DNA of 64,000 nt. Origin: Flammeovirga kamogawensis. Its GTDB lineage: Bacteria; Bacteroidota; Bacteroidia; Cytophagales; Flammeovirgaceae. Positions 1 through 64,000 of this stretch are shown here, one piece after another. Made by a program: the position numbers and the translations under genes. Numbering within the stretch: the first letter of the stretch is position 1; each line of letters starts with the position of its first letter. The DNA lies in assembly GCF_018736065.1 (NCBI RefSeq), contig NZ_CP076128.1:1612001-1676000 (forward strand), given 5' to 3'. The notes beneath the pieces are model-generated. The model saw only the letters and a list, made by a program, of their open reading frames with translations. It had not been told where the DNA came from and did no database searches.

Positions 1-2
1 GT

Positions 3-905
3 TTATTTATATAATCCTATTTCCATTGCAGAGATATGATCTGTTCCCATCATACAGCAACCTCCAATTAAACTTGCTCCTAACATTTCCCATTCTTTCG
101 CCATCAATGCACAATGTGATGGATCGGAAATACCTGACCATGTTTTTGTATCTGCATGATACACCTGTCCAGAATTAGGGTATACTACAATATCTATTTC
201 TGAATTACCTTTTTTAATTTCATTGATTAATGATGAAATGTATTTAGGTTTAGTGCAATTTACACCAAATGCAATTACATTTTTCTTTCCTTTTAAATAT
301 GCTGCAACTTCTTTAATAGGTGTTCCATCATTAAGGTGTTGTCCATCTTTACAAGAACAACTAATCCATCCTTTATGTACGGTGTTATCTAACAAGCTCA
401 CTATTGCTTTCACTTCATCAAAACTTGGTATTGTTTCACAAGCAAGTACATCAATCCCCGTTGAATCAATAAGCATTAATCGCTCTTTATGGAATGCTTT
501 TAACTCATCTACCCCTATTCCATAATCACCTCTATATTCTGATCCATCAGCTAAAAAAGCACCAAAAGGGCCAATACTTCCAGCTACAAACAATGGTCTT
601 TCAACTCCTTTCTTTAACGCTTGTTCTTTAGCTTTTACACCCAAAGTCGTTGTTTTTTTAATTAATTCAATACTCTCCTCTCGTGAGTTTCCATATTTCA
701 TTAACCCATCAATAGTAGCTTGGTAACTTGATGTTATAATACAACTAGCCCCTGCCAAGTAATATTCAAGATGGGCCTTAACAATAGCCTCTTCATCTTC
801 TTTCAATAGTTTTGCAGACCATAGTTCGTGGTTTAAATCTATACCCTGTGCTTCCAAAGCATTTGATAACCCTCCATCTAAGAGTATTGTTTTTGAGATT
901 TTCAT
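3..905 (-). CDS. mmuM: Homocysteine S-methyltransferase
   Basis: Transfers a methyl group from S-methylmethionine (or SAM) to homocysteine, giving methionine in the cytoplasm. The 300-residue length fits the compact MmuM/YagD family. The zinc-thiolate ligands of the family are visible: Cys217 in a GVNC motif and Cys283-Cys284 in a GGCC motif near the C-terminus. The N-terminus ILLDGG is also typical. The start is an ATG; the stop lies at the window edge, so the gene is complete. A terminator for the upstream susD gene (976-1004) separates it from the SusCD pair, so it probably has its own promoter, though no TAnnTTTG motif is seen in the short gap. No SAM riboswitch is visible. Confidence 0.9.
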   Translation of the reverse strand: MKISKTILLDGGLSNALEAQGIDLNHELWSAKLLKEDEEAIVKAHLEYYLAGASCIITSSYQATIDGLMKYGNSREESIELIKKTTTLGVKAKEQALKKGVERPLFVAGSIGPFGAFLADGSEYRGDYGIGVDELKAFHKERLMLIDSTGIDVLACETIPSFDEVKAIVSLLDNTVHKGWISCSCKDGQHLNDGTPIKEVAAYLKGKKNVIAFGVNCTKPKYISSLINEIKKGNSEIDIVVYPNSGQVYHADTKTWSGISDPSHCALMAKEWEMLGASLIGGCCMMGTDHISAMEIGLYK

Positions 906-975
906 GTTTATAAATTAGGTGTTTTATGCTATGAGTAGCCTCATAAATATATGACACATAAATAAACCAAAAAAA

Positions 976-1004
976 ACTGGAAGTACCCAATGGATACTTC
1001 CAGT
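976..1004 (-). terminator. Terminator after susD
   Basis: Ten-base-pair hairpin (arms 976-985 and 995-1004), followed on the minus strand by a run of eight T. It ends the SusC-SusD operon before the methyltransferase gene. Confidence 0.85.
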
Positions 1005-1063
1005 AATATATTTAAATCTACTTCCATGAAGCCACGTAATTCGTCTACCTGTCTAAAGTATTA

Positions 1064-2680
1064 TTACCAACCTTCGTTTTGTTTTAAATTTGGGTTTGAT
1101 GATAATTCTTCAATTGGGATAGGGAAGTATGCATTCTTTGCATTAAATGTTCTAACATCAGAGTTTAACTCTCCATCTTTAACTTTTTGATTTTCAAAAT
1201 CAGAAAATGATGATAAAGTAGCGTCTAATTTCCCCCATCTTCTAAGATCAAACCATCTATGTCCTTCGAAGGCTAACTCTGCCATTCTTTCATATTCAAT
1301 ATCATCCATTGTTACATTTGATGCTAGAGTTGAATAACCAGCTCTTGCTCGAACTTCGTTGATATAACTTGCAGCAGCTGCTCCCTCTCCTAACTGTACT
1401 TTTGCTTCTGCAGCTAATAATAAAACTTCAGCATAGCGTAAGATTCTCTCGTTTGTACCCGCTGAAAATTCCCATTCAGGTTCAGCTCTCTCCGTTGTTC
1501 TGGCATCGTATTTTAGTCTTAAATACCCTTCAATTTGCCATCTTTTAGTTTCCCATCCAGACCATTTTACTGAATCTGCTACAGTAGGTATATAATCTGC
1601 AGGTTGATCTGCGATATAAGTTTCATAAACTCCACCTGGTTCATAATACTTTGCTTTATAATCATCCCAAGAAATTAAACTTTGGTCACGTCTTGGATCA
1701 TTCGCATCAAACTTTTTATAAATCCATTCTGTTGGATTTTGAAAACCCCATCCACCTCTATTTATTGTATGTGCTCCTGCAAAATCACGAGGTCCGCAAA
1801 GTACCATATTAATAGAACTTTCAGCATCATCAGGATTCCAAGGAAACGAATTCTCATATGGATTGTTAGATCTGAAGCCAATTTCCCACAATGATTCTTT
1901 TCCCCATTCACCAGGTAAGTGTAGAACGTCATCAAACTTTTGCTCTAAAGAATATTCTCCAGATTTAATTACCTTATCTAATAAATTAAATGCAGCTGCA
2001 TATTCTTTATTTTGAAACATATAAGTTTTTGCTAACATTGTCTGTGCAAAACCTTTACCCATTCGCCATTTTGCAGGTTGTGTTTCAGGTATTAAATCAA
2101 TAGCTGCTAAAAGGTCTTTTTCTATTTGTGTATAAACCTCCGCTTGAGTTGATTTTTCTATATAATACTCATCTGCAGATTGTTCTTTTAATACAATTGG
2201 AATATCCTTGAACATATTTGTCAACTCAAAATACATATATGCTCTCAAAGCTAAAGCCTCTCCTACAATTGCTGCTTTTGCTCCAATTGGTTCTACTCTT
2301 TCAATGATGATATTTGCTCTATAAATTGTAAAATAGTAAGCTCTCCATACATCCCAAACATTAGGAGTAGATTGTGTATTAATATATAAATTGATTTGTT
2401 GTAACCAAGCTTGATCACCTACATCTCCACCGCCAGCATTAATCATATCTGATGGAATTGCCTTTAATAAACGAGGGCTAACATACCCTGTAGATGCATA
2501 CTGTCTTTGCAACTGAGCATAAGCTGCTATTAATGCTTGTTCTGCTTGTTCATCTGTTTTATAAAAATCTTTAACAGGTTGTGCTCCGGGCTGATCTATT
2601 ACTAACCATTCTTTTTGACAAGACGTACCAAGAAGAAGTAAAGCAATTAGTAATCCTATATTTTTAAAAAGTGTTTTCAT
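1064..2680 (-). CDS. SusD/RagB family nutrient-binding lipoprotein
   Basis: Surface lipoprotein that captures a ligand and closes over a SusC-type TonB-dependent channel. The 538-residue protein begins with a lipoprotein signal (hydrophobic run, then Cys21 in GTSC). It shows SusD hallmarks: the early FYKTDEQAEQALIAAY helix, TPR-like helices in the first half, and the C-terminal block ERMAELAFEGHRWFDLRRW, which is diagnostic of the RagB/SusD family. It lies 19 bp downstream of the SusC gene, so the two are cotranscribed. No glycoside hydrolase, sulfatase, peptidase or regulator accompanies the pair, so the ligand cannot be assigned from context. Confidence 0.95.
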   Translation of the reverse strand: MKTLFKNIGLLIALLLLGTSCQKEWLVIDQPGAQPVKDFYKTDEQAEQALIAAYAQLQRQYASTGYVSPRLLKAIPSDMINAGGGDVGDQAWLQQINLYINTQSTPNVWDVWRAYYFTIYRANIIIERVEPIGAKAAIVGEALALRAYMYFELTNMFKDIPIVLKEQSADEYYIEKSTQAEVYTQIEKDLLAAIDLIPETQPAKWRMGKGFAQTMLAKTYMFQNKEYAAAFNLLDKVIKSGEYSLEQKFDDVLHLPGEWGKESLWEIGFRSNNPYENSFPWNPDDAESSINMVLCGPRDFAGAHTINRGGWGFQNPTEWIYKKFDANDPRRDQSLISWDDYKAKYYEPGGVYETYIADQPADYIPTVADSVKWSGWETKRWQIEGYLRLKYDARTTERAEPEWEFSAGTNERILRYAEVLLLAAEAKVQLGEGAAAASYINEVRARAGYSTLASNVTMDDIEYERMAELAFEGHRWFDLRRWGKLDATLSSFSDFENQKVKDGELNSDVRTFNAKNAYFPIPIEELSSNPNLKQNEGW

Positions 2681-2699
2681 TGTTGTAGTTCGTTAAGTA

Positions 2700-5600
2700 T
2701 TAAAGCGAAATGTTAAGTCCGAACATTAATTTTCGAGGAGTTGGATAAACTCCTTTGTCAATGCCAAGTGCATTTGGATCATTATTACCTGCAATTGGAT
2801 CCATACCAGGGTATTTATTAAAAGTAAAAAAGTCATCTAATGATACATATACTCTTAAGCCTCCTACATGGATTTTTTCAATTAATTGTTTCTCAAATGC
2901 ATATCCAAATTGCATTTGTTTAATTCTAAAGAAATCTGCACTCTGTACTAAGAAATCTGATTGATAAAATTCAGATTGTGTTGTTGGTCTAGGCATTGAT
3001 CCATTTCTATTATTTTCAGTCCAACGATCATCATAGAAATGAGTTAATGTATTTGCAGTTAATCTATCGGATCTAAACCAACCAATTACTGCTTGAGAGC
3101 CTGCTTGACCCTGCATTACCATATTAAAATCAAAACCTTTATATGAGGCAAAAATTTGCCCTCCATAAGTAACGTCAGGGTGTGGATCCCCTAGATATGT
3201 TTTATCTGATTCGCTTATTTCTCCATTACCATCTTTATCTACAAAAATAGGATCTCCATTATCAGGATTCACACCTGCAGTTTCATAACCTCTAAAATAC
3301 CACATTGGATAACCTTCTTGGAATACAGTTGCTTGTTGCCATCCCGTACCAATTGTAGCTCCTGCAATATACGGGGCAGGTGTATTTACTTTAACCACTT
3401 TATTTTTAAGTGTTGCAAAGTTTAAATTTACACCATACTTAAATTCATGGTCGTGATTAGAATAGCCAATAACAACCTCTACTCCTGTATTTTCAACATC
3501 TCCTAGATTTGTACTCGGTGCCCAGTTTCCTACAGATGCAGGAACTTGTGCTACAGAAAGTAAATCTCTAGTGATCTTCTTATACCAATCTATACCAAAT
3601 GAAACTTTACCTTCAAAAGCATTTAAATCAATACCAATATTTGTTTGTTCTGACGTTTCCCAAGTTAAATTTGGATTTGGTAATACAGATGGTTCTCCAC
3701 CAAAAACTAAATCATCACCTGGAACAACAAGATTAATTTTGTCAGTTTTTATAGCTGGCGAATATAAGAATCTCCCAGGAATCGATTTAATACTACCATT
3801 TTGTCCCCAAGAACCTCTTAGTTTTAGATAATCTATAACAAAATCTTTTGGAAAGAATTCTTCATTAGAAATATTCCAACCTGCTGAAAAAGAAGGAAAT
3901 ACTCCCGATATATTATAATCAGGTACCATTGCTGTACTCGTCATATCATTTCTGATTGTAGCTGTAAACATATAACGGCTTTTATAATCATAAGAAACTC
4001 TACCAAAATAAGAAACCATTCTGTTCTCATCTGTCCAAGAATTTAAATCATTACTTGAAATTCCTGTATATGCATGTTCATTAAAAAGAGGATCATTTAA
4101 GTTCATTGGTCCTGATGCAGTGTTTAGTACTCTCCATTCACTTTGTTGTGCCGACATACCAACTGTTGCTGCAATTGAATGGTCGCCAAATGTTTTATTG
4201 TAAGTAGCAAAGTTTTCCCACATCCATTGAAAATAACGAGTATTATTATCTGTTACTCTTAATGTATTACTTCTATTCTCATCTGAAGACCAAAAAGGTT
4301 TATCATAAAAATGATCTCTTTCTGTATTCCATTCAATAGAAGGTCTAGACGTAAAGCTAAATCCTTCAAAAGGCTTAATTTCTAATGCCATTACACCTAA
4401 GAACTTATCTCTTTGCTTGCCACCATTTCCTAATTCCATTTGTACAAATGGATTTGTTGCTTCTCCTAATTTCAAATCTGAAGTAGAATAGTACCTACCT
4501 TGTGCATCTTTATACATAGGAAAACCACTATTGATACCAGCAATTGTATTTGCATTTTCTTTACCTGGTTCAAAAGAAATTGGAATAAGTGGCTCTAAAG
4601 ACATTGCAGCTGTCATTAGCCCTCTGTATTCATCTTGATCAGTAAGAGACTTCCTATTTTCTCTAGAATAAGTAAGATTACTTGATAAACTTGCCCATTT
4701 TTTTAATTGTTGTTTTACATTAAAACGAGCATTCAAACGGTCATAACTTGCTTTATCTCCACCCACAATACCATCTTGTTCATAATAATTTAATGAAGTA
4801 TAATAGGTAGTAGTTTCTGATCCTCCTTGCATTGAGAGCGTATGACTTTGAATTGGAGCATTTTCTACCACTTGATCTACCCAATTTGTACTGTATCCTG
4901 TTGGTGTTAATGGAGTATTACCAGGATTATGCTGATTCATTTCATTTTGAAACTGAATATATTGATCGGCATTTAATGTTTTTGGCAAATTTCTTTTATC
5001 AGCACTTTGAATACCATATCTAAAGTTATAAGATATTTTTGTTTCACCACTTTTACCTGCTTTTGTAGTTACTAAGATAACGCCATTACCTCCTTCAGAA
5101 CCATATATGGCAGCTGATGCAGCATCTTTTAATACTTCGATATTTTCAATATCTTCTGGAGCTAGATCTGATATTGACCCCGATTTTACACCATCAATTA
5201 TGTATAGTGGCTCTGAATTACCATTTGATCCTGCTCCACGGATTCTCACTTTGGCATCTGCACCTGGCATACCTGAATTTGGAGTTAATGAAACCCCTGG
5301 AGTAATCCCTGCCATAGCATCTGTTAATGTCCCAGATGATCTATTTTGAAGTAGCTCTGTATCAACACTTGCAGTTGCACCTGTTATTAAGCTCTTTTTT
5401 TGAACTCCGTAACCAACAACAACAACTTCTTCTAATTGCTCTGCATCTACTTCTAAAGAAATAGAAAATTTGGTTTTACTTCCAATTTGAGCTTCTTGCG
5501 TTTTATATCCAATAAAAGAAAACATTAAAATTTCGCTTTCTTCTGGGACTGACAACGTAAAGTTTCCATCAAAATCTGTTACGGTACCAATTACAGTACC

Positions 5601-5762
5601 TTTTACTTGAACATTTACACCAGGTAATGGAGTAGATGATTCTCCATCTAAAATAGTTCCCGATAAAGTCTTATTCTGTGCAAAAATATTGGCATGCACC
5701 ATCATGAACAAAGTAAATGTGAAAAGCCACATTTTACTTTTAATATTGTATTTGCTTAGCAT
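2700..5762 (-). CDS. SusC/RagA family TonB-linked outer-membrane channel
   Basis: TonB-dependent outer-membrane importer that works with the SusD protein encoded next to it. The 1020 residues comprise a signal peptide ending near AQ (29), a carboxypeptidase-regulatory-like beta-sandwich (about 30-110), the VVVVGYG TonB-box region (about 113-120), a plug domain (about 120-250, with VRIRGAG and PLYIIDG motifs) and a C-terminal 22-strand barrel ending in a terminal aromatic-poor LNISL strand. There is no N-terminal STN domain, so it is not of the kind that signals to an ECF sigma/anti-sigma pair, and no such genes are nearby. It starts the operon; its control region is the 594-bp gap upstream. 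Confidence 0.96.
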   Translation of the reverse strand: MLSKYNIKSKMWLFTFTLFMMVHANIFAQNKTLSGTILDGESSTPLPGVNVQVKGTVIGTVTDFDGNFTLSVPEESEILMFSFIGYKTQEAQIGSKTKFSISLEVDAEQLEEVVVVGYGVQKKSLITGATASVDTELLQNRSSGTLTDAMAGITPGVSLTPNSGMPGADAKVRIRGAGSNGNSEPLYIIDGVKSGSISDLAPEDIENIEVLKDAASAAIYGSEGGNGVILVTTKAGKSGETKISYNFRYGIQSADKRNLPKTLNADQYIQFQNEMNQHNPGNTPLTPTGYSTNWVDQVVENAPIQSHTLSMQGGSETTTYYTSLNYYEQDGIVGGDKASYDRLNARFNVKQQLKKWASLSSNLTYSRENRKSLTDQDEYRGLMTAAMSLEPLIPISFEPGKENANTIAGINSGFPMYKDAQGRYYSTSDLKLGEATNPFVQMELGNGGKQRDKFLGVMALEIKPFEGFSFTSRPSIEWNTERDHFYDKPFWSSDENRSNTLRVTDNNTRYFQWMWENFATYNKTFGDHSIAATVGMSAQQSEWRVLNTASGPMNLNDPLFNEHAYTGISSNDLNSWTDENRMVSYFGRVSYDYKSRYMFTATIRNDMTSTAMVPDYNISGVFPSFSAGWNISNEEFFPKDFVIDYLKLRGSWGQNGSIKSIPGRFLYSPAIKTDKINLVVPGDDLVFGGEPSVLPNPNLTWETSEQTNIGIDLNAFEGKVSFGIDWYKKITRDLLSVAQVPASVGNWAPSTNLGDVENTGVEVVIGYSNHDHEFKYGVNLNFATLKNKVVKVNTPAPYIAGATIGTGWQQATVFQEGYPMWYFRGYETAGVNPDNGDPIFVDKDGNGEISESDKTYLGDPHPDVTYGGQIFASYKGFDFNMVMQGQAGSQAVIGWFRSDRLTANTLTHFYDDRWTENNRNGSMPRPTTQSEFYQSDFLVQSADFFRIKQMQFGYAFEKQLIEKIHVGGLRVYVSLDDFFTFNKYPGMDPIAGNNDPNALGIDKGVYPTPRKLMFGLNISL

Positions 5763-6310
5763 TGTATTTTTTGAAAAAAGAGTAATTAATTTTCTAAATA
5801 GTGTTCCTATTCAGCTGTACATTATACCAGTAAGAGTAATCTGATATTCCCATTTTTTAGCACCTTTTTTATTGAAGTTTTATATTAGGCGGTGCAATTA
5901 TATAAGAGAAGAGTTGGAAAAGTTTAATTCATTCTTAATGGTTTTTATTAAATCACTTGATTTAGGTTTCGCTTCATAAAGGTTCAACTTTATTTGAATT
6001 TCATTTCATTTGTTTGTGATCACACAGCAAGGTTAAAAAGTTCTTAAATAAATGAAAAATTATGAATCGTAAATATTACACACATTAATTCACTTCAAAT
6101 ACTACATTGTTTCACAGCAAAAACAATAAAAAACTAATTATCAACAATTTAAATAGTAATAAAGTTGATAATCACAATACAACATTTTATATAAAAACCA
6201 TTAAAATCACTTAAAAAAATCCATTAAAAAAAACATCGATTTCTAAACAATTGTAAACAACAAAATACACCTTATAACACTATTAACTTTCGTTAAGCGA
6301 ACAAAAAAAA
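5763..6310. promoter_or_regulatory. SusC upstream region with inverted repeats
   Basis: This AT-rich non-coding stretch must hold the SusC promoter, but no exact minus-strand TAnnTTTG is found. It contains a 7-2-7 palindrome at 5949-5964 (TAAATCA/TGATTTA), a perfect 9-bp inverted repeat ATTATCAAC/GTTGATAAT at 6137-6145 and 6164-6172, and two copies of CACAGCAA at 6023 and 6113. These are candidate operator or leader-RNA elements. No convincing open reading frame is seen. Confidence 0.45.
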
Positions 6311-6334
6311 GCATCTTTACTTTCATAAAGATGC
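6311..6334 (-). terminator. Terminator of the rnhB operon
   Basis: Nine-base-pair hairpin (GCATCTTTA/TAAAGATGC) followed on the minus strand by eight T. It lies 23 bp after the stop of the membrane-protein gene and ends the four-gene operon starting at rnhB. Confidence 0.85.
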
Positions 6335-6356
6335 TTCAAATGATTTTATACTTTTA

Positions 6357-6935
6357 CTACCTTTTAAGTAAACCCCAAATAAGTAAAGGTACACCAACAA
6401 TACTTAAACCAAGACAGATTTGAGTAAGTAATCTACTTCCGTATGTCAAAAGCTCAACATAGTCGCTAAAAGCACCAGCATAACTATACTTTACGTTAAT
6501 GTGCTTATTTTCTTTTTTACCTATACCCACAAGCGGAGTACCTTGTTTTACTCCCTGCCATTGAATTGGAGAATTAGAAGAAGTAACTTCATCTAAAAGA
6601 ATATGAGCAATCATATCCCCTCTGTAGGGAGCTTCCTCAAATAGTAATGTATCTATCCCGTTATTGATCGTTACAGGCTGTAGTTTTTGTTCTACAGGTT
6701 TAAATCCTCTATGCTTACCTGCTCCGGTAAATTCTTCTTTTGAAGCTACTACTAAAAATTGCTCTAAAGGGATGTTAGAAGAATCAATTATTCCATTAAA
6801 AATAACCCATTGTTCTTCATTCGCTTTTGCTTTATCTAAGTAGCTCTTCTCTTTTGAAAGCTTAGGCTTTCCAACACCATAAAGAAGAACTGCAATGCCT
6901 GTTAAAACAATACCAAAAACTAACCTTATATTCAT
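6357..6935 (-). CDS. Two-TM membrane protein, possibly GIDE/BAM-like
   Basis: Uncharacterised 192-residue protein with one membrane segment near residues 4-22 and another near 172-190, flanking a soluble domain of about 145 residues. The layout and motifs (WVIFNGII, IPL, RGFKP, a late Gly-rich VGIGKK strand, then a helix before the last TM) recall the GIDE/BAM domain of MUL1-type proteins, but this is only a resemblance by eye. Its ATG overlaps the stop of the Smr gene by one base (TAATG), so it is translationally coupled to it. It is the last gene of the operon. Confidence 0.6.
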   Translation of the reverse strand: MNIRLVFGIVLTGIAVLLYGVGKPKLSKEKSYLDKAKANEEQWVIFNGIIDSSNIPLEQFLVVASKEEFTGAGKHRGFKPVEQKLQPVTINNGIDTLLFEEAPYRGDMIAHILLDEVTSSNSPIQWQGVKQGTPLVGIGKKENKHINVKYSYAGAFSDYVELLTYGSRLLTQICLGLSIVGVPLLIWGLLKR

Positions 6936-7918
6936 TATTTTATTTTAACGAATGTTGCACCGTAACCAAATTTCTCTTTTCTAGCATCTTCAAAATATTC
7001 AATATCAGCATGCTTCGATAATCTTTTTTGAATTTCATTTTTCAATTTACCACTTCCAATACCATGAATAAAAGTGATATGATCCATGCCATTTACAATT
7101 GCTGCATCTAATTCTTTTTCAAAATGCAATACTTGCATACTCAAAGTAGAGTTACCCATATTTGGATCTAAACCTAAAGCTTCAGCATGAAGATCAATTT
7201 CCGAAGCAGGTTTCTGAACTACCTTCTCAGCTACTTGAGCAACTTCTTTTTTCTCTAAAATACCATCTTTTAATTTAGATGCATCAACAGCTTCTAATGC
7301 TTTAATATCTAGTTGAAAGAGATAACCTTCTTTATTCATTCCTGGTACTTCCTTCTTATTGTTGAAGAATGTTGATGCTTTAAAACGTAGTTTTTTAACT
7401 AAAGGCTCATGATTAATACTAGTACCAGGGTAAAAGAATAATGCTTGAAAGATAAATGCAGGCCATTCTTCAAAATTCTGTAACGTGACTTGATCTACCT
7501 TTATTTGTGATCTAGGTACTAAAGTGGAGGTGAAAATACCTTTATAATCTCCCTTTCTTTCAGAACCCAACACAAACGGTATTGTTAAATCAGAATTATT
7601 ACACACATAAACATCTAATATCTGATCATTCTGATGAACAAATGCTATAAACACTCCCCTTTCAGAAATTAATGGTAATGCAGCTTTTGGTCTGTCTCTA
7701 TGTTTTTTCTTCTGAGATACAGATATTATACGATCTTCTTCTTCTACACTTCCAAATTCTTTTGATTCAACTGTAGATACTATAGCTAAATCTTTAGAAA
7801 GAAAGTCCATTCTAAAGCCATCCTCTACTTCGACTTCTACAATACTATTTTTTTTAAAACTAACTACTATACCTTCCATTGCGTCATGGAGGCTTCTCAC
7901 TTTATCACCAATATTCAT
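6935..7918 (-). CDS. DUF2027 and Smr domain protein
   Basis: A 327-residue cytoplasmic protein typical of Bacteroidota. Residues 1-50 form a small SH3-like module (NIGDKVRSLHDAMEGIV). The middle (about 85-210) is the DUF2027 beta domain. The C-terminus (about 240-327) is an Smr domain with the characteristic HGIGSGKLK loop and the start LHAEALGL. Smr domains of MutS2 and relatives act as nucleases or nucleic-acid binders; for this architecture the function is unknown. It sits 18 bp after the lipoprotein gene and overlaps the membrane-protein gene by one base, in an operon headed by rnhB, which hints at a nucleic-acid-related role. Confidence 0.85.
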   Translation of the reverse strand: MNIGDKVRSLHDAMEGIVVSFKKNSIVEVEVEDGFRMDFLSKDLAIVSTVESKEFGSVEEEDRIISVSQKKKHRDRPKAALPLISERGVFIAFVHQNDQILDVYVCNNSDLTIPFVLGSERKGDYKGIFTSTLVPRSQIKVDQVTLQNFEEWPAFIFQALFFYPGTSINHEPLVKKLRFKASTFFNNKKEVPGMNKEGYLFQLDIKALEAVDASKLKDGILEKKEVAQVAEKVVQKPASEIDLHAEALGLDPNMGNSTLSMQVLHFEKELDAAIVNGMDHITFIHGIGSGKLKNEIQKRLSKHADIEYFEDARKEKFGYGATFVKIK

Positions 7919-7936
7919 TTTCTTATTTTTATTATA

Positions 7937-8662
7937 TTAAGGGACATAATTATAATAAATAAAACTATCCCCATAATGTGTTATCATTTGCGTTGAGGTA
8001 ACAGATATGATATATAATCCATACCTCGTCTTTCCTAATTCATCTGTAATTACAATAAAAGAACCATTACTTACGGGAGAAAAATGTCCTGTAAAATTGT
8101 CATCAGTTTCTTCATTGCAATTGATCTCTTCACTCTTATACTCAAAGACACCATTTGTATAAAATACTAATAAGTCGTCTTGCAAACATTCCTCAATCGG
8201 AACTATATTTCCAGATTGAACATCCACAATCCTATCAATCTCCCATTGCTTACCCGAAGAAGAAGTAAGATTCGAAATAAATGAATCCCAAATAATTACG
8301 GTAATAGAATTTCTGTAACCTATTTCTGTAGATATAACATTTATCTCGGTATCAACTAAAAAGTTATTTTTCTCATTCCCTGTTTCAGTATCTGTATATT
8401 CTGCAGCTACATAGTAATCACCTGCTGATAAATTCAGAAAAAATGCTAATCCATTTTCATCCGTTTTTGTAGGCCCAGAAAGTGAATTTGTTTGGTTTTC
8501 AAAATCCAATAAAGAACCATAAAGTGTTACATATCCATCAACAACAGCATTACCTTGCTCGTCTCTCACTTGAACATACAAGTCTCCATATGGTGTTGGG
8601 TTTTCACATTGAATAAATAGTACACCAATTACAAAAAAGAAAAATAACCTTACTAATTTCAT
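7937..8662 (-). CDS. Lipoprotein with a carboxypeptidase-regulatory-like domain
   Basis: Unassigned 241-residue lipoprotein. A signal peptide ends at Cys19 (LFIQC). Residues 25-110 (GDLYVQVRDEQGNAVVDGYV, then DENG..FF..L..G.Y) look like a beta-sandwich of the carboxypeptidase-D regulatory or transthyretin kind common in Bacteroidota envelope proteins. The C-terminal half has a WEIDRIVD start and ends in short strands resembling a lipocalin-like domain. It lies directly after rnhB without a gap, and 18 bp before the Smr gene. The function is unknown. Confidence 0.75.
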   Translation of the reverse strand: MKLVRLFFFFVIGVLFIQCENPTPYGDLYVQVRDEQGNAVVDGYVTLYGSLLDFENQTNSLSGPTKTDENGLAFFLNLSAGDYYVAAEYTDTETGNEKNNFLVDTEINVISTEIGYRNSITVIIWDSFISNLTSSSGKQWEIDRIVDVQSGNIVPIEECLQDDLLVFYTNGVFEYKSEEINCNEETDDNFTGHFSPVSNGSFIVITDELGKTRYGLYIISVTSTQMITHYGDSFIYYNYVP

Positions 8663-9262
8663 TTAAAAATCAATTGTTTTTTGTTCTGGTAAAAGCTTAA
8701 ACGATGTTCTATGCCAAGGTGTTGTACCATATTTAGCTATTGCTGCTCTATGTGCTTTAGTAGGATAACCTGCATTTCTTTCCCAACCATATTCTGGAAA
8801 TTCTTCAGACAATTTTTCCATCAACATATCCCTATGTGTTTTTGCTAAAATAGATGCTGCTGCAATACTTAAAAATTTACCATCCCCTTTAACTATACAT
8901 TCGTCTGGTATACCTTTATAAGGTCTAAATCTATTGCCATCAATCAACAATAATTCTGGTTTAATTTTTAGCTTATCAACACACCTATGCATGGCTGTAA
9001 AAGATGCTTGAAGAATATTAATTTTATCAATTTCTTCTGCTTGTACTTCTACAATAGCGTATGCCAATGCATTTTCTAATACAACCTCTCGTAATTGCAT
9101 ACGCTTTTTAGCTGATATCTTTTTTGAATCATCTAAATCTGGATGTGAGAAATCTTTAGGCAAAATAACTGCCGCTGCTACTACAGGTCCAGCAAGACAA
9201 CCTCGCCCTGCTTCGTCTAATCCTGCTTCTATTTTATCTTTTGTAAAGCTTGATGCTAACAT
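8663..9262 (-). CDS. rnhB: Ribonuclease HII
   Basis: Removes ribonucleotides embedded in DNA and RNA of RNA-DNA hybrids. The 199 residues begin the family fold with AGLDEAGRGCLAGPVVAAAV; Asp16 and Glu17 are the first catalytic carboxylates, and LLIDGN (around residue 105) supplies another. The C-terminal HRTSFKLL is also conserved. It is the first gene of a four-gene minus-strand operon. The stop codon is immediately followed by the start of the lipoprotein gene. Confidence 0.96.
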   Translation of the reverse strand: MLASSFTKDKIEAGLDEAGRGCLAGPVVAAAVILPKDFSHPDLDDSKKISAKKRMQLREVVLENALAYAIVEVQAEEIDKINILQASFTAMHRCVDKLKIKPELLLIDGNRFRPYKGIPDECIVKGDGKFLSIAAASILAKTHRDMLMEKLSEEFPEYGWERNAGYPTKAHRAAIAKYGTTPWHRTSFKLLPEQKTIDF

Positions 9263-9372
9263 GCTTCAAATTTCGTGAATTATTAAATTGCGATTACTAT
9301 AATCTCCATAAATATTAAGAGATTTTACACAACAAAGTTCAAGGTAGAGAATATTGAATGATCTTCATAAAA

Positions 9373-9407
9373 AAACGAGTGAAAGCAGTTCATACTTTCA
9401 CTCGTTT
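9373..9407 (-). terminator. Terminator after the TlpA-like gene
   Basis: Thirteen-base-pair hairpin (AAACGAGTGAAAG and its complement around a 9-base loop) followed on the minus strand by T residues. It closes the ABC ATPase-TlpA operon. Confidence 0.85.
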
Positions 9408-9435
9408 CATTATTAAATTTCCGTATCAAGAATTA

Positions 9436-10656
9436 CTACTCTGTCTCTTCAAGTAAATTGTTGATTAATGAAGTTGTTTCTGAAACATAATCTTCATAAT
9501 AATGTCCCGTACTTGGTCCATTAAACCCAGTATGAATTAGTTTCACCTCTCCTTTTCTATCTACAATGATAGATGTTGGGAAAGACATAATATGATTAAG
9601 CATTGGTAATGCAGAAGCTGCTTTTTTAGTTGTTCCTGCATACACAACCTCATAATTTATATTAAGTCGTTTTTTAAGGCTATTTATTCTTTTATATGCT
9701 TTATCAGGGTCAGATGATCTCTCAAATGAAAGACCGATTACTTCTAAACCCTCTTTATTCTTCCTATCGTAAAGAGGGGCAAAAAACTTAGATTCATCTA
9801 AACAATTGGGACACCAAGAACCCATTATTTGGATAACTACAACTTTCCCTTTGTATTTTTTATTTGCTAATGAAACTGTTTCTCCTTTCTGATTTTTAAA
9901 GGAGAAATCAAATTTATCGTAGCCTTTCTTCAAAAAGGTTAATTCATTTGCATCTGGTAACTTGGCTTCTTTATCAGCAATCCCATTCCATACTTTTGTA
10001 GCTGATTTACCCGACCACATTCTACCATTTACAAGCTTCTCTCCATCAATATCAGCTTCAAATAATAGAATATGCATCCCATCAAAAGAAGACAAAAACA
10101 GTTTATTTCCTACTACTTTACCTTCTAGATAACGGTAGTCTCCTGTTGATGTTAAGAATGTTCCAGTCAAATAGTTTTCATGTTGATTGAATAAACCAAT
10201 AGCATCTGTTTTCCCTAGCTTTACAGCATAAGTTCCAGATATATTTTTTACAGCTTTTTGATTACCATTTATAAAACGCTGTGTATTTCCTTTAATGGCA
10301 TCAAAAGGCAACCTATATGCTCCATTTCTAACAAACTCTCCTTTTATGGTAGTATCACCTTCTTTAACAACAAGTTCAGCTTCATAAATCAGTAATGGAA
10401 CATGTAGAGAATCTCCTATGTAATAAGGTTGATCCATTTCCATACGTTCCTCACCATTAATCAAAGTCCATTTTTGCTCTTTACCTTCACCTTGAATAGT
10501 AAAGTAAAAAGGAACTTCTTTTTGATGACTATTTTTTATAACACCTCTCCATTTTGTAATTAAATCATTACTTTTTTCTGTCTTTTGTTCAGTATTATTA
10601 GAACAATTAGAAAAAATAAAGATTGCTAGTACAAATAAAATTAAGTTATTTCTCAT
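9436..10656 (-). CDS. TlpA-like thioredoxin-fold lipoprotein
   Basis: Probable periplasmic thiol-disulfide reductase anchored as a lipoprotein (signal peptide, Cys18). Residues 30-245 form a beta-rich N-terminal region of the sort found in Bacteroidota TlpA/ResA proteins. Residues about 255-400 are a thioredoxin fold with the active site Trp281-Cys282-Pro-Asn-Cys285 and a cis-Pro region (FPTSIIVDRKGE). Such proteins reduce apo-cytochrome or other envelope thiols; the partner is not evident. It follows the ABC ATPase gene by 33 bp and shares its promoter. Confidence 0.85.
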   Translation of the reverse strand: MRNNLILFVLAIFIFSNCSNNTEQKTEKSNDLITKWRGVIKNSHQKEVPFYFTIQGEGKEQKWTLINGEERMEMDQPYYIGDSLHVPLLIYEAELVVKEGDTTIKGEFVRNGAYRLPFDAIKGNTQRFINGNQKAVKNISGTYAVKLGKTDAIGLFNQHENYLTGTFLTSTGDYRYLEGKVVGNKLFLSSFDGMHILLFEADIDGEKLVNGRMWSGKSATKVWNGIADKEAKLPDANELTFLKKGYDKFDFSFKNQKGETVSLANKKYKGKVVVIQIMGSWCPNCLDESKFFAPLYDRKNKEGLEVIGLSFERSSDPDKAYKRINSLKKRLNINYEVVYAGTTKKAASALPMLNHIMSFPTSIIVDRKGEVKLIHTGFNGPSTGHYYEDYVSETTSLINNLLEETE

Positions 10657-10689
10657 TCTTTTGATGATATAAGTTTGTTAGTAAGCTAT

Positions 10690-11706
10690 TTACTCCTCAA
10701 GTTTCCACCAATCTGTACCTTCTATTAGTACAACACTTTTGGTTTCTCCTATTTCGTAATTATAAAAACTATCATGATGTACCCACAACCTTAATCCTTC
10801 TTCAATTTCCCACTCTCCGTAACTTGCATTACCAAAGTAATCTACATGGACTAATTTTGCAGTATGATTTTTCACTTCCTTATCAATCACCTTTAACCAC
10901 TCAGGACGAGCCATATACAATCCTTTTTCTCTTTCAACATCCATCTTTTTCAATTCATCTTCATTTAAGACGTTACAATGAGGGAAGAAGTGAGCTGCGT
11001 ATTTATTTAAAGGCTTTGTATAAATTTCATTTGGTGTAGCAATCTGTAATAAATGCCCTTTAGACATTACGCCAATTCTATCAGACATTGCCAAAGCATC
11101 GTGTGTATCATGTGTTACAAAAACAACACAAATATTTGCTTCTACAGCAATGTTTTTCACCATTCGTCGTAAGTCACTTCTGAGTGCCATATCTAAATGA
11201 GAAAAAGGTTCATCTAATAATAATACAGGAGGTTCGTCTGCAATGGCTCTTGCAATGGCTACACGTTGTTTTTGTCCTCCAGAAAGCTCCTTAGGACGAG
11301 TTTCTGCATATTCTTCTAACTGACAAATACGTAGTAACTCCTTTAATCTATATTCTTGATATTCTTTACTAGATCTTCTAATTGGGTATTTAATATTATC
11401 AGAAACCGTCTGATGATTAAAGAGATTATAATCTTGCTCTACTAAAGCAATTTTATCATGTCCTGCTAATAATCTTTCATGTGGTCCAAGAATACGCTCT
11501 CCATCAACATAAGCATCTCCCTTATCTGGGCGCATCTGACCTGATAATAATTTTAATGTAGTTGTTTTACCACATCCACTTCTACCTATAAGAGCAAAAA
11601 CTTCACCCTCCTTCACATCAAAAGAAAGATTATCAACAGCTAACTTTCCTTTTTCATAGGATTTTGAAAATCCATCTACTCTTAAAACCGTTTTTCTCTT
11701 TGCCAT
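10690..11706 (-). CDS. ABC transporter ATP-binding protein, PotA/FbpC-like
   Basis: Cytoplasmic ATPase of an importer. Visible are Walker A (GRSGCGKTT, 41-49), the Q-loop near 91, signature LSGGQ (141-145), Walker B with catalytic Glu (VLLLDEP, 161-167) and the H-loop VFVTHDTHDAL. The C-terminal 100 residues beyond the ATPase form a TOBE-like regulatory domain as in polyamine, iron and molybdate importers. No permease or binding protein gene is adjacent, so the substrate is unknown and the permeases must be encoded elsewhere. A TATTTTTG promoter motif precedes it. Confidence 0.85.
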   Translation of the reverse strand: MAKRKTVLRVDGFSKSYEKGKLAVDNLSFDVKEGEVFALIGRSGCGKTTTLKLLSGQMRPDKGDAYVDGERILGPHERLLAGHDKIALVEQDYNLFNHQTVSDNIKYPIRRSSKEYQEYRLKELLRICQLEEYAETRPKELSGGQKQRVAIARAIADEPPVLLLDEPFSHLDMALRSDLRRMVKNIAVEANICVVFVTHDTHDALAMSDRIGVMSKGHLLQIATPNEIYTKPLNKYAAHFFPHCNVLNEDELKKMDVEREKGLYMARPEWLKVIDKEVKNHTAKLVHVDYFGNASYGEWEIEEGLRLWVHHDSFYNYEIGETKSVVLIEGTDWWKLEE

Positions 11707-11728
11707 ATAATTTTCGTTTTTCCGAATG

Positions 11729-11736
11729 CAAAAATA
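11729..11736 (-). promoter_or_regulatory. TAnnTTTG promoter motif for the ABC ATPase
   Basis: Minus-strand TATTTTTG, 22 bp upstream of the ATG, matches the Bacteroidota -7 element TAnnTTTG. No clear -33 TTG is seen. Confidence 0.5.
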
Positions 11737-11794
11737 AACGGTTTTATTTTAATATGATGTGTATAGTTCTATGATTTTTTATTTAGTGGATAAA

Positions 11795-12946
11795 CTAATT
11801 GAGTTCTTTTGGGATAGTAAAATTAAAAGTGGAGCCAAATTGTTCGTTTTCTTCAATCCAAATAACTCCTCCATGGAGTTTTACAATCTTTTTGCATTGT
11901 GCTAGCCCTATTCCTGTTCCTTTATATTGTTCACTGATTCTATTAAAAATAGAGAATATTTTTTGATGATTCTCTTTATTGATTCCAATTCCATTATCTT
12001 TTACTGTAAAACAATAATGATCGCGATGTTCATCACAAGAAATCTTTATGATAGAGTTTACATTTTCTCTATTAAATTTAATAGCATTGCCAATTAAATT
12101 TTGCATCAACATATGAAACTCAATAGCATAACCAGACAGTTTAGGTAACTTACTCCTAAAAATTTGCACCTTTTTATCTTCAATAGATAATTTAAAATCA
12201 TCTAGTACATCATCAATAATTTTGTCAGTATCAATTTCTTCTTTTTTACTTTTGATACCAATCTGGCTAAATTCAAGAACTGTATCTATAAGTCGCCCCA
12301 TTCTACCTGCACTTTCAGTGATATAAGTAAAATAACACTCCCATTTAGAATCAATAATACCTTTACATTCAGATTTGATGATTGACAACATGCCATCAAT
12401 ATTTCTTAAAGGCGTTTTTAAATCATGAGAAACCACATAAGCGAATTGTTCTAATTCCTTATTTTTATTTCCCAGTTCTTTCACTTTTTGCTGTAGTTTC
12501 TTATTTGTTTCCTTTAAAGAATCTTCAAGCACTTTTATATGAGTTACATCTCGCCAGCAAGAGTTGCTATAAATAATTGTATCGTTTTCGTCACGAATAG
12601 CAATAACACTTAGTAAAATATATAATTTTTCTCCATTCTTTTTCTTAACAATAAGGTTTGCATTTTTTACAATACCTCTATCAAGAAATTCATAAAAAGC
12701 TTTTTTTACAAGCTGATGAGCATCTGGGTGGTATAAATCATAGATATTCATACCTATTACTTCTTCCTTATGATAGCCGGTCGTTTCGCATAAAGTCTGA
12801 TTACATTGGATTACACAATGTGTTTTTGGGTCGACAGATAACAGCATGTCAGGAGAATAGTTGTAAAACACGTCATAATTTTCCTCAACATCTAGGGTAT
12901 TAATATTTGTAAGTTCAAGATCAGATAGTTTCATAACAGATAACAT
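11795..12946 (-). CDS. PAS-domain sensor histidine kinase
   Basis: A 383-residue soluble histidine kinase. A PAS domain covers about 25-140 (SPDMLLSVDPKTHCVIQCN, with a PAC-like WRDVTHIK end), followed by a coiled-coil linker (140-168), the HisKA dimerisation domain with phospho-acceptor His174 in VVSHDLKTPLRN, and a HATPase domain with N box (NLIGNAIKF), G1 (DNGIGI) and G2 (GTGIGLAQC). No transmembrane segment and no receiver domain are present and no response regulator is adjacent, so it is an orphan that likely senses a cytoplasmic signal. Confidence 0.9.
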   Translation of the reverse strand: MLSVMKLSDLELTNINTLDVEENYDVFYNYSPDMLLSVDPKTHCVIQCNQTLCETTGYHKEEVIGMNIYDLYHPDAHQLVKKAFYEFLDRGIVKNANLIVKKKNGEKLYILLSVIAIRDENDTIIYSNSCWRDVTHIKVLEDSLKETNKKLQQKVKELGNKNKELEQFAYVVSHDLKTPLRNIDGMLSIIKSECKGIIDSKWECYFTYITESAGRMGRLIDTVLEFSQIGIKSKKEEIDTDKIIDDVLDDFKLSIEDKKVQIFRSKLPKLSGYAIEFHMLMQNLIGNAIKFNRENVNSIIKISCDEHRDHYCFTVKDNGIGINKENHQKIFSIFNRISEQYKGTGIGLAQCKKIVKLHGGVIWIEENEQFGSTFNFTIPKELN

Positions 12947-13034
12947 AATTAGTCCTTATCACAATATAAGTATCTAATAATCAGCGATGTTACATATTAC
13001 AAAATAATACAACATAATCCCTTTATAAAACAAA

Positions 13035-13067
13035 AAAGACAGACTTACATAAAGTAAATCTGTCTTT
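13035..13067 (-). terminator. Terminator after the transketolase half
   Basis: Hairpin with arms 13035-13048 and 13054-13067 (one mismatch), followed on the minus strand by six T. It ends transcription right after the N-terminal transketolase gene, which shows that no second half is cotranscribed. Confidence 0.85.
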
Positions 13068-13089
13068 AATATATTTTCAGATTAAAAGA

Positions 13090-13932
13090 TTAATAATCTC
13101 CTAACGTTTCTTCTAACTGAGATAAAGCAGCTTCAGTTTGCTCTGCATTTGGAGCAACACCATGCCATTTATGAGTACCTACCATGAAATCGATTGGGAA
13201 GCCCATTTCTGTTTTCATAATAATCATAATTGGTTTACCATTACCAGACAGCTCTTTTGCTTTTGTTAATGCCGCATCTAATTTTTCCATATCGTTTCCA
13301 TCAGCAACGAAAGTTTCCCATCCGAATGCTTTGTATTTTGCTTCGATATCAATCAAGCTCAATACATCAGAAACATCACCATCAATCTGACGGTTGTTAT
13401 AATCGATAACACCTACAAGATTGTCAATTTTATTATGAGCAGCATACATTGCAGCTTCCCATACTTGACCTTCTTGTTGTTCACCATCTCCCATTAAGCA
13501 ATAAACCATTTTGTCATCGCCATTCATTTTCTTAGTTAAAGCAGTACCAGCCGCAACTGATAAACCTTGCCCTAAAGAACCTGAAGCCATACGAACACCT
13601 TCTAAATGCTCATAAGGAGTTGGGTGACCTTGCAATCTAGAATTTAGCTTTCTATGAGAAGCTAATTCTGAAATTGGGAAGTATCCAGCTCTAGCAAGCG
13701 TGCTATAAAAAACAGCCGAAATATGTCCGTTTGAAAGATAGAAAACATCTTCACCTGTTGCATCCATGTTGAACTCAGTGTTGTGTTCCATGTGCTTAAA
13801 GTAAAGTGCTACAAATAAATCAGCACATCCTAGGGCTCCACCTGGGTGACCGTTTCCTGCACCGTTAACCATTCTAACGATGTCACGTCTAACTTGAGAC
13901 GCTATTCTTTTCAATTCTGCTACCTCTGCCAT
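13090..13932 (-). CDS. Transketolase, N-terminal (thiamine-diphosphate-binding) subunit
   Basis: Carries the diphosphate-binding half of a split transketolase of the pentose phosphate pathway. The 280 residues include GAGNGHPGGALG (24-35) and the thiamine-diphosphate/metal motif GDGE (148-151) with Asn179-Asn180. A full-length enzyme has about 650 residues; the pyrimidine-binding C-terminal half normally follows in the same operon in split systems, but here a terminator comes directly after this gene and the partner is absent from the window. A TAAGTTTG promoter lies at 14000-14007. Confidence 0.93.
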   Translation of the reverse strand: MAEVAELKRIASQVRRDIVRMVNGAGNGHPGGALGCADLFVALYFKHMEHNTEFNMDATGEDVFYLSNGHISAVFYSTLARAGYFPISELASHRKLNSRLQGHPTPYEHLEGVRMASGSLGQGLSVAAGTALTKKMNGDDKMVYCLMGDGEQQEGQVWEAAMYAAHNKIDNLVGVIDYNNRQIDGDVSDVLSLIDIEAKYKAFGWETFVADGNDMEKLDAALTKAKELSGNGKPIMIIMKTEMGFPIDFMVGTHKWHGVAPNAEQTEAALSQLEETLGDY

Positions 13933-13999
13933 CTTTTTTTGATGTAAGCTATTGTATTATATATTGATGAGATTCGATTCTCATTTATTTTTCCAAGTG

Positions 14000-14007
14000 C
14001 AAACTTA
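14000..14007 (-). promoter_or_regulatory. TAnnTTTG promoter motif for the transketolase gene
   Basis: Minus-strand TAAGTTTG, matching the Bacteroidota -7 element. It overlaps the end of bcp, so the transketolase half can be transcribed on its own. Confidence 0.5.
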
Positions 14008-14454
14008 ACTAATTATCTGTTTAGTATGCTCTTTCGTCTTCACCTTTTTAATAATGTCCGTTAAAATTCCCTTCTCATCTATCAAAAAAGTGGTTCTAAC
14101 AGTCCCCATGTACTCTTTTCCAAACGTTTTCTTTAATTGCCAAGTACCATATAAGTCATGAACTTTATGATCTACGTCTGCAATTAAAGGAAAAGGCAAA
14201 TCATATTTAGCAATAAAACGCTGATGTCTTTCTGCTGCATCTGTACTTACACCTAAAACAACCCATCCTTCAGCAAGTAATTTTTCGTAATTATCTCTTA
14301 GATCACATGCTTCTGCCGTACAACCAGGCGTCATATCTTTTGGGTAGAAATACAAAACGACTTTCTTTCCTTTATAATCAGAAAGTTTAATTTCATTTCC
14401 ATCTTGATCGATACTTGTAAAATCTGGTGCAACTTGTCCTATTTCTAATGACAT
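14005..14454 (-). CDS. bcp: Thiol peroxidase, Bcp/PrxQ family
   Basis: Cytoplasmic peroxiredoxin reducing H2O2 and organic hydroperoxides with thioredoxin. The 149 residues show the Bcp pattern with peroxidatic Cys45 (PGCTAEAC) and resolving Cys50 five residues later, placing it in the atypical two-cysteine class, plus TFLIDEKG near the C-terminus. It is divergent from the glycosyltransferase gene across an 86-bp gap. Confidence 0.94.
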   Translation of the reverse strand: MSLEIGQVAPDFTSIDQDGNEIKLSDYKGKKVVLYFYPKDMTPGCTAEACDLRDNYEKLLAEGWVVLGVSTDAAERHQRFIAKYDLPFPLIADVDHKVHDLYGTWQLKKTFGKEYMGTVRTTFLIDEKGILTDIIKKVKTKEHTKQIIS

Positions 14455-14540
14455 CTTTTATTTTCTTTTATAATAGTTGATAAAATCAATTTTGTATTTA
14501 CAATATTGCATGATACAATACATTTAGCAAAACCTGAGCA

Positions 14541-15650
14541 TTGGAAATTTTCTTTTTAATACTTGTCGTTATTTATTTTTTTGGTTTGATACGTTTATCA
14601 AAGGGCTGGAACTTATCTTTTGATTATGACAATACACCTCGTAGTCTACAAGAAAACACTACAGTTTGTGTTATTATTGCGTTAAGAAATGAAGCAGATA
14701 ATGTAGAAAAACTGCTTGAATCTTTAAGTAACCAATCTTATAAAAACTTAGAATTTATTTTTATAAACGACCATTCTGATGATACAACATATCAATTATT
14801 AAAAGGGAACACCCTAAATAAATCCACAGTTTTAAATCTACCAAACTATCTACAAGGTAAAAAACAAGCCATTCGTTTTGGTATTGAACATACAAAAGCA
14901 CAATTAATAGTCACTACTGATGCTGATTGTACTCAACCAAAAAACTGGGTGAAGAGTATTGTAAATTGTTACCAAGAAACAGGGGCGTTAATGGTATCCG
15001 GACCTGTACACTTTACATACAAATCATTTTTTGAGCGTTTAATGAGTGTTGAATTTTCTTCATTAATAATTACCGGAGCGGCATCAATTAGAAATCAAAC
15101 TCCAAATATGTGTAATGCAGCAAATTTAGCTTTTGAAAGGACCGCATTTTTACAACAAAATAATTATAAAGAACACGCACATATACCTACTGGCGACGAT
15201 GAATTCTTTTTACATCAGTTGGCTAAAGAAGATCCATCAAAAATTGTCTTTTTAAAAAACCACGATGCTATTGTTTCAACTACCCCACCTAAGTCAATAA
15301 TTAGCTTTATTAATCAGAGGGTTAGATGGGCAAGTAAATGGAAACATTATAAAAATAAAGGGCCACAATATACTGCTGTTTTTATTTTCATTTTTCATCT
15401 GACTTTTTATTTCAGCGGCATTCATACATTGTTCTTTAATGGGCATATAAATATTTTTGTTGTTGCACTTTGCTTAAGGTGGGTTTGTGAATTATTCTAT
15501 ATGAAATCTGCTTTAAAATGGTTTAATGATTTATCACTCCTCTACACAGTCCCGTTCCTATCTCTTTTTTATCCTTTTTATGCAATATTTATAGGATTAT
15601 TAGCTACTTTCACGAAGTATTCATGGAAGAACAGAATATTTAGCGTTTAA
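14541..15650 (+). CDS. Membrane glycosyltransferase, GT2 family
   Basis: Probable processive inverting glycosyltransferase. A first membrane helix (2-18) is followed by a GT-A domain with VIIALRNEADN, the metal-binding Asp127-Ala-Asp129, an acceptor-site GDDEF near 218, and QRVRW (QxxRW motif) near 264. Three or so C-terminal membrane helices follow (about 280-360). The product (a lipid-linked or extracellular glycan) is unknown. The start is a TTG: an in-frame TGA lies six bases upstream and no in-frame ATG occurs before the catalytic domain. Confidence 0.85.
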   Translation: MEIFFLILVVIYFFGLIRLSKGWNLSFDYDNTPRSLQENTTVCVIIALRNEADNVEKLLESLSNQSYKNLEFIFINDHSDDTTYQLLKGNTLNKSTVLNLPNYLQGKKQAIRFGIEHTKAQLIVTTDADCTQPKNWVKSIVNCYQETGALMVSGPVHFTYKSFFERLMSVEFSSLIITGAASIRNQTPNMCNAANLAFERTAFLQQNNYKEHAHIPTGDDEFFLHQLAKEDPSKIVFLKNHDAIVSTTPPKSIISFINQRVRWASKWKHYKNKGPQYTAVFIFIFHLTFYFSGIHTLFFNGHINIFVVALCLRWVCELFYMKSALKWFNDLSLLYTVPFLSLFYPFYAIFIGLLATFTKYSWKNRIFSV

Positions 15651-15700
15651 TCAATTGAATTTATTATTTTTGACCATTAATTAGAGTAGAACTATTTTTT

Positions 15701-15955
15701 ATGACTGAAATTCAATACAAAATTCTTGATGAATTATACTTTGTTACCAGCTTTTCATCATTAAAAGAAGAGGTAAATATTGATACAGCTACTTTAGGTA
15801 TAGAACTTAAAACGTTAATTCAGAAAGAATGGGTAAGATGTTTTTCATCTCCATCTGATGAAATAGAAATTGCTATTAAGGATTTTGATACTAATTTTAC
15901 ATCATATCATTATTTAGCATCCAAAAAAGGGCTATTTGCACACAACTCTCAATAG
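15701..15955 (+). CDS. Small hypothetical protein
   Basis: Eighty-four residues, mostly helical and acidic, with a MTEIQYKILDELYF start that resembles a winged-helix-like first helix. I recognise no family. It lies 50 bp after the glycosyltransferase and 35 bp before the permease on the same strand, so it may be cotranscribed with them. The ATG start and codon use look like those of its neighbours. Confidence 0.55.
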   Translation: MTEIQYKILDELYFVTSFSSLKEEVNIDTATLGIELKTLIQKEWVRCFSSPSDEIEIAIKDFDTNFTSYHYLASKKGLFAHNSQ

Positions 15956-15990
15956 AATCTAAGCTTTCAATACATATTGTATAATCATTA

Positions 15991-17265
15991 ATGACAACTT
16001 ACGAAATACATAAATCTCCCACACATTTTGTGAAGAAAAGGTTCAAGAAAAATACACTTGCTGTAATTTCTGTTGCCTATGTATTTCTCATGACTTGTCT
16101 TGCCATTTTAGGGTATTTAATTATGCCAGACGGCTCTAACTTTGCAAACGATGGCTTATTAGAAGTACCTCGAAAAGGTCCTTTTTTTACCGTAGATGTT
16201 ATACGTGAGAGAAAAAACATTCATGTTCCTACACCAACAATCTTAGATAAACTTATTAATGGTGAAGAAAGTAAATACCACGAAATCCCAATCGTAGGTA
16301 CACCAACCATAGAAAAAGACTCTGTTTTCTTTATTTTATATCCTGGGTTAGAAAAAAGATCACTTAGAACAACTCGTAGACTTAAATTAAGTTTACCCTT
16401 AATCTCTGTGGTAAAACCTATATACGCTTCTCCTTCTGAAATTCTAGGTAAAAACTTAGCACACAATTTTATTGTAAGACCTAAGAGTATTACTTATTTA
16501 GATGAAAATCAGATAATAAGAACAATAGATAAAGATAAACTAGAAGATGAATTTTGGGATAAATGTGTTGAAACAAGGACCTTTATTTTAGGAACAGATA
16601 AAATTGGTCGAGATGTTCTAAGCCGTTTAATCTTTGGAACAAGGGTATCTCTAACAATTGGATTTATATCATTGATCATTTCCTTAAGTATTGGTATATT
16701 AATGGGATCATTAAGTGGTTACTTTGGTGGTTACATTGATAAATTAGCACTTTGGTTAATGACAATTACTTGGTCTATTCCAGCAATTATGCTTGTTGTG
16801 GCTGTAAGGTTGGCATTACAAAGTGAAGGAATCTGGGTTACATTTGTGGCTGTAGGTTTAACAATGTGGGTAGAAGTTGCACGTGTTGTGCGTGGACAAA
16901 TTCTATCGATTAAACAAAAAGATTATATTGAGGCAACAAAAGCATTAGGTTTTTCAAATTACCGTATCATAATTCATCATATTTTACCTAATATCTTAGG
17001 ACCATTAGCAGTAATATGTGCTTCTAATTTTGCATCAGCAATATTAATTGAAGCGGGTTTAAGCTTTTTAGGTTTAGGTGGCCCTCCATCTATGCCATCA
17101 TGGGGCACTATGATAAAAGACGGTTTAACAGAATTAACACCAACTGGACATTGGCATTTAATTATTTTCCCGTGTCTTGCTATTAGCCTTACCGTATTGG
17201 CTTTTAATTTAATCGGTAATGGATTGAGAGATGCTTATGATCCTCATTCAAAAACAAATAATTAA
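15991..17265 (+). CDS. ABC transporter permease, DppC/OppC-like
   Basis: Inner-membrane permease of the peptide/nickel importer family. The first membrane helix (about 22-45) is followed by an unusually long periplasmic segment (about 46-205), then the permease core with the entry motif ILGTDKIGRDVLSRL, five more helices, and the EAA-like loop EATKALGFSNYRIIIHHILPN. The C-terminal SFLGLGGPPSMPSWGTMI is diagnostic of the family. No DppB, ATPase or binding protein gene is adjacent, so partners lie elsewhere. Its stop is 18 bp from the PP2C gene. Confidence 0.9.
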   Translation: MTTYEIHKSPTHFVKKRFKKNTLAVISVAYVFLMTCLAILGYLIMPDGSNFANDGLLEVPRKGPFFTVDVIRERKNIHVPTPTILDKLINGEESKYHEIPIVGTPTIEKDSVFFILYPGLEKRSLRTTRRLKLSLPLISVVKPIYASPSEILGKNLAHNFIVRPKSITYLDENQIIRTIDKDKLEDEFWDKCVETRTFILGTDKIGRDVLSRLIFGTRVSLTIGFISLIISLSIGILMGSLSGYFGGYIDKLALWLMTITWSIPAIMLVVAVRLALQSEGIWVTFVAVGLTMWVEVARVVRGQILSIKQKDYIEATKALGFSNYRIIIHHILPNILGPLAVICASNFASAILIEAGLSFLGLGGPPSMPSWGTMIKDGLTELTPTGHWHLIIFPCLAISLTVLAFNLIGNGLRDAYDPHSKTNN

Positions 17266-17283
17266 AGATACTTATTTAAGAAC

Positions 17284-18513
17284 ATGGCGAATACAACAGA
17301 AAAGCAATTAATGCTTAAGCAAATGCAATTAGGGTCTCTTTTTGAAACCATAAGTGCAATTAACGCCAATCAGTCTGAAGAAGACTTATATACGATTTAT
17401 AAATTGACTTTAACGTCAAACCCTAGTATTACAAACCTAGTTTTATTTGTATTTAACGAAGACAAGGATGAACTTGTAAGAGAAGTAAACCATGGTAACC
17501 ATGATCATGACCTTACAGAACGATTCCCTAAAGCATTTGAAGAATATAAAAAACTATCAAAAATAACGAATCACCCATCTGGATTTGAACAATTTGAATC
17601 TATAATGCCAATTAAGCATAAAAACGAAATTCTAGCTTATGCATTGGTGGGATTTGCTGAAGAAAAACACTTAAGTGATTTAAGAGATACTGGATTTGCT
17701 GAAGCACTTAGTAACATTATCCTTGTTGCTATTGAAAATAAAAAATTAGCACGTAAAGAAGAAAAACAAAAGGAGACTAAGAAGCAATTAGAAATTGCCT
17801 CTCATGTTCAAGAAATGCTTTTCCCTAAAAAACTTCCTTACGGTGATAATGTACCTGTATCTATTCATGCCAGTTACATGCCTCACCATTCTATTGGTGG
17901 AGATTATTATGACTTTATCCAGATGTCTGATGATAAGTTTTTAATGTCTATTGCAGATGTTTCTGGTAAAGGTGTTCCTGCTGCTATCCTTATGTCTAAT
18001 TTCCAAGGTACTATTAGAGCTTTAGCTAGAAGAGGTATGGATTTAGAAAGCATAGTTCATGAAGCAAACACTCAAATTCTAGAAAGTGCAGAAGGAGAAA
18101 ATTTCATTACAGCATTTTTTATGGAGTATTCTATAAAAAATGAAACGATAAAGTTTATAAATGCTGGTCACAACCCTCCTTTCTTAGTTGTTGATGGTAA
18201 ATTCTCTCGACTTGAAACTGGAACAACAATTTTAGGATCATTCACTAAATTACCCTTTATAGAAGTCGAAGAAATTAATAACTTGCGTAAGTTCTTCGTA
18301 TTCGGATTCACAGACGGTTTCACTGAAACTTATAATGATGAAGATGAAGAATTAGGAGATGATAAGCTAGAAGAATTTTTAATTGCAAATCTTAGTTGTA
18401 ATCAAAAAGAAATGCATAAAAATCTAATTGCTTTATTAAATACATTTAAAGGTCACCAAGCTTATGCAGATGATATAACTTTATTATCTTGTAAGGTTGA
18501 TCTAGATAAATAA
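17284..18513 (+). CDS. SpoIIE/RsbU-type PP2C protein phosphatase
   Basis: Serine/threonine phosphatase of the type that switches anti-sigma-factor antagonists. Residues 1-160 form a GAF-like sensor region. A charged coiled coil follows (about 158-175), then the PP2C-SpoIIE domain (about 175-405) with EIASHVQEMLFPKKLP, metal-binding GGDYYDF and DVSGKG, and the late FGFTDGFTETYN motif. No STAS or anti-sigma gene is adjacent. It follows the permease closely, probably in the same transcript. Confidence 0.88.
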   Translation: MANTTEKQLMLKQMQLGSLFETISAINANQSEEDLYTIYKLTLTSNPSITNLVLFVFNEDKDELVREVNHGNHDHDLTERFPKAFEEYKKLSKITNHPSGFEQFESIMPIKHKNEILAYALVGFAEEKHLSDLRDTGFAEALSNIILVAIENKKLARKEEKQKETKKQLEIASHVQEMLFPKKLPYGDNVPVSIHASYMPHHSIGGDYYDFIQMSDDKFLMSIADVSGKGVPAAILMSNFQGTIRALARRGMDLESIVHEANTQILESAEGENFITAFFMEYSIKNETIKFINAGHNPPFLVVDGKFSRLETGTTILGSFTKLPFIEVEEINNLRKFFVFGFTDGFTETYNDEDEELGDDKLEEFLIANLSCNQKEMHKNLIALLNTFKGHQAYADDITLLSCKVDLDK

Positions 18514-18588
18514 GAACGGAACACATAGATTATCTATTTGATAATCCACAATAAACATAATAAGAACACTAACCTCGTTAAAAATCAA

Positions 18589-19932
18589 ATGCAAGAGCTT
18601 GAATTAAATAGCTTCATGCAGGGTCTCGTACGTAGAAACCCTGGACAGCCAGAATTCCACCAAGCAGTGGAAGAAGTTGCTGAAAAATTAATCCCTTTCA
18701 TCAATGAAAACCAAAAATACCTTGATGCTTCTATCTTAGAAAGAATGACTGAACCTGATAGAGTTATCAGTTTCCGTGTTACTTGGCAAGATGACGAAGG
18801 TAATATCCGTGTAAACCGTGGATACCGTGTGCAATTTAACGGTGCTATTGGTCCTTACAAAGGTGGTTTACGCTTTGATAAATCTGTTACATTAGGTACT
18901 TTAAAATTCTTAGGTTTTGAACAAGTACTTAAGAACTCTTTAACTACACTACCAATGGGTGGTGCTAAAGGTGGATCTGACTTTAACCCTAAAGGAAAAT
19001 CTGACAACGAAATAATGCGTTTCTGTCAAGCATTCATGACAGAACTTTACAGACATATTGGTAAAGATACTGATGTACCTGCTGGTGATATTGGTGTTGG
19101 CGGTAGAGAAGTAAGTTTTATGTATGGTCAATACCGTAGAATCAAAAATGAATTTACAGGTGTTCTTACAGGAAAAAACCTTGCTTTTGGTGGTTCTAAC
19201 GCTAGAACTGAAGCTACTGGTTATGGTTCTGTATACTTTGCTAAAGAAATGTTAGCAGTGCGTAATGATGGCTTCGATAATAAAGTTGCTATTGTTTCAG
19301 GATCTGGTAACGTTGCTCAATATACTGTAGAGAAACTTACTCAGCTAGGTGCTAAAGTGATTACTATGTCTGACCGTGGTGGTTTTTTACATGACCCTAA
19401 TGGTATTGACACAGAAAAATTAGCTTACATTCAAGAATTAAAGAATGTAAAACGTACTTCTCTTGCAGAATATGTTGCTAAGTATGAAGGCTCTTCTTAT
19501 CACGAAGGTGAAAGACCTTGGGGTATTAAAGCTGATTTAGCATTCCCTTCTGCAACTCAAAATGAGTTAGACGACAAAGATGCCGAAAAATTAATGGCTA
19601 ATGGTTGTATCCTTGTTTGTGAAGGAGCGAACATGCCGTCTACGATTGGTGCAGTTAAGGTTTTTGAAAAACATAAAATCATGTACGGTCCTGGTAAAGC
19701 TGCCAATGCTGGTGGTGTTGCTATTTCTGGATTGGAAATGACACAAAACTCTATGCGTTTACAATGGAGTTTTGAAGAAGTTGACCAAAAACTACAAGAT
19801 ATTATGAAGAAGATTCATAAGAAGTGTGTAAAATATGGTCAAGAAGAAGATTGGGTAGATTATGTAAAAGGTGCCAACATTGGTGGCTTTGTAAAAGTTG
19901 CTGATGCACTTTTAGCCTATGGCGTAATTTAA
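18589..19932 (+). CDS. gdhA: NADP-type glutamate dehydrogenase
   Basis: Converts 2-oxoglutarate and ammonium to glutamate with NADPH. From the ATG at 18589 the protein is 447 residues, the usual length of hexameric bacterial GdhA. An upstream in-frame TTG at 18538 would add 17 unconserved residues and is rejected. Family motifs include PYKGGLRF, the catalytic Lys in PMGGAKGGSDF, a Rossmann GSGNVAQY, and ANAGGVAISGLEM near the end. A strong terminator follows at 19954-19993. Confidence 0.96.
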   Translation: MQELELNSFMQGLVRRNPGQPEFHQAVEEVAEKLIPFINENQKYLDASILERMTEPDRVISFRVTWQDDEGNIRVNRGYRVQFNGAIGPYKGGLRFDKSVTLGTLKFLGFEQVLKNSLTTLPMGGAKGGSDFNPKGKSDNEIMRFCQAFMTELYRHIGKDTDVPAGDIGVGGREVSFMYGQYRRIKNEFTGVLTGKNLAFGGSNARTEATGYGSVYFAKEMLAVRNDGFDNKVAIVSGSGNVAQYTVEKLTQLGAKVITMSDRGGFLHDPNGIDTEKLAYIQELKNVKRTSLAEYVAKYEGSSYHEGERPWGIKADLAFPSATQNELDDKDAEKLMANGCILVCEGANMPSTIGAVKVFEKHKIMYGPGKAANAGGVAISGLEMTQNSMRLQWSFEEVDQKLQDIMKKIHKKCVKYGQEEDWVDYVKGANIGGFVKVADALLAYGVI

Positions 19933-19953
19933 TAATCTCACTCTATTAAATAT

Positions 19954-19993
19954 AAAATGGCTGTCTCACTTAAAAAAGTAGGACAGCCATTTT
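19954..19993 (+). terminator. Terminator after gdhA
   Basis: Twelve-base-pair hairpin (AAAATGGCTGTC and complement, 16-base loop) followed by T residues. Confidence 0.85.
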
Positions 19994-20053
19994 TTATATC
20001 TTGATCAATTACTTTAAAATTTATTGAAAATTAGAAGTTGTATACCTTTCTCA

Positions 20054-20881
20054 CTAGTATCTACTTGTTTCTCTTGTTTTTGTGAAATCATTTTCAAGAT
20101 AATAGAGCAAACTAGCATTAACCGTATCTGAATGAGTCATTATTGAGGTATGACACCCTTCCTTAATCGTAATCACCCCCACGGATTTCTGCAACGTATT
20201 ATGTAAAAACAAACCTTCTTCATAAGGTACACCTTGATCTGCTTCTCCATGAATAATTAAAGCTGGAACAGTAATATTTTTGATAAATTCTTCTATATCA
20301 TCTCTATTGATCAAGGCATTCATAGCATGATAAATTTCTTCACCTGTTCTTTTCTTCCATTCAGGTGTCCACTTATCCCAATAAACTTCATACGTTTCTT
20401 TCGGACCAATAATACCCGTCATTAAACCTTCATGCAAAGGAGGTACTAAGCCATTATTTACCCAAACATCTCTAGATTCTATATAGATTTCTTTTATCGA
20501 AATTGGGTCTACAACCCCAGACGTACTAATTAAGACAAGGCCATTTACTCTATTTGGATATTTTAATGCAGCCCTTAATGCTACATATCCACCTTGAGAC
20601 ATACCTGCTAAAATTGCCCTTTCTATACTTAAATGATCCAATAATGAAATTGCATCATCTACTAAATCATATAATGAAAATGGTTGCCCATCCCATTTCG
20701 TTTTACCAAAAGCTCGCGCATCTAAGGTAATAACTCTGTAACATGATGAAAGATAAGCTACTTGAGCATCAAACATCTCTGAGTTCATTAAAAAACCATG
20801 TAAGAATAATATTGGAGGTGCAGATTTATCGCCATAATCTGCATAGTATAGCTCTTGGTTGTTAACTGCTAAATAAGCCAT
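20054..20881 (-). CDS. Alpha/beta hydrolase
   Basis: Cytoplasmic hydrolase of unknown substrate, 275 residues, no signal peptide. The fold is clear: oxyanion LFLHGF, nucleophile elbow GMSQGG, Asp in HGEADQGVP and His in EGCHTSIM complete the triad. It resembles 3-oxoadipate enol-lactonase and related carboxylesterases, but that is not enough to name a substrate. It follows the alcohol dehydrogenase gene by about 115 bp on the same strand and may be read from its own promoter. Confidence 0.88.
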   Translation of the reverse strand: MAYLAVNNQELYYADYGDKSAPPILFLHGFLMNSEMFDAQVAYLSSCYRVITLDARAFGKTKWDGQPFSLYDLVDDAISLLDHLSIERAILAGMSQGGYVALRAALKYPNRVNGLVLISTSGVVDPISIKEIYIESRDVWVNNGLVPPLHEGLMTGIIGPKETYEVYWDKWTPEWKKRTGEEIYHAMNALINRDDIEEFIKNITVPALIIHGEADQGVPYEEGLFLHNTLQKSVGVITIKEGCHTSIMTHSDTVNASLLYYLENDFTKTRETSRY

Positions 20882-20996
20882 TGTTAATAGTTTCCGTTCT
20901 TAGTATTGAAAGTGCTAATATACACTATGCATATTTAACCGACCTTATGATCAATATTTTTACTTATAAGAACTTCTAATAATTACTGTAATACAA

Positions 20997-22022
20997 TTAA
21001 GCATTAAGATTTACAATAACTTTACCAACTATAGTACGTTTTTCAAGACTACCTATAGCACTTGGAACGTCTTCTAAAGAGATTGTTTTTTGAATTGCAG
21101 GTATAACTTTTCCTTTACCAATCAGATCGAGTACCGTTTTAATATTTTCGTTAACTTCTACATCTTGAGTTAAACTTTTAAATTTCTGAGTACCTCTAGC
21201 ATAGCATTTACCAAAGAATTTCACCTTAAGCATATTATAATAATTACCTCCAACTAATATATAACGTCCATCTTTTTTTAGGGTCTTTTTAAAATCTTTG
21301 GGGCTTCTAAAAGATGCTACATCAAATACTTTATCATAAGAATCGTTTTCTAATTCACTAACTGAAGTCTTTTTATAATCGATCACTTCATCGGCTCCCC
21401 AACTTTTTACAGCAGAAGCTTTTTCAGAAGAACATATTGCTGTAACATGTGCTCCTTTATATTTTGCGAGTTGAACACCAAAAGAACCAACCCCTCCAGA
21501 AGCACCATTAATTAATACACGATCTCCAGGTTGAATTTCACAAAGAAGGATACCCATCATTGCTGCTTGACCTGAAATAGGTACAGTAGCTGCTTGTTCA
21601 TGAGAAACATTTGATGGTATTTTCACTAAATTTTCAACATCTACAATTGCATATTCAGCAAATCCACCTCCTAAAGATTTACGCATATCAGCTACAATTT
21701 CATCACCGATATTAAAATCTTTTACATTATCACCTACTGCTTCAATCGAGCCTGTGATATCCATCCCTACTATTCTATTTTTCTTTGCTGGTTTAAATAA
21801 ACCTAGTAGTAGCCTAATGATAAGGTAATTTGCTCTAATCATATGCTGATCAGCAGCATTAATAGATGAATATGTAATTTTTACTAAAACTTGGTTTGCA
21901 TTTGGTTTAGGTATCTCTTGGTCATTAATAACTTTCATCACTTCTTCTGGGTTACCATAACGTTCAAAAGCAACTGCACGCATCATCTTTTTTGTAGATT
22001 CTAAAAATTTCATAGTATTCAA
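20997..22022 (-). CDS. Zinc-independent medium-chain dehydrogenase, quinone-oxidoreductase-like
   Basis: NAD(P)H-dependent oxidoreductase of 341 residues. N-terminal GroES-like domain (about 15-140), then a Rossmann domain with NGASGGVGSFGVQLAK. The catalytic and structural zinc cysteines of alcohol dehydrogenases are missing, which puts it with quinone oxidoreductase and enoyl reductase-like members. An AraC-type regulator gene lies 107 bp upstream on the same strand and a TAGCTTTG promoter motif lies at 22046-22053, so it is plausibly an AraC-controlled stress or detoxification enzyme. Confidence 0.88.
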   Translation of the reverse strand: MNTMKFLESTKKMMRAVAFERYGNPEEVMKVINDQEIPKPNANQVLVKITYSSINAADQHMIRANYLIIRLLLGLFKPAKKNRIVGMDITGSIEAVGDNVKDFNIGDEIVADMRKSLGGGFAEYAIVDVENLVKIPSNVSHEQAATVPISGQAAMMGILLCEIQPGDRVLINGASGGVGSFGVQLAKYKGAHVTAICSSEKASAVKSWGADEVIDYKKTSVSELENDSYDKVFDVASFRSPKDFKKTLKKDGRYILVGGNYYNMLKVKFFGKCYARGTQKFKSLTQDVEVNENIKTVLDLIGKGKVIPAIQKTISLEDVPSAIGSLEKRTIVGKVIVNLNA

Positions 22023-22045
22023 AATTTAAATTAGGTTAACTAAAT

Positions 22046-22053
22046 CAAAGCTA
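22046..22053 (-). promoter_or_regulatory. TAnnTTTG promoter motif for the dehydrogenase
   Basis: Minus-strand TAGCTTTG, 24 bp upstream of the ATG; fits the Bacteroidota -7 element and gives a leader of about 17 bases. Confidence 0.5.
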
Positions 22054-22128
22054 TTTTTCAATACCTTTAAATCTTGATACAAATCTACAAGCTATTTAAA
22101 ATCAATATTTTACAAAAAAGCTCAATTG

Positions 22129-22974
22129 CTATACATTAAAGCTCAAACGGTAATCTGAAGGTGATATATTGTATGCTAACTTGAATAATCTTGAAAAACT
22201 AACAGGGTTTGTAAAGCCACAATCATAACACACATCACTAATAGAATCTTGAGATGAAGCCAATATACTTTTTGCTTTCTCTAACTTCTTTTGTCTAATA
22301 TATTTTGCAGGCGAAACTTGATATATTTTTGTGAATTTTCTTTTAAAAGAAGCTAAACTGTTATTTGTCATTCCTGCTAACCTATTCAAATCTAACGGTA
22401 CATATAAATTTGCTTCAATTATTTCTTGAAATGAAAAAGTCTTATCAGAAAATAAACTTCTTATAATAGTATTTAGGTCTGAGTTCTCATCACTTTGTAG
22501 GAGCAACAATACAATCTCTTTTAATTTAATTGATAAAATCTCATCGCTTAAAGCATTTTGATGATCGAAAAAATTAGAAATACTCAAAAAGTATGAACTC
22601 ACCAATGCGGTTGCATCTTGCTGTGTTATATCTCTTTTTAATGGTTGTATCAGTTCTTTCCAAAACTTTGGTTTTTCATTATTAAATACTTTTTTTAATA
22701 TATCTCTATCAAAATGAACTATCATACAATTCAAAAAACCTGATTCCGTTTTTGAAATAGTACGTCCTACTGTTTTACCACATAAAGAAAGGATTATAGT
22801 CCCCGTTTTTGCTAAAAAACCTGATTTAGATAAATCTTGCCCCTCTCCTTCAATAATGTAAGCAAAACAAGATTGTGAAGGTAATTCTATCTTTTCATCA
22901 ATAGGTGTTTGTATTTTATACCAAGAAAATAATGGTTTTTCGAAAAGGAGTATCTTATTTGATTGGGTATTCAT
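22129..22974 (-). CDS. AraC family transcriptional regulator
   Basis: A 281-residue regulator with an N-terminal cupin-like ligand-binding region (about 1-170) and a C-terminal pair of helix-turn-helix motifs (about 185-280): LNRLAGMTNNSLASFKRKF for the first and ISDVCYDCGFTNPVSFSRLF, ending SPSDYR, for the second. It lies directly upstream of the dehydrogenase gene on the same strand, which is its likely target. The inducer is unknown. Confidence 0.93.
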   Translation of the reverse strand: MNTQSNKILLFEKPLFSWYKIQTPIDEKIELPSQSCFAYIIEGEGQDLSKSGFLAKTGTIILSLCGKTVGRTISKTESGFLNCMIVHFDRDILKKVFNNEKPKFWKELIQPLKRDITQQDATALVSSYFLSISNFFDHQNALSDEILSIKLKEIVLLLLQSDENSDLNTIIRSLFSDKTFSFQEIIEANLYVPLDLNRLAGMTNNSLASFKRKFTKIYQVSPAKYIRQKKLEKAKSILASSQDSISDVCYDCGFTNPVSFSRLFKLAYNISPSDYRLSFNV

Positions 22975-23038
22975 AAAATGATCTTATTCTTGATAATAGT
23001 AATAAATAATGAGGTTAAGAACTTAGGTTTACAGTGTT

Positions 23039-23653
23039 CTATTCTCTCCAAATTATTGATTCAATTTTCCAATCCTTCAACTGCTCTTCTGTAAATTTCA
23101 CATCTTCAATATTAACAGTATCTGGTAAACTAACGTCACCCGTTATTTCATACATAATATTTGAACCATCAACATAAGCATATGTATGCTGATGATAATC
23201 CATTGTTGTCTTTATTAATTGGTTTCTTTTTGATTTTATTTCGTGATAACCATCCCCTACTTTTAATCCATATTCATCAATTATTTCTGAAGTTCTAACA
23301 TAGATACTATTTAACTTCAAGGTATCTTTCCAATCCATAGAAAATAATAAGACCTCTTCTTCTCTATTTTTTACAACATAGAGTGGAAAATCGGGACCAT
23401 CTTGACGGCCTATTATTTTACTAGTCTTGTATTGAGGAAATGCCTTTCTAATCTGACCAAGCATTTCTGTATGTTCAAATGGGGTTTTTAAGCCATAAAT
23501 TGAATGTTCATATAATTTATCAATTCTCTTAATGTCGTTGGTCTCTGTTATAACCTCTTTATCATGATTGTTCTTTGTTACTGTCTCTTTTTTATTTTTT
23601 GATGAGCAACCTAAAAAAGATAGAACTATAAGAACATATAAGTATACTTTCAT
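23039..23653 (-). CDS. Hypothetical lipoprotein
   Basis: A 204-residue lipoprotein with the signal ending at Cys16 (LSFLGC) and a Lys/Asn-rich linker after it. The mature part is mixed alpha/beta with no motif I recognise; it includes GLKVGDGYHEIKSKRN, a phrase often seen in small secreted beta domains of Bacteroidota. It is divergent from the amino-acid permease gene and alone on its strand. Confidence 0.65.
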   Translation of the reverse strand: MKVYLYVLIVLSFLGCSSKNKKETVTKNNHDKEVITETNDIKRIDKLYEHSIYGLKTPFEHTEMLGQIRKAFPQYKTSKIIGRQDGPDFPLYVVKNREEEVLLFSMDWKDTLKLNSIYVRTSEIIDEYGLKVGDGYHEIKSKRNQLIKTTMDYHQHTYAYVDGSNIMYEITGDVSLPDTVNIEDVKFTEEQLKDWKIESIIWRE

Positions 23654-23713
23654 TTTTGTACTTCTTTGATTTAATAAATTCTTCTGATATAAAAATATAA
23701 ATAAATTGTATTA

Positions 23714-23727
23714 ACTAAGTACTTAGT
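23714..23727. promoter_or_regulatory. Perfect 14-bp palindrome upstream of the permease operon
   Basis: ACTAAGTACTTAGT is a perfect palindrome, 64 bp upstream of the amino-acid permease start and between two divergent genes. It has the size and position of a dimeric repressor or activator site. The binding protein is unknown. Confidence 0.45.
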
Positions 23728-23791
23728 ATATCATATAAAGCTAGGTTTTATCTTTATATTAGATTTACAAAATAAAACCCAATCAATTATA

Positions 23792-25099
23792 ATGGAGGAT
23801 AACTCAAAAATAAGTTTAAAAGACGCTATATCTATTGGTATTGGTGGAATGGTAGGTGGTGGCATATTTGCTGTCTTAGGTCTATCAGTTACTTTGGCCA
23901 AAGGTGGTGTTCCAATTTCATTTTTCGTAGCTGGTATGATTGCTCTAATGACGGCCTATTCATACGCTAAATTATCTGTTGCTTATCCAGATGAGGGAGG
24001 TACTGTTCGTTTTATTAACGAAGGGTTTGGTTACTCTATTTTTAGTGGAGGACTTAATAATATGCTTTGGGTAAGTTATATTATTATGTTATCACTCTAT
24101 TCTTCTGCATTTGGAGCTTACGCATCAAGTCTAATTCAGATTACAGGAAATGTCGAGCTAGATCAGCATATATTCTTATCAGGTATTATACTTATTTCAA
24201 CTTTTATAAATTATTACAGTATTAAGGTAGTCGGAGAAGTTGAAGCTTTTGCGGTGATTATTAAGTTAGTTATTCTTTTAGCATTTGTTGCAGCAGGTTT
24301 TTGGGGAATTACAGATAATCCAAACTTTCAGCAACTTAACCCAGAAAACTGGGAAAGTCCTTTACAATTAATTGCTGGTGGTATGGTAATATTTGTGGCT
24401 TATGAAGGTTTTGAATTAATTGCTAACTCTGCTCCAGATATTGATAAACCAAGAATTAACATACCTAGAGCATATTATGGATCTGTTATTTTTGTTATCT
24501 GTTTATATATAGCAATCGCAATAGTTACTGTTGGCTCTTTAGATTTTGCATCAATTGGTAAAGCTGCAGAATATGTCTTAGCAGAAGCCGCTAAACCTAA
24601 ATTTGGGCAAGTTGGATTTACAATAATCTCTATCGCAGCAATGATATCTACTTTTTCTGCAATAAATGCTACATTATTGGGTGGTAGTCGTGTAAACTAC
24701 GAGGTTGCTGTTTATAATGAATTACCAACAGAGTTTACAAGAACTTTATGGGGAAAACCTTTTGGTTTGTTCATTATTACCATATTATCTTTAGTGATTG
24801 CTAATACTATTGATTTAGAAAGTATTTCAACTTCTGGTAGTGCAGGTTTCCTTATTATTTTTGGTATCGTAAATTATATTGCCTTCAAAAAAGCAAAAGA
24901 GCTAGGGGCAAATAAAGTAATTACTATAATTGGTTTCATATGCTGTTTTGCAGCTTTCTTTATACTTACTATTCAACAATCGAAGAATAACTTAGAAGGA
25001 ATTTTAACAGCATTTTTAATCTTTTCATTATGTTTTGTAGGTGAATGGTTATATCAAAATCACCTAAAGAAAAAAATTGATAAAACTGTAAACAAATAA
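23792..25099 (+). CDS. APC family amino-acid permease
   Basis: Inner-membrane amino-acid transporter, 435 residues with about 12 helices. The first helix carries the substrate-binding signature IGIGGMVGGGIF; the sixth region has VAYEGFELIANSAPD and the eighth FSAINATLLGGSR, both typical of the APC superfamily. It begins a plus-strand operon: its TAA overlaps the ATG of the next gene by one base. The coupled HMG-CoA-lyase-like enzyme suggests uptake and breakdown of a branched-chain amino acid, an inference only. Confidence 0.9.
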   Translation: MEDNSKISLKDAISIGIGGMVGGGIFAVLGLSVTLAKGGVPISFFVAGMIALMTAYSYAKLSVAYPDEGGTVRFINEGFGYSIFSGGLNNMLWVSYIIMLSLYSSAFGAYASSLIQITGNVELDQHIFLSGIILISTFINYYSIKVVGEVEAFAVIIKLVILLAFVAAGFWGITDNPNFQQLNPENWESPLQLIAGGMVIFVAYEGFELIANSAPDIDKPRINIPRAYYGSVIFVICLYIAIAIVTVGSLDFASIGKAAEYVLAEAAKPKFGQVGFTIISIAAMISTFSAINATLLGGSRVNYEVAVYNELPTEFTRTLWGKPFGLFIITILSLVIANTIDLESISTSGSAGFLIIFGIVNYIAFKKAKELGANKVITIIGFICCFAAFFILTIQQSKNNLEGILTAFLIFSLCFVGEWLYQNHLKKKIDKTVNK

Positions 25100-25950
25100 T
25101 GATAAAAATTATAGAGTGTCCTAGAGATGCGATGCAAGGATTGTCAAACTTCATCCCAACACAAACAAAAATAGAGTACCTTAACTTATTGTTAGAAGTG
25201 GGTTTTGATACACTGGATTTTGGTAGCTTTGTATCGCCTAAAGCAATTCCTCAGATGAAGGATACGAAGGAAGTTTTGGCAGGACTTAATCTCGATAAAT
25301 CAACTACAAAATTATTAGCTATTGTTGTCAATAAAAGAGGTGCTGAAGAAGCTGCTCAATATAATGAGATCCGTTATCTGGGTTTTCCTCTGTCGGTTTC
25401 AGAAACATTTCAACAAAGAAATACTAAAAAGTCGATCAGCGAAGCTAAATTACTTCTAAAAGATATAATTAGTATTTGTGAAGAAAATGATAAAGAGCCT
25501 GTCGTTTATTTATCTATGAGTTTTGGGAACCCTTATAATGAAGATATCTCTTTCGATCAGGTATTAAAAATGGCACTTGATTTAAAAGAAATGGGTGTTA
25601 AAATAATCTCTTTTGCAGATACAATTGGAAATGCAAGTGTAAAAGATATACAAGATTTGTTCGAAAAAGCATCAAAAATATTGCCGAACACTGAATTGGG
25701 TGTACATTTGCATTGTAATCCTAATATGGCGTTTGATCTTGCAAAAGGATCTTTAGAAGCCGGTTGCCTTAGAATAGACACTGCTATTGGTGGTCTTGGT
25801 GGTTGCCCAATGGCTAAAGACGATTTAACTGGAAACCTCGCCACAGAATATTTAATACAAGCGCTTACAGATTTGCCCGCTTTACGACCTTCGATCAACG
25901 AAGATAAATTCCAAGAAGCAGTTGCTTTTCAAAAGCGTTATATCGGTTAA
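25099..25950 (+). CDS. Hydroxymethylglutaryl-CoA lyase-like enzyme
   Basis: DRE-TIM-type metal-dependent lyase, 283 residues. HMG-CoA lyases split HMG-CoA to acetyl-CoA and acetoacetate in leucine and ketone-body metabolism. Present are the N-terminal ECPRDAMQG (normally EVGPRDGLQ), FGSFVSPKAIPQM, metal-binding His residues in GVHLHCNPN and the catalytic-cysteine loop GGLGGCPMA. The altered start (Ala-Met for Gly-Leu) keeps the catalytic Arg-Asp pair. Translation is coupled to the upstream permease through a TAATG overlap; comB follows 7 bp later. Confidence 0.88.
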   Translation: MIKIIECPRDAMQGLSNFIPTQTKIEYLNLLLEVGFDTLDFGSFVSPKAIPQMKDTKEVLAGLNLDKSTTKLLAIVVNKRGAEEAAQYNEIRYLGFPLSVSETFQQRNTKKSISEAKLLLKDIISICEENDKEPVVYLSMSFGNPYNEDISFDQVLKMALDLKEMGVKIISFADTIGNASVKDIQDLFEKASKILPNTELGVHLHCNPNMAFDLAKGSLEAGCLRIDTAIGGLGGCPMAKDDLTGNLATEYLIQALTDLPALRPSINEDKFQEAVAFQKRYIG

Positions 25951-25957
25951 TTAAGTT

Positions 25958-26662
25958 ATGAAAATAGAGACTTGTCTCACCCCCGAATTAATCTCCTTAC
26001 ATAAATTGGAAGGTAAGATTGCAGTTGTTACAGATGTACTTAGAGCCACTTCATGTATGGTAGCTGGTTTACATGCTGGTGTAAAAAGTGTTATTCCTGT
26101 AATGACAGTAGAAGAAGCGTTAGCATATGCAAAAAAAGGATTTGTAACTGCTGGTGAACGTGGTGGTGTAAAGGTTGATGAATTTACAATTGGTAATTCT
26201 CCTTTTGAACATATGAGAGAAGAATACAATGGTAAAGATATTTGCATGACCACAACCAACGGGACTGTTGCAATTACAGAGGCAAAGAAAAGTGCCGATC
26301 AGGTTGTTATTGGTGCGATGTTAAATGTTAGTACTGTAGCAGATTACATATTAAAACAAGGAAAAGATATTGCAATTATTTGTGCTGGATGGAAAGGTAA
26401 TCCTAGCTTAGAAGATACCTTATTTGCCGGTGCATTGATTGATCGTATAATTGATAAAGGAGAAATTATTGATGACGCTTCTTTTATGGCACTAACTCAA
26501 TACCGTGCAGCAAAAGGAAATGTAGATAAAGTAATACAAGAAAATGCCTCTCACGCAAAGAGACTTAGCGGTTTAAAAGCTAAATCAGATTTAGCCTATT
26601 GTGCTACTGAAGACTCTTGTAATGTTCTTCCTATTTTAAAAGATGATGCGATCACTATTTAA
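25958..26662 (+). CDS. comB: 2-phosphosulfolactate phosphatase family protein
   Basis: ComB family hydrolase, 234 residues. In methanogens ComB removes phosphate from phosphosulfolactate on the way to coenzyme M; in Bacteroidota, which lack coenzyme M, its role is uncertain and may touch sulfonate metabolism. The family pattern is clear: VVTDVLRATSCMVAGL at the N-terminus, AGERGG, TTTNGT and CAGWKGNPSLEDTLFAG. It sits in a tight run between the lyase gene and smpB (11 bp), a housekeeping-looking operon. Confidence 0.88.
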   Translation: MKIETCLTPELISLHKLEGKIAVVTDVLRATSCMVAGLHAGVKSVIPVMTVEEALAYAKKGFVTAGERGGVKVDEFTIGNSPFEHMREEYNGKDICMTTTNGTVAITEAKKSADQVVIGAMLNVSTVADYILKQGKDIAIICAGWKGNPSLEDTLFAGALIDRIIDKGEIIDDASFMALTQYRAAKGNVDKVIQENASHAKRLSGLKAKSDLAYCATEDSCNVLPILKDDAITI

Positions 26663-26673
26663 AGAAAATTAAA

Positions 26674-27141
26674 ATGGCTGGAAATAAATTAGATATAAAA
26701 CAAAAGGTTAAAATTAAGAACAGAAAGGCATCTCACGAGTACGAATTTATTGAGAAATTTGTAGCAGGTGTATCTTTAAAAGGTTCTGAAATTAAATCTA
26801 TCAGAATGCAAAAAGTAAGCTTAGCAGATGCTTTTTGTGTTTTTATTGGAGATGAATTGATTATTCGTTCAATGCATATTGCTCCTTACGAAATGGGTGG
26901 GTTTAATAACCATGAAGCTAAAGCAGATAGAAAGTTGCTTTTACATAGAAAAGAGCTTGATAAGCTTGATAGAAAGGTAAAAGAGAATGGTTTTACTGTA
27001 ATACCAACTCAGCTTTTTATTAATGATAGAGGTTTAGCAAAAATTGAAGTTGCCTTATCTAGAGGTAAAAAGCTTTACGATAAACGTAATGATCTAAAAG
27101 AAAAAGATCAGAAACGTGAACTATCTAGAATGAAGTTCTAA
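26674..27141 (+). CDS. smpB: SsrA-binding protein SmpB
   Basis: Binds tmRNA and delivers it to stalled ribosomes in trans-translation. The 155 residues have the OB-fold signatures ASHEYEFIEKFVAGVSLKGSEIKS split in the usual way, MHIAPYEMGG, and the basic C-terminal tail KKLYDKRNDLKEKDQKRE that inserts in the decoding centre. No tmRNA gene is visible in the window. Confidence 0.96.
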   Translation: MAGNKLDIKQKVKIKNRKASHEYEFIEKFVAGVSLKGSEIKSIRMQKVSLADAFCVFIGDELIIRSMHIAPYEMGGFNNHEAKADRKLLLHRKELDKLDRKVKENGFTVIPTQLFINDRGLAKIEVALSRGKKLYDKRNDLKEKDQKRELSRMKF

Positions 27142-27156
27142 TAAATGAAATAAAAG

Positions 27157-27984
27157 ATGAGCTACATCTTATATAATAATGAAGTTACAAAATCATCAAA
27201 AACACCTCTATCTATTAATGATAGAGGACTTCAATATGGTGATGGTATCTTTGAAACAATGATTACTTATTCTGGGCATATTCGTTTTATTAAAGATCAC
27301 ATTGATAGATTAAAACGAGGAGCCAAAGAATTACAACTTGATTTAACAGACGAACTTCTTGATCCTGAATATTATTTCCAAGTAGTAAAATCACTTAAAA
27401 AGAAAAATAATATTGAAGGTGAATGTCGTATAAAATTAATGCTTTGGAGACAAGAAGGTGGGCTTTATACACCTACAGGTACTGAAAGTAATTTTATGAT
27501 TAGCGTTATTCCATTTACTCCTAAAATGAATGTAAATGCACTTAATGTTGATTTTGCAGAAACAATAAAAGTACCTGTAACTCCAGTTTCTTTCTGTAAA
27601 ACTTTATCTTCTCTTACCTATACTTTTGCTGGATTAGAGAAAAAGAAAAGAGAATTAGATGATCTTATCCTTTTTAATTATGAAGGGTATGTTGCCGAAA
27701 CAATTAGTGGAAATGTATTCTGGATTAAAGACAAAATAATTTACACTCCTAAAATATGTGTTGGCTGTGTTTCTGGTATAGGCAGAAAAAATATCATAAC
27801 ATACCTAGAAAGTAAAGGCTATAAAGTTAGAAAAGTTACTGCTAGAAAAGTTGACTTACTTGATGCCGACGCTTTACTTACAGCAAACGTTACAGGAGTA
27901 ACAATGATCAAAAAAGTAGGCGAAAAACATTATAAAATAATTGATGCCTGGCGAAAATTATTCGAACAAGCTTATCAATATTAA
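27157..27984 (+). CDS. Class IV aminotransferase (aminodeoxychorismate lyase-like)
   Basis: Pyridoxal-phosphate enzyme of fold type IV, 275 residues, akin to aminodeoxychorismate lyase, branched-chain or D-amino-acid aminotransferases. Motifs: LSINDRGLQYGDGIFETM, the putative PLP lysine in CKTLSSLTY, and VAETISGNVFWI near the cofactor phosphate. The exact substrate cannot be told from the sequence. It ends the permease operon; a strong bidirectional terminator follows. Confidence 0.88.
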   Translation: MSYILYNNEVTKSSKTPLSINDRGLQYGDGIFETMITYSGHIRFIKDHIDRLKRGAKELQLDLTDELLDPEYYFQVVKSLKKKNNIEGECRIKLMLWRQEGGLYTPTGTESNFMISVIPFTPKMNVNALNVDFAETIKVPVTPVSFCKTLSSLTYTFAGLEKKKRELDDLILFNYEGYVAETISGNVFWIKDKIIYTPKICVGCVSGIGRKNIITYLESKGYKVRKVTARKVDLLDADALLTANVTGVTMIKKVGEKHYKIIDAWRKLFEQAYQY

Positions 27985-27986
27985 AT

Positions 27987-28027
27987 AAAAAAATGCATTG
28001 AAATTTATAGTTTCAATGCATTTTTTT
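27987..28027. terminator. Bidirectional terminator
   Basis: Seventeen-base-pair stem (arms 27987-28003 and 28011-28027) with A and T runs at both ends. It serves the aminotransferase gene on plus and hisC on minus. Confidence 0.88.
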
Positions 28028-28041
28028 ATGGTGAGAAGTAA

Positions 28042-29103
28042 TTATAATTGTTTCATTTTCTCTAATAAAACATCATTCTCTTCTTTTGTTCCAATTGATA
28101 TTCGTAATCCTTGTTCACATAAAAGAACCTTAGATCTATTCCTTATAATAATTCCTTGATCCACCAACGTTTGATAATTTGCATCTGCATTATCCACTTG
28201 AATCAAAATAAAATTAGCATCAGATGGAAATATATTTTTCACCAACGGCATTTCCTTAAATTCCTCTACTAATCTGTTTCTTTCTGATAACATTTTGGCA
28301 ACCATATCCCTAACCTTATCTACATTATCTAATGCTTCTAAAGCTTTCTCTTGTGTTAATTGGTTAATATTATAGGGTGGTTTTATTACATTAAAAACAC
28401 GTACAATTTCTGCATTTGCAAACATCATCCCTAAACGAAGACCTGCCATACCCCAAGCTTTTGAGAAAGTTTGCAATACAATCAAGTTAGGATATTTTTC
28501 TATTTTCTGAATAAAACTAGGTTGAGCCGAAAAGTCTATGTATGCTTCATCAACAACAACAATACCATTAAACTGCTCTATTAAAGCAATAATTCTATCT
28601 GTACTTACCGCGTTTCCTGTTGGGTTATTAGGCGAACAGACAAAGATAATTTTAGTGTTATTATCTACTGCAGCTAAAATACCATCAACATCTAAATCTA
28701 GATCTGTAGTTAATGCCACTTCTTTACAAGTTACATTATTTAACTCAGCACTTACTTTATACATTCCATATGTTGGAGGCAAAATAATTACGTTATCTTC
28801 TTTTGGTTCTACAAAAGCTCTATAAAGAAGATCAATTGGCTCGTCACTCCCATTACCTAGAAAAATATTTTTTGTAGGGATATCCTTTAATACCGAAATT
28901 TTCTGCTTCACTGCTCTTTGATAAGGATCAGGATACCTGTTATAAGGTTCTCCTAAAGCAGTCCCATAAGGGTTTTCGTTAGCATCTAAGAATATATTTG
29001 TAGTAGAAACATCCTCAAATTCATCCCTTGCAGAAGAATAAGGAGTCATTGTTTTAATGTGCTGACGCAAAAATGCTTGTATATCAATAGTAGAATTTTC
29101 CAT
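28042..29103 (-). CDS. hisC: Histidinol-phosphate aminotransferase
   Basis: PLP enzyme making L-histidinol phosphate from imidazole acetol phosphate in histidine synthesis. The 353 residues show DANENPYG, NRYPDPYQ, GNGSDEPIDLL, CSPNNPTGNAV, the Asp/Tyr region VVDEAYIDF and the cofactor lysine loop TFSKAWGMAGLRLG. It stands apart from hisH-hisA at 34-35.4 kb and follows a kelch lipoprotein gene by 26 bp, an unusual partner. Confidence 0.95.
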   Translation of the reverse strand: MENSTIDIQAFLRQHIKTMTPYSSARDEFEDVSTTNIFLDANENPYGTALGEPYNRYPDPYQRAVKQKISVLKDIPTKNIFLGNGSDEPIDLLYRAFVEPKEDNVIILPPTYGMYKVSAELNNVTCKEVALTTDLDLDVDGILAAVDNNTKIIFVCSPNNPTGNAVSTDRIIALIEQFNGIVVVDEAYIDFSAQPSFIQKIEKYPNLIVLQTFSKAWGMAGLRLGMMFANAEIVRVFNVIKPPYNINQLTQEKALEALDNVDKVRDMVAKMLSERNRLVEEFKEMPLVKNIFPSDANFILIQVDNADANYQTLVDQGIIIRNRSKVLLCEQGLRISIGTKEENDVLLEKMKQL

Positions 29104-29129
29104 AAATTCTTTTTTGAGTTCGTGTTAGA

Positions 29130-30113
29130 TTATGAGATAATTTTAAAGATATCAAGTTTATAAACTGCAGAAGAAAAAACTTCTTTCCCCGAGTTATTGA
29201 TCTTTATCCCCCCAAATATAATCAAATTATTATTTGAGATAGTAGCACCCATTCCTTTTAATGCTCCAATATTTGTTTGGAAACGCATCAGACTTCCTTT
29301 ATGAGTATCATATACAAACACCTGTTCATTACTAAACAATATAATATGGTGTTTATAGGATGTTATTGCTGCATCAACAATTGGTTCTGGTAACTTTCCA
29401 ACTTTTACCCATCTATCTACTTTTATATTATACATATAAATTTCGTCGATAGGTTTATCATTCTGGCCACCAAAAACATAGAGTTTATTATCTATAATCT
29501 GCCCTTGAGTAATCATCTGTTTAGGAAGATGAGCCATCTGTTTCCATTCTTTCTTTTTAGCATTAAAACGATACAAAGTATTTGAGTAAGTTTCATGGTC
29601 AACCATTCCTCCGTACAAATAAATGTAACCTTTGTATTCAGAAATTCCAGCTTTAAACAATGGTTGTGGATTAATACTAACATTATCTACTTTAGGAACT
29701 CTATTATTATATGCTACTTCCCTAACATTAATATCAATGGGCGACAACGGACTATTTAACTGTCCTTTTGTTCCGTTAAATAAGAACATCGACCCACTAG
29801 ATATTGCACTATTAATATTTTTCTCTGCACTAATATGAACAGGTGTTACCTCATTCCAAGAGTTTGATTTTGTATTAAAAGAAAGAATATTGTCAAAACT
29901 CTCCCCCGTTCTGCTTTCACCACCAATAACAAAAGTTGTTTGTCCGTTACTGCAATACCCCATATAGGCACGAGAAGAAGGCATCGATGTAAGGCGACTA
30001 AACCTTAATGATGAATTCTCGAACTCACGAGAGAAATTTGCAGATGCACATGATTGCAAAACTGCAACAGCTAAAAATACAATTTTTCTTACACTTGAAG
30101 GTGACAGCTTCAT
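29130..30113 (-). CDS. Kelch-repeat lipoprotein
   Basis: A 327-residue lipoprotein (Cys22, AVLQSC) whose mature part is a beta-propeller of kelch repeats. Repeated cues are the Gly-Gly pairs (VIGGES, LYGGMV, VFGGQN, IFGGIK) each followed by a Y/F-D-W pattern such as NTKSNSWNEV, NAKKKEWKQM and NIKVDRWVKV. Kelch propellers mediate binding or sialate-isomerase-type catalysis, but no NanM context is seen. It is upstream of and close to hisC. A TACTTTTG promoter motif lies at 30139-30146. Confidence 0.82.
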   Translation of the reverse strand: MKLSPSSVRKIVFLAVAVLQSCASANFSREFENSSLRFSRLTSMPSSRAYMGYCSNGQTTFVIGGESRTGESFDNILSFNTKSNSWNEVTPVHISAEKNINSAISSGSMFLFNGTKGQLNSPLSPIDINVREVAYNNRVPKVDNVSINPQPLFKAGISEYKGYIYLYGGMVDHETYSNTLYRFNAKKKEWKQMAHLPKQMITQGQIIDNKLYVFGGQNDKPIDEIYMYNIKVDRWVKVGKLPEPIVDAAITSYKHHIILFSNEQVFVYDTHKGSLMRFQTNIGALKGMGATISNNNLIIFGGIKINNSGKEVFSSAVYKLDIFKIIS

Positions 30114-30138
30114 ACACTCTTTAGATGTTATTTAATTA

Positions 30139-30146
30139 CAAAAGTA
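30139..30146 (-). promoter_or_regulatory. TAnnTTTG promoter motif for the kelch-hisC unit
   Basis: Minus-strand TACTTTTG, 25 bp upstream of the kelch gene ATG. No clear -33 element. Confidence 0.45.
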
Positions 30147-30287
30147 ATACATCGGTAAGTAGTATCATTGTTTGGATTAACCGTTTGGTGTTATGTTTAG
30201 TTAAAATAAACATAAAAGATATTTAATATTATATAAACTATTAATTATCAACGATTTTAAATACTAATACGAAGAGAAATACAACCT

Positions 30288-31070
30288 ATGAGATTCAATC
30301 AAATTAAAGGAATACTTTGCGACCTAGATGGTGTTTTATATAACGATTCTGTTGTTATTGATGGGGTAATAGATACAATCAAGACCTTAAAAGACCAAGG
30401 ATATCAGTTTTTATTTGTTACAAATACATCAGGAATTACCTCCGAAGAACTTTATCATAAACTTATAACATTAGGTATACCTGTTGATGAAAATGAAATT
30501 CTAAGTCCACCTTTAGCAGCTTTAAATTACACAATAGAACAAGGTTATAAAGAAATTGAAGTTTTGGCTGGTAGCTCTATAAAGGCTCTATTTGAAGAGA
30601 AGTTTACTATTAATACAACTACGCCTGAAGCTATAATAATTAGTGATATTGGTAAGAATTGGGATTATCAATTAATGAACAATCTTTTCCTTAAAGTACT
30701 AAATGGAAGTAAGTTAATTGGTTTACATAAAGGTAAATTTTGGAAAGCTTCGGATGGATTAAGAATAGACATTGGTGCTTTTATTAAGGGATTAGAATTT
30801 GCAACAAGTACCGAAGCCATTTGTATTGGTAAACCTGATAAATCTTTTTACGAATCTGCCATAGAAAAAATCAATTTACCTGCTCATCAACTTCTTATGA
30901 TTGGAGATGATATTATAGGTGACATACAAGGTGCTAAAGCTGCAAAACTTACCGCTATTCAAGTCAAAACTGGAAAATATAGAAAAGAATTAACAGATAA
31001 TGCCGACATTAAGCCAGATCAATTAATAGAAGATTTTAATAGTCTACCCTCTTTATTAATAACGAGATAA
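30288..31070 (+). CDS. HAD-superfamily hydrolase, subfamily IIA
   Basis: Probable sugar-phosphate or nucleotide phosphatase of the NagD/HDHD2 type, 260 residues. HAD motif I is CDLDGVLY with nucleophile Asp13 by position, motif II VTNTSG, and motif III-IV CIGKPDKSF with IGDDIIGDIQGAK. A C2-type cap lies between. Substrate unknown. Its 3' end overlaps the sixA-like gene tail-to-tail by 15 bp. Confidence 0.9.
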   Translation: MRFNQIKGILCDLDGVLYNDSVVIDGVIDTIKTLKDQGYQFLFVTNTSGITSEELYHKLITLGIPVDENEILSPPLAALNYTIEQGYKEIEVLAGSSIKALFEEKFTINTTTPEAIIISDIGKNWDYQLMNNLFLKVLNGSKLIGLHKGKFWKASDGLRIDIGAFIKGLEFATSTEAICIGKPDKSFYESAIEKINLPAHQLLMIGDDIIGDIQGAKAAKLTAIQVKTGKYRKELTDNADIKPDQLIEDFNSLPSLLITR

Positions 31071-31532
31071 AGACCTACCTGTCGCTTGTGATATCAATGC
31101 CCAAGAATCAAGATCAAAACTTATCACAAGGCATTGTGCAGGCGATAGGTTACCAGTATCTTCTCCAGTAATATATTCTGCTAAAAATGATATTGCAGGG
31201 TTATGCCCTACTAATGCGATAGTATCTGCCTCATCACTTCTTTGATTTATAAAATCTAACAATCTACCAACATTGGCCTCATAAAAAGAGGGTTCCACAA
31301 AAGTTGCTTCCTCTGGTACGTCTATTTGCTCTAAAATAAGTTTGGTAGTTTCTGTAGTTCTAACAGCATCAGAATAAAAAATTATTTCAGGAATATAATT
31401 CCCTTCATTTATCTTTTTTCCTAAATGTAATGCTTGTGAAAAACCTTCTTGTGTTAAATTTCTTTGCTTATCTTCTACACCAAAATAAGAACTCTCAGCT
31501 TCCGCGTGTCTAATTAATAATAATGTTTTCAT
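31056..31532 (-). CDS. Phosphohistidine phosphatase SixA-like
   Basis: Histidine-phosphatase-superfamily protein of 158 residues. The catalytic RHAE motif at residues 8-11 and the second His in VGHNPAISFLAEY fit the short SixA class, which dephosphorylates histidines of phosphorelay or PTS proteins; the true target is not known here. Convergent with the HAD gene, overlapping 15 bp, with no terminator between. Confidence 0.88.
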   Translation of the reverse strand: MKTLLLIRHAEAESSYFGVEDKQRNLTQEGFSQALHLGKKINEGNYIPEIIFYSDAVRTTETTKLILEQIDVPEEATFVEPSFYEANVGRLLDFINQRSDEADTIALVGHNPAISFLAEYITGEDTGNLSPAQCLVISFDLDSWALISQATGRSLSRY

Positions 31533-31780
31533 TACCTAATATTTGTTTGCTTTGTTAATTTTATAAGTTTAGCTATTTAAATTGATTTTAACAATTTTGA
31601 AGTCTACAAAAATCAATAGAAACCATCTCAATCGGTTGTAATTTTTACTTGAAATTTTCTTTTAACAATTGTCTATTTGATAAATATTAAATCACTTTAT
31701 TTTGCAATTTTAATTACCATTTTTTTTAGTTAATATAGTATATAATTATATAAATACACTGCATATATAACTACAAATTT

Positions 31781-32026
31781 ATGAATGAAATAGAAGAAAT
31801 TGTTTTAAATGCAATCAAAAAAGATAAAGATTACCTCAGTACTATTCGTAAGCAACTAAAAGATACTAACCCTTTTACCGTTGCTGTAAAAATGCAAGAA
31901 GAACTAAAAAATGTAGATCAACACCGCGAATTGTATGATACCATACTAGAAAAAGTTGACCTTTATAAGATAGCTACTTTATTAAGTCAAAAAAGACCTT
32001 ATAACAAACAATCTGATTCAAAATAA
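31781..32026 (+). CDS. Small helical hypothetical protein
   Basis: Eighty-one residues, predicted wholly helical and highly charged, no signal peptide. No known family recognised. It starts with an ATG and lies 19 bp upstream of the amylase gene on the same strand, so they are probably cotranscribed. The 248-bp gap before it is very AT-rich and shows no clear motif. Confidence 0.55.
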   Translation: MNEIEEIVLNAIKKDKDYLSTIRKQLKDTNPFTVAVKMQEELKNVDQHRELYDTILEKVDLYKIATLLSQKRPYNKQSDSK

Positions 32027-32045
32027 TCCCCTTAATTCATAAACA

Positions 32046-33917
32046 ATGATCAAAAAATACGCCTCATTTTATATTCTATTATCCATCACTTTTGGTTTGT
32101 TTTTTACAAGCTGTTCTTCTCATGAAAAAAAAGAAAAAGAAAAGGTGGATAAACTATTAAAAATTTCATCCTCAACAGAGAAAATTGAAGACCACAAAAT
32201 CATTATCTACCAGATGATGACCCGTTTATTTGGTAATACTACTACAACAAATAAACAATGGGGAACATTGAAAGAAAATGGTGTAGGTAAATTTGATGAT
32301 ATCAATGATAATGCACTTACTTCTATTAAAGATTTAGGAGCTACACATGTTTGGTATACTGGAGTTATTGAACATGCCGTTATTACAGATTATAGAAAAT
32401 ACGGTATTCCTCTAGATGATGCCGATGTTGTAAAAGGTAGAGCTGGTTCTCCATATGCCATAAAAGATTATTATGATGTTAACCCAGATTTAGCCAATGA
32501 TGTAGATAACCGTGTTGAAGAGTTTGAAGCATTAATAAAAAGAACACACGATAACGGTTTAAAAGTAATTATTGATTTTGTACCAAACCATGTTGCTCGT
32601 AAATACCATTCTGATAAAGCCCCAAAAGGTGTTGAAGATTTAGGTAAATCGGACAATACTAAAGTAGGTTTTGCGCCAAATAATAATTTCTACTACATTC
32701 CAGGTAAACCATTTAAAGTTCCTAACGGATATGTTCCTCTAGGGGGAGATAAGTTTCCAACATCAGATGGAAAATTCAGAGAAATTCCAGCGAAAGTTTC
32801 GGGAAATGGAGCTGTTACAGATGCTCCTACAGTAAACGATTGGTTTGAAACTGTTCGATTAAATTATGGGGTTAATCATGTATCAGGAAATGGTGAAAAA
32901 GTTTTTGACGTAAATGGTGAAGTTCCTTCAACTTGGAAAAAAACATTAGCTATTCTTACCTATTGGACCAATAAAGGTGTAGATGGTTTTCGATGTGACA
33001 TGTCTGAAATGGTTCCTGTAGAATATTGGGCTTGGATGATTCCTCAAATCAAAAAAATCAATCCTAATATTCGTTTTATCGCAGAAGTTTATAATCCTGA
33101 CGAGTATAAAAACTACATTTTTACTGGTAAATTTGATTACCTATATGATAAAGTTGGTGTATACGATTCACTAAGAGCAGTAATGGAAGACAGACCTGGT
33201 TCATCATTATCTCATTTAACAAATGTATGGAAAGGTATGGATGGTTTCAATAACCATATGTTACGTTTCTTGGAAAATCATGATGAACAAAGAATTGCTT
33301 CTAGAGAATTTTCTAACAATCCTCTACCAGGTATTCCTGGTATGGCCGTTAGTGCTGCACTAGGTAGTGGTCCTGTCATGGTTTATTTTGGCCAAGAAGT
33401 TGGAGAACCTGCTAAAGGTGAATCTGGTTTTAGTGGTGATGATGGCAGATCTACAATTTTTGATTATTGGGGTATTCCAGAACATCAAAAATGGGTAAAT
33501 AACCATAAATATGATGGAGGGCAACTCTCAGATACGCAACGTACATTAAGGAAACGATATAAGAGTTTATTAAATGCCGCAAAAAATAGTGAGGCTATCC
33601 GTAAAGGTGATCTAATTGATTTGCAACAATTTAATAGAACAAATGCAAATTATGACGTTGATAAAACCTATGCTTTCATTAGATACTCTGAAAATGAGAG
33701 AGTATTAGTAATTGCAAATTTTGAAAACAAGAAAGTACTCAGTGATGTCATTATACCGACAGAGGTTATTAATTTAATCAAAGCTTCTGAAGATTCAGAT
33801 GTGAAAGCTAGAGATTTAATATCTGGCAAAACAATTAATCTGAATATGAAAAAAGCAGATCAGAACGGTACACCTATCGAGCTTGACGCTTATGACACTT
33901 ACTATTTAGCCTTCTAG
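32046..33917 (+). CDS. GH13 alpha-amylase family lipoprotein
   Basis: Envelope-anchored glucan hydrolase, 623 residues, lipobox Cys23 (FFTSC) followed by a Lys/Glu linker. All four GH13 regions are visible: IDFVPNHV, GFRCDMSEM with nucleophile Asp318, FIAEVYN with acid/base Glu347, and LENHDEQ with His412-Asp413. A C-terminal beta domain ends the protein. It is likely a starch or maltodextrin hydrolase like SusG. No SusCD or starch regulator is adjacent, so it stands apart from a full utilisation locus. A strong terminator follows. Confidence 0.92.
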   Translation: MIKKYASFYILLSITFGLFFTSCSSHEKKEKEKVDKLLKISSSTEKIEDHKIIIYQMMTRLFGNTTTTNKQWGTLKENGVGKFDDINDNALTSIKDLGATHVWYTGVIEHAVITDYRKYGIPLDDADVVKGRAGSPYAIKDYYDVNPDLANDVDNRVEEFEALIKRTHDNGLKVIIDFVPNHVARKYHSDKAPKGVEDLGKSDNTKVGFAPNNNFYYIPGKPFKVPNGYVPLGGDKFPTSDGKFREIPAKVSGNGAVTDAPTVNDWFETVRLNYGVNHVSGNGEKVFDVNGEVPSTWKKTLAILTYWTNKGVDGFRCDMSEMVPVEYWAWMIPQIKKINPNIRFIAEVYNPDEYKNYIFTGKFDYLYDKVGVYDSLRAVMEDRPGSSLSHLTNVWKGMDGFNNHMLRFLENHDEQRIASREFSNNPLPGIPGMAVSAALGSGPVMVYFGQEVGEPAKGESGFSGDDGRSTIFDYWGIPEHQKWVNNHKYDGGQLSDTQRTLRKRYKSLLNAAKNSEAIRKGDLIDLQQFNRTNANYDVDKTYAFIRYSENERVLVIANFENKKVLSDVIIPTEVINLIKASEDSDVKARDLISGKTINLNMKKADQNGTPIELDAYDTYYLAF

Positions 33918-33940
33918 AATTTATCAAAATTCACAATTTG

Positions 33941-33979
33941 AGGGGGATATCTATGTAATTTAAGCATAGATATCCCCCT
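33941..33979 (+). terminator. Terminator after the amylase gene
   Basis: Fifteen-base-pair hairpin (AGGGGGATATCTATG and complement, 9-base loop) followed by TTTT. Confidence 0.85.
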
Positions 33980-34026
33980 TTTGTATTAAATATTCTAATG
34001 TTTTTTTCATTCTATAGAAAGAATCT

Positions 34027-34034
34027 TAATTTTG
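34027..34034 (+). promoter_or_regulatory. TAnnTTTG promoter motif for hisH
   Basis: TAATTTTG, 53 bp upstream of the hisH ATG. Fits the Bacteroidota -7 element; the -33 position is only T-rich. Confidence 0.45.
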
Positions 34035-34087
34035 AATTAAAATATAATTGCTGAAAAGCACAAACTACTTTTAAACTATTCTGTAAG

Positions 34088-34675
34088 ATGAAAGTTGCCA
34101 TAATAAAATACAATGCAGGAAACGTACAGTCGGTACGTTATGCTTTGCAACGCTTGGGAATTGATCCGATCTTGACAGACAATGCGGAGGAATTAATGAG
34201 TGCCGATAAGGTGATCTTTCCTGGTGTTGGTGAGGCAAAATCAGCAATGGATTACTTAAAAGAACGTAATCTTGATACGCTAATTAAAGATTTAAAACAA
34301 CCTACTTTAGGAGTTTGTTTAGGATTACAGTTAATGTGTAATCATTCAGAAGAAAGAGATACAGATTGTCTAGGAATTTTTGATACTAAAGTCAAAAAGT
34401 TCGAAAGCAAAACTTTAAAAGTCCCTCATATGGGATGGAACAATATACATGATCTAAAAACACCTTTATATAAAGGCATTGAAGATCACGACTACGTTTA
34501 CTATGTACATAGTTATTATGCAGAACTTTGTGAAAACACAATTGCAATAACAGATTATGTCAATCCATATAGTGCATCGTTACATAAAGATAATTTTTAT
34601 GCAGCTCAATTTCACCCAGAAAAAAGTGGTGATATAGGTCAAAAAATTATTCAAAACTTTCTAACAAACATCTAA
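34088..34675 (+). CDS. hisH: Imidazole glycerol phosphate synthase glutaminase subunit
   Basis: Supplies ammonia to HisF in histidine synthesis. The 195 residues form a class I glutamine amidotransferase: nucleophile Cys77 in GVCLGLQ, with His176 and Glu178 in FHPEKS; the oxyanion strand FPGVGEA is also present. Followed one base later by hisA; the usual partner hisF is not in the window. Confidence 0.95.
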   Translation: MKVAIIKYNAGNVQSVRYALQRLGIDPILTDNAEELMSADKVIFPGVGEAKSAMDYLKERNLDTLIKDLKQPTLGVCLGLQLMCNHSEERDTDCLGIFDTKVKKFESKTLKVPHMGWNNIHDLKTPLYKGIEDHDYVYYVHSYYAELCENTIAITDYVNPYSASLHKDNFYAAQFHPEKSGDIGQKIIQNFLTNI

Positions 34676-34676
34676 C

Positions 34677-35411
34677 ATGTCACACAAAATAGACATTATT
34701 CCAGCTATCGATTTAATTGATGGTAAACTTGTACGCCTATCTCAAGGTGATTACGCTCAAAAAACTGTATATGCAGAAGATCCTTTAGAAGTAGCAAAAA
34801 GCTTTGAAGATGCTGGTATTAAGCGTTTGCATTTGGTTGATTTAGATGGTGCTAAAGTAAAACATGTAGTCAATTATGGCGTGTTGGATAGAATTGTTTC
34901 TAACACTTCTTTAATTGTTGATTTTGGTGGAGGAATTCAATCAGATGAAGATTTAGAAAAGGTATTTGACCACGGTGCAGCAATGGTAACTTGTGGTAGC
35001 ATTGCAGTAAAAGAACCAGAGAAATTTACTTCATGGATTGAAAAATTTGGAAGTGATAGAATGATACTTGCTGCGGATGCTAAAGATAAAATGATTGCTG
35101 TAAGTGGTTGGCAAGAGGATTCTAAATTACCTCTTTTTGATTACCTAAAAGATTATACTGCTAAAGGAATTACGAAAGTACTTTGTACTGATATTTCTAA
35201 AGACGGTATGATGCAAGGACCAAATACAGCACTTTATAAAGAAGTAATGGCTGAGTTTCCTAACATTGAACTTATTGCAAGTGGTGGTGTTAGTAAATTT
35301 GATGACCTCATTGCTCTTGAAGAAGCTTATATTCCTTCTGTAGTTGTAGGAAAAGCTATCTATGAAAATACAATTTCAATAGAGGATATATATTCTCATA
35401 TGTCTAAATAA
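34677..35411 (+). CDS. hisA: ProFAR isomerase
   Basis: Amadori isomerase of histidine biosynthesis, 244 residues, TIM barrel. Catalytic Asp in PAIDLIDGKLVRLSQG and the second in TDISKDGMMQGPN, with phosphate-binding FGGGIQ and ASGGVS loops. The spacing from hisH is one base, so they are coupled. hisF and hisI/E, which usually follow, are replaced by an unrelated gene 15 bp downstream. Confidence 0.95.
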   Translation: MSHKIDIIPAIDLIDGKLVRLSQGDYAQKTVYAEDPLEVAKSFEDAGIKRLHLVDLDGAKVKHVVNYGVLDRIVSNTSLIVDFGGGIQSDEDLEKVFDHGAAMVTCGSIAVKEPEKFTSWIEKFGSDRMILAADAKDKMIAVSGWQEDSKLPLFDYLKDYTAKGITKVLCTDISKDGMMQGPNTALYKEVMAEFPNIELIASGGVSKFDDLIALEEAYIPSVVVGKAIYENTISIEDIYSHMSK

Positions 35412-35426
35412 TATAATAGTCACAAA

Positions 35427-36218
35427 ATGAAGATACCTACTTTACAATTTCATCAATTAGAAAAATATAAAGATAAGGTTCATCATTTTGTGACTACTCG
35501 TTCTGGGGGGGTAAGTCAACCTCCTTTCGATTCATTAAATTTAGGAAATATCATTCACGATAAACCCGAAGATGTACTTCAAAATAGGGCTATCGTCAAA
35601 AACAATCTTGTTTGTGATCACCTCTTCATTGCTGATCAAAAACACACTAACAAGGTTTATTCTATCACTGAAAAGAATGTGGAAGCCTATAAAAAGCTAC
35701 AAAACCCTTTTCCGAAATCTGATGGAATACTTACCGATGTTAAAAATATTGGCCTCTTAACGCTAGCAGCTGATTGCACCCCAATTCTTCTCTTTGATCC
35801 TATAAAAAATGTTATTGGAGCAGTTCATTCTGGATGGAAAGGCACTGCATTAAAGATTTTAACAAAGGCTATTCATCAGTTGGAGACAGATTTTAATTGT
35901 TCACCTAATACAATTATTATATCATTTGGCCCATTTATAAAAAAAGAAACGTATGAAATTGGTATGGATGTTATCAGTATTTTTAAAGATGCATACCCGA
36001 CTGATTATAATACTATTATTTGTACACATACTAATCCTCAAAAAGCTTATTTAGACATTGAAGCAGCTCAATTAGCCCAATGCAAAGCCTGTGGCATTTT
36101 ACCTGAAAACATTGAATTTATGCCTTTCAATACTTTTACAGATCATCGATTTTTTTCTGCAAGAGGAAATGGACCTGAACAGACGGGTAGGTTTGGAGGA
36201 GCAATAGTTTTAAAGTAA
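35427..36218 (+). CDS. pgeF: PgeF/YfiH-type multicopper-like protein
   Basis: Member of the DUF152/YfiH family, 263 residues, reported in the literature as peptidoglycan-editing factor (PgeF) and as purine nucleoside phosphorylase-like. Conserved residues are present: TTRSGGVS near the start, ADCTPILLF with the catalytic Cys, VHSGWKGT with the metal His, and FFSARGNGPEQTGRFGG at the end. It follows hisA by 15 bp in the same transcript, without an evident functional link. Confidence 0.9.
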   Translation: MKIPTLQFHQLEKYKDKVHHFVTTRSGGVSQPPFDSLNLGNIIHDKPEDVLQNRAIVKNNLVCDHLFIADQKHTNKVYSITEKNVEAYKKLQNPFPKSDGILTDVKNIGLLTLAADCTPILLFDPIKNVIGAVHSGWKGTALKILTKAIHQLETDFNCSPNTIIISFGPFIKKETYEIGMDVISIFKDAYPTDYNTIICTHTNPQKAYLDIEAAQLAQCKACGILPENIEFMPFNTFTDHRFFSARGNGPEQTGRFGGAIVLK

Positions 36219-36351
36219 ATAATAAAGATAATTCACTTATTTAATGCAATAAAAAAAATAACATTGCATACATTCTTAAATAATAATTCAGCGTTACATA
36301 TTTTCAATATATTTACATATACAATTATTTTTTAACAGACTATAAACTATC

Positions 36352-36876
36352 ATGTCTAATTTAAAACTTCTATTAACTGTTACTGTATTTGCCTTTTTCT
36401 TCACTTCTTGTACTGAAGATGCCGACCCTTCCAAAGATAGTCTCATTATTGGGACTTGGACTATGACACATTCGGAAGCTTCTAGTTTAACTACAACAAA
36501 TTCTGAAGACTATAGTTCTTCTATTGAAAATGTTAGTACGTATGAAAACATTGACATAACAGCAGAATTTAAAGAGGATGGAACTTTAACTTCTAAAGGA
36601 ACAGCTGATATTTCTACAGTAATGTATTTTGATGCTTCAGACAGTTTAGTATTTGGTTCACCTAACACTGCTATTTATCAGGTCGCAAAATGGTCTATAG
36701 ATGGTACAGAGCTATTGTTAACTGAAACTGGAGAAAATACTCAAACACTTCCTTTCGAAATTGTTTCTTTAACTGACAATGAATTGATTATGACATCTCA
36801 CATTACACAAGAAGTTTCTCAATCAGGGACTTCTCGTACAACTGAGATAACAGCTCGAGTTGAATACAAGAGATAA
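36352..36876 (+). CDS. Hypothetical lipocalin-like lipoprotein
   Basis: A 174-residue lipoprotein (Cys20, FFTSC). The mature part is a beta-rich domain beginning IIGTWTMTHSEA, the usual opening of small Bacteroidota lipocalin-like domains, with WSIDGTELLLT later. Function unknown. It has no close neighbour on the same transcript; a hairpin follows. Confidence 0.7.
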   Translation: MSNLKLLLTVTVFAFFFTSCTEDADPSKDSLIIGTWTMTHSEASSLTTTNSEDYSSSIENVSTYENIDITAEFKEDGTLTSKGTADISTVMYFDASDSLVFGSPNTAIYQVAKWSIDGTELLLTETGENTQTLPFEIVSLTDNELIMTSHITQEVSQSGTSRTTEITARVEYKR

Positions 36877-36888
36877 AATCATGAGTAG

Positions 36889-36931
36889 ATATTTTCAGAA
36901 CATCAACAAATTGTTAGTGTTCTGAAAATAT
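36889..36931 (+). terminator. Hairpin after the lipoprotein gene
   Basis: Fourteen-base-pair stem (ATATTTTCAGAACA and complement) with a short T-rich tail. A likely but weaker terminator. Confidence 0.6.
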
Positions 36932-36986
36932 TTACTAAATTCGCTTCAATTTATTTACGTAAGACTATTGAACTATACTTCAAACT

Positions 36987-37628
36987 ATGAAAATCAACAA
37001 ACTATTTTATGTGTTACTAGTACTATTAGTATCTAGCTTGTCTCTATCCGCTCAAGATATCATATCTCAAGCCTCTAAAAAGAATAATAGAATTCTTAAA
37101 AATGGATTTAGTTTAAAATTCAATTTTGGCTTCCCTACGTCTGATTATTTATCTACAAGCTATAAAGGAGAAGACCTCGGAGATGGTATCGAGTTAAATA
37201 CTACACTAGGTTTTCAAATAGGAAACCAATGGTATGTTTACAGAGGTGGTAACTTTGGTATTGCAATTAATGCAAACTGGTTAGATATCAGTTATTCAAC
37301 ATCCAAAGATACAGATCCTACCTTATATATAGTAGACCTTGCTCTTGTTGAAATTGGTCCGCTTGTATCTTATTCTATAAACAATGAAATGGGATTTGAT
37401 GCTTTCTATAATTTACGTCCAAATAATGTTTGGATTGGATCAGAAGATATTGAAGATGTTGAAGCAGCCTTTGGGATGTCTCATTCTGTGGGTGTAGGCT
37501 TTAGATACAAAGTACTTTACTTTGGTGTAGAATCAAATTTTGGAAAATTAACAATTCAAGATATTGAAATTGATGATTTGGAAGTCAGTACAAATCAAAC
37601 AAAGTTAACTTTAGGATTTAAGTTCTAA
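36987..37628 (+). CDS. Outer-membrane beta-barrel protein
   Basis: A 213-residue secreted protein with a signal peptide ending near SAQ (about residue 22) and alternating beta strands throughout (FSLKFNFGFP, GFQIGNQWYV, VGVGFRYKVLYFGVESNFG, ending TKLTLGFKF with a terminal Phe). This fits a small outer-membrane barrel. No family or ligand can be named. A bidirectional terminator follows. Confidence 0.72.
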   Translation: MKINKLFYVLLVLLVSSLSLSAQDIISQASKKNNRILKNGFSLKFNFGFPTSDYLSTSYKGEDLGDGIELNTTLGFQIGNQWYVYRGGNFGIAINANWLDISYSTSKDTDPTLYIVDLALVEIGPLVSYSINNEMGFDAFYNLRPNNVWIGSEDIEDVEAAFGMSHSVGVGFRYKVLYFGVESNFGKLTIQDIEIDDLEVSTNQTKLTLGFKF

Positions 37629-37645
37629 ACTTAATCTTTTAAGAT

Positions 37646-37689
37646 AAAAAAGCTCCTACTATATAGTATTTCATAGTAGGAGCTTTTTT
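37646..37689. terminator. Bidirectional terminator
   Basis: Sixteen-base-pair stem (arms 37646-37661 and 37674-37689) with A and T runs, between the convergent barrel and SRPBCC genes. Its last base overlaps the SRPBCC stop codon. Confidence 0.88.
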
Positions 37690-38285
37690 TAATTCTTTTT
37701 TTCTACTGCAGTCTTTAGCTCTACTAATGCAGATGCATACTGTTCGCTTACTCGCTCTTGATAATTAGAAATAAAGGCAATCATTCTTGTAGAAGGTTGA
37801 AACCCAAAATCTCCTTTTTCAATCCAAGTAACAACAGTCCCTTTTTCAGAGCCTTCAATAGTAAACTTTATATCTGAAACAAAATCCCCATCATTAGTAA
37901 TCATCTGTAAATCAACTTCATCAAATGGGTTAGAGGAGGTTATTTGTATTTTTGCACTGGAACCATCATAACTCATCCAAGTGTGTGTGGCACCTTCTCC
38001 TTCTTCTGGTCCTGTGTATTGAGGTGATAATCTACTCCCCTCTTCTTCTAATTTAAATGCCCAATCATTCCATTTATGTAAATTATCTATATATCCAAAA
38101 ACTTCTTTTTGAGGAGCATTTATATATACTTTCTGGTTTACTAAATAAGTTGATGGTAATAACATACCTATTCCAAAAAATAAAGCGATTACCGTTAGAA
38201 CACCTAGAGAAAAATATCTAATCATTATAGACTGTTTAAACTGACCAAATTTTGCTTCTATTTTATCGAATAATAGATTCGACAC
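37689..38285 (-). CDS. SRPBCC/START-like domain protein with a membrane anchor
   Basis: About 198 residues: a membrane helix (about 23-43) then a START-like ligand-binding domain (about 50-195) opening with VYINAPQKEVFGYIDNLHKWNDW, the pattern of polyketide-cyclase/AHSA1-type proteins. Function unknown. The GTG at 38285 gives a 14-base leader from a TATCTTTG promoter motif at 38306-38313; an internal ATG at 38225, right before the membrane helix, is the alternative and matches where relatives often begin. Confidence 0.78.
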   Translation of the reverse strand: MSNLLFDKIEAKFGQFKQSIMIRYFSLGVLTVIALFFGIGMLLPSTYLVNQKVYINAPQKEVFGYIDNLHKWNDWAFKLEEEGSRLSPQYTGPEEGEGATHTWMSYDGSSAKIQITSSNPFDEVDLQMITNDGDFVSDIKFTIEGSEKGTVVTWIEKGDFGFQPSTRMIAFISNYQERVSEQYASALVELKTAVEKKN

Positions 38286-38305
38286 TTAAGAATGACAATA
38301 AAAAA

Positions 38306-38313
38306 CAAAGATA
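38306..38313 (-). promoter_or_regulatory. TAnnTTTG promoter motif for the SRPBCC gene
   Basis: Minus-strand TATCTTTG just upstream of the possible GTG start. Confidence 0.45.
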
Positions 38314-38362
38314 AAAATCATAATTTATTAAATTGCATTTCTATATATTCTAAAAAATTTAA

Positions 38363-40345
38363 ATGATCTATAACCTTTACCGAAAATTAACCGGTATTTT
38401 TTTTCTTTTCCTGCTCTTATTAATCCAAAACCTAGTGCAGGCACAAGATCAAGATACGTTAACTCAAGAAGTTAAGGTTAAGGCATATGTACCTATCGTA
38501 ATAGGAGATTCTGTATATAAATTTCAAAAAGATACTGTGCTTTACTTACCAAGTGATCTCTTTAACCATGATTCAACACTAATTTTAAAATCAGATTTCT
38601 TTTATAAAAACCTTCAGGATAAGCTACAGAAAAATAGAATCACTAAAGAAATTTCAAATTTATTACTTGTAAAAAACAGACCCCAAGTAAGTACAAGACA
38701 GGATAGTATAAATCTGTTATCTAATGGAATGTGCTTTGAAAATAAAATAGTTAGAAGCATTAAAATTGTAAGAATGCCACCCTTTGGATCTGATGTAAAG
38801 CACCCTTATCCTAAAGGAAAAGAAAACAAAGTGGAGAAGTATGCCAATGGAGTACATTCAAAAACAAAAGAAAAAGTAATCTCTAAAAATATAGTTTTTA
38901 ATGTAGGTGATGTAATTAATAGTACAGATTTATCAGAAAGTGAGCGTCTTCTTCGTGCCTTAACTTTTATAAAAGACGCAGAAATTTATGCTTGTGATGT
39001 AGATGGCGTACAATTAGATATTTATATTTTCACTCAAGACCAATGGACTATTGGTGCTGATGGTAGGTTTAGCGGTACGAATGATTTTGAGTTGGGACTT
39101 TATGACAATAACTTTATAGGTACTGGTCAATATGTATACCTCGCTGCTGTAGTAAAAACTGATGAACCAGACCCCTATGGTTATGCATTTAAATATAAAT
39201 TTCAGAATGTCTATGGAACTTTTGTCGACCTAGAAGTCAACATTAACAACAACTACTTACAGTCATTATGGAATTTAAAAATGTATAAAGACTTTGTAAC
39301 ATCAAGTACTAAATGGGCTGGAGAAGTTGACATCGAAAGTAACAGAACTACGTATGGTTATACAACTTCAGATTCAGCTTATTTAGATATAGATAGCACT
39401 GAAAGGTTTTGGGAAGAATTAGAATACTCATATGTAAGTAGTTGGGTAGGTAGGTCTATTCAACTTAATGAGGAAAAGAATAGAAATATTACTTTTAGTG
39501 GTGGTGCAGCAAAGCTAAGTGTACTCAAAAGACCTGAACAAGTAAGCGCTGACACATTATACGCATACCAAGACAAAAATCAATACCTAGGTTCTGTTAC
39601 ACTTAACGAAAGAAATTATAGAAAATTAAGCTACTTACAAGGTTTTGGACGTACAGAGGATGTCCCAAATGGATGGCTGTTTTCCGTGACATCAGGAGTT
39701 GAAATAAATGAATATCTTGGTACACGCCCCTATTTAGGTTTTAATACTGAAGTAGGGCAATTTACCCCTTGGGGCTTCTTTAGATTACAAGGAGAATTTG
39801 GGTCTTTTATAGTTGATAAATACAAACAAGAAACCTTACATATACAGTTTAATTACTTTTCAAATCTTGTGGCAATACACGATAATTTCTTACGATTCTT
39901 TTTAGATATAGATTTATTATCCGGAACTGATAGAGTACCTGGTGATTATTTATTTTTTGATCAAAATGACATCTATACTGATTTTCAAATACGACGAAAT
40001 TCTAAAAAAGGGACCCAAAGATTAAGGGTAAAGCAAGAGAACGTATGGTTTACAAAGTGGTTCTTTTATGGATTTAAATTTGCTGTATTCCAAAATTTTC
40101 AATTTGGTATGTTAAATGATAAAGAAGGTGTTTCTATTTCTTCAAATGATTTTTTCTCATCAATTGGTGCAGGAATTAGAACTAGAAATGAAAACTTAGT
40201 CTTCAATACCTTTGCTTTAGAATTACAATATTACCCGAATGCTAATTTTAATAATTCAGCTTTTGAAATTTCTTTATCAACAGAAATCGATCTTCCATTG
40301 CAAGATTTCAAACCTTTGAAACCTCAAGTCATCCCATTTCATTAA
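38363..40345 (+). CDS. BamA/TamA-like outer-membrane barrel with POTRA-like domain
   Basis: A 660-residue secreted protein: signal peptide (to about 27), a 120-residue uncharacterised segment, a POTRA-like module (about 170-228; NIVFNVGDVINSTDLSESERL, then FIKDAEI and VDGVQLDIYIFTQDQWTI), and a 16-strand-like barrel to the end. The QDQWTIGADGRFSG junction and GLYDNNFIGTGQ are typical of BamA-related barrels from Bacteroidota. It is shorter than BamA, with one recognisable POTRA module. Role (protein insertion or surface export) unknown. Confidence 0.78.
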   Translation: MIYNLYRKLTGIFFLFLLLLIQNLVQAQDQDTLTQEVKVKAYVPIVIGDSVYKFQKDTVLYLPSDLFNHDSTLILKSDFFYKNLQDKLQKNRITKEISNLLLVKNRPQVSTRQDSINLLSNGMCFENKIVRSIKIVRMPPFGSDVKHPYPKGKENKVEKYANGVHSKTKEKVISKNIVFNVGDVINSTDLSESERLLRALTFIKDAEIYACDVDGVQLDIYIFTQDQWTIGADGRFSGTNDFELGLYDNNFIGTGQYVYLAAVVKTDEPDPYGYAFKYKFQNVYGTFVDLEVNINNNYLQSLWNLKMYKDFVTSSTKWAGEVDIESNRTTYGYTTSDSAYLDIDSTERFWEELEYSYVSSWVGRSIQLNEEKNRNITFSGGAAKLSVLKRPEQVSADTLYAYQDKNQYLGSVTLNERNYRKLSYLQGFGRTEDVPNGWLFSVTSGVEINEYLGTRPYLGFNTEVGQFTPWGFFRLQGEFGSFIVDKYKQETLHIQFNYFSNLVAIHDNFLRFFLDIDLLSGTDRVPGDYLFFDQNDIYTDFQIRRNSKKGTQRLRVKQENVWFTKWFFYGFKFAVFQNFQFGMLNDKEGVSISSNDFFSSIGAGIRTRNENLVFNTFALELQYYPNANFNNSAFEISLSTEIDLPLQDFKPLKPQVIPFH

Positions 40346-40486
40346 AGAATATTTTAAATAGATGAGTAAATATTCACAGTATAATATTAACTTGTTTCTA
40401 GAATAATTATTAATATCAGAACCCATCTTTGGGAAATAATTTTAAATTAACCGAAAATTCATTTCAATCTAAATTCTCTCCAGTTT

Positions 40487-41863
40487 ATGGCAATTGATCT
40501 ATTTGAAAAATATACAGACAACATTTCTCAGTTTATGGAAATTGATGGAATGAAAGTTCATTATAAAGTAGAAGGAGAAGGTTTTCCAATTGTTTTACTT
40601 CACGGAACTTTCGCTTCTTTACAGACTTGGGATAGATGGACAGAAACACTGAAGAAAAAATATAAAGTAGTACGCCTAGATTTACCAGGATTTGCTTTAA
40701 CAGGACCAAGACCTGATAAAAGTTATTCTGTAGAAATTTACTTGGATTTTTTAGATCGCTTTTTAAAACGTCTTGAAATAAATAAATTCTACTTAGCAGG
40801 ATCGTCTCTAGGTGGGTGGATAGCATGGGAATATGCTTACAGATTTAAAGAAAAAGTAAGAAGGTTAATCTTATTAGATGCTGCTGGTTTTAACGATAAA
40901 CAATCAATTCCTTTACTCTATAAGTTAGTACAAAATCCAATAATAAAAGAGTTTAAACTTTTTCATGGCTTTGCAGAATATGTAAAAGCACCTAAAACAT
41001 TTATTGAGTTTTTCTTAAAGAATGCCTATGGCGATGCTAATAGATTAGAACCTACAACAACTACGCGTTATCATGAACTATTTGCCAGAAAAGGAAATAG
41101 AGAAGCTTTTTTAAACCTTGCAAATAGTGGCGTTACAGACAACTCTTCTAGTTTAAAAGATTTAGACACCCCAACATTAATTATTTGGGGCGAGAAAGAC
41201 CATTGGATTCCTTTAGCAAATGCATATAAATTTCAATTCAGTCTACCGAATTCAGAATTAATTATTTATGAAGGAGTTGGACATATTGCAATGGAAGAAA
41301 TTCCTGATAAATCAGTAAAAGACACGATTAAATTTTTAGAAAACAAAGCATTTGATAGTGGAACAAAAGTAAAAACAACTACACTCTGTGATAAATTCCC
41401 AGACAGTATAAGAGTTGGAAATATCGGTCTAAAATCTGTTACTGAAAAAGATTCTTTTCATGGAAGTGTTCTTTGCATTAAAACAAATAACAGGAAAGTT
41501 ATTTTTGATAGAATTGAAGAAGAAAACGGAAAAGGTAAAGTACTTGTTATAGAGTGGATAGCTGAATCTGAAGATGCTGTTATTGATGACGAACTTGTAT
41601 TTGCACTTATGCACCAAGAATGGGAAGGAATAGTAACAAACGGAAATTACAGGAACACAGAAGAAATTTGTAAACTTAGAACTGGAATTATGGCCAATAA
41701 GGCATATCCCAAAAAAGCTCCAGCACCAAGTGATGATAGTTTAATAGAAATACATTATCACGCATTAGTTGCAGGAATAGAGTTTGTAGACGGTCATTTT
41801 GTTTATGTTGATAAAGATGGTTTAGTTAGCAGTAAAAAGAATCTTATCGATTGGGAAAAATAA
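40487..41863 (+). CDS. Alpha/beta hydrolase fused to an RraA-like domain
   Basis: A 458-residue two-domain protein. Residues 1-285 form an alpha/beta hydrolase with LLHGTF, nucleophile Ser107 in GSSLGG, Asp238 in WGEKDHW and His266 in GVGHIAM. Residues about 298-455 match the RraA/HMG-aldolase fold: LCDKFPDSIRVGN, GKGKVLVI, QEWEGIVTNGNYRNTEEI and DGHFVYVDKDG. The aldolase GGG loop and the Asp of its Arg-Asp pair are replaced (Arg389-Asn390), so aldolase activity is doubtful. Standalone RraA modulates RNase E. The deacetylase gene follows 6 bp later. Substrate unknown. Confidence 0.85.
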   Translation: MAIDLFEKYTDNISQFMEIDGMKVHYKVEGEGFPIVLLHGTFASLQTWDRWTETLKKKYKVVRLDLPGFALTGPRPDKSYSVEIYLDFLDRFLKRLEINKFYLAGSSLGGWIAWEYAYRFKEKVRRLILLDAAGFNDKQSIPLLYKLVQNPIIKEFKLFHGFAEYVKAPKTFIEFFLKNAYGDANRLEPTTTTRYHELFARKGNREAFLNLANSGVTDNSSSLKDLDTPTLIIWGEKDHWIPLANAYKFQFSLPNSELIIYEGVGHIAMEEIPDKSVKDTIKFLENKAFDSGTKVKTTTLCDKFPDSIRVGNIGLKSVTEKDSFHGSVLCIKTNNRKVIFDRIEEENGKGKVLVIEWIAESEDAVIDDELVFALMHQEWEGIVTNGNYRNTEEICKLRTGIMANKAYPKKAPAPSDDSLIEIHYHALVAGIEFVDGHFVYVDKDGLVSSKKNLIDWEK

Positions 41864-41869
41864 ATAATA

Positions 41870-42754
41870 ATGAAATTAATAATCTCCTTTTTATTCCTAT
41901 TCACTTTGCCTATAATGGTTAAAGCTCAATCTGCTTCTATTTACGAAAATAGACAGTTTACTTATCCTAATGGAAAAAAGAAAGCAGTTATTTTAAGTTA
42001 TGACGATGGGTTAAAGCAGGATATTCGCCTGATCAAATTGCTTAATAAATACCACATCAAAGGTACTTTCAATTTAAATTCTGGATTAATGGGTAAAACT
42101 GCTCCTTGGTTAAAGGATTTAATTGGACAAGAAGGAGAATATTTAACATCATCAGAAATTAAAAAAACATATCGTTTCCACGAAGTTGCAGTTCACACAG
42201 CTCATCACCCTGCCTTGAATTCAATTAATAAAGAAACTGAAATTATAAATGAGGTAGTTAGTGACGCAGATTATTTGACTGACTTAGTTGGGTATAAAGT
42301 TAAAAGTATGGCCTACCCCTTTGGGGCATATAATGATTTTGTGATAAGTACAATAGCCACTACACAAATAACAAATGCTAGAACAGTAATAAGCACAAAA
42401 TCTTTTGATTTACCCGATAGCTTACTTGCTTGGCACCCTACATCTCATCATTTTGATGCTCTTCCATCAATAAAGGAGTATGTCTCTTTATTTCCTTCTG
42501 TACCTACAGTTTACGTACTTTGGGGACATAGTTGGGAGTTTGATCAAGGTAAACCTGATAACAATTGGGAAATGATGAAAGAAATTTGTCAGGAGATTGG
42601 TGGTAAAGAGGATATATGGTATGTAGGAGCAGCTGAATTTGTAGATTACCTTTTAGCTATTCAGAATATCACTATAGAAGATAATGTAATTAAAAATAAT
42701 AGCCCTATTCCAATTTGGGTTATCATAGAAGGGGAATCAGTAAAAATAAAATAA
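41870..42754 (+). CDS. Secreted polysaccharide deacetylase (NodB/CE4-like)
   Basis: A 294-residue exported protein (signal peptide to Ala-Gln 20) with a NodB homology domain: SYDDG with Asp45-Asp46, GTFNLNSGL, a metal-binding His pair in VAVHTAHHP, and MAYPFGAYND. It removes acetyl groups from an amino-sugar glycan, target unknown. It follows the hydrolase-RraA gene by 6 bp, so the two are cotranscribed. A strong terminator follows. Confidence 0.88.
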   Translation: MKLIISFLFLFTLPIMVKAQSASIYENRQFTYPNGKKKAVILSYDDGLKQDIRLIKLLNKYHIKGTFNLNSGLMGKTAPWLKDLIGQEGEYLTSSEIKKTYRFHEVAVHTAHHPALNSINKETEIINEVVSDADYLTDLVGYKVKSMAYPFGAYNDFVISTIATTQITNARTVISTKSFDLPDSLLAWHPTSHHFDALPSIKEYVSLFPSVPTVYVLWGHSWEFDQGKPDNNWEMMKEICQEIGGKEDIWYVGAAEFVDYLLAIQNITIEDNVIKNNSPIPIWVIIEGESVKIK

Positions 42755-42797
42755 AAAAAAGCTGTATCGAAATTCAATTTTTGATACAGCTTTTTTT
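42753..42797. terminator. Bidirectional terminator
   Basis: Stem GCTGTATC/GATACAGC extended by A and T runs on both sides, between the convergent deacetylase and siroheme genes. Confidence 0.85.
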
Positions 42798-42799
42798 AG

Positions 42800-43378
42800 T
42801 TATTCTTTTTTATCAAACACTTGTTGAGTGATATCATTTAATTGTTTTACTTTATCAGCAAAATCCCCTTTTAAACTATCTCTAATTCCTTTTAAATTAT
42901 CTAATAGTTGTTGAGTTTCACTTGGTAATGCATCTTCTAAAAACTCTCTCATTCTTTTTGCTAAAGTTGGAGATTTACCGTTTGTAGAAATCCCAATTTT
43001 TAAATCACCTTTAGATACAACCGAACCTAGATAAAAGTCACATAAAGGTGGAGTATCGGCTACATTTACTAGCATCTTACGTTTATTGCACTCTTTCTGA
43101 ATCTCCACATGAAGTTCATAACTATCAGTTGCACATAACACGATATGATGACTTTCTAAATCTGACATTTCAAACGGTCTCTCTACAAGAGTAACTGCAG
43201 AAAAATCTTTTGCTAGATCAAGTAGCTCTTCTCCAAATGTAGTAGAAACAACTGTTACTACAGCATTAGGACTATTTTTTAATATTGCAGCTAATTTTTC
43301 ATGTCCTACATTTCCTCCACCAACAATTAAAGTAGAGATTTCAGACATCTTAATAAATATTGGAAACATTTCGTTCAT
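42800..43378 (-). CDS. Precorrin-2 dehydrogenase / siroheme synthase N-terminal type
   Basis: Makes sirohydrochlorin from precorrin-2 and probably inserts iron to form siroheme. The 192 residues correspond to the CysG N-terminal (Met8-like) unit: NAD-binding LIVGGGNVGHEK near residue 17, the catalytic-Asp region VNVADTPPLCDFYLGS, and GISTNGKSPTLAKRMRE. It is separate from the methyltransferase half (43542-44318), with a structured 163-bp gap between. It serves the sulfite reductase encoded upstream. Confidence 0.93.
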   Translation of the reverse strand: MNEMFPIFIKMSEISTLIVGGGNVGHEKLAAILKNSPNAVVTVVSTTFGEELLDLAKDFSAVTLVERPFEMSDLESHHIVLCATDSYELHVEIQKECNKRKMLVNVADTPPLCDFYLGSVVSKGDLKIGISTNGKSPTLAKRMREFLEDALPSETQQLLDNLKGIRDSLKGDFADKVKQLNDITQQVFDKKE

Positions 43379-43414
43379 AGCTGCAAGATAATGGATTTTT
43401 AAAACGGAAAAAAT

Positions 43415-43519
43415 AAGTCATCAGTGGTACGTAACGAAAACTGTTGAACCACTAACCGATTGTCTGCTTTTGATAAAACTTCAATAAACACACAAACGCC
43501 ACGTATCCACTGATAACTT
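43415..43519. repeat. Long imperfect inverted repeat between siroheme genes
   Basis: Arms at 43415-43432 and 43501-43519 are complementary over 18 bp with one mismatch and one bulge, enclosing a 68-base loop. On the minus strand (direction of the siroheme genes) the 3' arm is followed by ATTTTTT, so it could act as a long-loop terminator or attenuator between the two genes. An inner AGTGGT/ACCACT pairing offers an alternative fold. It could also be a small dispersed repeat. Confidence 0.6.
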
Positions 43520-43541
43520 GATATATTTTTCTAAGACCTAC

Positions 43542-44318
43542 TTAGACTGTTACTGTAGCATTAGCAACTACTTCTGATAATACTTTTGGATATTGTGCAT
43601 GATGTTTAACAACTTCACCTACCACAATTACAGCAGGAGAACCTAAACCTTTTTCACGCATTATATCAGCAATAGTATGAACATTTCCCAATCCAATACG
43701 CTCATGAGGAGTAGAAGCGTGTTGAATAATAGCAACAGGAGTATCTTCTTTTCCAGCTGCTGTAAAACTATCCATAATTTGATCAATCTTCTTTGTTCCC
43801 ATTAAAATAATAACAGTAGCAGAAGATTGTGCTGCCAAAGCAATATCTTTAGACACCTCGCCTTCTTTTGTTGTTCCCGTAATCACCCAAAAACTTTGGC
43901 TGTCACCCCTACGTGTTACCGGAATTCCTTGTAAAGCAGGTGCTGCAACAGAACTACTAATACCAGGTACTAAATTAACTCTAATCCCATGTTCTTGTGC
44001 ATAAACCATTTCTTCATGGCCTCTACCAAAAACAAAGGGATCTCCACCTTTTAAACGCACAACGTGACCTCCACCAAATGCATTAGAAACAATCAAACGA
44101 TTGATCTCTTCTTGTTTAAAAGAGTGTTGTCCTACCCTTTTACCCACGTAGATTTTCTTTGCTTGAGGTGCATACTCTAACAATTCCTCACATACAAGGG
44201 CATCATATAAAACAACATCAGCTCTACGTAAAGCCTTAATGCCTTTCATTGTGATTAAATCGGGATCGCCGATTCCAGCCCCTACAAGGGTTAATTCTGG
44301 TTGTATTGTCTTTGTCAT
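43542..44318 (-). CDS. cobA: Uroporphyrinogen-III C-methyltransferase
   Basis: SAM-dependent enzyme methylating uroporphyrinogen III twice to precorrin-2, the first step to siroheme. The 258 residues show the family blocks VGAGIGDPDLITMKG, LYDALV, GKRVGQHSFKQEEIN, RLKGGDPFVFGRGHEE and VPGISSSVAAPALQGIPVT with the usual spacing. It lies 37 bp downstream of the sulfite reductase gene, in the same transcript. Confidence 0.95.
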   Translation of the reverse strand: MTKTIQPELTLVGAGIGDPDLITMKGIKALRRADVVLYDALVCEELLEYAPQAKKIYVGKRVGQHSFKQEEINRLIVSNAFGGGHVVRLKGGDPFVFGRGHEEMVYAQEHGIRVNLVPGISSSVAAPALQGIPVTRRGDSQSFWVITGTTKEGEVSKDIALAAQSSATVIILMGTKKIDQIMDSFTAAGKEDTPVAIIQHASTPHERIGLGNVHTIADIMREKGLGSPAVIVVGEVVKHHAQYPKVLSEVVANATVTV

Positions 44319-44355
44319 GAGATCGATGCGTTTAAAGTTTGTTAGTTATGTTAAT

Positions 44356-46473
44356 TTAAGCCTCAGTAGCAGCAAGATCTTGCTTTCTCAACTCACTTAC
44401 GTCGTTTAAGAAAACTTTTGCTTCTGATAAATACAATGCTGCAAACTCTTCAGAAGGTTCATTTTTGTTGATTCTTAATACATGATCAACAAAAGACCCT
44501 TCAGCAAAGTTGAAGCGTTCGTCGTAATGCTCAGCAAAACGATTAATAACTGTAGCTTGGCTATTTAATTTTACTTTTTTATCAAGTAATAATGCTTTCG
44601 CTGCACTTACATAACCTGCGTAAGCATGATAAATTGCATCTGCAAAAAGACCTTTTTTAAATGCCTCTTCAGACCAACCTACTTTCTCTTCAGCTTCAAA
44701 GATTAAAGTTTGTACTAAGTCAATAATTACACCAGCACATTCACCTACGGCTTTATGTAGTTGGAATTTATCGTCTTGAGTATACCAATCTAAATAATCT
44801 GAAGGCTCTAAGTTATCTAACTTATGTAAAGGTTTTAATAACTCGTAGAAGTAATCTTTACCTTGGCGTTTGTAGTAATCTACATAGTACTCTCCCTCTG
44901 TAGAATTCTGATCGTAATCATCTACAACAGAACGGAAAGCATCTTCAATACGCTTACTAGGTATTTTTATCACCTTGTCTGCAATATGAGGATTACCATT
45001 ACCATCAAAACCACCACCTAATAAGATTTGTGCTGCTGGTAATTGCATTTTGTTCTCTTTGTTACGTAAAGAACTACCATGAATACCAAACTGAGCAATA
45101 GTATGCTGTCCACAAGCGTTAGGACAACCACTAATTTTTATTTTAAAAGTATCATCCGTTATTAAATCAGGATATTCTACTTTAATTAAATCTTCTAATA
45201 CACGTGCAATACCAGTACTACTAGAGATACCTAATACACAAGTATCTGTACCAGGACAAGCAGTAATATCTGTTGTTGTATCGTAACCTGGTTCTGCAAA
45301 TCCAATAGCATCAAGCTCATTAAATAATGCAGGAAGATCATCTTTGCTTATGAATTTTAACAATAGACCTTGACGGATTGTTAAACGGATATCATCTGCA
45401 GTATACTTCTCTACAATCTTGATTAACTTTCTAGCTGTAGCAGTATCAAAATTACCTAATTGTAAACGTACTAATACACCGAAGAAACCTTCTTGTTTTT
45501 GTTCAAATACATTGGCATTTAACCATGTATCATATTTCTTTTGATCAAGAATTTCTACTTCAACAGCAGCATGTTCTTTTGGTAAAACAACAGAGTCTAC
45601 TTTAGATCTATCTACCCAAATTTCTTGATTTTTAAGAGCTAATCTTTCTTCTTCTGCAAGACGTAATAATTCTTCCTTACCAATATCTTGTAGTAAGAAC
45701 TTCATTCTTGCCTTCATTCTACGGTTACGCTCGCCATGACGATCGAAAACACGTACTAATGCTTCTGTGAAAGGGATTAATTTTTCTTCTTCTAAGAATT
45801 CATAAGCTGTTTCAGCCATGTAAGGTTGTGCACCTAAACCACCACCAATTAATACTTTAAATCCTCTTACTTCTTTTCCATCTACAGTTTTCACAACTGG
45901 AATAGCTCCTACGTCATGTATAAATGCAAATGCAGTATCAGACTCAGAAGATGAAAAAGCAATTTTGAACTTACGGCCCATTTCCTGACAGATAGGATTA
46001 CGCAAGAAGTACTCAAATGCAGCATGTGCATAAGGAGTAACATCAAAAGGTTCGTTTGGATCGATACCTGCTTTCTCCGATGCTGTGATATTACGTACAG
46101 TATTACCACATGCTTCTCTCAAAGTCACTTCATCTTTCTCTAACTCAGACCATAATGCTGGTGAGTCGTCAAGACTTACATAGTGAATTTGGATATCTTG
46201 TCTAGTTGTGATGTGTAGCTTACCATTTGAATATTGGTCAGATACTTCACAAATTCTGTTTAATTGTCTTGTTGTTAGTTTACCATAAGGGATCTTGATT
46301 CTGATCATTTGTACTCCCGCTTGACGTTGGCCGTAAACACCACGTGCTAAACGAAGACTACGAAATTTATCGTCATCAATGTTTCCTTCATGAAATAATC
46401 TAATCTTCTTTTCTAAATCTAGTATGTCTTGTTCGACAATTTCGTTTTCTAGTTCAGTTCTAAAACTCCTCAT
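44356..46473 (-). CDS. Siroheme-dependent sulfite (or nitrite) reductase with C-terminal helical extension
   Basis: Six-electron reductase with siroheme and a 4Fe-4S cluster. The 705 residues contain two ferredoxin-like and two siroheme domains; cluster ligands are Cys406, Cys412, Cys450 and Cys454 (CPGTDTC and GCPNAC). After about residue 560 a helical domain of about 140 residues resembles a HEPN fold (FADAIYHAYAGYVSAAKALLL). Such fused forms are usual for Bacteroidota. Coding of siroheme enzymes downstream supports its role; sulfite is more likely than nitrite as no nitrate genes are near, but this is inference. Confidence 0.9.
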   Translation of the reverse strand: MRSFRTELENEIVEQDILDLEKKIRLFHEGNIDDDKFRSLRLARGVYGQRQAGVQMIRIKIPYGKLTTRQLNRICEVSDQYSNGKLHITTRQDIQIHYVSLDDSPALWSELEKDEVTLREACGNTVRNITASEKAGIDPNEPFDVTPYAHAAFEYFLRNPICQEMGRKFKIAFSSSESDTAFAFIHDVGAIPVVKTVDGKEVRGFKVLIGGGLGAQPYMAETAYEFLEEEKLIPFTEALVRVFDRHGERNRRMKARMKFLLQDIGKEELLRLAEEERLALKNQEIWVDRSKVDSVVLPKEHAAVEVEILDQKKYDTWLNANVFEQKQEGFFGVLVRLQLGNFDTATARKLIKIVEKYTADDIRLTIRQGLLLKFISKDDLPALFNELDAIGFAEPGYDTTTDITACPGTDTCVLGISSSTGIARVLEDLIKVEYPDLITDDTFKIKISGCPNACGQHTIAQFGIHGSSLRNKENKMQLPAAQILLGGGFDGNGNPHIADKVIKIPSKRIEDAFRSVVDDYDQNSTEGEYYVDYYKRQGKDYFYELLKPLHKLDNLEPSDYLDWYTQDDKFQLHKAVGECAGVIIDLVQTLIFEAEEKVGWSEEAFKKGLFADAIYHAYAGYVSAAKALLLDKKVKLNSQATVINRFAEHYDERFNFAEGSFVDHVLRINKNEPSEEFAALYLSEAKVFLNDVSELRKQDLAATEA

Positions 46474-46607
46474 AGTGCGTGACAGTGTTATGATTACATT
46501 TAATACCTTATTCTCTATCGAATTAGTAGAGTAATAATCAAAATAAAAAGACCATTACGAAATAGCCTTGTGCAATTTTAAACATTTAATAAATGATTTA
46601 AAAGAAA

Positions 46608-46634
46608 AAGGGGTATTTTTTAAAAATACCCCTT
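46608..46634 (-). terminator. Terminator after maeB
   Basis: Thirteen-base-pair stem AAGGGGTATTTTT with its complement and a minus-strand T run. Confidence 0.85.
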
Positions 46635-46667
46635 GAAAAAGTTTATATTTTTACAATTATCTCATTA

Positions 46668-48944
46668 TTAGAGCTGTTGAGCATCTAAATTTGCGATAGT
46701 AATCATATCTACAATTTGTTGCACATTAGCACCCATTTGCAAAATATGAGCTGGTTTATTCATTCCCATAACAATTGGTCCTACTGTATTTGTACCTGCT
46801 ACTTCTTCCAATAATTTTAAAGCAATATTGGCAGATGAAAGGTTAGGGAAAATCAAAACATTGGCAGCTGCCTCTGCTAAATCTGAGAATGGGAAGGTCT
46901 CTTTTGTTACCTGTGGGTTTAAAGCAAAGTTTGCTTGGATATCACCATCAACAGGTAAATTAGGATTACGTTCCTTTAAAATTTCTCTTGCTTGTCTCAT
47001 CTTAGTGGCATCTTTACCTTTCTTAGATGATCCAAAATTAGAATAACTCAATAAAGCTACTCTTGGATCGAGCTTAAAGAATTCTTTTACTCTGATAGCA
47101 ACAGCTTCTGTGATATCTACAATTTCATCAACCGTTGGGTCTTCAATCATTGTTGTATCTGCCAAGAATAATGGTCCTTTATCTGTAAGTACCATATACA
47201 TAGTGGCCACAGGCTGATCTTGTTCTGTACCAATTACTCTTAACGCAGGTGCTAAAGAAGAAATATAATTTCTACCTAAACCAGCAATCATTGCGTCTGC
47301 ATCGCCTAGCTCTACCATCATAGCGGCAAAATAACTACGCTTAGACATTAATTCTTGAGCTTCATATAAAGTAGCTCCCATTCTCTGACGCTTAGAATAA
47401 TAATGTTTTCCATAACGTTCACGTGCTTCTGTTGTTTCTTCAACACGTGGGTTTATGATTTGAACATTTGCCAATTCATCTAACTCTAAAGCTTCAATCA
47501 TTGCACGAATTCTTGATCTACGTCCCAATAAAATTGGTTCGATGATTCCATCATCCATAGCAATACGAGCAGCACGTAAAATATGTGGGTTATCTGCTTC
47601 TGCAAAAACTACTCTTTTACGTTCTGAACTTGCTTTAACTGAAAGGCGACGCATGATATCGTTACCAGAACCCATTCTTTTAATAAGTTCCTCTTTGTAC
47701 GCTTCCATGTCGTCTATTACTGCTTTTGCAACACCTGTTTCCATAGCCGCCTTAGCAACTGCAGGTGCAACTGTTGTCAGTAATCTAGTATCAAGTGGTT
47801 TTGGAATAAAGTATTCACGACCAAATACTAAACGATCTACATTATATGCTTGAGTTACTGTTTCTGGAACTGGCTCTTTAGCAAGTTCTGCAATTGCTCG
47901 AACGCAAGCTAATTTCATAGGCTCGTTAATTTCTGTAGCGCGTACATCTAAAGCACCTCTAAAAATATATGGAAAACCTAATACGTTATTTACTTGGTTA
48001 GGATGATCTGAACGGCCAGTTGCCATCATTACATCGTCACGTGTACTCATTGCTAAATCATAAGCAATTTCAGGAGTTGGATTAGCTAAAGCGAATACAA
48101 TCGGATCTTTGGCCATTGTAAGTAACATTTCTGGTGTCATTACATTACCTCTTGATAAGCCAAGAAATACATCTGCTCCAACTAATGCTTCTTCTAAAGT
48201 ATGTACATCTGTAGCTGTAGCTAAATCAAGTTTATTACCAGATAAACCTTCTCTATCTTTTCTAATTACACCTCTACTATCACAAACAATAGCATTATTA
48301 CGTTCAACACCTAATTCAAAAAAGATATTGATACATGACACTGCTGATGCTCCTGCGCCAGAAACTACTACTTTTAAATCTTTTAGATCTTTTCCTATAA
48401 TTTCTGCTGCATTAAGTAATGCTGCACCAGAAATTATAGCCGTACCGTGCTGGTCATCGTGCATTACCGGAATATTCATTTCCTTTTTTAATGTCTGCTC
48501 GATTTCAAAACAGTCTGGTGCTTTTATATCTTCTAAATTGATTCCTCCAAAAGTAGGCTCCATAGTTTTAACAGCCTCTATAAATTTCTTTGGGTCTTTT
48601 GCATCAATTTCAATATCGAAAACATCAATACCTGCAAAGATTTTAAAAAGTACTCCCTTACCTTCCATTACAGGTTTAGATGCTTCAGGACCTATATCTC
48701 CTAAACCCAATACAGCAGTACCGTTAGATATTACTCCTACTAGATTTCCTTTTGCAGTATATTTATACACATCCTCTTTGTTGTCTGCAATTTCCAAACA
48801 TGGATCTGCAACTCCTGGAGAATACGCTAATGATAAATCTCTTTGTGTTTTTGTCTTTTTAGTTGGAACGACTTCTATTTTTCCTGGAATAGGTTTTTCA
48901 TGATATTCCAAAGAATCCTTTTTGCGTATTACGTTTTCTGACAT
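46668..48944 (-). CDS. maeB: NADP-dependent malic enzyme with phosphotransacetylase-like domain
   Basis: Decarboxylates malate to pyruvate with NADP. From the ATG at 48944 it is 758 residues, the usual MaeB length. Residues to about 420 are the malic enzyme (AYSPGVADPCLEI, MHDDQHGTAI, VVSGAGASAVSC), and from about 430 a PTA-like regulatory domain follows, without evident acetyl-transferase action in this family. An in-frame ATG 66 bases upstream (49010) is rejected: it overlaps a TACTTTTG promoter motif at 49008-49015. Ends at a clear terminator. Confidence 0.93.
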   Translation of the reverse strand: MSENVIRKKDSLEYHEKPIPGKIEVVPTKKTKTQRDLSLAYSPGVADPCLEIADNKEDVYKYTAKGNLVGVISNGTAVLGLGDIGPEASKPVMEGKGVLFKIFAGIDVFDIEIDAKDPKKFIEAVKTMEPTFGGINLEDIKAPDCFEIEQTLKKEMNIPVMHDDQHGTAIISGAALLNAAEIIGKDLKDLKVVVSGAGASAVSCINIFFELGVERNNAIVCDSRGVIRKDREGLSGNKLDLATATDVHTLEEALVGADVFLGLSRGNVMTPEMLLTMAKDPIVFALANPTPEIAYDLAMSTRDDVMMATGRSDHPNQVNNVLGFPYIFRGALDVRATEINEPMKLACVRAIAELAKEPVPETVTQAYNVDRLVFGREYFIPKPLDTRLLTTVAPAVAKAAMETGVAKAVIDDMEAYKEELIKRMGSGNDIMRRLSVKASSERKRVVFAEADNPHILRAARIAMDDGIIEPILLGRRSRIRAMIEALELDELANVQIINPRVEETTEARERYGKHYYSKRQRMGATLYEAQELMSKRSYFAAMMVELGDADAMIAGLGRNYISSLAPALRVIGTEQDQPVATMYMVLTDKGPLFLADTTMIEDPTVDEIVDITEAVAIRVKEFFKLDPRVALLSYSNFGSSKKGKDATKMRQAREILKERNPNLPVDGDIQANFALNPQVTKETFPFSDLAEAAANVLIFPNLSSANIALKLLEEVAGTNTVGPIVMGMNKPAHILQMGANVQQIVDMITIANLDAQQL

Positions 48945-49007
48945 ACTTGATTTATATTTTGTGTTAATACGGTTTCGATGTAAAATACTTAGTGTTTTAA
49001 ATACTGT

Positions 49008-49015
49008 CAAAAGTA
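49008..49015 (-). promoter_or_regulatory. TAnnTTTG promoter motif for maeB
   Basis: Minus-strand TACTTTTG; its predicted start of transcription near 49000 supports translation from the ATG at 48944 rather than 49010. Confidence 0.5.
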
Positions 49016-49119
49016 AGTTACTTTATATTCGTATAAAAGTATCTATTCTTATTAGAATGAAGTTTTTTCAAAATAAATTGAATATTTTTAGCTAAGTATA
49101 TATTAAAAAAGTAAACGTT

Positions 49120-49662
49120 ATGAATTTTTGCAGTAATTGTGGTAACAACAAACTAGAATATATTATTCCTGAGGGTGATCAAAAACATCGATTTGTATGT
49201 AATGAATGTGATACTATTCACTATCAAAACCCTAGAATTATTGCTGGTTGTTTACCTATTTATGATGGGAAAATTCTTTTAGGAAAAAGAGCTATAGAAC
49301 CTAGGTATGGCTACTGGAATTTACCTGCAGGTTTTTTAGAAAATGGTGAAACTCCCAATGATGGCGCTTTGAGAGAATTGTATGAAGAGACTCATGCTAA
49401 AGGTGAAGCTAAACATTTACACACTGTATTTTCTCTTCCTAATTTCAATCAAGTGTATTTGATTTATTACGTAGCTTTATCTTCTGACGAATTTTCTAAG
49501 GTTACTTCTGAAAGTATTGATGTTGAACTTTTTGAAATTGAAGACATTCCTTGGGACTCAATCGCTTTTGAATCGACTACTTTTGCAATAAAAAAGTATA
49601 TAGAAAACCCAACCAATACAACTGCCAATATAGGCCATTTGATAAAAGAAAAATTACATTGA
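49120..49662 (+). CDS. Nudix hydrolase with zinc ribbon
   Basis: A 180-residue pyrophosphohydrolase. An N-terminal zinc ribbon uses Cys4, Cys7, Cys27 and Cys30; the Nudix box lies in GFLENGETPNDGALRELYEETHA cut at about residues 71-93, with the catalytic RELYEE glutamates. This layout is close to the NADH pyrophosphatase NudC-like or ADP-ribose types; the substrate cannot be named. It is monocistronic. Confidence 0.9.
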   Translation: MNFCSNCGNNKLEYIIPEGDQKHRFVCNECDTIHYQNPRIIAGCLPIYDGKILLGKRAIEPRYGYWNLPAGFLENGETPNDGALRELYEETHAKGEAKHLHTVFSLPNFNQVYLIYYVALSSDEFSKVTSESIDVELFEIEDIPWDSIAFESTTFAIKKYIENPTNTTANIGHLIKEKLH

Positions 49663-49707
49663 TTTCTTTTATCAAATAGTACCTACATTTATAAAAACTA
49701 CTTTTAA

Positions 49708-50562
49708 TTAAATAAAGAGTCCTCTTTCATCAAAATTAAAAGGTTGCCATTTGTTATCCCAAAGACTGTATAATTCTGTAAACCCAATTTCTTTTAAGAT
49801 TTTGGCTGTTTCCGTAAATCCTTTTAAAATTTCACCTGTTGTATGTGCATCAGATTGAAGGGTAATTGGTATTTTCATTTCCTTCATTCTTTTTAAAACC
49901 CAAGGGCTTGGATATAAATCAGAATACCCTTTATAAAGGCCTCTTGTATTTACTTCTGCAATTACTTTTGATGCCTTAATTTCTTCTAAGTACTCCGTCA
50001 TTAAGTCTTGATACCACTTATCGTTCTCATCAAATAACTTTTCTGTTGTATTATGCATTTTAATTTTATCTAAATGCCCTAATACATCAGGAGTATCGTT
50101 TTGAAGCATTTCAATATTTAAAGCAATGTAATCTTCTACTGCAGCTTTAATATCATCTTCAAAAATCTCTTTTAAGCCTTTTCTAAAAACCGTTTTTGTA
50201 TTATCAATCTCCCAATATTCACCTTCATCATTCTGTTCTACAAAATGTACAGAACCTATAGAGTAGTCAATCTGAGGAAATGAATGCACACCACATTCTT
50301 CTGGAATATAATCTACTTCTAAACCTGCATATATCTGAATCCTCCCCTTGTACTTATCTTTTAAACGTTCAATTTCTTTAAGATAGTCCTTCAATTTTTC
50401 ACGTTTTATATTCCAAGTTGTATCAAATGGAACAGGAGAATGGGACGAAAAACCATATGCCTTAATGCCTAATTCAATGGCAGCTTCTATGTATTGTTCT
50501 AATTGTGATTTTCCATCGCAAAAATGTGTATGCGTATGAAAAACAGTCCATGCAGGTTTCAT
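49708..50562 (-). CDS. PHP-family histidinol-phosphatase
   Basis: Probable histidinol-phosphatase of the HisK/HisJ type, 284 residues. The metal-binding HTHTH (His9, His11, His13) opens the PHP domain, then SSHSPVPF, GLEVDYIPE, HFVE, LGHLDKIKMH and SDAHTTGEI supply the remaining ligands. This standalone enzyme would do the phosphatase step of histidine synthesis, in keeping with dispersed hisC and hisHA in the window. It ends an operon with a membrane protein and a carrier. Confidence 0.85.
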   Translation of the reverse strand: MKPAWTVFHTHTHFCDGKSQLEQYIEAAIELGIKAYGFSSHSPVPFDTTWNIKREKLKDYLKEIERLKDKYKGRIQIYAGLEVDYIPEECGVHSFPQIDYSIGSVHFVEQNDEGEYWEIDNTKTVFRKGLKEIFEDDIKAAVEDYIALNIEMLQNDTPDVLGHLDKIKMHNTTEKLFDENDKWYQDLMTEYLEEIKASKVIAEVNTRGLYKGYSDLYPSPWVLKRMKEMKIPITLQSDAHTTGEILKGFTETAKILKEIGFTELYSLWDNKWQPFNFDERGLFI

Positions 50563-50581
50563 GCTAATGCAGGTTTATTTG

Positions 50582-51487
50582 TTATAATCGCCAACGTATT
50601 GTTAGCCCAACTAAAGATGGCAGAAGAATATTTATCCCCCAAATAATTAGAGAAGACATTAGTGCAATATTAACATCTGCATTCAATAGTGTAAAGATAT
50701 AGAGTGTTGAAAGTTCTCTTGCTCCTAAATCAAGTAAGCCCGATAGACTTGGAGCAAGCGTTTTAATCAGAAAAATACAAGGGACTACTAAGCATAAAGT
50801 CTGAAATGATAACTCTACATCTAGAGATAACATCACTAAAATAAATTGAAAAGAAAAGACAAAGTACCTTAATTGAGCTGCAATAAGTGTTTTAGTAATT
50901 ATAGATAAGCTGTACTCAGTTATCATATCAAAATAATAAATAAATACTCTTTTGACTTTAGCAGACGATTTCAGGAAATAAAAAACACTTCCTATTAGGA
51001 TTATCATCAATCCAAAAAAAAGGAATAAAGAACTCCATTTAATAGGATATACCCATTGAAAACCAATTAATAAAAAAACAGCAATTACGCCATAGATATA
51101 GGTAAATATTCCTTGTGTAAATTGAGAAAAAAAAAGTGCTCCTACTGATTTTTTTCGTTCTATATTTTGTGGAAGCACCCAATATCTACCAAGTGAATTA
51201 CCAATAGCTCTACCACCTAAAAAAGCCGCACCTAAACCAGATAAAACGCCAATTCCCGCTTGTTTAAAATTAAGCTTCACTAAAGGTGATATCAATAATT
51301 GCCATCTATAAGATTCTAAAAGCCAATTAAAAGGCATTAATACACAAGCAAAAACTAATAATAAAGGTTGAGTAACTATTACTTTCTCCCAAGGTGTTTT
51401 CTCTATAAACTGATAAATAGCAAAACCACCTAATAAAATTGCCAGTATTTTTAAAAAGTAACCTATATAATTCTTTGATATTACCAT
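50582..51487 (-). CDS. Lysylphosphatidylglycerol synthase-like membrane protein (UPF0104)
   Basis: A polytopic inner-membrane protein of 301 residues with about eight helices, of the flippase-like LPG_synthase_TM family. Cues: PFNWLLESYRWQLL and LGGRAIGNSLGRYW near the first half. Members are thought to handle lipids or lipid-linked substrates; the function here is unknown. It overlaps the carrier gene by 7 bp and is 19 bp from the PHP phosphatase gene. Confidence 0.8.
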   Translation of the reverse strand: MVISKNYIGYFLKILAILLGGFAIYQFIEKTPWEKVIVTQPLLLVFACVLMPFNWLLESYRWQLLISPLVKLNFKQAGIGVLSGLGAAFLGGRAIGNSLGRYWVLPQNIERKKSVGALFFSQFTQGIFTYIYGVIAVFLLIGFQWVYPIKWSSLFLFFGLMIILIGSVFYFLKSSAKVKRVFIYYFDMITEYSLSIITKTLIAAQLRYFVFSFQFILVMLSLDVELSFQTLCLVVPCIFLIKTLAPSLSGLLDLGARELSTLYIFTLLNADVNIALMSSLIIWGINILLPSLVGLTIRWRL

Positions 51488-52857
51488 AAACCACTATACA
51501 TCGGTATTAGTAGTAAAATACCCGCAGCTACCATTAAAATCACTAGCAAAGGCCCCATCCATTTCACCCATGTCTCATAAGGAATTTTGGCAATTGACAA
51601 AACACCCATAGTTACACCACTTGTAGGAATTATAAGGTTTGTGAGTCCATCTCCAAATTGAAAAGCCAACACAGCTACTTGTCTTGATATTCCTAATAAA
51701 TCACTTAATGGAGCCATTATAGGCATTGTTAATGCTGCTTGACCAGACCCGGAAGGTAAGAAAGTATTTAATGCACTTTGAAAAATAAACATTGCTTCTA
51801 TTGATGCAACTTTTGGAAGTCCGCTAACCATACCTGCAATACCATGCAATACTGTATCTATAATTTTACCATCTGATGCTACAATCAAAATACCTTTACA
51901 AAAAGCAACAACCAAAGCAGCTGTCATCATTTCTTTTGCACCTTTTACAAATCCAGCACTCATTTTATCAACATGAATACCACATATAATACAAGATATT
52001 ATTCCAATAGCAAAAAATAACCCTCCAATTTCAATCATATACCAATCGTATTTTGCAACACCAATAACAAGCATCACAATTCCAGAGGCAAACGTAAATA
52101 ATACAAGAGACCTTCTTAAGGTAAAAGGAATAATATCAGCATCTGCTAAATCATTATTTTGTTCAATACTATCTGCCATTAAACTTTTTGAAGAATCATT
52201 GGCTATCTTCGACACATAACGCATTATATACACAACACCGATTGTAGTAAATACAACCCAAACAAAAATTCTATATTCCCATCCACTAAACAATGGAACT
52301 TCTGCAATTGCCTGTGCTATACCTATAGTAAACGGATTACTAATTGCCCCTGCAAAACCAATACCTGCACCTACAAAAGGAATTGCCACACCTACTATGG
52401 GGTCTAATTTCATTGCCTTAGACATTGGCAATGTTATCAGAATAAAAATTAAGACTTCTTCAGACATCCCAAATGTTGCTCCTGCAATTGAGAAAAATAC
52501 GATGATGACCGGAATTATTATCTTTTTGTACAACGCATGTTTGTTACTCCACGCCACAAGTCTTTGTAAACCAGATTCAATAGCTCCCGTAGTTGTCATC
52601 ATTCCGAATGCTCCTCCAACAATAAAAATAAAAGCAATTATTTCTGCAGCAGATATAAAACCTTTTAAAGGTGCTGTAAAAAATGATGTAATTCCTTGAG
52701 GGGAAGGTGTTACTTCTTGATAGCTTCCTGGCACTAATACATTACGTCCATTTACTAATTCACGACTGTACTCTCCTGCAGAGATAAGCCAAGTAAGACC
52801 AATAAATAATAGTAAGATCGCAGAAGCGATAACAAGTGTATCAGGAAGTTTTTTCAT
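51481..52857 (-). CDS. YfcC-family carboxylate/amino-acid carrier
   Basis: Membrane carrier of the YfcC/DcuC-like (C4-dicarboxylate anaerobic carrier) superfamily, 458 residues with about 12 helices. Motifs include GGAFGMMTTTGAIESGLQRL near residue 80, FVGAGIGFAGAISNPFTIGIAQ and SGSGQAALTMPIMAPLSDL later. Substrate unknown (dicarboxylate, amino acid or peptide derivative). It starts the minus-strand operon; a TAAGTTTG promoter motif lies at 52889-52896. Confidence 0.85.
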   Translation of the reverse strand: MKKLPDTLVIASAILLLFIGLTWLISAGEYSRELVNGRNVLVPGSYQEVTPSPQGITSFFTAPLKGFISAAEIIAFIFIVGGAFGMMTTTGAIESGLQRLVAWSNKHALYKKIIIPVIIVFFSIAGATFGMSEEVLIFILITLPMSKAMKLDPIVGVAIPFVGAGIGFAGAISNPFTIGIAQAIAEVPLFSGWEYRIFVWVVFTTIGVVYIMRYVSKIANDSSKSLMADSIEQNNDLADADIIPFTLRRSLVLFTFASGIVMLVIGVAKYDWYMIEIGGLFFAIGIISCIICGIHVDKMSAGFVKGAKEMMTAALVVAFCKGILIVASDGKIIDTVLHGIAGMVSGLPKVASIEAMFIFQSALNTFLPSGSGQAALTMPIMAPLSDLLGISRQVAVLAFQFGDGLTNLIIPTSGVTMGVLSIAKIPYETWVKWMGPLLVILMVAAGILLLIPMYSGLW

Positions 52858-52888
52858 GTTGATTGATGTATTCTAAAAGACATTAACA

Positions 52889-52896
52889 CAAACTTA
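52889..52896 (-). promoter_or_regulatory. TAnnTTTG promoter motif for the carrier operon
   Basis: Minus-strand TAAGTTTG with TTTG 16 bp further upstream (52913-52916), 32 bp from the ATG. Confidence 0.5.
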
Positions 52897-52943
52897 TTGA
52901 ACACATCTATAACAAACTAAAAAAAATCACTTTTATTATAGCG

Positions 52944-52951
52944 TATATTTG
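52944..52951 (+). promoter_or_regulatory. TAnnTTTG promoter motif for the McrBC-like operon
   Basis: TATATTTG on the plus strand, 45 bp upstream of the ATG. Divergent from the carrier promoter within the 139-bp gap. No clear -33 TTG. Confidence 0.5.
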
Positions 52952-52996
52952 ACTATTTTTCATGATGAATTAGTATAAATATACAATTACTAAAAA

Positions 52997-55567
52997 ATGA
53001 AAATTAAAGAATTAGATGAAATTTTTGATGATTATGATAGTTACAAGGCATTAGGAGAAGATAGTTACATAGTTGGTGCTCAGCACCCTCAGAATTTTAA
53101 GCAGCATAAAAAATTTATAATTCCATTATTTTATTTTGATGGCGAAGAATGGTTTAAATTAGACATTAATAAGTTAGGTGAGACTATATTTTTAGCAAGT
53201 GCACCATACACATTAACAACTGATTTTAAATTAGAAGAATTAATTAAAGTTAAAGGTGTACGTCCAAATAAACAATTAACGGATGATGACGCTTACAATA
53301 AAGAAAATTCTTTAACCAAACACATCACTCATGCTGATCGCTTAGGTGTATTATCTGAAGATCAACTATTAGAAATCTTTCCCGGTGAAATTGACCTTGA
53401 ATTACATTTATTTCATCCAGACAAGCACTACTATGACATCATTAACGAAGTCTATGTAGCCCAAGAACGTAAGTTCTTTGCCCAAACTAAAGAAGGACTT
53501 ATTTATGGACCTTTTGTTGGGGTAAAAACGAGTACCGAAGCTAAGACTGTTCGTCTTTCTGCAACAGGTGTTCGTAAAAGTGTTGAGGTATACGAATTAC
53601 CAACAGACGCTTACCTTGAATTTAATATGCCTGAAGAAGGATTAAAGCGAAAGCTTGTTCGTTCTATACAAGATATTGAATACTATATTGTTGATACTGT
53701 TGATTTTATTAGTAGACAAGATCTATTTAAATGGGCAGAAGATCAGTTAAATAAAAAGCAATCTCTAGAAGTTGCTGATAAAGTTTGGAAAGCAATTTCT
53801 AAGGATAGTACAATTACTTCTTTTCATGAACGTTACCAACGTCTTGAAAAACTTTTTGCTAGACCTCAAGAAAATCTTCAATACTTACAACAGTTCGTTA
53901 CTTCTTTGGCAGAAAATGATTTCTTCAAAGCAAGTTTAGATGGATTACAGAACGAGAAACTCGAATTAGACAACTCTATCGCTCAACAAAAGAGAGAAAG
54001 AGATCAAATTAAAAAAGAGACTGCTCGTTCATTAGAAGAAATTCAAGACCTTGAAGATGGCATAAATAATCTCCGTCAAAACGAGCAGAAGATTAGAGAA
54101 AGCCTTCAGAAAGAAAGAGAATCTGCCATCAATAAAGAAATTGAAGAAGGGTTATCCAAGCTTGAAAAAGTACGTGAAGAATTATCTGATAAAGCAGAAG
54201 CTATAGAATTAGCACACACATTTGATAACCTTGCAAGAATCAATGAAGAAATTGATAACGCAAGAAATGTGAAGCATAATTTAGATGTTTCTATTGATGC
54301 TTTAAAAGAAGAATTTATTCAAGTACAAGAAGATGCAGACAAATCTCTGAAGAATTTATTAAAAACAAAGATGCAATTCGATGTTTTTAATTCTGCGTCA
54401 ACTGGGCAAAATAAGCTCCCTCAGCAAACCAATGATTTTGAGTTAAAAGATTACTCTATTGAGAATGAAACACAAATCAATTCTCTAAAAGATCTTTCTC
54501 AAAAAGTACATAAACGCTTAGGAAGGTTAGGACGAAATTACCCAGATCATTTTATTGCAAATGTTTTGATTGCTATGCATCAGAACTCACTTACATTATT
54601 ATGGGGACCTCCAGGTTCTGGTAAAACATCGTTAGGTAGGTTCATGATTCAATCATTAGCAAGAGCAGAACGTTTCTCAGAAATTTCTGTAGCAAGAGGA
54701 TGGTCTTCTCAAAAAGATATTATTGGATTTGCCAACCCATTATCTAAGCGTTTTCAAAGAGCAAATACAGATTTGTATGATCTCTTAAAGCAATTAGACG
54801 GTGAGTTTAAATCTACATCATACCACCAATCTCCTATGTCTTATTGCTTATTGGACGAGGCAAACCTCTCTCCTATTGAGCATTATTGGGCTGCATTCTA
54901 CTCGAATACAGATACCAAAGCACAAATGGATAAAGGCTTAAAGATATCTTTAGGTAATAATGAATTCATTGAATATGCCAACAACTTACGTTTTCTTGGC
55001 ACATTAAATTTGGATTCTACTACAGAGCAGATTTCTCCAAGATTATTAGACAGATCTCATATTGTAAGGTTAGACTTGCCAAAGAGAGATGTTCCTTTAA
55101 TCAGTTCGGAAATCATTATGCCTGAACCTTATGAGATTCCTTTTGATAGTATTCGCGATCTATTTGATCTAAAAGATTTTAAGCAAGAGTTAGCTCCAGA
55201 TCAGCTTGAGTTTATTGATACTGAACTTGAAGAACGATTTGAGCAAATTTCTGTAGAATTAAGAAATCTTGGTATTCAAATTAGTTTAAGAACTAGAAAA
55301 GCAGTTATTGAGTATTGTAATTTAGCACATAGTGCAATGAACGAACAATTCCGTCCATTGGATTACTGCTTAGCACAACGTGTATTTACTCGAATTAACT
55401 TGCAAGGAGCAGAAGCTCGTGAAGGTTTAAAAACGCTACTCGATATTGTCAAAGGGTTTAACCTAAAAGACTCTCATGCAGAGTGGACTTTACAAAAAAT
55501 GCTAGATAGAGGTGCTAAAGAAGGATTTAATCATCATTTCTATAATTACTTCTCAATAGACGGATAA
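52997..55567 (+). CDS. McrB-like AAA+ ATPase/GTPase with long coiled coil
   Basis: Predicted motor of a type IV restriction-like system, 856 residues. Residues 1-300 are an uncharacterised N-terminal region, probably for target recognition. A long coiled coil covers about 305-460. The C-terminal AAA+ domain has Walker A GPPGSGKT (537-544), Walker B LLDEAN (Asp620, Glu621) and a sensor segment GTLNLDSTT (from 668) followed by SPRLLDRS. The N-x-D here replaces the NTAD of E. coli McrB, so GTP specificity is uncertain. The nuclease gene follows two bases after the stop. Confidence 0.85.
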   Translation: MKIKELDEIFDDYDSYKALGEDSYIVGAQHPQNFKQHKKFIIPLFYFDGEEWFKLDINKLGETIFLASAPYTLTTDFKLEELIKVKGVRPNKQLTDDDAYNKENSLTKHITHADRLGVLSEDQLLEIFPGEIDLELHLFHPDKHYYDIINEVYVAQERKFFAQTKEGLIYGPFVGVKTSTEAKTVRLSATGVRKSVEVYELPTDAYLEFNMPEEGLKRKLVRSIQDIEYYIVDTVDFISRQDLFKWAEDQLNKKQSLEVADKVWKAISKDSTITSFHERYQRLEKLFARPQENLQYLQQFVTSLAENDFFKASLDGLQNEKLELDNSIAQQKRERDQIKKETARSLEEIQDLEDGINNLRQNEQKIRESLQKERESAINKEIEEGLSKLEKVREELSDKAEAIELAHTFDNLARINEEIDNARNVKHNLDVSIDALKEEFIQVQEDADKSLKNLLKTKMQFDVFNSASTGQNKLPQQTNDFELKDYSIENETQINSLKDLSQKVHKRLGRLGRNYPDHFIANVLIAMHQNSLTLLWGPPGSGKTSLGRFMIQSLARAERFSEISVARGWSSQKDIIGFANPLSKRFQRANTDLYDLLKQLDGEFKSTSYHQSPMSYCLLDEANLSPIEHYWAAFYSNTDTKAQMDKGLKISLGNNEFIEYANNLRFLGTLNLDSTTEQISPRLLDRSHIVRLDLPKRDVPLISSEIIMPEPYEIPFDSIRDLFDLKDFKQELAPDQLEFIDTELEERFEQISVELRNLGIQISLRTRKAVIEYCNLAHSAMNEQFRPLDYCLAQRVFTRINLQGAEAREGLKTLLDIVKGFNLKDSHAEWTLQKMLDRGAKEGFNHHFYNYFSIDG

Positions 55568-55569
55568 CA

Positions 55570-57276
55570 ATGGAGTTCAAGATTTTTCATATAAGAAAAG
55601 ACAGCTCTCCACCTTACAATACAGAAAGAGAAGAGGTGCTCCCAATCGACGGTTTACACGTTGTTTTGGAGCATCATTTCTATGAGTTAGAATTCCATTA
55701 TTTTGAACTCCCTTTAAATACAAAAGTTACAATAGATGGCGTAGAAGTAGAAAATTCTTTAATTCATAATTCAGAAAGAGATAGTAAAATAACCGTTGGT
55801 TTAGGTCAACACTTTTCTAATCAGTTAGGTGTAGCTACAGTCACATGTGGTGGAGAACCGTTCCAAGTGCGTATTGATGCTTCTAAACTAAGCTCTGAAG
55901 ATGCAGAAGGAATGATTACTTATTTATACAAAAAAAATAAGTCGTTAATTCTAAAGCTATTTACTAGAGAAGAATCTGAAGAAGACAAGAAAAATAAACC
56001 TTCTACTTTATCCATGACCCGTTTAGGGCCTTTGGACAAGTTTATTAATGACATGGAAGATGTTCTTCCTGAGTTAGCACATAGTCCAAGATATTCTACT
56101 GTTCAGAAAAGGGAAATTCAAGATTTTGCTACTGCAGATATTGACAGTCAAAGTATTGATTGGTTAATTGAACACCTTGATGAACTTTATTTTGATGATT
56201 CACTTAAAGATCATCCAGATGCAATAGAAATCAATGGGCAATATACTGTCATAGATCGTATTGAAGCTCCCGTTGTTAAAATGGAGTATGCAACATACGA
56301 AAATGAATGTATTTTAGGGGGATTCTATTGGGCTAGAAAATTGTTAGATGATTTAATCACTCATATTCATTTAATAAACGAGTCTAAAAATTATTTTCAA
56401 GGAGATGGTAATGGTTACGCTACTTTCGAAGCCGCACAGGTTATCATCAATTCTCAGGCTATAGAAGATGTAAATGATATCAAGACAAGATTATATCGTC
56501 TTGAAAGAAAATACATGCAATTGTTTCCGAATACCAAACCCAATGTGCACCCTCCAAGGTTAACAAAACGATTTGGATCGGTTAATTTATATTCTAAGAT
56601 TTTTCTAAGTCTATTACAGGTGTATAACCTAAAAATAGATACCAACGAAAATAGTTCTTCTCTAAAAACATCTTTCTTAGATCAAATTTATGAGCTTTAT
56701 ACCTACTATCAACTCTATGATGCATTGGTAGAGTGCTTTAAAGACTATAATGTAAAGATTGATGAAAGTGCATTAGAAGAAGGTGAATTTATACCGAAAC
56801 GTGTTTCTATCCAACCAGTTAAAGGGCGTTGGCAAATGAATTTTCTTTACCAACCTCAAATTGGAAGAGAACCAACAGATACACACTTGGTGTTACACGG
56901 TAAACCTCATAGAGACAGTTTCTATTATACTCCCGATTTTGTTGTTGAGTATATGGATCCTCATCTTTCTTTACGATACGGTATTTTGGATGCAAAGTAC
57001 AAGATGGCGAAAACGGTCTTAGAACAAGATCTAAAAGAATCTTCGTTTAAATACTATACTTGTGTTCGTGTAATAGGTGAAAGAAGAGATCATCAAAAAC
57101 CAGATTTCCTATGGTTAATTTGCCCTAATGCTTGTTATGGCCGACCAGTATGGACAATGAACTATGATGATAATTTCTTACCAATGATTGGTATTGTTAT
57201 GAACAATGCTGAAAGTAATGATCCTATTAAAAATTGCATCAAAAAGATGATGAGAGAATGGAACGTAGGCGTTTAA
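55570..57276 (+). CDS. McrC-like nuclease (DUF2357 plus PD-(D/E)xK)
   Basis: Predicted effector nuclease of the preceding McrB-like gene, 568 residues. The first 380 residues match the DUF2357 pattern (beta-rich start, then helical region with WLIEHLDELYFDD). The C-terminal third carries a PD-(D/E)xK nuclease: TPDFVVE with Asp456 and ILDAKYK with Asp474 and Lys476, after a typical YQPQIGREP strand. All catalytic residues are intact. Two-base spacing to the upstream gene and a shared terminator (57300-57342) indicate one transcript. Substrate (modified DNA or RNA) cannot be told. Confidence 0.87.
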   Translation: MEFKIFHIRKDSSPPYNTEREEVLPIDGLHVVLEHHFYELEFHYFELPLNTKVTIDGVEVENSLIHNSERDSKITVGLGQHFSNQLGVATVTCGGEPFQVRIDASKLSSEDAEGMITYLYKKNKSLILKLFTREESEEDKKNKPSTLSMTRLGPLDKFINDMEDVLPELAHSPRYSTVQKREIQDFATADIDSQSIDWLIEHLDELYFDDSLKDHPDAIEINGQYTVIDRIEAPVVKMEYATYENECILGGFYWARKLLDDLITHIHLINESKNYFQGDGNGYATFEAAQVIINSQAIEDVNDIKTRLYRLERKYMQLFPNTKPNVHPPRLTKRFGSVNLYSKIFLSLLQVYNLKIDTNENSSSLKTSFLDQIYELYTYYQLYDALVECFKDYNVKIDESALEEGEFIPKRVSIQPVKGRWQMNFLYQPQIGREPTDTHLVLHGKPHRDSFYYTPDFVVEYMDPHLSLRYGILDAKYKMAKTVLEQDLKESSFKYYTCVRVIGERRDHQKPDFLWLICPNACYGRPVWTMNYDDNFLPMIGIVMNNAESNDPIKNCIKKMMREWNVGV

Positions 57277-57299
57277 GTTAAAAACCGTCAGAAGATATC

Positions 57300-57342
57300 A
57301 AATCATTCATTCAATTGGACTTTCCCTTTGAATGAATGATTT
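57300..57342 (+). terminator. Terminator of the McrBC-like operon
   Basis: Fifteen-base-pair stem (AAATCATTCATTCAA and complement) followed by eight T. Confidence 0.88.
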
Positions 57343-57455
57343 TTTTTGTGATATACATCTCAAAATCAACTAAATGATGTTAATAGATGTTGTCAATATT
57401 GATATTATAGATAATCAACTTGTCAGCATACTATTATTAAAATCACAGAATTATT

Positions 57456-59801
57456 ATGACCCATTCTTACTTTACATTACTCAAAAACTCATTCGTAATT
57501 TTCATTTTCTTAATTACGGCATCAGTAGTTTCCGCACAACAATACACACTTACAGATACAGACGTTGTAGTTGATTCATCTGGAACAATAACTTCTATTA
57601 GTTATAACACAACAACAAACACTAACATTGTCATCCCAGACAGATTAGACAATCAAATTGTAAAAAGAATCGGTGATAGGGTATTCAAAAATATAGGGTT
57701 AACTGCCGTTACTTTACCGAATACTTTACAGCGACTTGGATATGGTGCGTTCCAAGATAATTCGTTATCTTCTATTTCAATTCCAGCAAGGGTCACTTAT
57801 ATAGATAGTTATGCTTTTGATGGTAATTCATCACTTGCTTCTTTCAATTTACCTTCTCCAGGGGCTTTATATACATACAACTGGGTGGATGATTCATCAA
57901 CTCCAAATAGTTTCACAAATGGACAAAGCGTTTCTAATTTTACAAAAGCATATAATGCTCAGCCAACTTTTAATGGAGTGAGAGTTTCAGGAGAAGTACG
58001 TGGAGCAGATGCCGTTACATTAACGGTAACTGGTGCTGTTTCACAAACACTAACGCTAAATCGCAATAGTAATTATGAAATAGAAGTAGCTAAAGGAAGT
58101 AGTCTAACTATTAATGCTTCAAAAAGTGGTATTACTTTTCTACCATCAGCAAATTACACGCTTACTAATCTTCAGACCAATTTATACAGACAAGATTTTT
58201 ATATAAAATATACCTTAACCGACAGTGATGTTGTTGTTACAAATAACTCTATCACATCTATCAGTTACGACCTAAAAAACAAAGACATTGTACTACCAAG
58301 TACACTTGATGGCCAAACAGTTAAAGAAATTGCTTTAGGCGTTTTTAGTGGCAAAGATATCAAAACAATTGATTTGCCTACTACTTTAGAAGAGATTGGT
58401 TTAGCTACTTTTATGTATAATGAACTTCTAGAGGTCAATCTACCTAATTCAATCACTAACATTAGTGAAAATGCATTTAGACATAATAAGATAACTTCTT
58501 TCACTTTACCTTCTAGAAGTTCTTCTAACCCATTATATGAATACAAATGGGAAGATAACAGTAATAATTACCATCTAGGAGGAGCAGTAGTAACTGATGT
58601 AGCAACACAATATTATCAACGATTGGTATTTATTGGAGCAAGAATTGAAGGCCAAACAATTGGAGAAGATGCCTCACTTGCCTATAGTATTAATGGAATA
58701 GCTCAAACACCACTTTCAGTAAAATCTCATACTACTTTTAAAATTGAAGTAGCAAAAGGTGATGATGTAGTGATTACTCCTTCAAATAGTACTTGTACAT
58801 TCACCCCATCTAATTACACTTATACTGGAATAACAGCAAGTAAGTCAGATCAAAATTTCACAGCACAACATAGCATTGTTTATACTGATAAATTTAATGT
58901 TACTAATACCAACAAGACAAAGGTTTCTTACGGTGCGTTCGTTCAATTACACGATCTTTCCAAAACAGGTTATGATTTTTATGGTTGGGTAACTAGCCCT
59001 AATTCACTTAGAAAAGATAGAGTTGGTTATAGTGAAGGTGAAACTATTAATTTAACTGCTGTATGGACCCCTATTGACTACACAATTAATTATTATTATG
59101 GTAAAGACAATAATAACAAAGACATTACAAATGTTGTAAACACGAATGTTTTTAGATATACGATTGAAGATCAAATAACATTGGCTAACCCTACAAGAGA
59201 TCAATATGCATTTGATGGATGGTTTAAAGACCCTGCATATACCCAAGCATTTAACGGCACAATTGCTACAGGCACAACGGGGAATTTATCTTTATATGTT
59301 AAATGGAGACATACAGGTCAAACAACACAATATACCATTACTTATAAAGATACTAAAGGTGCTGACAATCCCAACCCTACTACTTACGAAAGTAACACTG
59401 AAGGTTTTAAATTAGAACGACTAGAAAAAGATGGTTTTTATTTTAATGGGTGGAAAAATGGTCCTGGTGAAAACGTTCTGTGGTATACCGAAATTTGGTC
59501 TACTGTAGGTGATATTACCCTATATGCTGATTGGAGTGTTGTTACTTCTATCAACAACCAAAATGAAGTAGATAATGAAATTCTTATCTTCCCTAACCCT
59601 TTCTTGGATGAAATTACCATTGATTTAACACACTACTCAAAAGAAGTAACTATAAGGGTAACCTCAATTGATAATAAATTAATAAAAAATATTAAGGCAT
59701 TTGGAACTGCTAATATTTTGATTGATGGACCCGCTGGAATTTACATTGTTTCGGTTCTTTCAGAAGGAAAAATAAAATCATATAAAGTATCAAAAAGATA
59801 A
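57456..59801 (+). CDS. BspA-type LRR and InlB-repeat surface protein with T9SS tail
   Basis: A 781-residue secreted protein, likely an adhesin. Signal peptide to about residue 27. Residues about 29-215 and 248-420 are two copies of one module: opening YTLTDxDVVV, a BspA-type leucine-rich segment and an Ig-like strand block. Residues about 490-690 hold three to four InlB-like (Listeria-Bacteroides) repeats ending in GW..Y/V.W patterns. The last 75 residues are a type IX sorting domain (IFPNPF ... GIYIVSV ... YKVSKR). It is monocistronic between two terminators. Confidence 0.88.
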   Translation: MTHSYFTLLKNSFVIFIFLITASVVSAQQYTLTDTDVVVDSSGTITSISYNTTTNTNIVIPDRLDNQIVKRIGDRVFKNIGLTAVTLPNTLQRLGYGAFQDNSLSSISIPARVTYIDSYAFDGNSSLASFNLPSPGALYTYNWVDDSSTPNSFTNGQSVSNFTKAYNAQPTFNGVRVSGEVRGADAVTLTVTGAVSQTLTLNRNSNYEIEVAKGSSLTINASKSGITFLPSANYTLTNLQTNLYRQDFYIKYTLTDSDVVVTNNSITSISYDLKNKDIVLPSTLDGQTVKEIALGVFSGKDIKTIDLPTTLEEIGLATFMYNELLEVNLPNSITNISENAFRHNKITSFTLPSRSSSNPLYEYKWEDNSNNYHLGGAVVTDVATQYYQRLVFIGARIEGQTIGEDASLAYSINGIAQTPLSVKSHTTFKIEVAKGDDVVITPSNSTCTFTPSNYTYTGITASKSDQNFTAQHSIVYTDKFNVTNTNKTKVSYGAFVQLHDLSKTGYDFYGWVTSPNSLRKDRVGYSEGETINLTAVWTPIDYTINYYYGKDNNNKDITNVVNTNVFRYTIEDQITLANPTRDQYAFDGWFKDPAYTQAFNGTIATGTTGNLSLYVKWRHTGQTTQYTITYKDTKGADNPNPTTYESNTEGFKLERLEKDGFYFNGWKNGPGENVLWYTEIWSTVGDITLYADWSVVTSINNQNEVDNEILIFPNPFLDEITIDLTHYSKEVTIRVTSIDNKLIKNIKAFGTANILIDGPAGIYIVSVLSEGKIKSYKVSKR

Positions 59802-59809
59802 AGGCATAA

Positions 59810-59844
59810 AAAAAACGAAGCATAAAAAATATGCTTCGTTTTTT
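59810..59844. terminator. Bidirectional terminator
   Basis: Fifteen-base-pair stem (AAAAAACGAAGCATA and complement, 5-base loop) between the convergent LRR and Lrp genes. Confidence 0.88.
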
Positions 59845-59886
59845 ATATAGTTGACTTTAAGTCTTTATATACATTCTTTGATCAAT

Positions 59887-60396
59887 TTAGATTTCTTCGT
59901 CTGTGCCTGTCATTTCAGATTCATCAAAAGCTAGTGGTCTATTGAACTTCTCTTCTAAAGAGATAAATGTTTCTGTTCTTGAGATACCAGATATACTCTG
60001 TATTTTATCATGTAATACTTGGCGAAGGTGATTTGTATCTCTACAAGCAATTCTTACGAATATACTCCAATCTCCAGTTGTATAATGTAAATTCAGAATT
60101 TCAGGAATTTTTTCAAGCTCAGTACATACTTCTTCATACAGACTACTCTTTTCTAAATAGATGCCTAAGAACGATGTAATATCATATCCTAATTTTGAAA
60201 AATCGAGATCTAATGTTGAACCTTTTACGATCCCCATTTTCTCCATTTTTTTCATTCTAACATGAACCGTTCCGCCCGAAACAAATATTCTTTCAGCGAT
60301 TTCCGTGTACGGAGTTTTCGCATCTTTCAATAATTCGGACAAAATTTTTATATCGACGTGATCAATCTCAGGTATTTTTTCCATAAGTTCGGCCAT
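59887..60396 (-). CDS. Lrp/AsnC family transcriptional regulator
   Basis: Feast/famine regulator of 169 residues. An N-terminal winged helix-turn-helix (about 15-65: VDIKILSELLKDAKTPYTEIAERIFVSGGTVHVR cut at the conserved positions) and a C-terminal RAM ligand-binding domain (about 75-150, YTTGDWSIFVRIACRDTNHL). The effector is probably an amino acid. It is divergent from a small transcript unit; an 18-bp palindrome at 60471-60488 lies in the shared control region, which fits autoregulation. Confidence 0.92.
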   Translation of the reverse strand: MAELMEKIPEIDHVDIKILSELLKDAKTPYTEIAERIFVSGGTVHVRMKKMEKMGIVKGSTLDLDFSKLGYDITSFLGIYLEKSSLYEEVCTELEKIPEILNLHYTTGDWSIFVRIACRDTNHLRQVLHDKIQSISGISRTETFISLEEKFNRPLAFDESEMTGTDEEI

Positions 60397-60423
60397 TTTA
60401 TTAAATACACTTCATTATTTACC

Positions 60424-60431
60424 CAAATTTA
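60424..60431 (-). promoter_or_regulatory. TAnnTTTG promoter motif for the Lrp regulator
   Basis: Minus-strand TAAATTTG, 28 bp upstream of the ATG. Confidence 0.5.
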
Positions 60432-60470
60432 TTACAATTATTGAAATTCTTAATTAATAACTTTAAAAAG

Positions 60471-60488
60471 ATTTCAAATTTTTGAAAT
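60471..60488. promoter_or_regulatory. Palindromic operator candidate
   Basis: ATTTCAAA-TT-TTTGAAAT, a perfect 8-bp inverted repeat with a 2-bp spacer, between the two divergent TAAATTTG motifs. The size and place fit a dimeric Lrp-type site. Confidence 0.55.
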
Positions 60489-60494
60489 ATACAC

Positions 60495-60502
60495 TAAATT
60501 TG
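60495..60502 (+). promoter_or_regulatory. TAnnTTTG promoter motif for a small transcript
   Basis: Plus-strand TAAATTTG. No protein-coding gene follows on this strand before the terminator, so it would drive only a short RNA of about 150-190 bases. Confidence 0.5.
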
Positions 60503-60508
60503 TAATTC

Positions 60509-60695
60509 AAATACAGAAAAGCTATGTCGAAAAACTTCGGTTTAAGATGAAAAGGTGAAAATCCTTCATAGCTTTTAGCATGTGTTTATTTTATGTGTTG
60601 TTTATTGGTTAAGGTTAAAGGTATGCGAATTTTTTGTGTACCTTTTTCATTTTAAAAAAAATCGGTTCATCTAACATAATAGATGAACCGATTTT
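60509..60695 (+). ncRNA. Candidate structured small RNA or leader transcript
   Basis: The 323-bp gap holds a unit with promoter motif, structure and terminator. A perfect 10-bp stem (AAAAGCTATG 60517-60526 with CATAGCTTTT 60567-60576) encloses two smaller hairpins: AAAC-TTCG-GTTT (60532-60543) and AAGG/CCTT (60552-60566), giving a three-way junction. A later hairpin AAAGGTA/TACCTTT (60617-60645) precedes the terminator. Three tiny frames exist (8, 10 and 10 codons: MSKNFGLR at 60524, MCLFYVLFIG at 60580, MRIFCVPFSF at 60623). GGTGAAAATCC at 60554-60564 matches a phrase of cobalamin riboswitches, but no B12 box is seen. Confidence 0.45.
60658..60695. terminator. Bidirectional terminator
   Basis: Sixteen-base-pair stem (AAAATCGGTTCATCTA and complement, 6-base loop) with A and T runs, ending both the small plus-strand transcript and the secreted-protein gene on minus. 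Confidence 0.88.
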
Positions 60696-60719
60696 TTTTG
60701 AAAGATAAACTTTTGATTA

Positions 60720-61571
60720 TTATTTCAATTCTTGAGAAGCTGGTATAAAACCTTTCTTTATTAACCATTTTTCTAGCTCACCTGGAAAAGTTTCACCATA
60801 TTGTTCGTTAATATAATCAGAAGCTACTTGAATAATCTCTTGATCTTTTCCCTGAATATTTAAAGCCTTGATTAGCGTATCCATCTCTTTCCATAAATTT
60901 TTATCATTCACGTAACAGATATTTACTTTAGCCAATAAGTTAGATTGTTTTGAGATTACGTTGGTAGAATAAAACTCTACTTCAGATCCATTTTCTGGTA
61001 CTTTGTAATCTTCAATTAGATACAATGCTTTTTTATCAAGCATCATCTCCCCATCATACACTTTTAATACCTTGTTGATTTTTGATGTACCATCAATACT
61101 ATATTGATAGATATAACTAAAACCTCCTTTCTTTTTAAAAGCTTCTTTATCTAAATGAAGTGTAAAGGTATCTCCTAAAACAGCTCTCATATTCGAGCCG
61201 AAGAATTCTCCGATATCTTTTACATCTTTATTTTCGATAACGCCTATACGTCTGCTGCTTAAATTTTTGTTAGAAGCAACAGGCATAATTACATTTTCGA
61301 GTAATGCAATAAACTCCCCTCGTCTGTTATCTTTAGCTTTAGAGCCATCTAATAACATTCTCCCTTTTTCTGCACTTACTACTAGTGCCTTTGCATTTGC
61401 TGAAAAAAATGTAAGTTCTGTTTGTGGGGAAATCACATCACCTACTATTAAGTTCCTTTGTGAAGAAGTTTCTTTTATGTCTCCAGTTAAATGCAGTACG
61501 TAGTAATCTTGAGCAATTGCAAGTGTTGTCAATAGACAAGCCGCAATCGTTAATACTAATGACTTTCTCAT
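60720..61571 (-). CDS. Secreted hypothetical protein
   Basis: A 283-residue exported protein (signal peptide to about residue 20, AIAQ). Beta-rich N-terminal half (YYVLHLTGDIK, then LTFFSANAKALVVSAEKGRMLL), helical C-terminus. I recognise no family; the first part resembles small periplasmic SH3-like domains of Bacteroidota. Preceded by a TATATTTG promoter motif at 61598-61605. Monocistronic. Confidence 0.65.
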   Translation of the reverse strand: MRKSLVLTIAACLLTTLAIAQDYYVLHLTGDIKETSSQRNLIVGDVISPQTELTFFSANAKALVVSAEKGRMLLDGSKAKDNRRGEFIALLENVIMPVASNKNLSSRRIGVIENKDVKDIGEFFGSNMRAVLGDTFTLHLDKEAFKKKGGFSYIYQYSIDGTSKINKVLKVYDGEMMLDKKALYLIEDYKVPENGSEVEFYSTNVISKQSNLLAKVNICYVNDKNLWKEMDTLIKALNIQGKDQEIIQVASDYINEQYGETFPGELEKWLIKKGFIPASQELK

Positions 61572-61597
61572 AACATTGTTAGTTGTTTTACTTGCCG

Positions 61598-61605
61598 CAA
61601 ATATA
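61598..61605 (-). promoter_or_regulatory. TAnnTTTG promoter motif for the secreted protein
   Basis: Minus-strand TATATTTG, 26 bp upstream of the ATG. Confidence 0.5.
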
Positions 61606-61675
61606 CATTAGATATTAATGTTTTTTTACTTAACGTATAATTATATTAAATCCTTATATCAACAAGCATAAAAAA

Positions 61676-61699
61676 AGCCTCAATCTTACGATTGAGGCT
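61676..61699 (-). terminator. Terminator after the peroxiredoxin gene
   Basis: Ten-base-pair stem AGCCTCAATC/GATTGAGGCT with a 4-base loop and minus-strand T run. Confidence 0.85.
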
Positions 61700-61727
61700 A
61701 AATAGAGTAGAACTCTCTTTTATATTC

Positions 61728-62360
61728 TTAGTGATTAGACAAGTAATCTGCAACACCATCACGAGTGGCTTTCATTGCATCTTTACCTTCTTCCCAGTTT
61801 GCAGGACAAACTTCACCGTGCTTTTCAGTGAATTGAAGAGCATCTACCATACGTAATGTATCTTCGATGTTACGACCTAGTGGAAAATCGTTAACTACTT
61901 GATGTCTAACGTTACCAGCTTTGTCGATTAAGAATGTACCACGAAGTGCAATTGGAGCACCTTCGAAAGACCACTGACCGTTGTCTTCGTCAAAAGTATA
62001 TTCACCACCTAATACACCGTAGTTCATTGCAATAGTTTTAGAAGCGTCAGCTACTAAAGGATAAGTTACACCTTCAATACCACCTTCTTTCTTTGGTGTC
62101 ATTAACCAAGCTAAGTGTGTTTCTTCTGTATCTGTAGAAACACCAATTACTTGAACTCCTCTTTTTTCGAATTCAGGTAATTTTTCTTGAAATGCCAAGA
62201 TTTCAGTTGGACATACGAAAGTAAAATCTTTTGGATAGAAGAAAAGTACTACTTCTTTCTTACCAATAAATTGCTCTAAAGAAAAGCTTTCTACTATCTC
62301 TTCTCCGTTGATTACTGCACCTGCAGTGAACAATGGTGCTGCCTTATTAACTAATGACAT
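61728..62360 (-). CDS. Two-cysteine peroxiredoxin (AhpC/Prx type)
   Basis: Typical two-Cys peroxiredoxin, 210 residues: peroxidatic Cys50 in DFTFVCPTE and resolving Cys185 in GEVCPANW. It reduces H2O2 and alkyl hydroperoxides in the cytoplasm, using thioredoxin or AhpF-like reductants (no ahpF is adjacent). A TACTTTTG promoter motif lies 44 bp upstream. Monocistronic. Confidence 0.95.
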   Translation of the reverse strand: MSLVNKAAPLFTAGAVINGEEIVESFSLEQFIGKKEVVLFFYPKDFTFVCPTEILAFQEKLPEFEKRGVQVIGVSTDTEETHLAWLMTPKKEGGIEGVTYPLVADASKTIAMNYGVLGGEYTFDEDNGQWSFEGAPIALRGTFLIDKAGNVRHQVVNDFPLGRNIEDTLRMVDALQFTEKHGEVCPANWEEGKDAMKATRDGVADYLSNH

Positions 62361-62403
62361 TGAATTAATTTTTTACGTTAAACAAAGTTTATTTTTGTTA
62401 TCA

Positions 62404-62411
62404 CAAAAGTA
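62404..62411 (-). promoter_or_regulatory. TAnnTTTG promoter motif for the peroxiredoxin
   Basis: Minus-strand TACTTTTG, 44 bp upstream of the ATG. Confidence 0.5.
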
Positions 62412-62495
62412 GTGTTTATTAGCTTAAAACCTATTTTTGTCACCTTTTTTTAATGATAATTATCAAGCTATAAACTTACCTCATTCACTTGTAAT

Positions 62496-62987
62496 TTAGA
62501 CACTCTTTACCAAAATATAATCGTCCATTACATAGCCCTTACCTATATCAGCAACAACATCATCAATTACTTTAAAATTCATCTTTTTATAAACCGCTAT
62601 AGAATTCTCGTTGTATTTATTTACGGTAAGTCGTACTCCTTTTTTATTTCTATGTCTTGCTTGTTCCTCTACAAATTGTATTGCTTTTTTACCTATACTT
62701 TTTCCTCTATAATCAGCATCAACATACACTTTACTTAAGAATAAATTTTCTTCTTCATTTTTAAAACCAATATAACCAACACACACGTTGTTATACTTGA
62801 GTTCATAGTATTCTAATCCATCTTGTACTTGCAGCTTCATAGCTGTAAAAGATTGAAACTTCTCAAGCATGTAAGCTACTTGTTCTGCTCCAATGATTGG
62901 TGTGTAATGTGCTTTCCAAATTTTTTCGGCTAGTTGTTCAATTATTAAAAATTGTTGGTCTGTTGTGGCTCTTATAATCTCTATCAT
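62496..62987 (-). CDS. GNAT family N-acetyltransferase
   Basis: A 163-residue acetyltransferase. Acetyl-CoA-binding motif A is seen in LSKVYVDADYRGKSIGKKAI and motif B in LTVNKYNENSIAVYKKMNFKV. Substrate unknown. Standing alone between the peroxiredoxin and the SusE/F-like gene. Confidence 0.9.
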   Translation of the reverse strand: MIEIIRATTDQQFLIIEQLAEKIWKAHYTPIIGAEQVAYMLEKFQSFTAMKLQVQDGLEYYELKYNNVCVGYIGFKNEEENLFLSKVYVDADYRGKSIGKKAIQFVEEQARHRNKKGVRLTVNKYNENSIAVYKKMNFKVIDDVVADIGKGYVMDDYILVKSV

Positions 62988-63071
62988 GTTATATCTTTTA
63001 GAATGATGAATATCGGCTGATGAGAATATTTTTCCAAATTGATATCTCTACATTATGTTTATTACACAAAA

Positions 63072-63097
63072 AAGCAGCCCTATTTCTAGAGCTGCTT
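63072..63097 (-). terminator. Terminator after the SusE/F-like gene
   Basis: Hairpin AAGCAGC/GCTGCTT with an inner CTA/TAG pairing and one mismatch, followed on minus by T residues. Confidence 0.75.
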
Positions 63098-63121
63098 ATT
63101 TATTTCATTGATCAAAAGGGC

Positions 63122-64000
63122 TTATTCTACTGACAATGTCTTTGTTTCTATGTTTAAAGTAAATGTAGCTGTTGCTAAATCTGCTCCAGTATAATTAAAG
63201 TTTCCGCCTTTTTCTTCTAACTTAATTACACTTGCGGCTGATGAGATTTCACTAAAACCATAGTTTCCATAATCCCAAGAACCTAAAACATTTACGAATT
63301 TAAATTCTTCACCAGATTTTAATGGCCCAGTATAAACTAATACATTTTCATCTTCAGCAGTTGGTATAAATTCCATAATTGTCTCACCTGCATTATTCCA
63401 ACCGTTTTCAGAACCTACTTTAAAGATACCGTACTTTCTTACTTGAAGCGTTTTCTTTTCAGGGTCAGTAGCATCAATTTCAAAATGATAATTTCGTGCT
63501 TCATCATTTAATACAATATTTGTACTCTCTCCTGCATCTTTTTGAATGTTTGATGAATGTCTACCTTCAAAAGCAGTATAATTCCACTCAGAACCCCAAT
63601 CTCCTAAAAATTCTAGTACTTTAAATACTGCATTATTTTCACCATCTTTTTCGATATAGTGTACACCAGTAAACTTAATATCTGATGTTTTTTCTAAAGC
63701 AAATTCTGTCGATTCAGGATTCCAACCACTAAATGATCCTACTAAGAATACTTCAGTAGCCTGAGCAAATACAGCTGCTGCAAAACCAAAATGATTTGAT
63801 GGTAAAGCCTGAATACCTTCTACAGGGGTTTCTAACTTCCCTGCAAAAGCTTTAACTCGAATATCAAAATCGGTAATATTACCTGGTGAGACCTCTAATT
63901 CATTTAATGCTTTATTTATCTCCTCATTCGTAATATTCGCAGTTAAATTAGTAGTTTCTAAAATTGTTGCAACGTTTGTACTATCTCCTTGCAAAGCTAC
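63122..64000 (-). CDS. SusE/SusF-like surface glycan-binding protein (5' end outside the window)
   Basis: C-terminal 292 codons of a larger protein; the reading frame stays open to the window edge, and the apparent TTG near 63994 is most likely an internal Leu. It has an Ig-like module followed by two tandem SusE/SusF-type carbohydrate-binding domains (FLVGSFSGWNPES and FKVGSENGWNNAGE), each with the conserved Gly-Trp-Asn turn and a later Y/F-x-F-x-D/N-pattern. SusE and SusF proteins bind starch on the cell surface. The operon continues beyond the window, probably with SusC/SusD genes. Confidence 0.85.
   Translation of the reverse strand, partial: VALQGDSTNVATILETTNLTANITNEEINKALNELEVSPGNITDFDIRVKAFAGKLETPVEGIQALPSNHFGFAAAVFAQATEVFLVGSFSGWNPESTEFALEKTSDIKFTGVHYIEKDGENNAVFKVLEFLGDWGSEWNYTAFEGRHSSNIQKDAGESTNIVLNDEARNYHFEIDATDPEKKTLQVRKYGIFKVGSENGWNNAGETIMEFIPTAEDENVLVYTGPLKSGEEFKFVNVLGSWDYGNYGFSEISSAASVIKLEEKGGNFNYTGADLATATFTLNIETKTLSVE

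Follow-up and report, generated by a model that had tools for sequence, protein, structure and literature searches.

What does a restriction-like gene pair do among the housekeeping genes of Flammeovirga kamogawensis? The pair lies in the window, as we call the whole stretch of 64,000 nucleotides that was analysed. The first-pass annotation took it for a CoCoNuT-like pair of McrBC-like coiled-coil ATPase and nuclease. The gene arrangement is as described there. Both reading frames were checked and start with ATG, the ATPase gene (52997-55567) and the nuclease gene (55570-57276) are 2 bases apart, and the locus is flanked by housekeeping genes. Features of the locus are listed below with their window positions.

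52889..52961, no strand assigned: conserved 5' block in the gap that separates the minus-strand gene dcuC from the ATPase gene (alignment of genus genomes)
52997..55567, plus strand: predicted AAA+ NTPase, NxD McrB branch, 856 aa (ORF, motifs, hhalign)
53060..53701, plus strand: beta-rich region near the N terminus of the ATPase (about residues 22-235), modelled with low to moderate confidence; no match found
53918..54388, plus strand: coiled coil, residues 308-464 (AlphaFold2 model, heptad signal)
54464..55564, plus strand: AAA+ domain, about residues 490-856 (model, hhalign, Foldseek)
54605..54628, plus strand: Walker A GPPGSGKT, residues 537-544 (sequence motif)
54848..54865, plus strand: Walker B LLDEAN, residues 618-623 (sequence motif)
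55007..55015, plus strand: NxD motif N671-L-D673 (sequence motif, tree rows)
55570..57276, plus strand: predicted McrC-like PD-(D/E)xK nuclease, 568 aa (ORF, aligned residues, model, Foldseek)
55570..55881, plus strand: all-beta domain at the N terminus of the nuclease (residues 1-104), probably Ig-like (model strands, weak Foldseek)
56932..56937, plus strand: predicted catalytic P455-D456 (alignment)
56989..56997, plus strand: predicted catalytic D474-A-K476 (alignment)
57300..57342, plus strand: terminator hairpin with a run of Ts behind it (folding energy)

Both AAA+ motifs read in the ATPase, GPPGSGKT (at 537) and LLDEAN (at 618), are present, and N671-L-D673 indeed replaces NTAD. N-x-D is the mark of the "NxD" branch of McrB proteins (PMC11090510); in our AAA-domain tree, all 18 ATPases that belong to the window group or the mobile group have it. 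Comparison by hhalign relates the ATPase to another NxD AAA protein of the same genome, whose gene lies beside that of a DUF2357 protein (99.8%, E 1.5e-27), and to E. coli McrB (95%). The long coiled coil proposed at about residues 305-460 is borne out by the AlphaFold2 model, of modest quality (pLDDT 65), in which residues 308-464 form a single unbroken helix of about 157 residues. A heptad signal covers most of residues 305-465, by a crude test that fires also on shorter stretches (253-281, 716-745). The N-terminal domain of about 300 residues, left unassigned in the first-pass annotation, matches nothing searched: neither Pfam nor PDB sequences gave a match, and no CSD or YTH match was detected. 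Five of its residues (K108, G171, F173, R218 and K219) are invariant in nine aligned Bacteroidota rows. A transmembrane fusion of CoCoPALM type was set aside, the highest 19-residue hydropathy being 1.06.

In the nuclease, the predicted PD-(D/E)xK site (Asp456, Asp474, Lys476) appears intact, since P455, D456, D474 and K476 are invariant in 13/13 aligned rows, four of which are close Flammeovirga copies. Its structural model has only two PDB matches below 0.001 in Foldseek, namely chain 9a5m_A of YdjA-YdiS (E 4.9e-7) and chain 6ut6_G of an E. coli McrBC complex (E 7.8e-5). The fold matches have low TM-scores (0.17-0.28), a BFVD search gave no match below 0.001, and the comparison with the E. 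coli McrC profile is weak (16.6%). Residues 1-104 weakly match Ig domains, with E values from 0.17 upwards and a probability of at most 0.87. The assignment of DUF2357 to this protein was not confirmed: at E<=5 the window nuclease has no match in Pfam, to DUF2357 or any other family, and this domain is reached via relatives only (3/13 aligned rows and two of the four plasmid partners). A DUF2357 search of the genome itself returned as sole match another protein, on C2, and profile comparison of the nuclease with it was too weak for use. No PADLOC or PDB sequence family matched the nuclease either, and NCBIfam yielded one row at chance level.

Because of the NxD motif, the hhalign match to the NxD AAA protein, the McrBC-type fold match of the nuclease and its invariant catalytic residues, we read the two genes as an McrBC-like system, akin to Type IV restriction, that belongs to the NxD branch and carries a coiled coil; we give this reading a probability of about 0.72. 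The McrBC-like assignment made from the sequence is thereby retained; we found neither a non-McrB ATPase joined to a partner without McrC fold nor a loss of the pairing in relatives.

Regulatory signals of the locus were also examined. Sigma-70-like sites, and with them the promoter motif of the first-pass annotation, do not exceed chance by count (22 versus 20.3 +/- 4.8 in shuffles), but TTGACTATTTTTC lies in the 5' block 52889-52961, nearly invariant in the eight of nine genus genomes that were aligned. Promoters of both dcuC and the ATPase gene may reside within this block. The 3' side of the pair, unlike the 5' block, is poorly conserved. The single terminator was recovered downstream of the nuclease gene as an AT-rich hairpin (57300-57342; -20.2 kcal/mol, z -3.9), probably overlooked by the pattern scan because of its loop.

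We wondered how the pair compares with known systems. E. coli McrBC likewise combines an AAA+ protein with an McrC-type nuclease, but it has NTAD in place of NxD and no long coiled coil, and its McrC (348 aa) is devoid of an Ig-like domain. In the PDB the nuclease model is matched best by chain A of YdjA-YdiS (9a5m); YdjA and YdiS we take to be the restriction subunits of Bacillus subtilis BsuM. BsuM is a restriction-modification system with methylases; none is found beside the window pair. The PADLOC candidate model PDC-M26A matches the window ATPase (E 8e-28) along its coiled coil and its AAA+ domain, and also 4/4 plasmid relatives tested. The window nuclease and the four plasmid partners tested are matched by none of the PADLOC models. 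PDC-M26A is a broad label, because the other NxD protein of the genome matches it more strongly; a literature search for PDC-M26 found no paper, and one for YdiS/YdjA nothing useful.

The closest described counterpart is CoCoNuT Type I (CnuB and CnuC), with which the pair shares NxD, the fusion of a coiled coil with the McrB-like domain, the two-gene layout, and a partner that has PD-(D/E)xK besides a probably Ig-like domain (PMC11090510). It is quite possible, if short of probable, that the pair is a true CoCoNuT, of Type I-C or closely related to it, and targets RNA via a CSD- or YTH-like N-terminal domain. In Type I, CnuB carries a CSD-like, often also a YTH-like, N-terminal domain and CnuC an Ig-like one; in Type I-A a helical insert separates Walker B from NxD, and Types II and III have an adjacent UPF1-like helicase, CnuH (PMC11090510). 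The N-terminal domain of the window ATPase is without such a match, as is its nuclease for DUF2357 in Pfam. The Type I-A insert is absent (Walker B-NxD spacing of 47 residues versus 86-125 in three insert-type plasmid proteins), and no helicase family was found among the five window neighbours scanned against Pfam.

To this the AAA-domain tree adds evidence on both sides; reference CoCoNuTs in it were labelled by gene context, and Type I was compared by its description in PMC11090510. The window family and the plasmid and viral-contig pairs form a clade of their own on a long stem (100/100), beside and not inside the context-labelled CoCoNuTs, and the grouping of CoCoNuT-context with insert-type rows (77/75) excludes it. 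Nevertheless, this clade, the rows of CoCoNuT context plus L065 and those of insert type come together against the methyltransferase-associated rows (85/86, not a starred branch). In a topology test whose clades were named after the trees had been viewed, placement with CoCoNuT-context rows (p-AU 0.369) was not rejected, nor was placement with methyltransferase rows (p-AU 0.095). The nuclease-family profile reaches one of three CoCoNuT-context partners tested (E 1.4e-5) and misses the other two. As for the CoCoNuT-like label, the McrBC-like two-gene architecture with coiled coil and probably Ig-like nuclease domain fits Type I; the clade sits apart from the identifiable reference CoCoNuTs, and actual membership is no more than possible.

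Relatives were then inspected for pairing and surroundings. A homologous nuclease gene directly follows the ATPase gene in 25/25 relatives whose downstream side could be read. This count includes L041, with a nuclease frame of only 357 aa, and omits L037, whose sequence ends at the ATPase; L036 and L032 represent one and the same plasmid stretch, and L038 and L039 share pair and integrase. Relatives adjoin an MvaI/BcnI endonuclease, a cytosine methylase and Vsr, or else an N6/N4 methylase or integrases. Such mobile-looking relatives come from plasmid and viral-contig collections, which contain little else, so that their mobility in part reflects the collections searched; one genome-contig scan with strict patterns returned Bacteroidota only. 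A viral-contig scan with the nuclease alone gave no relative, and megablast of one viral-contig relative against E. coli genomes had no hit. A defence role is indirectly supported by what surrounds the relatives and by the PADLOC candidate model. Among ten neighbours of the window pair scanned with PADLOC, the hits are a weak one to a candidate model (49120-49662) and, in the Lrp gene, generic ones of helix-turn-helix type.

Within Flammeovirga, the pair is present in 9/9 genomes at a single locus, with the same adjoining gene in all eight others; the second NxD pair of the same genome (C2) occurs in 3/9. Distance matrices correlate with those of four neighbour genes at 0.90-0.99. Ratios of dN/dS, given only where synonymous sites are unsaturated, are 0.03-0.06 for the ATPase in the five of six comparisons that could be computed, several being near saturation (dS 1.7-3.0), and 0.018 for the nuclease, computable versus the nearest genome only. 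The pair is under purifying selection. Because of one chromosomal locus and vertical inheritance, the pair behaves as a resident system in Flammeovirga and not a travelling one. Such core, vertical inheritance had not been foreseen and is unusual for defence; a literature search on Flammeovirga defence found no paper mentioning the genus.

A more far-reaching reading is possible, though less likely than not. The pair would belong to a separate and so far unnamed clade of McrBC-like pairs with a coiled coil, found elsewhere on plasmids and integrative elements. The Flammeovirga branch of this clade would have become a fixed, core part of the chromosome, equipped with a conserved regulatory region of its own and an unrecognised sensor domain, and would play a permanent, genus-wide role (standing immunity or nucleic-acid surveillance) in place of that of an exchangeable defence module. 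Its probability is lowered because the mobile relatives were drawn from collections of mostly mobile records.

Presence in all genus genomes, synteny, slow neighbour-like evolution and the 5' block could also indicate a former defence pair domesticated for a housekeeping role in the genus, e.g. repair or quality control of nucleic acids; the pair likewise lies among housekeeping-type genes in two further genera of the family. We consider this unlikely. Long-lasting selection for defence can also give such conservation, and the pair occurs in only 3/8 genera of the family, being absent from 7/18 genomes. Class and phylum searches (a single nuclease sequence and two nuclease alignments, respectively) returned its own genome only (1/395 each), and an order search with a wider nuclease alignment added one 85-aa fragment. 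A MoxR/RavA-type AAA+ regulator with an unrelated nuclease-like partner is very improbable: MCM, dynein and RavA chains do lead the Foldseek list of the ATPase, with an McrBC chain at rank 28, but the NxD motif, the hhalign match to an McrB-like protein, the partner's fold match and the constant pairing contradict it.

As an McrBC-like system, the pair may work as follows. The AAA+ protein would form a ring, from which coiled-coil stalks would hold the N-terminal recognition domain away. This domain would bind the target, be it modified or foreign DNA or RNA; nucleotide hydrolysis, of GTP by analogy with McrB, would then drive the ring, which would recruit and activate the McrC-like PD-(D/E)xK nuclease for cleavage. 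Target, defence role and any core role of the pair are what we infer.

According to PMC11090510, no McrB with an NxD motif had been characterised. The pair described here is a compact two-gene version, present in all nine sampled genomes of one genus, and so a natural knock-out target. Members of Flammeovirga are marine, culturable and harmless. The genome also provides a built-in control, its accessory NxD pair, and the general question of what becomes of a restriction-like system turned core gene pair is testable here.

The ATPase and nuclease genes form a compact unit. Coordinates agree with the first-pass annotation; both reading frames are on the plus strand, begin with ATG and are separated by two bases. 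The single terminator it reported was found as a hairpin; its promoter motif is weaker than stated, since the motif count lies within chance expectation. On the whole, that annotation was mostly right.

52889-52961, near-invariant intergenic block lying between the dcuC and ATPase genes (8 genus genomes aligned)
52997-55567, plus strand, ATPase ORF, 856 aa, ATG start
55570-57276, plus strand, nuclease ORF, 568 aa, ATG start
57300-57342, terminator hairpin 3' of the nuclease gene
721888-725640 of contig C2 in the same genome (locus L001), second NxD AAA protein and DUF2357-matching partner

All motifs ascribed to the ATPase were located: Walker A GPPGSGKT at 537, Walker B LLDEAN at 618 and N671-L-D673. 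The long coiled coil ahead of the AAA+ domain is likewise borne out, as the AlphaFold2 model (built from 15 rows) contains a single unbroken helix at 308-464 with heptad signal over most of its length, although some shorter segments outside this helix score positive for heptads as well. Pfam gave sub-threshold matches only. In profile comparisons, the ATPase family matches the C2 AAA protein, neighbour of a DUF2357 protein, with 99.8% probability (E 1.5e-27) and E. coli McrB with 95%. In Foldseek, MCM, dynein and RavA chains, which represent related AAA+ clades, outrank a McrBC chain (rank 28), model quality being modest. Among the tree rows, all 18 ATPases from the window family and the mobile pairs carry NxD. 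In PMC11090510, NxD replacing NxxD is given as the mark of a major McrB-like GTPase branch, with no member characterised up to then. The window ATPase belongs to this branch. Its N-terminal domain has no sequence match in Pfam or PDB; residues K108, G171, F173, R218 and K219 are invariant in nine Bacteroidota rows.

The nuclease carries P455-D456 and D474-x-K476. These four residues are invariant in 13/13 rows of the nuclease family alignment, so the PD-(D/E)xK site is intact as claimed and shows no sign of inactivation. Searches of Pfam, PADLOC and PDB sequences with the window nuclease were empty, and NCBIfam returned one chance-level row only. The assignment of DUF2357 to this protein is thus not borne out directly, the window nuclease having no Pfam match. 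Among the 13 aligned rows, DUF2357 is matched by three and PDDEXK_7 by four (E <= 0.01), and two of four plasmid partner nucleases exceed the DUF2357 cut-off. At sequence level, relatives bridge the gap between the window nuclease and these families. The structural model (mean pLDDT 81) has two PDB matches under 0.001, 9a5m_A (YdjA-YdiS model) and 6ut6_G (E. coli McrBC complex), whose chains are taken, judging by lengths, to be YdjA and McrC, respectively. Since TM-scores are low, the match is at the level of fold family and is not close. Weaker matches to Ig domains (E 0.17 and above) come next, which agrees with a predicted Ig-like fold of the first 104 residues. Taken together, the NxD motif, both ATPase profile matches and the McrBC-complex fold match of the nuclease uphold the McrBC-like reading.

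Whether the pair is a CoCoNuT was addressed with AAA-domain trees of 29 and 32 rows. Reference CoCoNuTs on plasmids (L058, L059, L061) were labelled by gene context; their gene order is phosphatase, kinase, helicase, a further protein, AAA protein and partner. The helicase contains AAA_11 and AAA_12 in all three CoCoNuT-context plasmids tested. A further reference, L066, is phospholipase D-associated. The window family (9 rows) forms one clade (support 100/99 and 100/100 in the two trees) and, together with nine mobile pairs, a clade at 100/100 on a long stem. This clade joins CoCoNuT-context rows (with L065) and insert-type plasmid rows at 85/86, below the star threshold; the latter two group without it at 77/75. 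The outgroup, E. coli McrB, sits on a very long branch. None of three alternative placements of the window clade was rejected: beside CoCoNuT-context rows p-AU is 0.37, beside two such rows 0.17 and beside methyltransferase-associated rows 0.095. The nuclease-family profile matches the L061 partner (E 1.4e-5), with no match to the L058 and L059 partners or the C2 nuclease. It is thus reasonable to call the pair CoCoNuT-like, but strict membership is unproved, given the separate window/mobile clade and these alternatives.

In plasmid NxD AAA proteins L062 and L070, 125 residues lie between Walker B and NxD, and partner frames are about 855 residues each. This spacing is as described for Type I-A CoCoNuTs. 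The window ATPase, in contrast, lacks such an insert, which rules out Type I-A.

The ATPase is present in 9/9 genus and 11/18 family genomes. The nuclease occurs in 11/241 order genomes, nine from Flammeovirga and one each from two other genera of the family; a wider alignment adds a twelfth, an 85-aa fragment. In class and phylum samples, the nuclease was found in the own genome only (1/395 each). Scanning named genomes yielded nine loci, of which five are in Flammeovirga, two in Dyadobacter and one each in Pontibacter vulgaris and Sphingobacterium tabacisoli. By tblastn, 293 of 72,556 plasmid records match the ATPase, two of them covering at least 80% of it. Because 42 of 60 matches sampled at even steps cover <20%, most of the 293 are other AAA proteins. 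Two plasmid records match the nuclease. ATPase relatives also lie on eight IMG/VR contigs, one being an A. baumannii plasmid already among plasmid relatives. Since these collections hold mostly mobile records, the number of chromosomal relatives in Proteobacteria is not readable from them.

The pairing is constant: wherever the region downstream of a relative's ATPase gene was read, the next gene encodes a homologous nuclease (25/25). These relatives comprise nine genomes of the genus, two more of its family, four from other Bacteroidota, four plasmids and six viral contigs. L037, whose contig stops at the ATPase, is outside this count; the L041 nuclease frame is short (357 aa). In Dyadobacter beijingensis (L030, 7078-9599), the ATPase gene is broken into two frames and the partner nuclease frame is open. 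Neighbours of relatives include MvaI/BcnI endonuclease, cytosine methylase and Vsr at one locus, an N6/N4 methylase (L042), tyrosine integrases (close at L038 and L043, about 3 kb off at L028), and an AAA_15 ATPase with a HEPN-like protein (L029; HEPN match below cut-off). Such neighbours are absent at some relatives, and the two loci from outside Flammeovirga but within its family have housekeeping-type neighbours.

Within the genus sample of nine genomes, the locus itself is preserved. A dcuC homologue adjoins the ATPase gene in all eight other genomes. An Lrp gene lies downstream of the pair in six, at L018 after about 1 kb; L016 and L017 have other genes there. Identity to the window proteins is 84-97% for the ATPase and 78-97% for the nuclease. 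ATPase dN/dS is 0.03-0.06 in five of six comparisons (several near saturation, the sixth saturated); that of the nuclease, readable against the nearest genome only, is 0.018. Distance matrices of the pair correlate at 0.90-0.99 (36 genome pairs) with those of four chosen neighbour genes, and its mean protein distances are 0.12 and 0.16 versus 0.12-0.49 for these neighbours. The 5' stretch, aligned in 8/9 genomes, has a mean identity of 79% (gene ends included) and an almost invariant core; the 3' side has 36%. Part of this core may be the dcuC promoter, because its minus strand carries TAAGTTTG, which fits the Bacteroidota -7 element. The C2 pair, used as control, occurs in 3/9 genus genomes, its two other copies having 60-62% identity and one an internal stop. 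By this contrast, the window pair is core-like and the C2 pair accessory-like.

A BspA-type leucine-rich repeat gene (57456-59801, plus strand) with Listeria-Bacteroides repeats and a below-cut-off secretion-tail match separates the nuclease and Lrp genes in the window. These two adjoin in L013, L014, L015, L019 and L020, and the BspA-type gene looks like an insertion in the window strain. A 180-aa protein (49120-49662, plus strand) weakly matches PADLOC candidate PDC-S07 (E 7.7e-8).

By analogy with McrBC, the AAA+ protein would form a ring that the nuclease stimulates, with the N-terminal domain, borne on the coiled coils, reading the target; modified DNA, foreign DNA or RNA are candidates. 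The family is covered by a listed defence candidate, PADLOC PDC-M26A, which, with the pair's function predicted only, lowers its interest. The point of interest is that a restriction-like pair now appears to be part of a genus's core chromosome.
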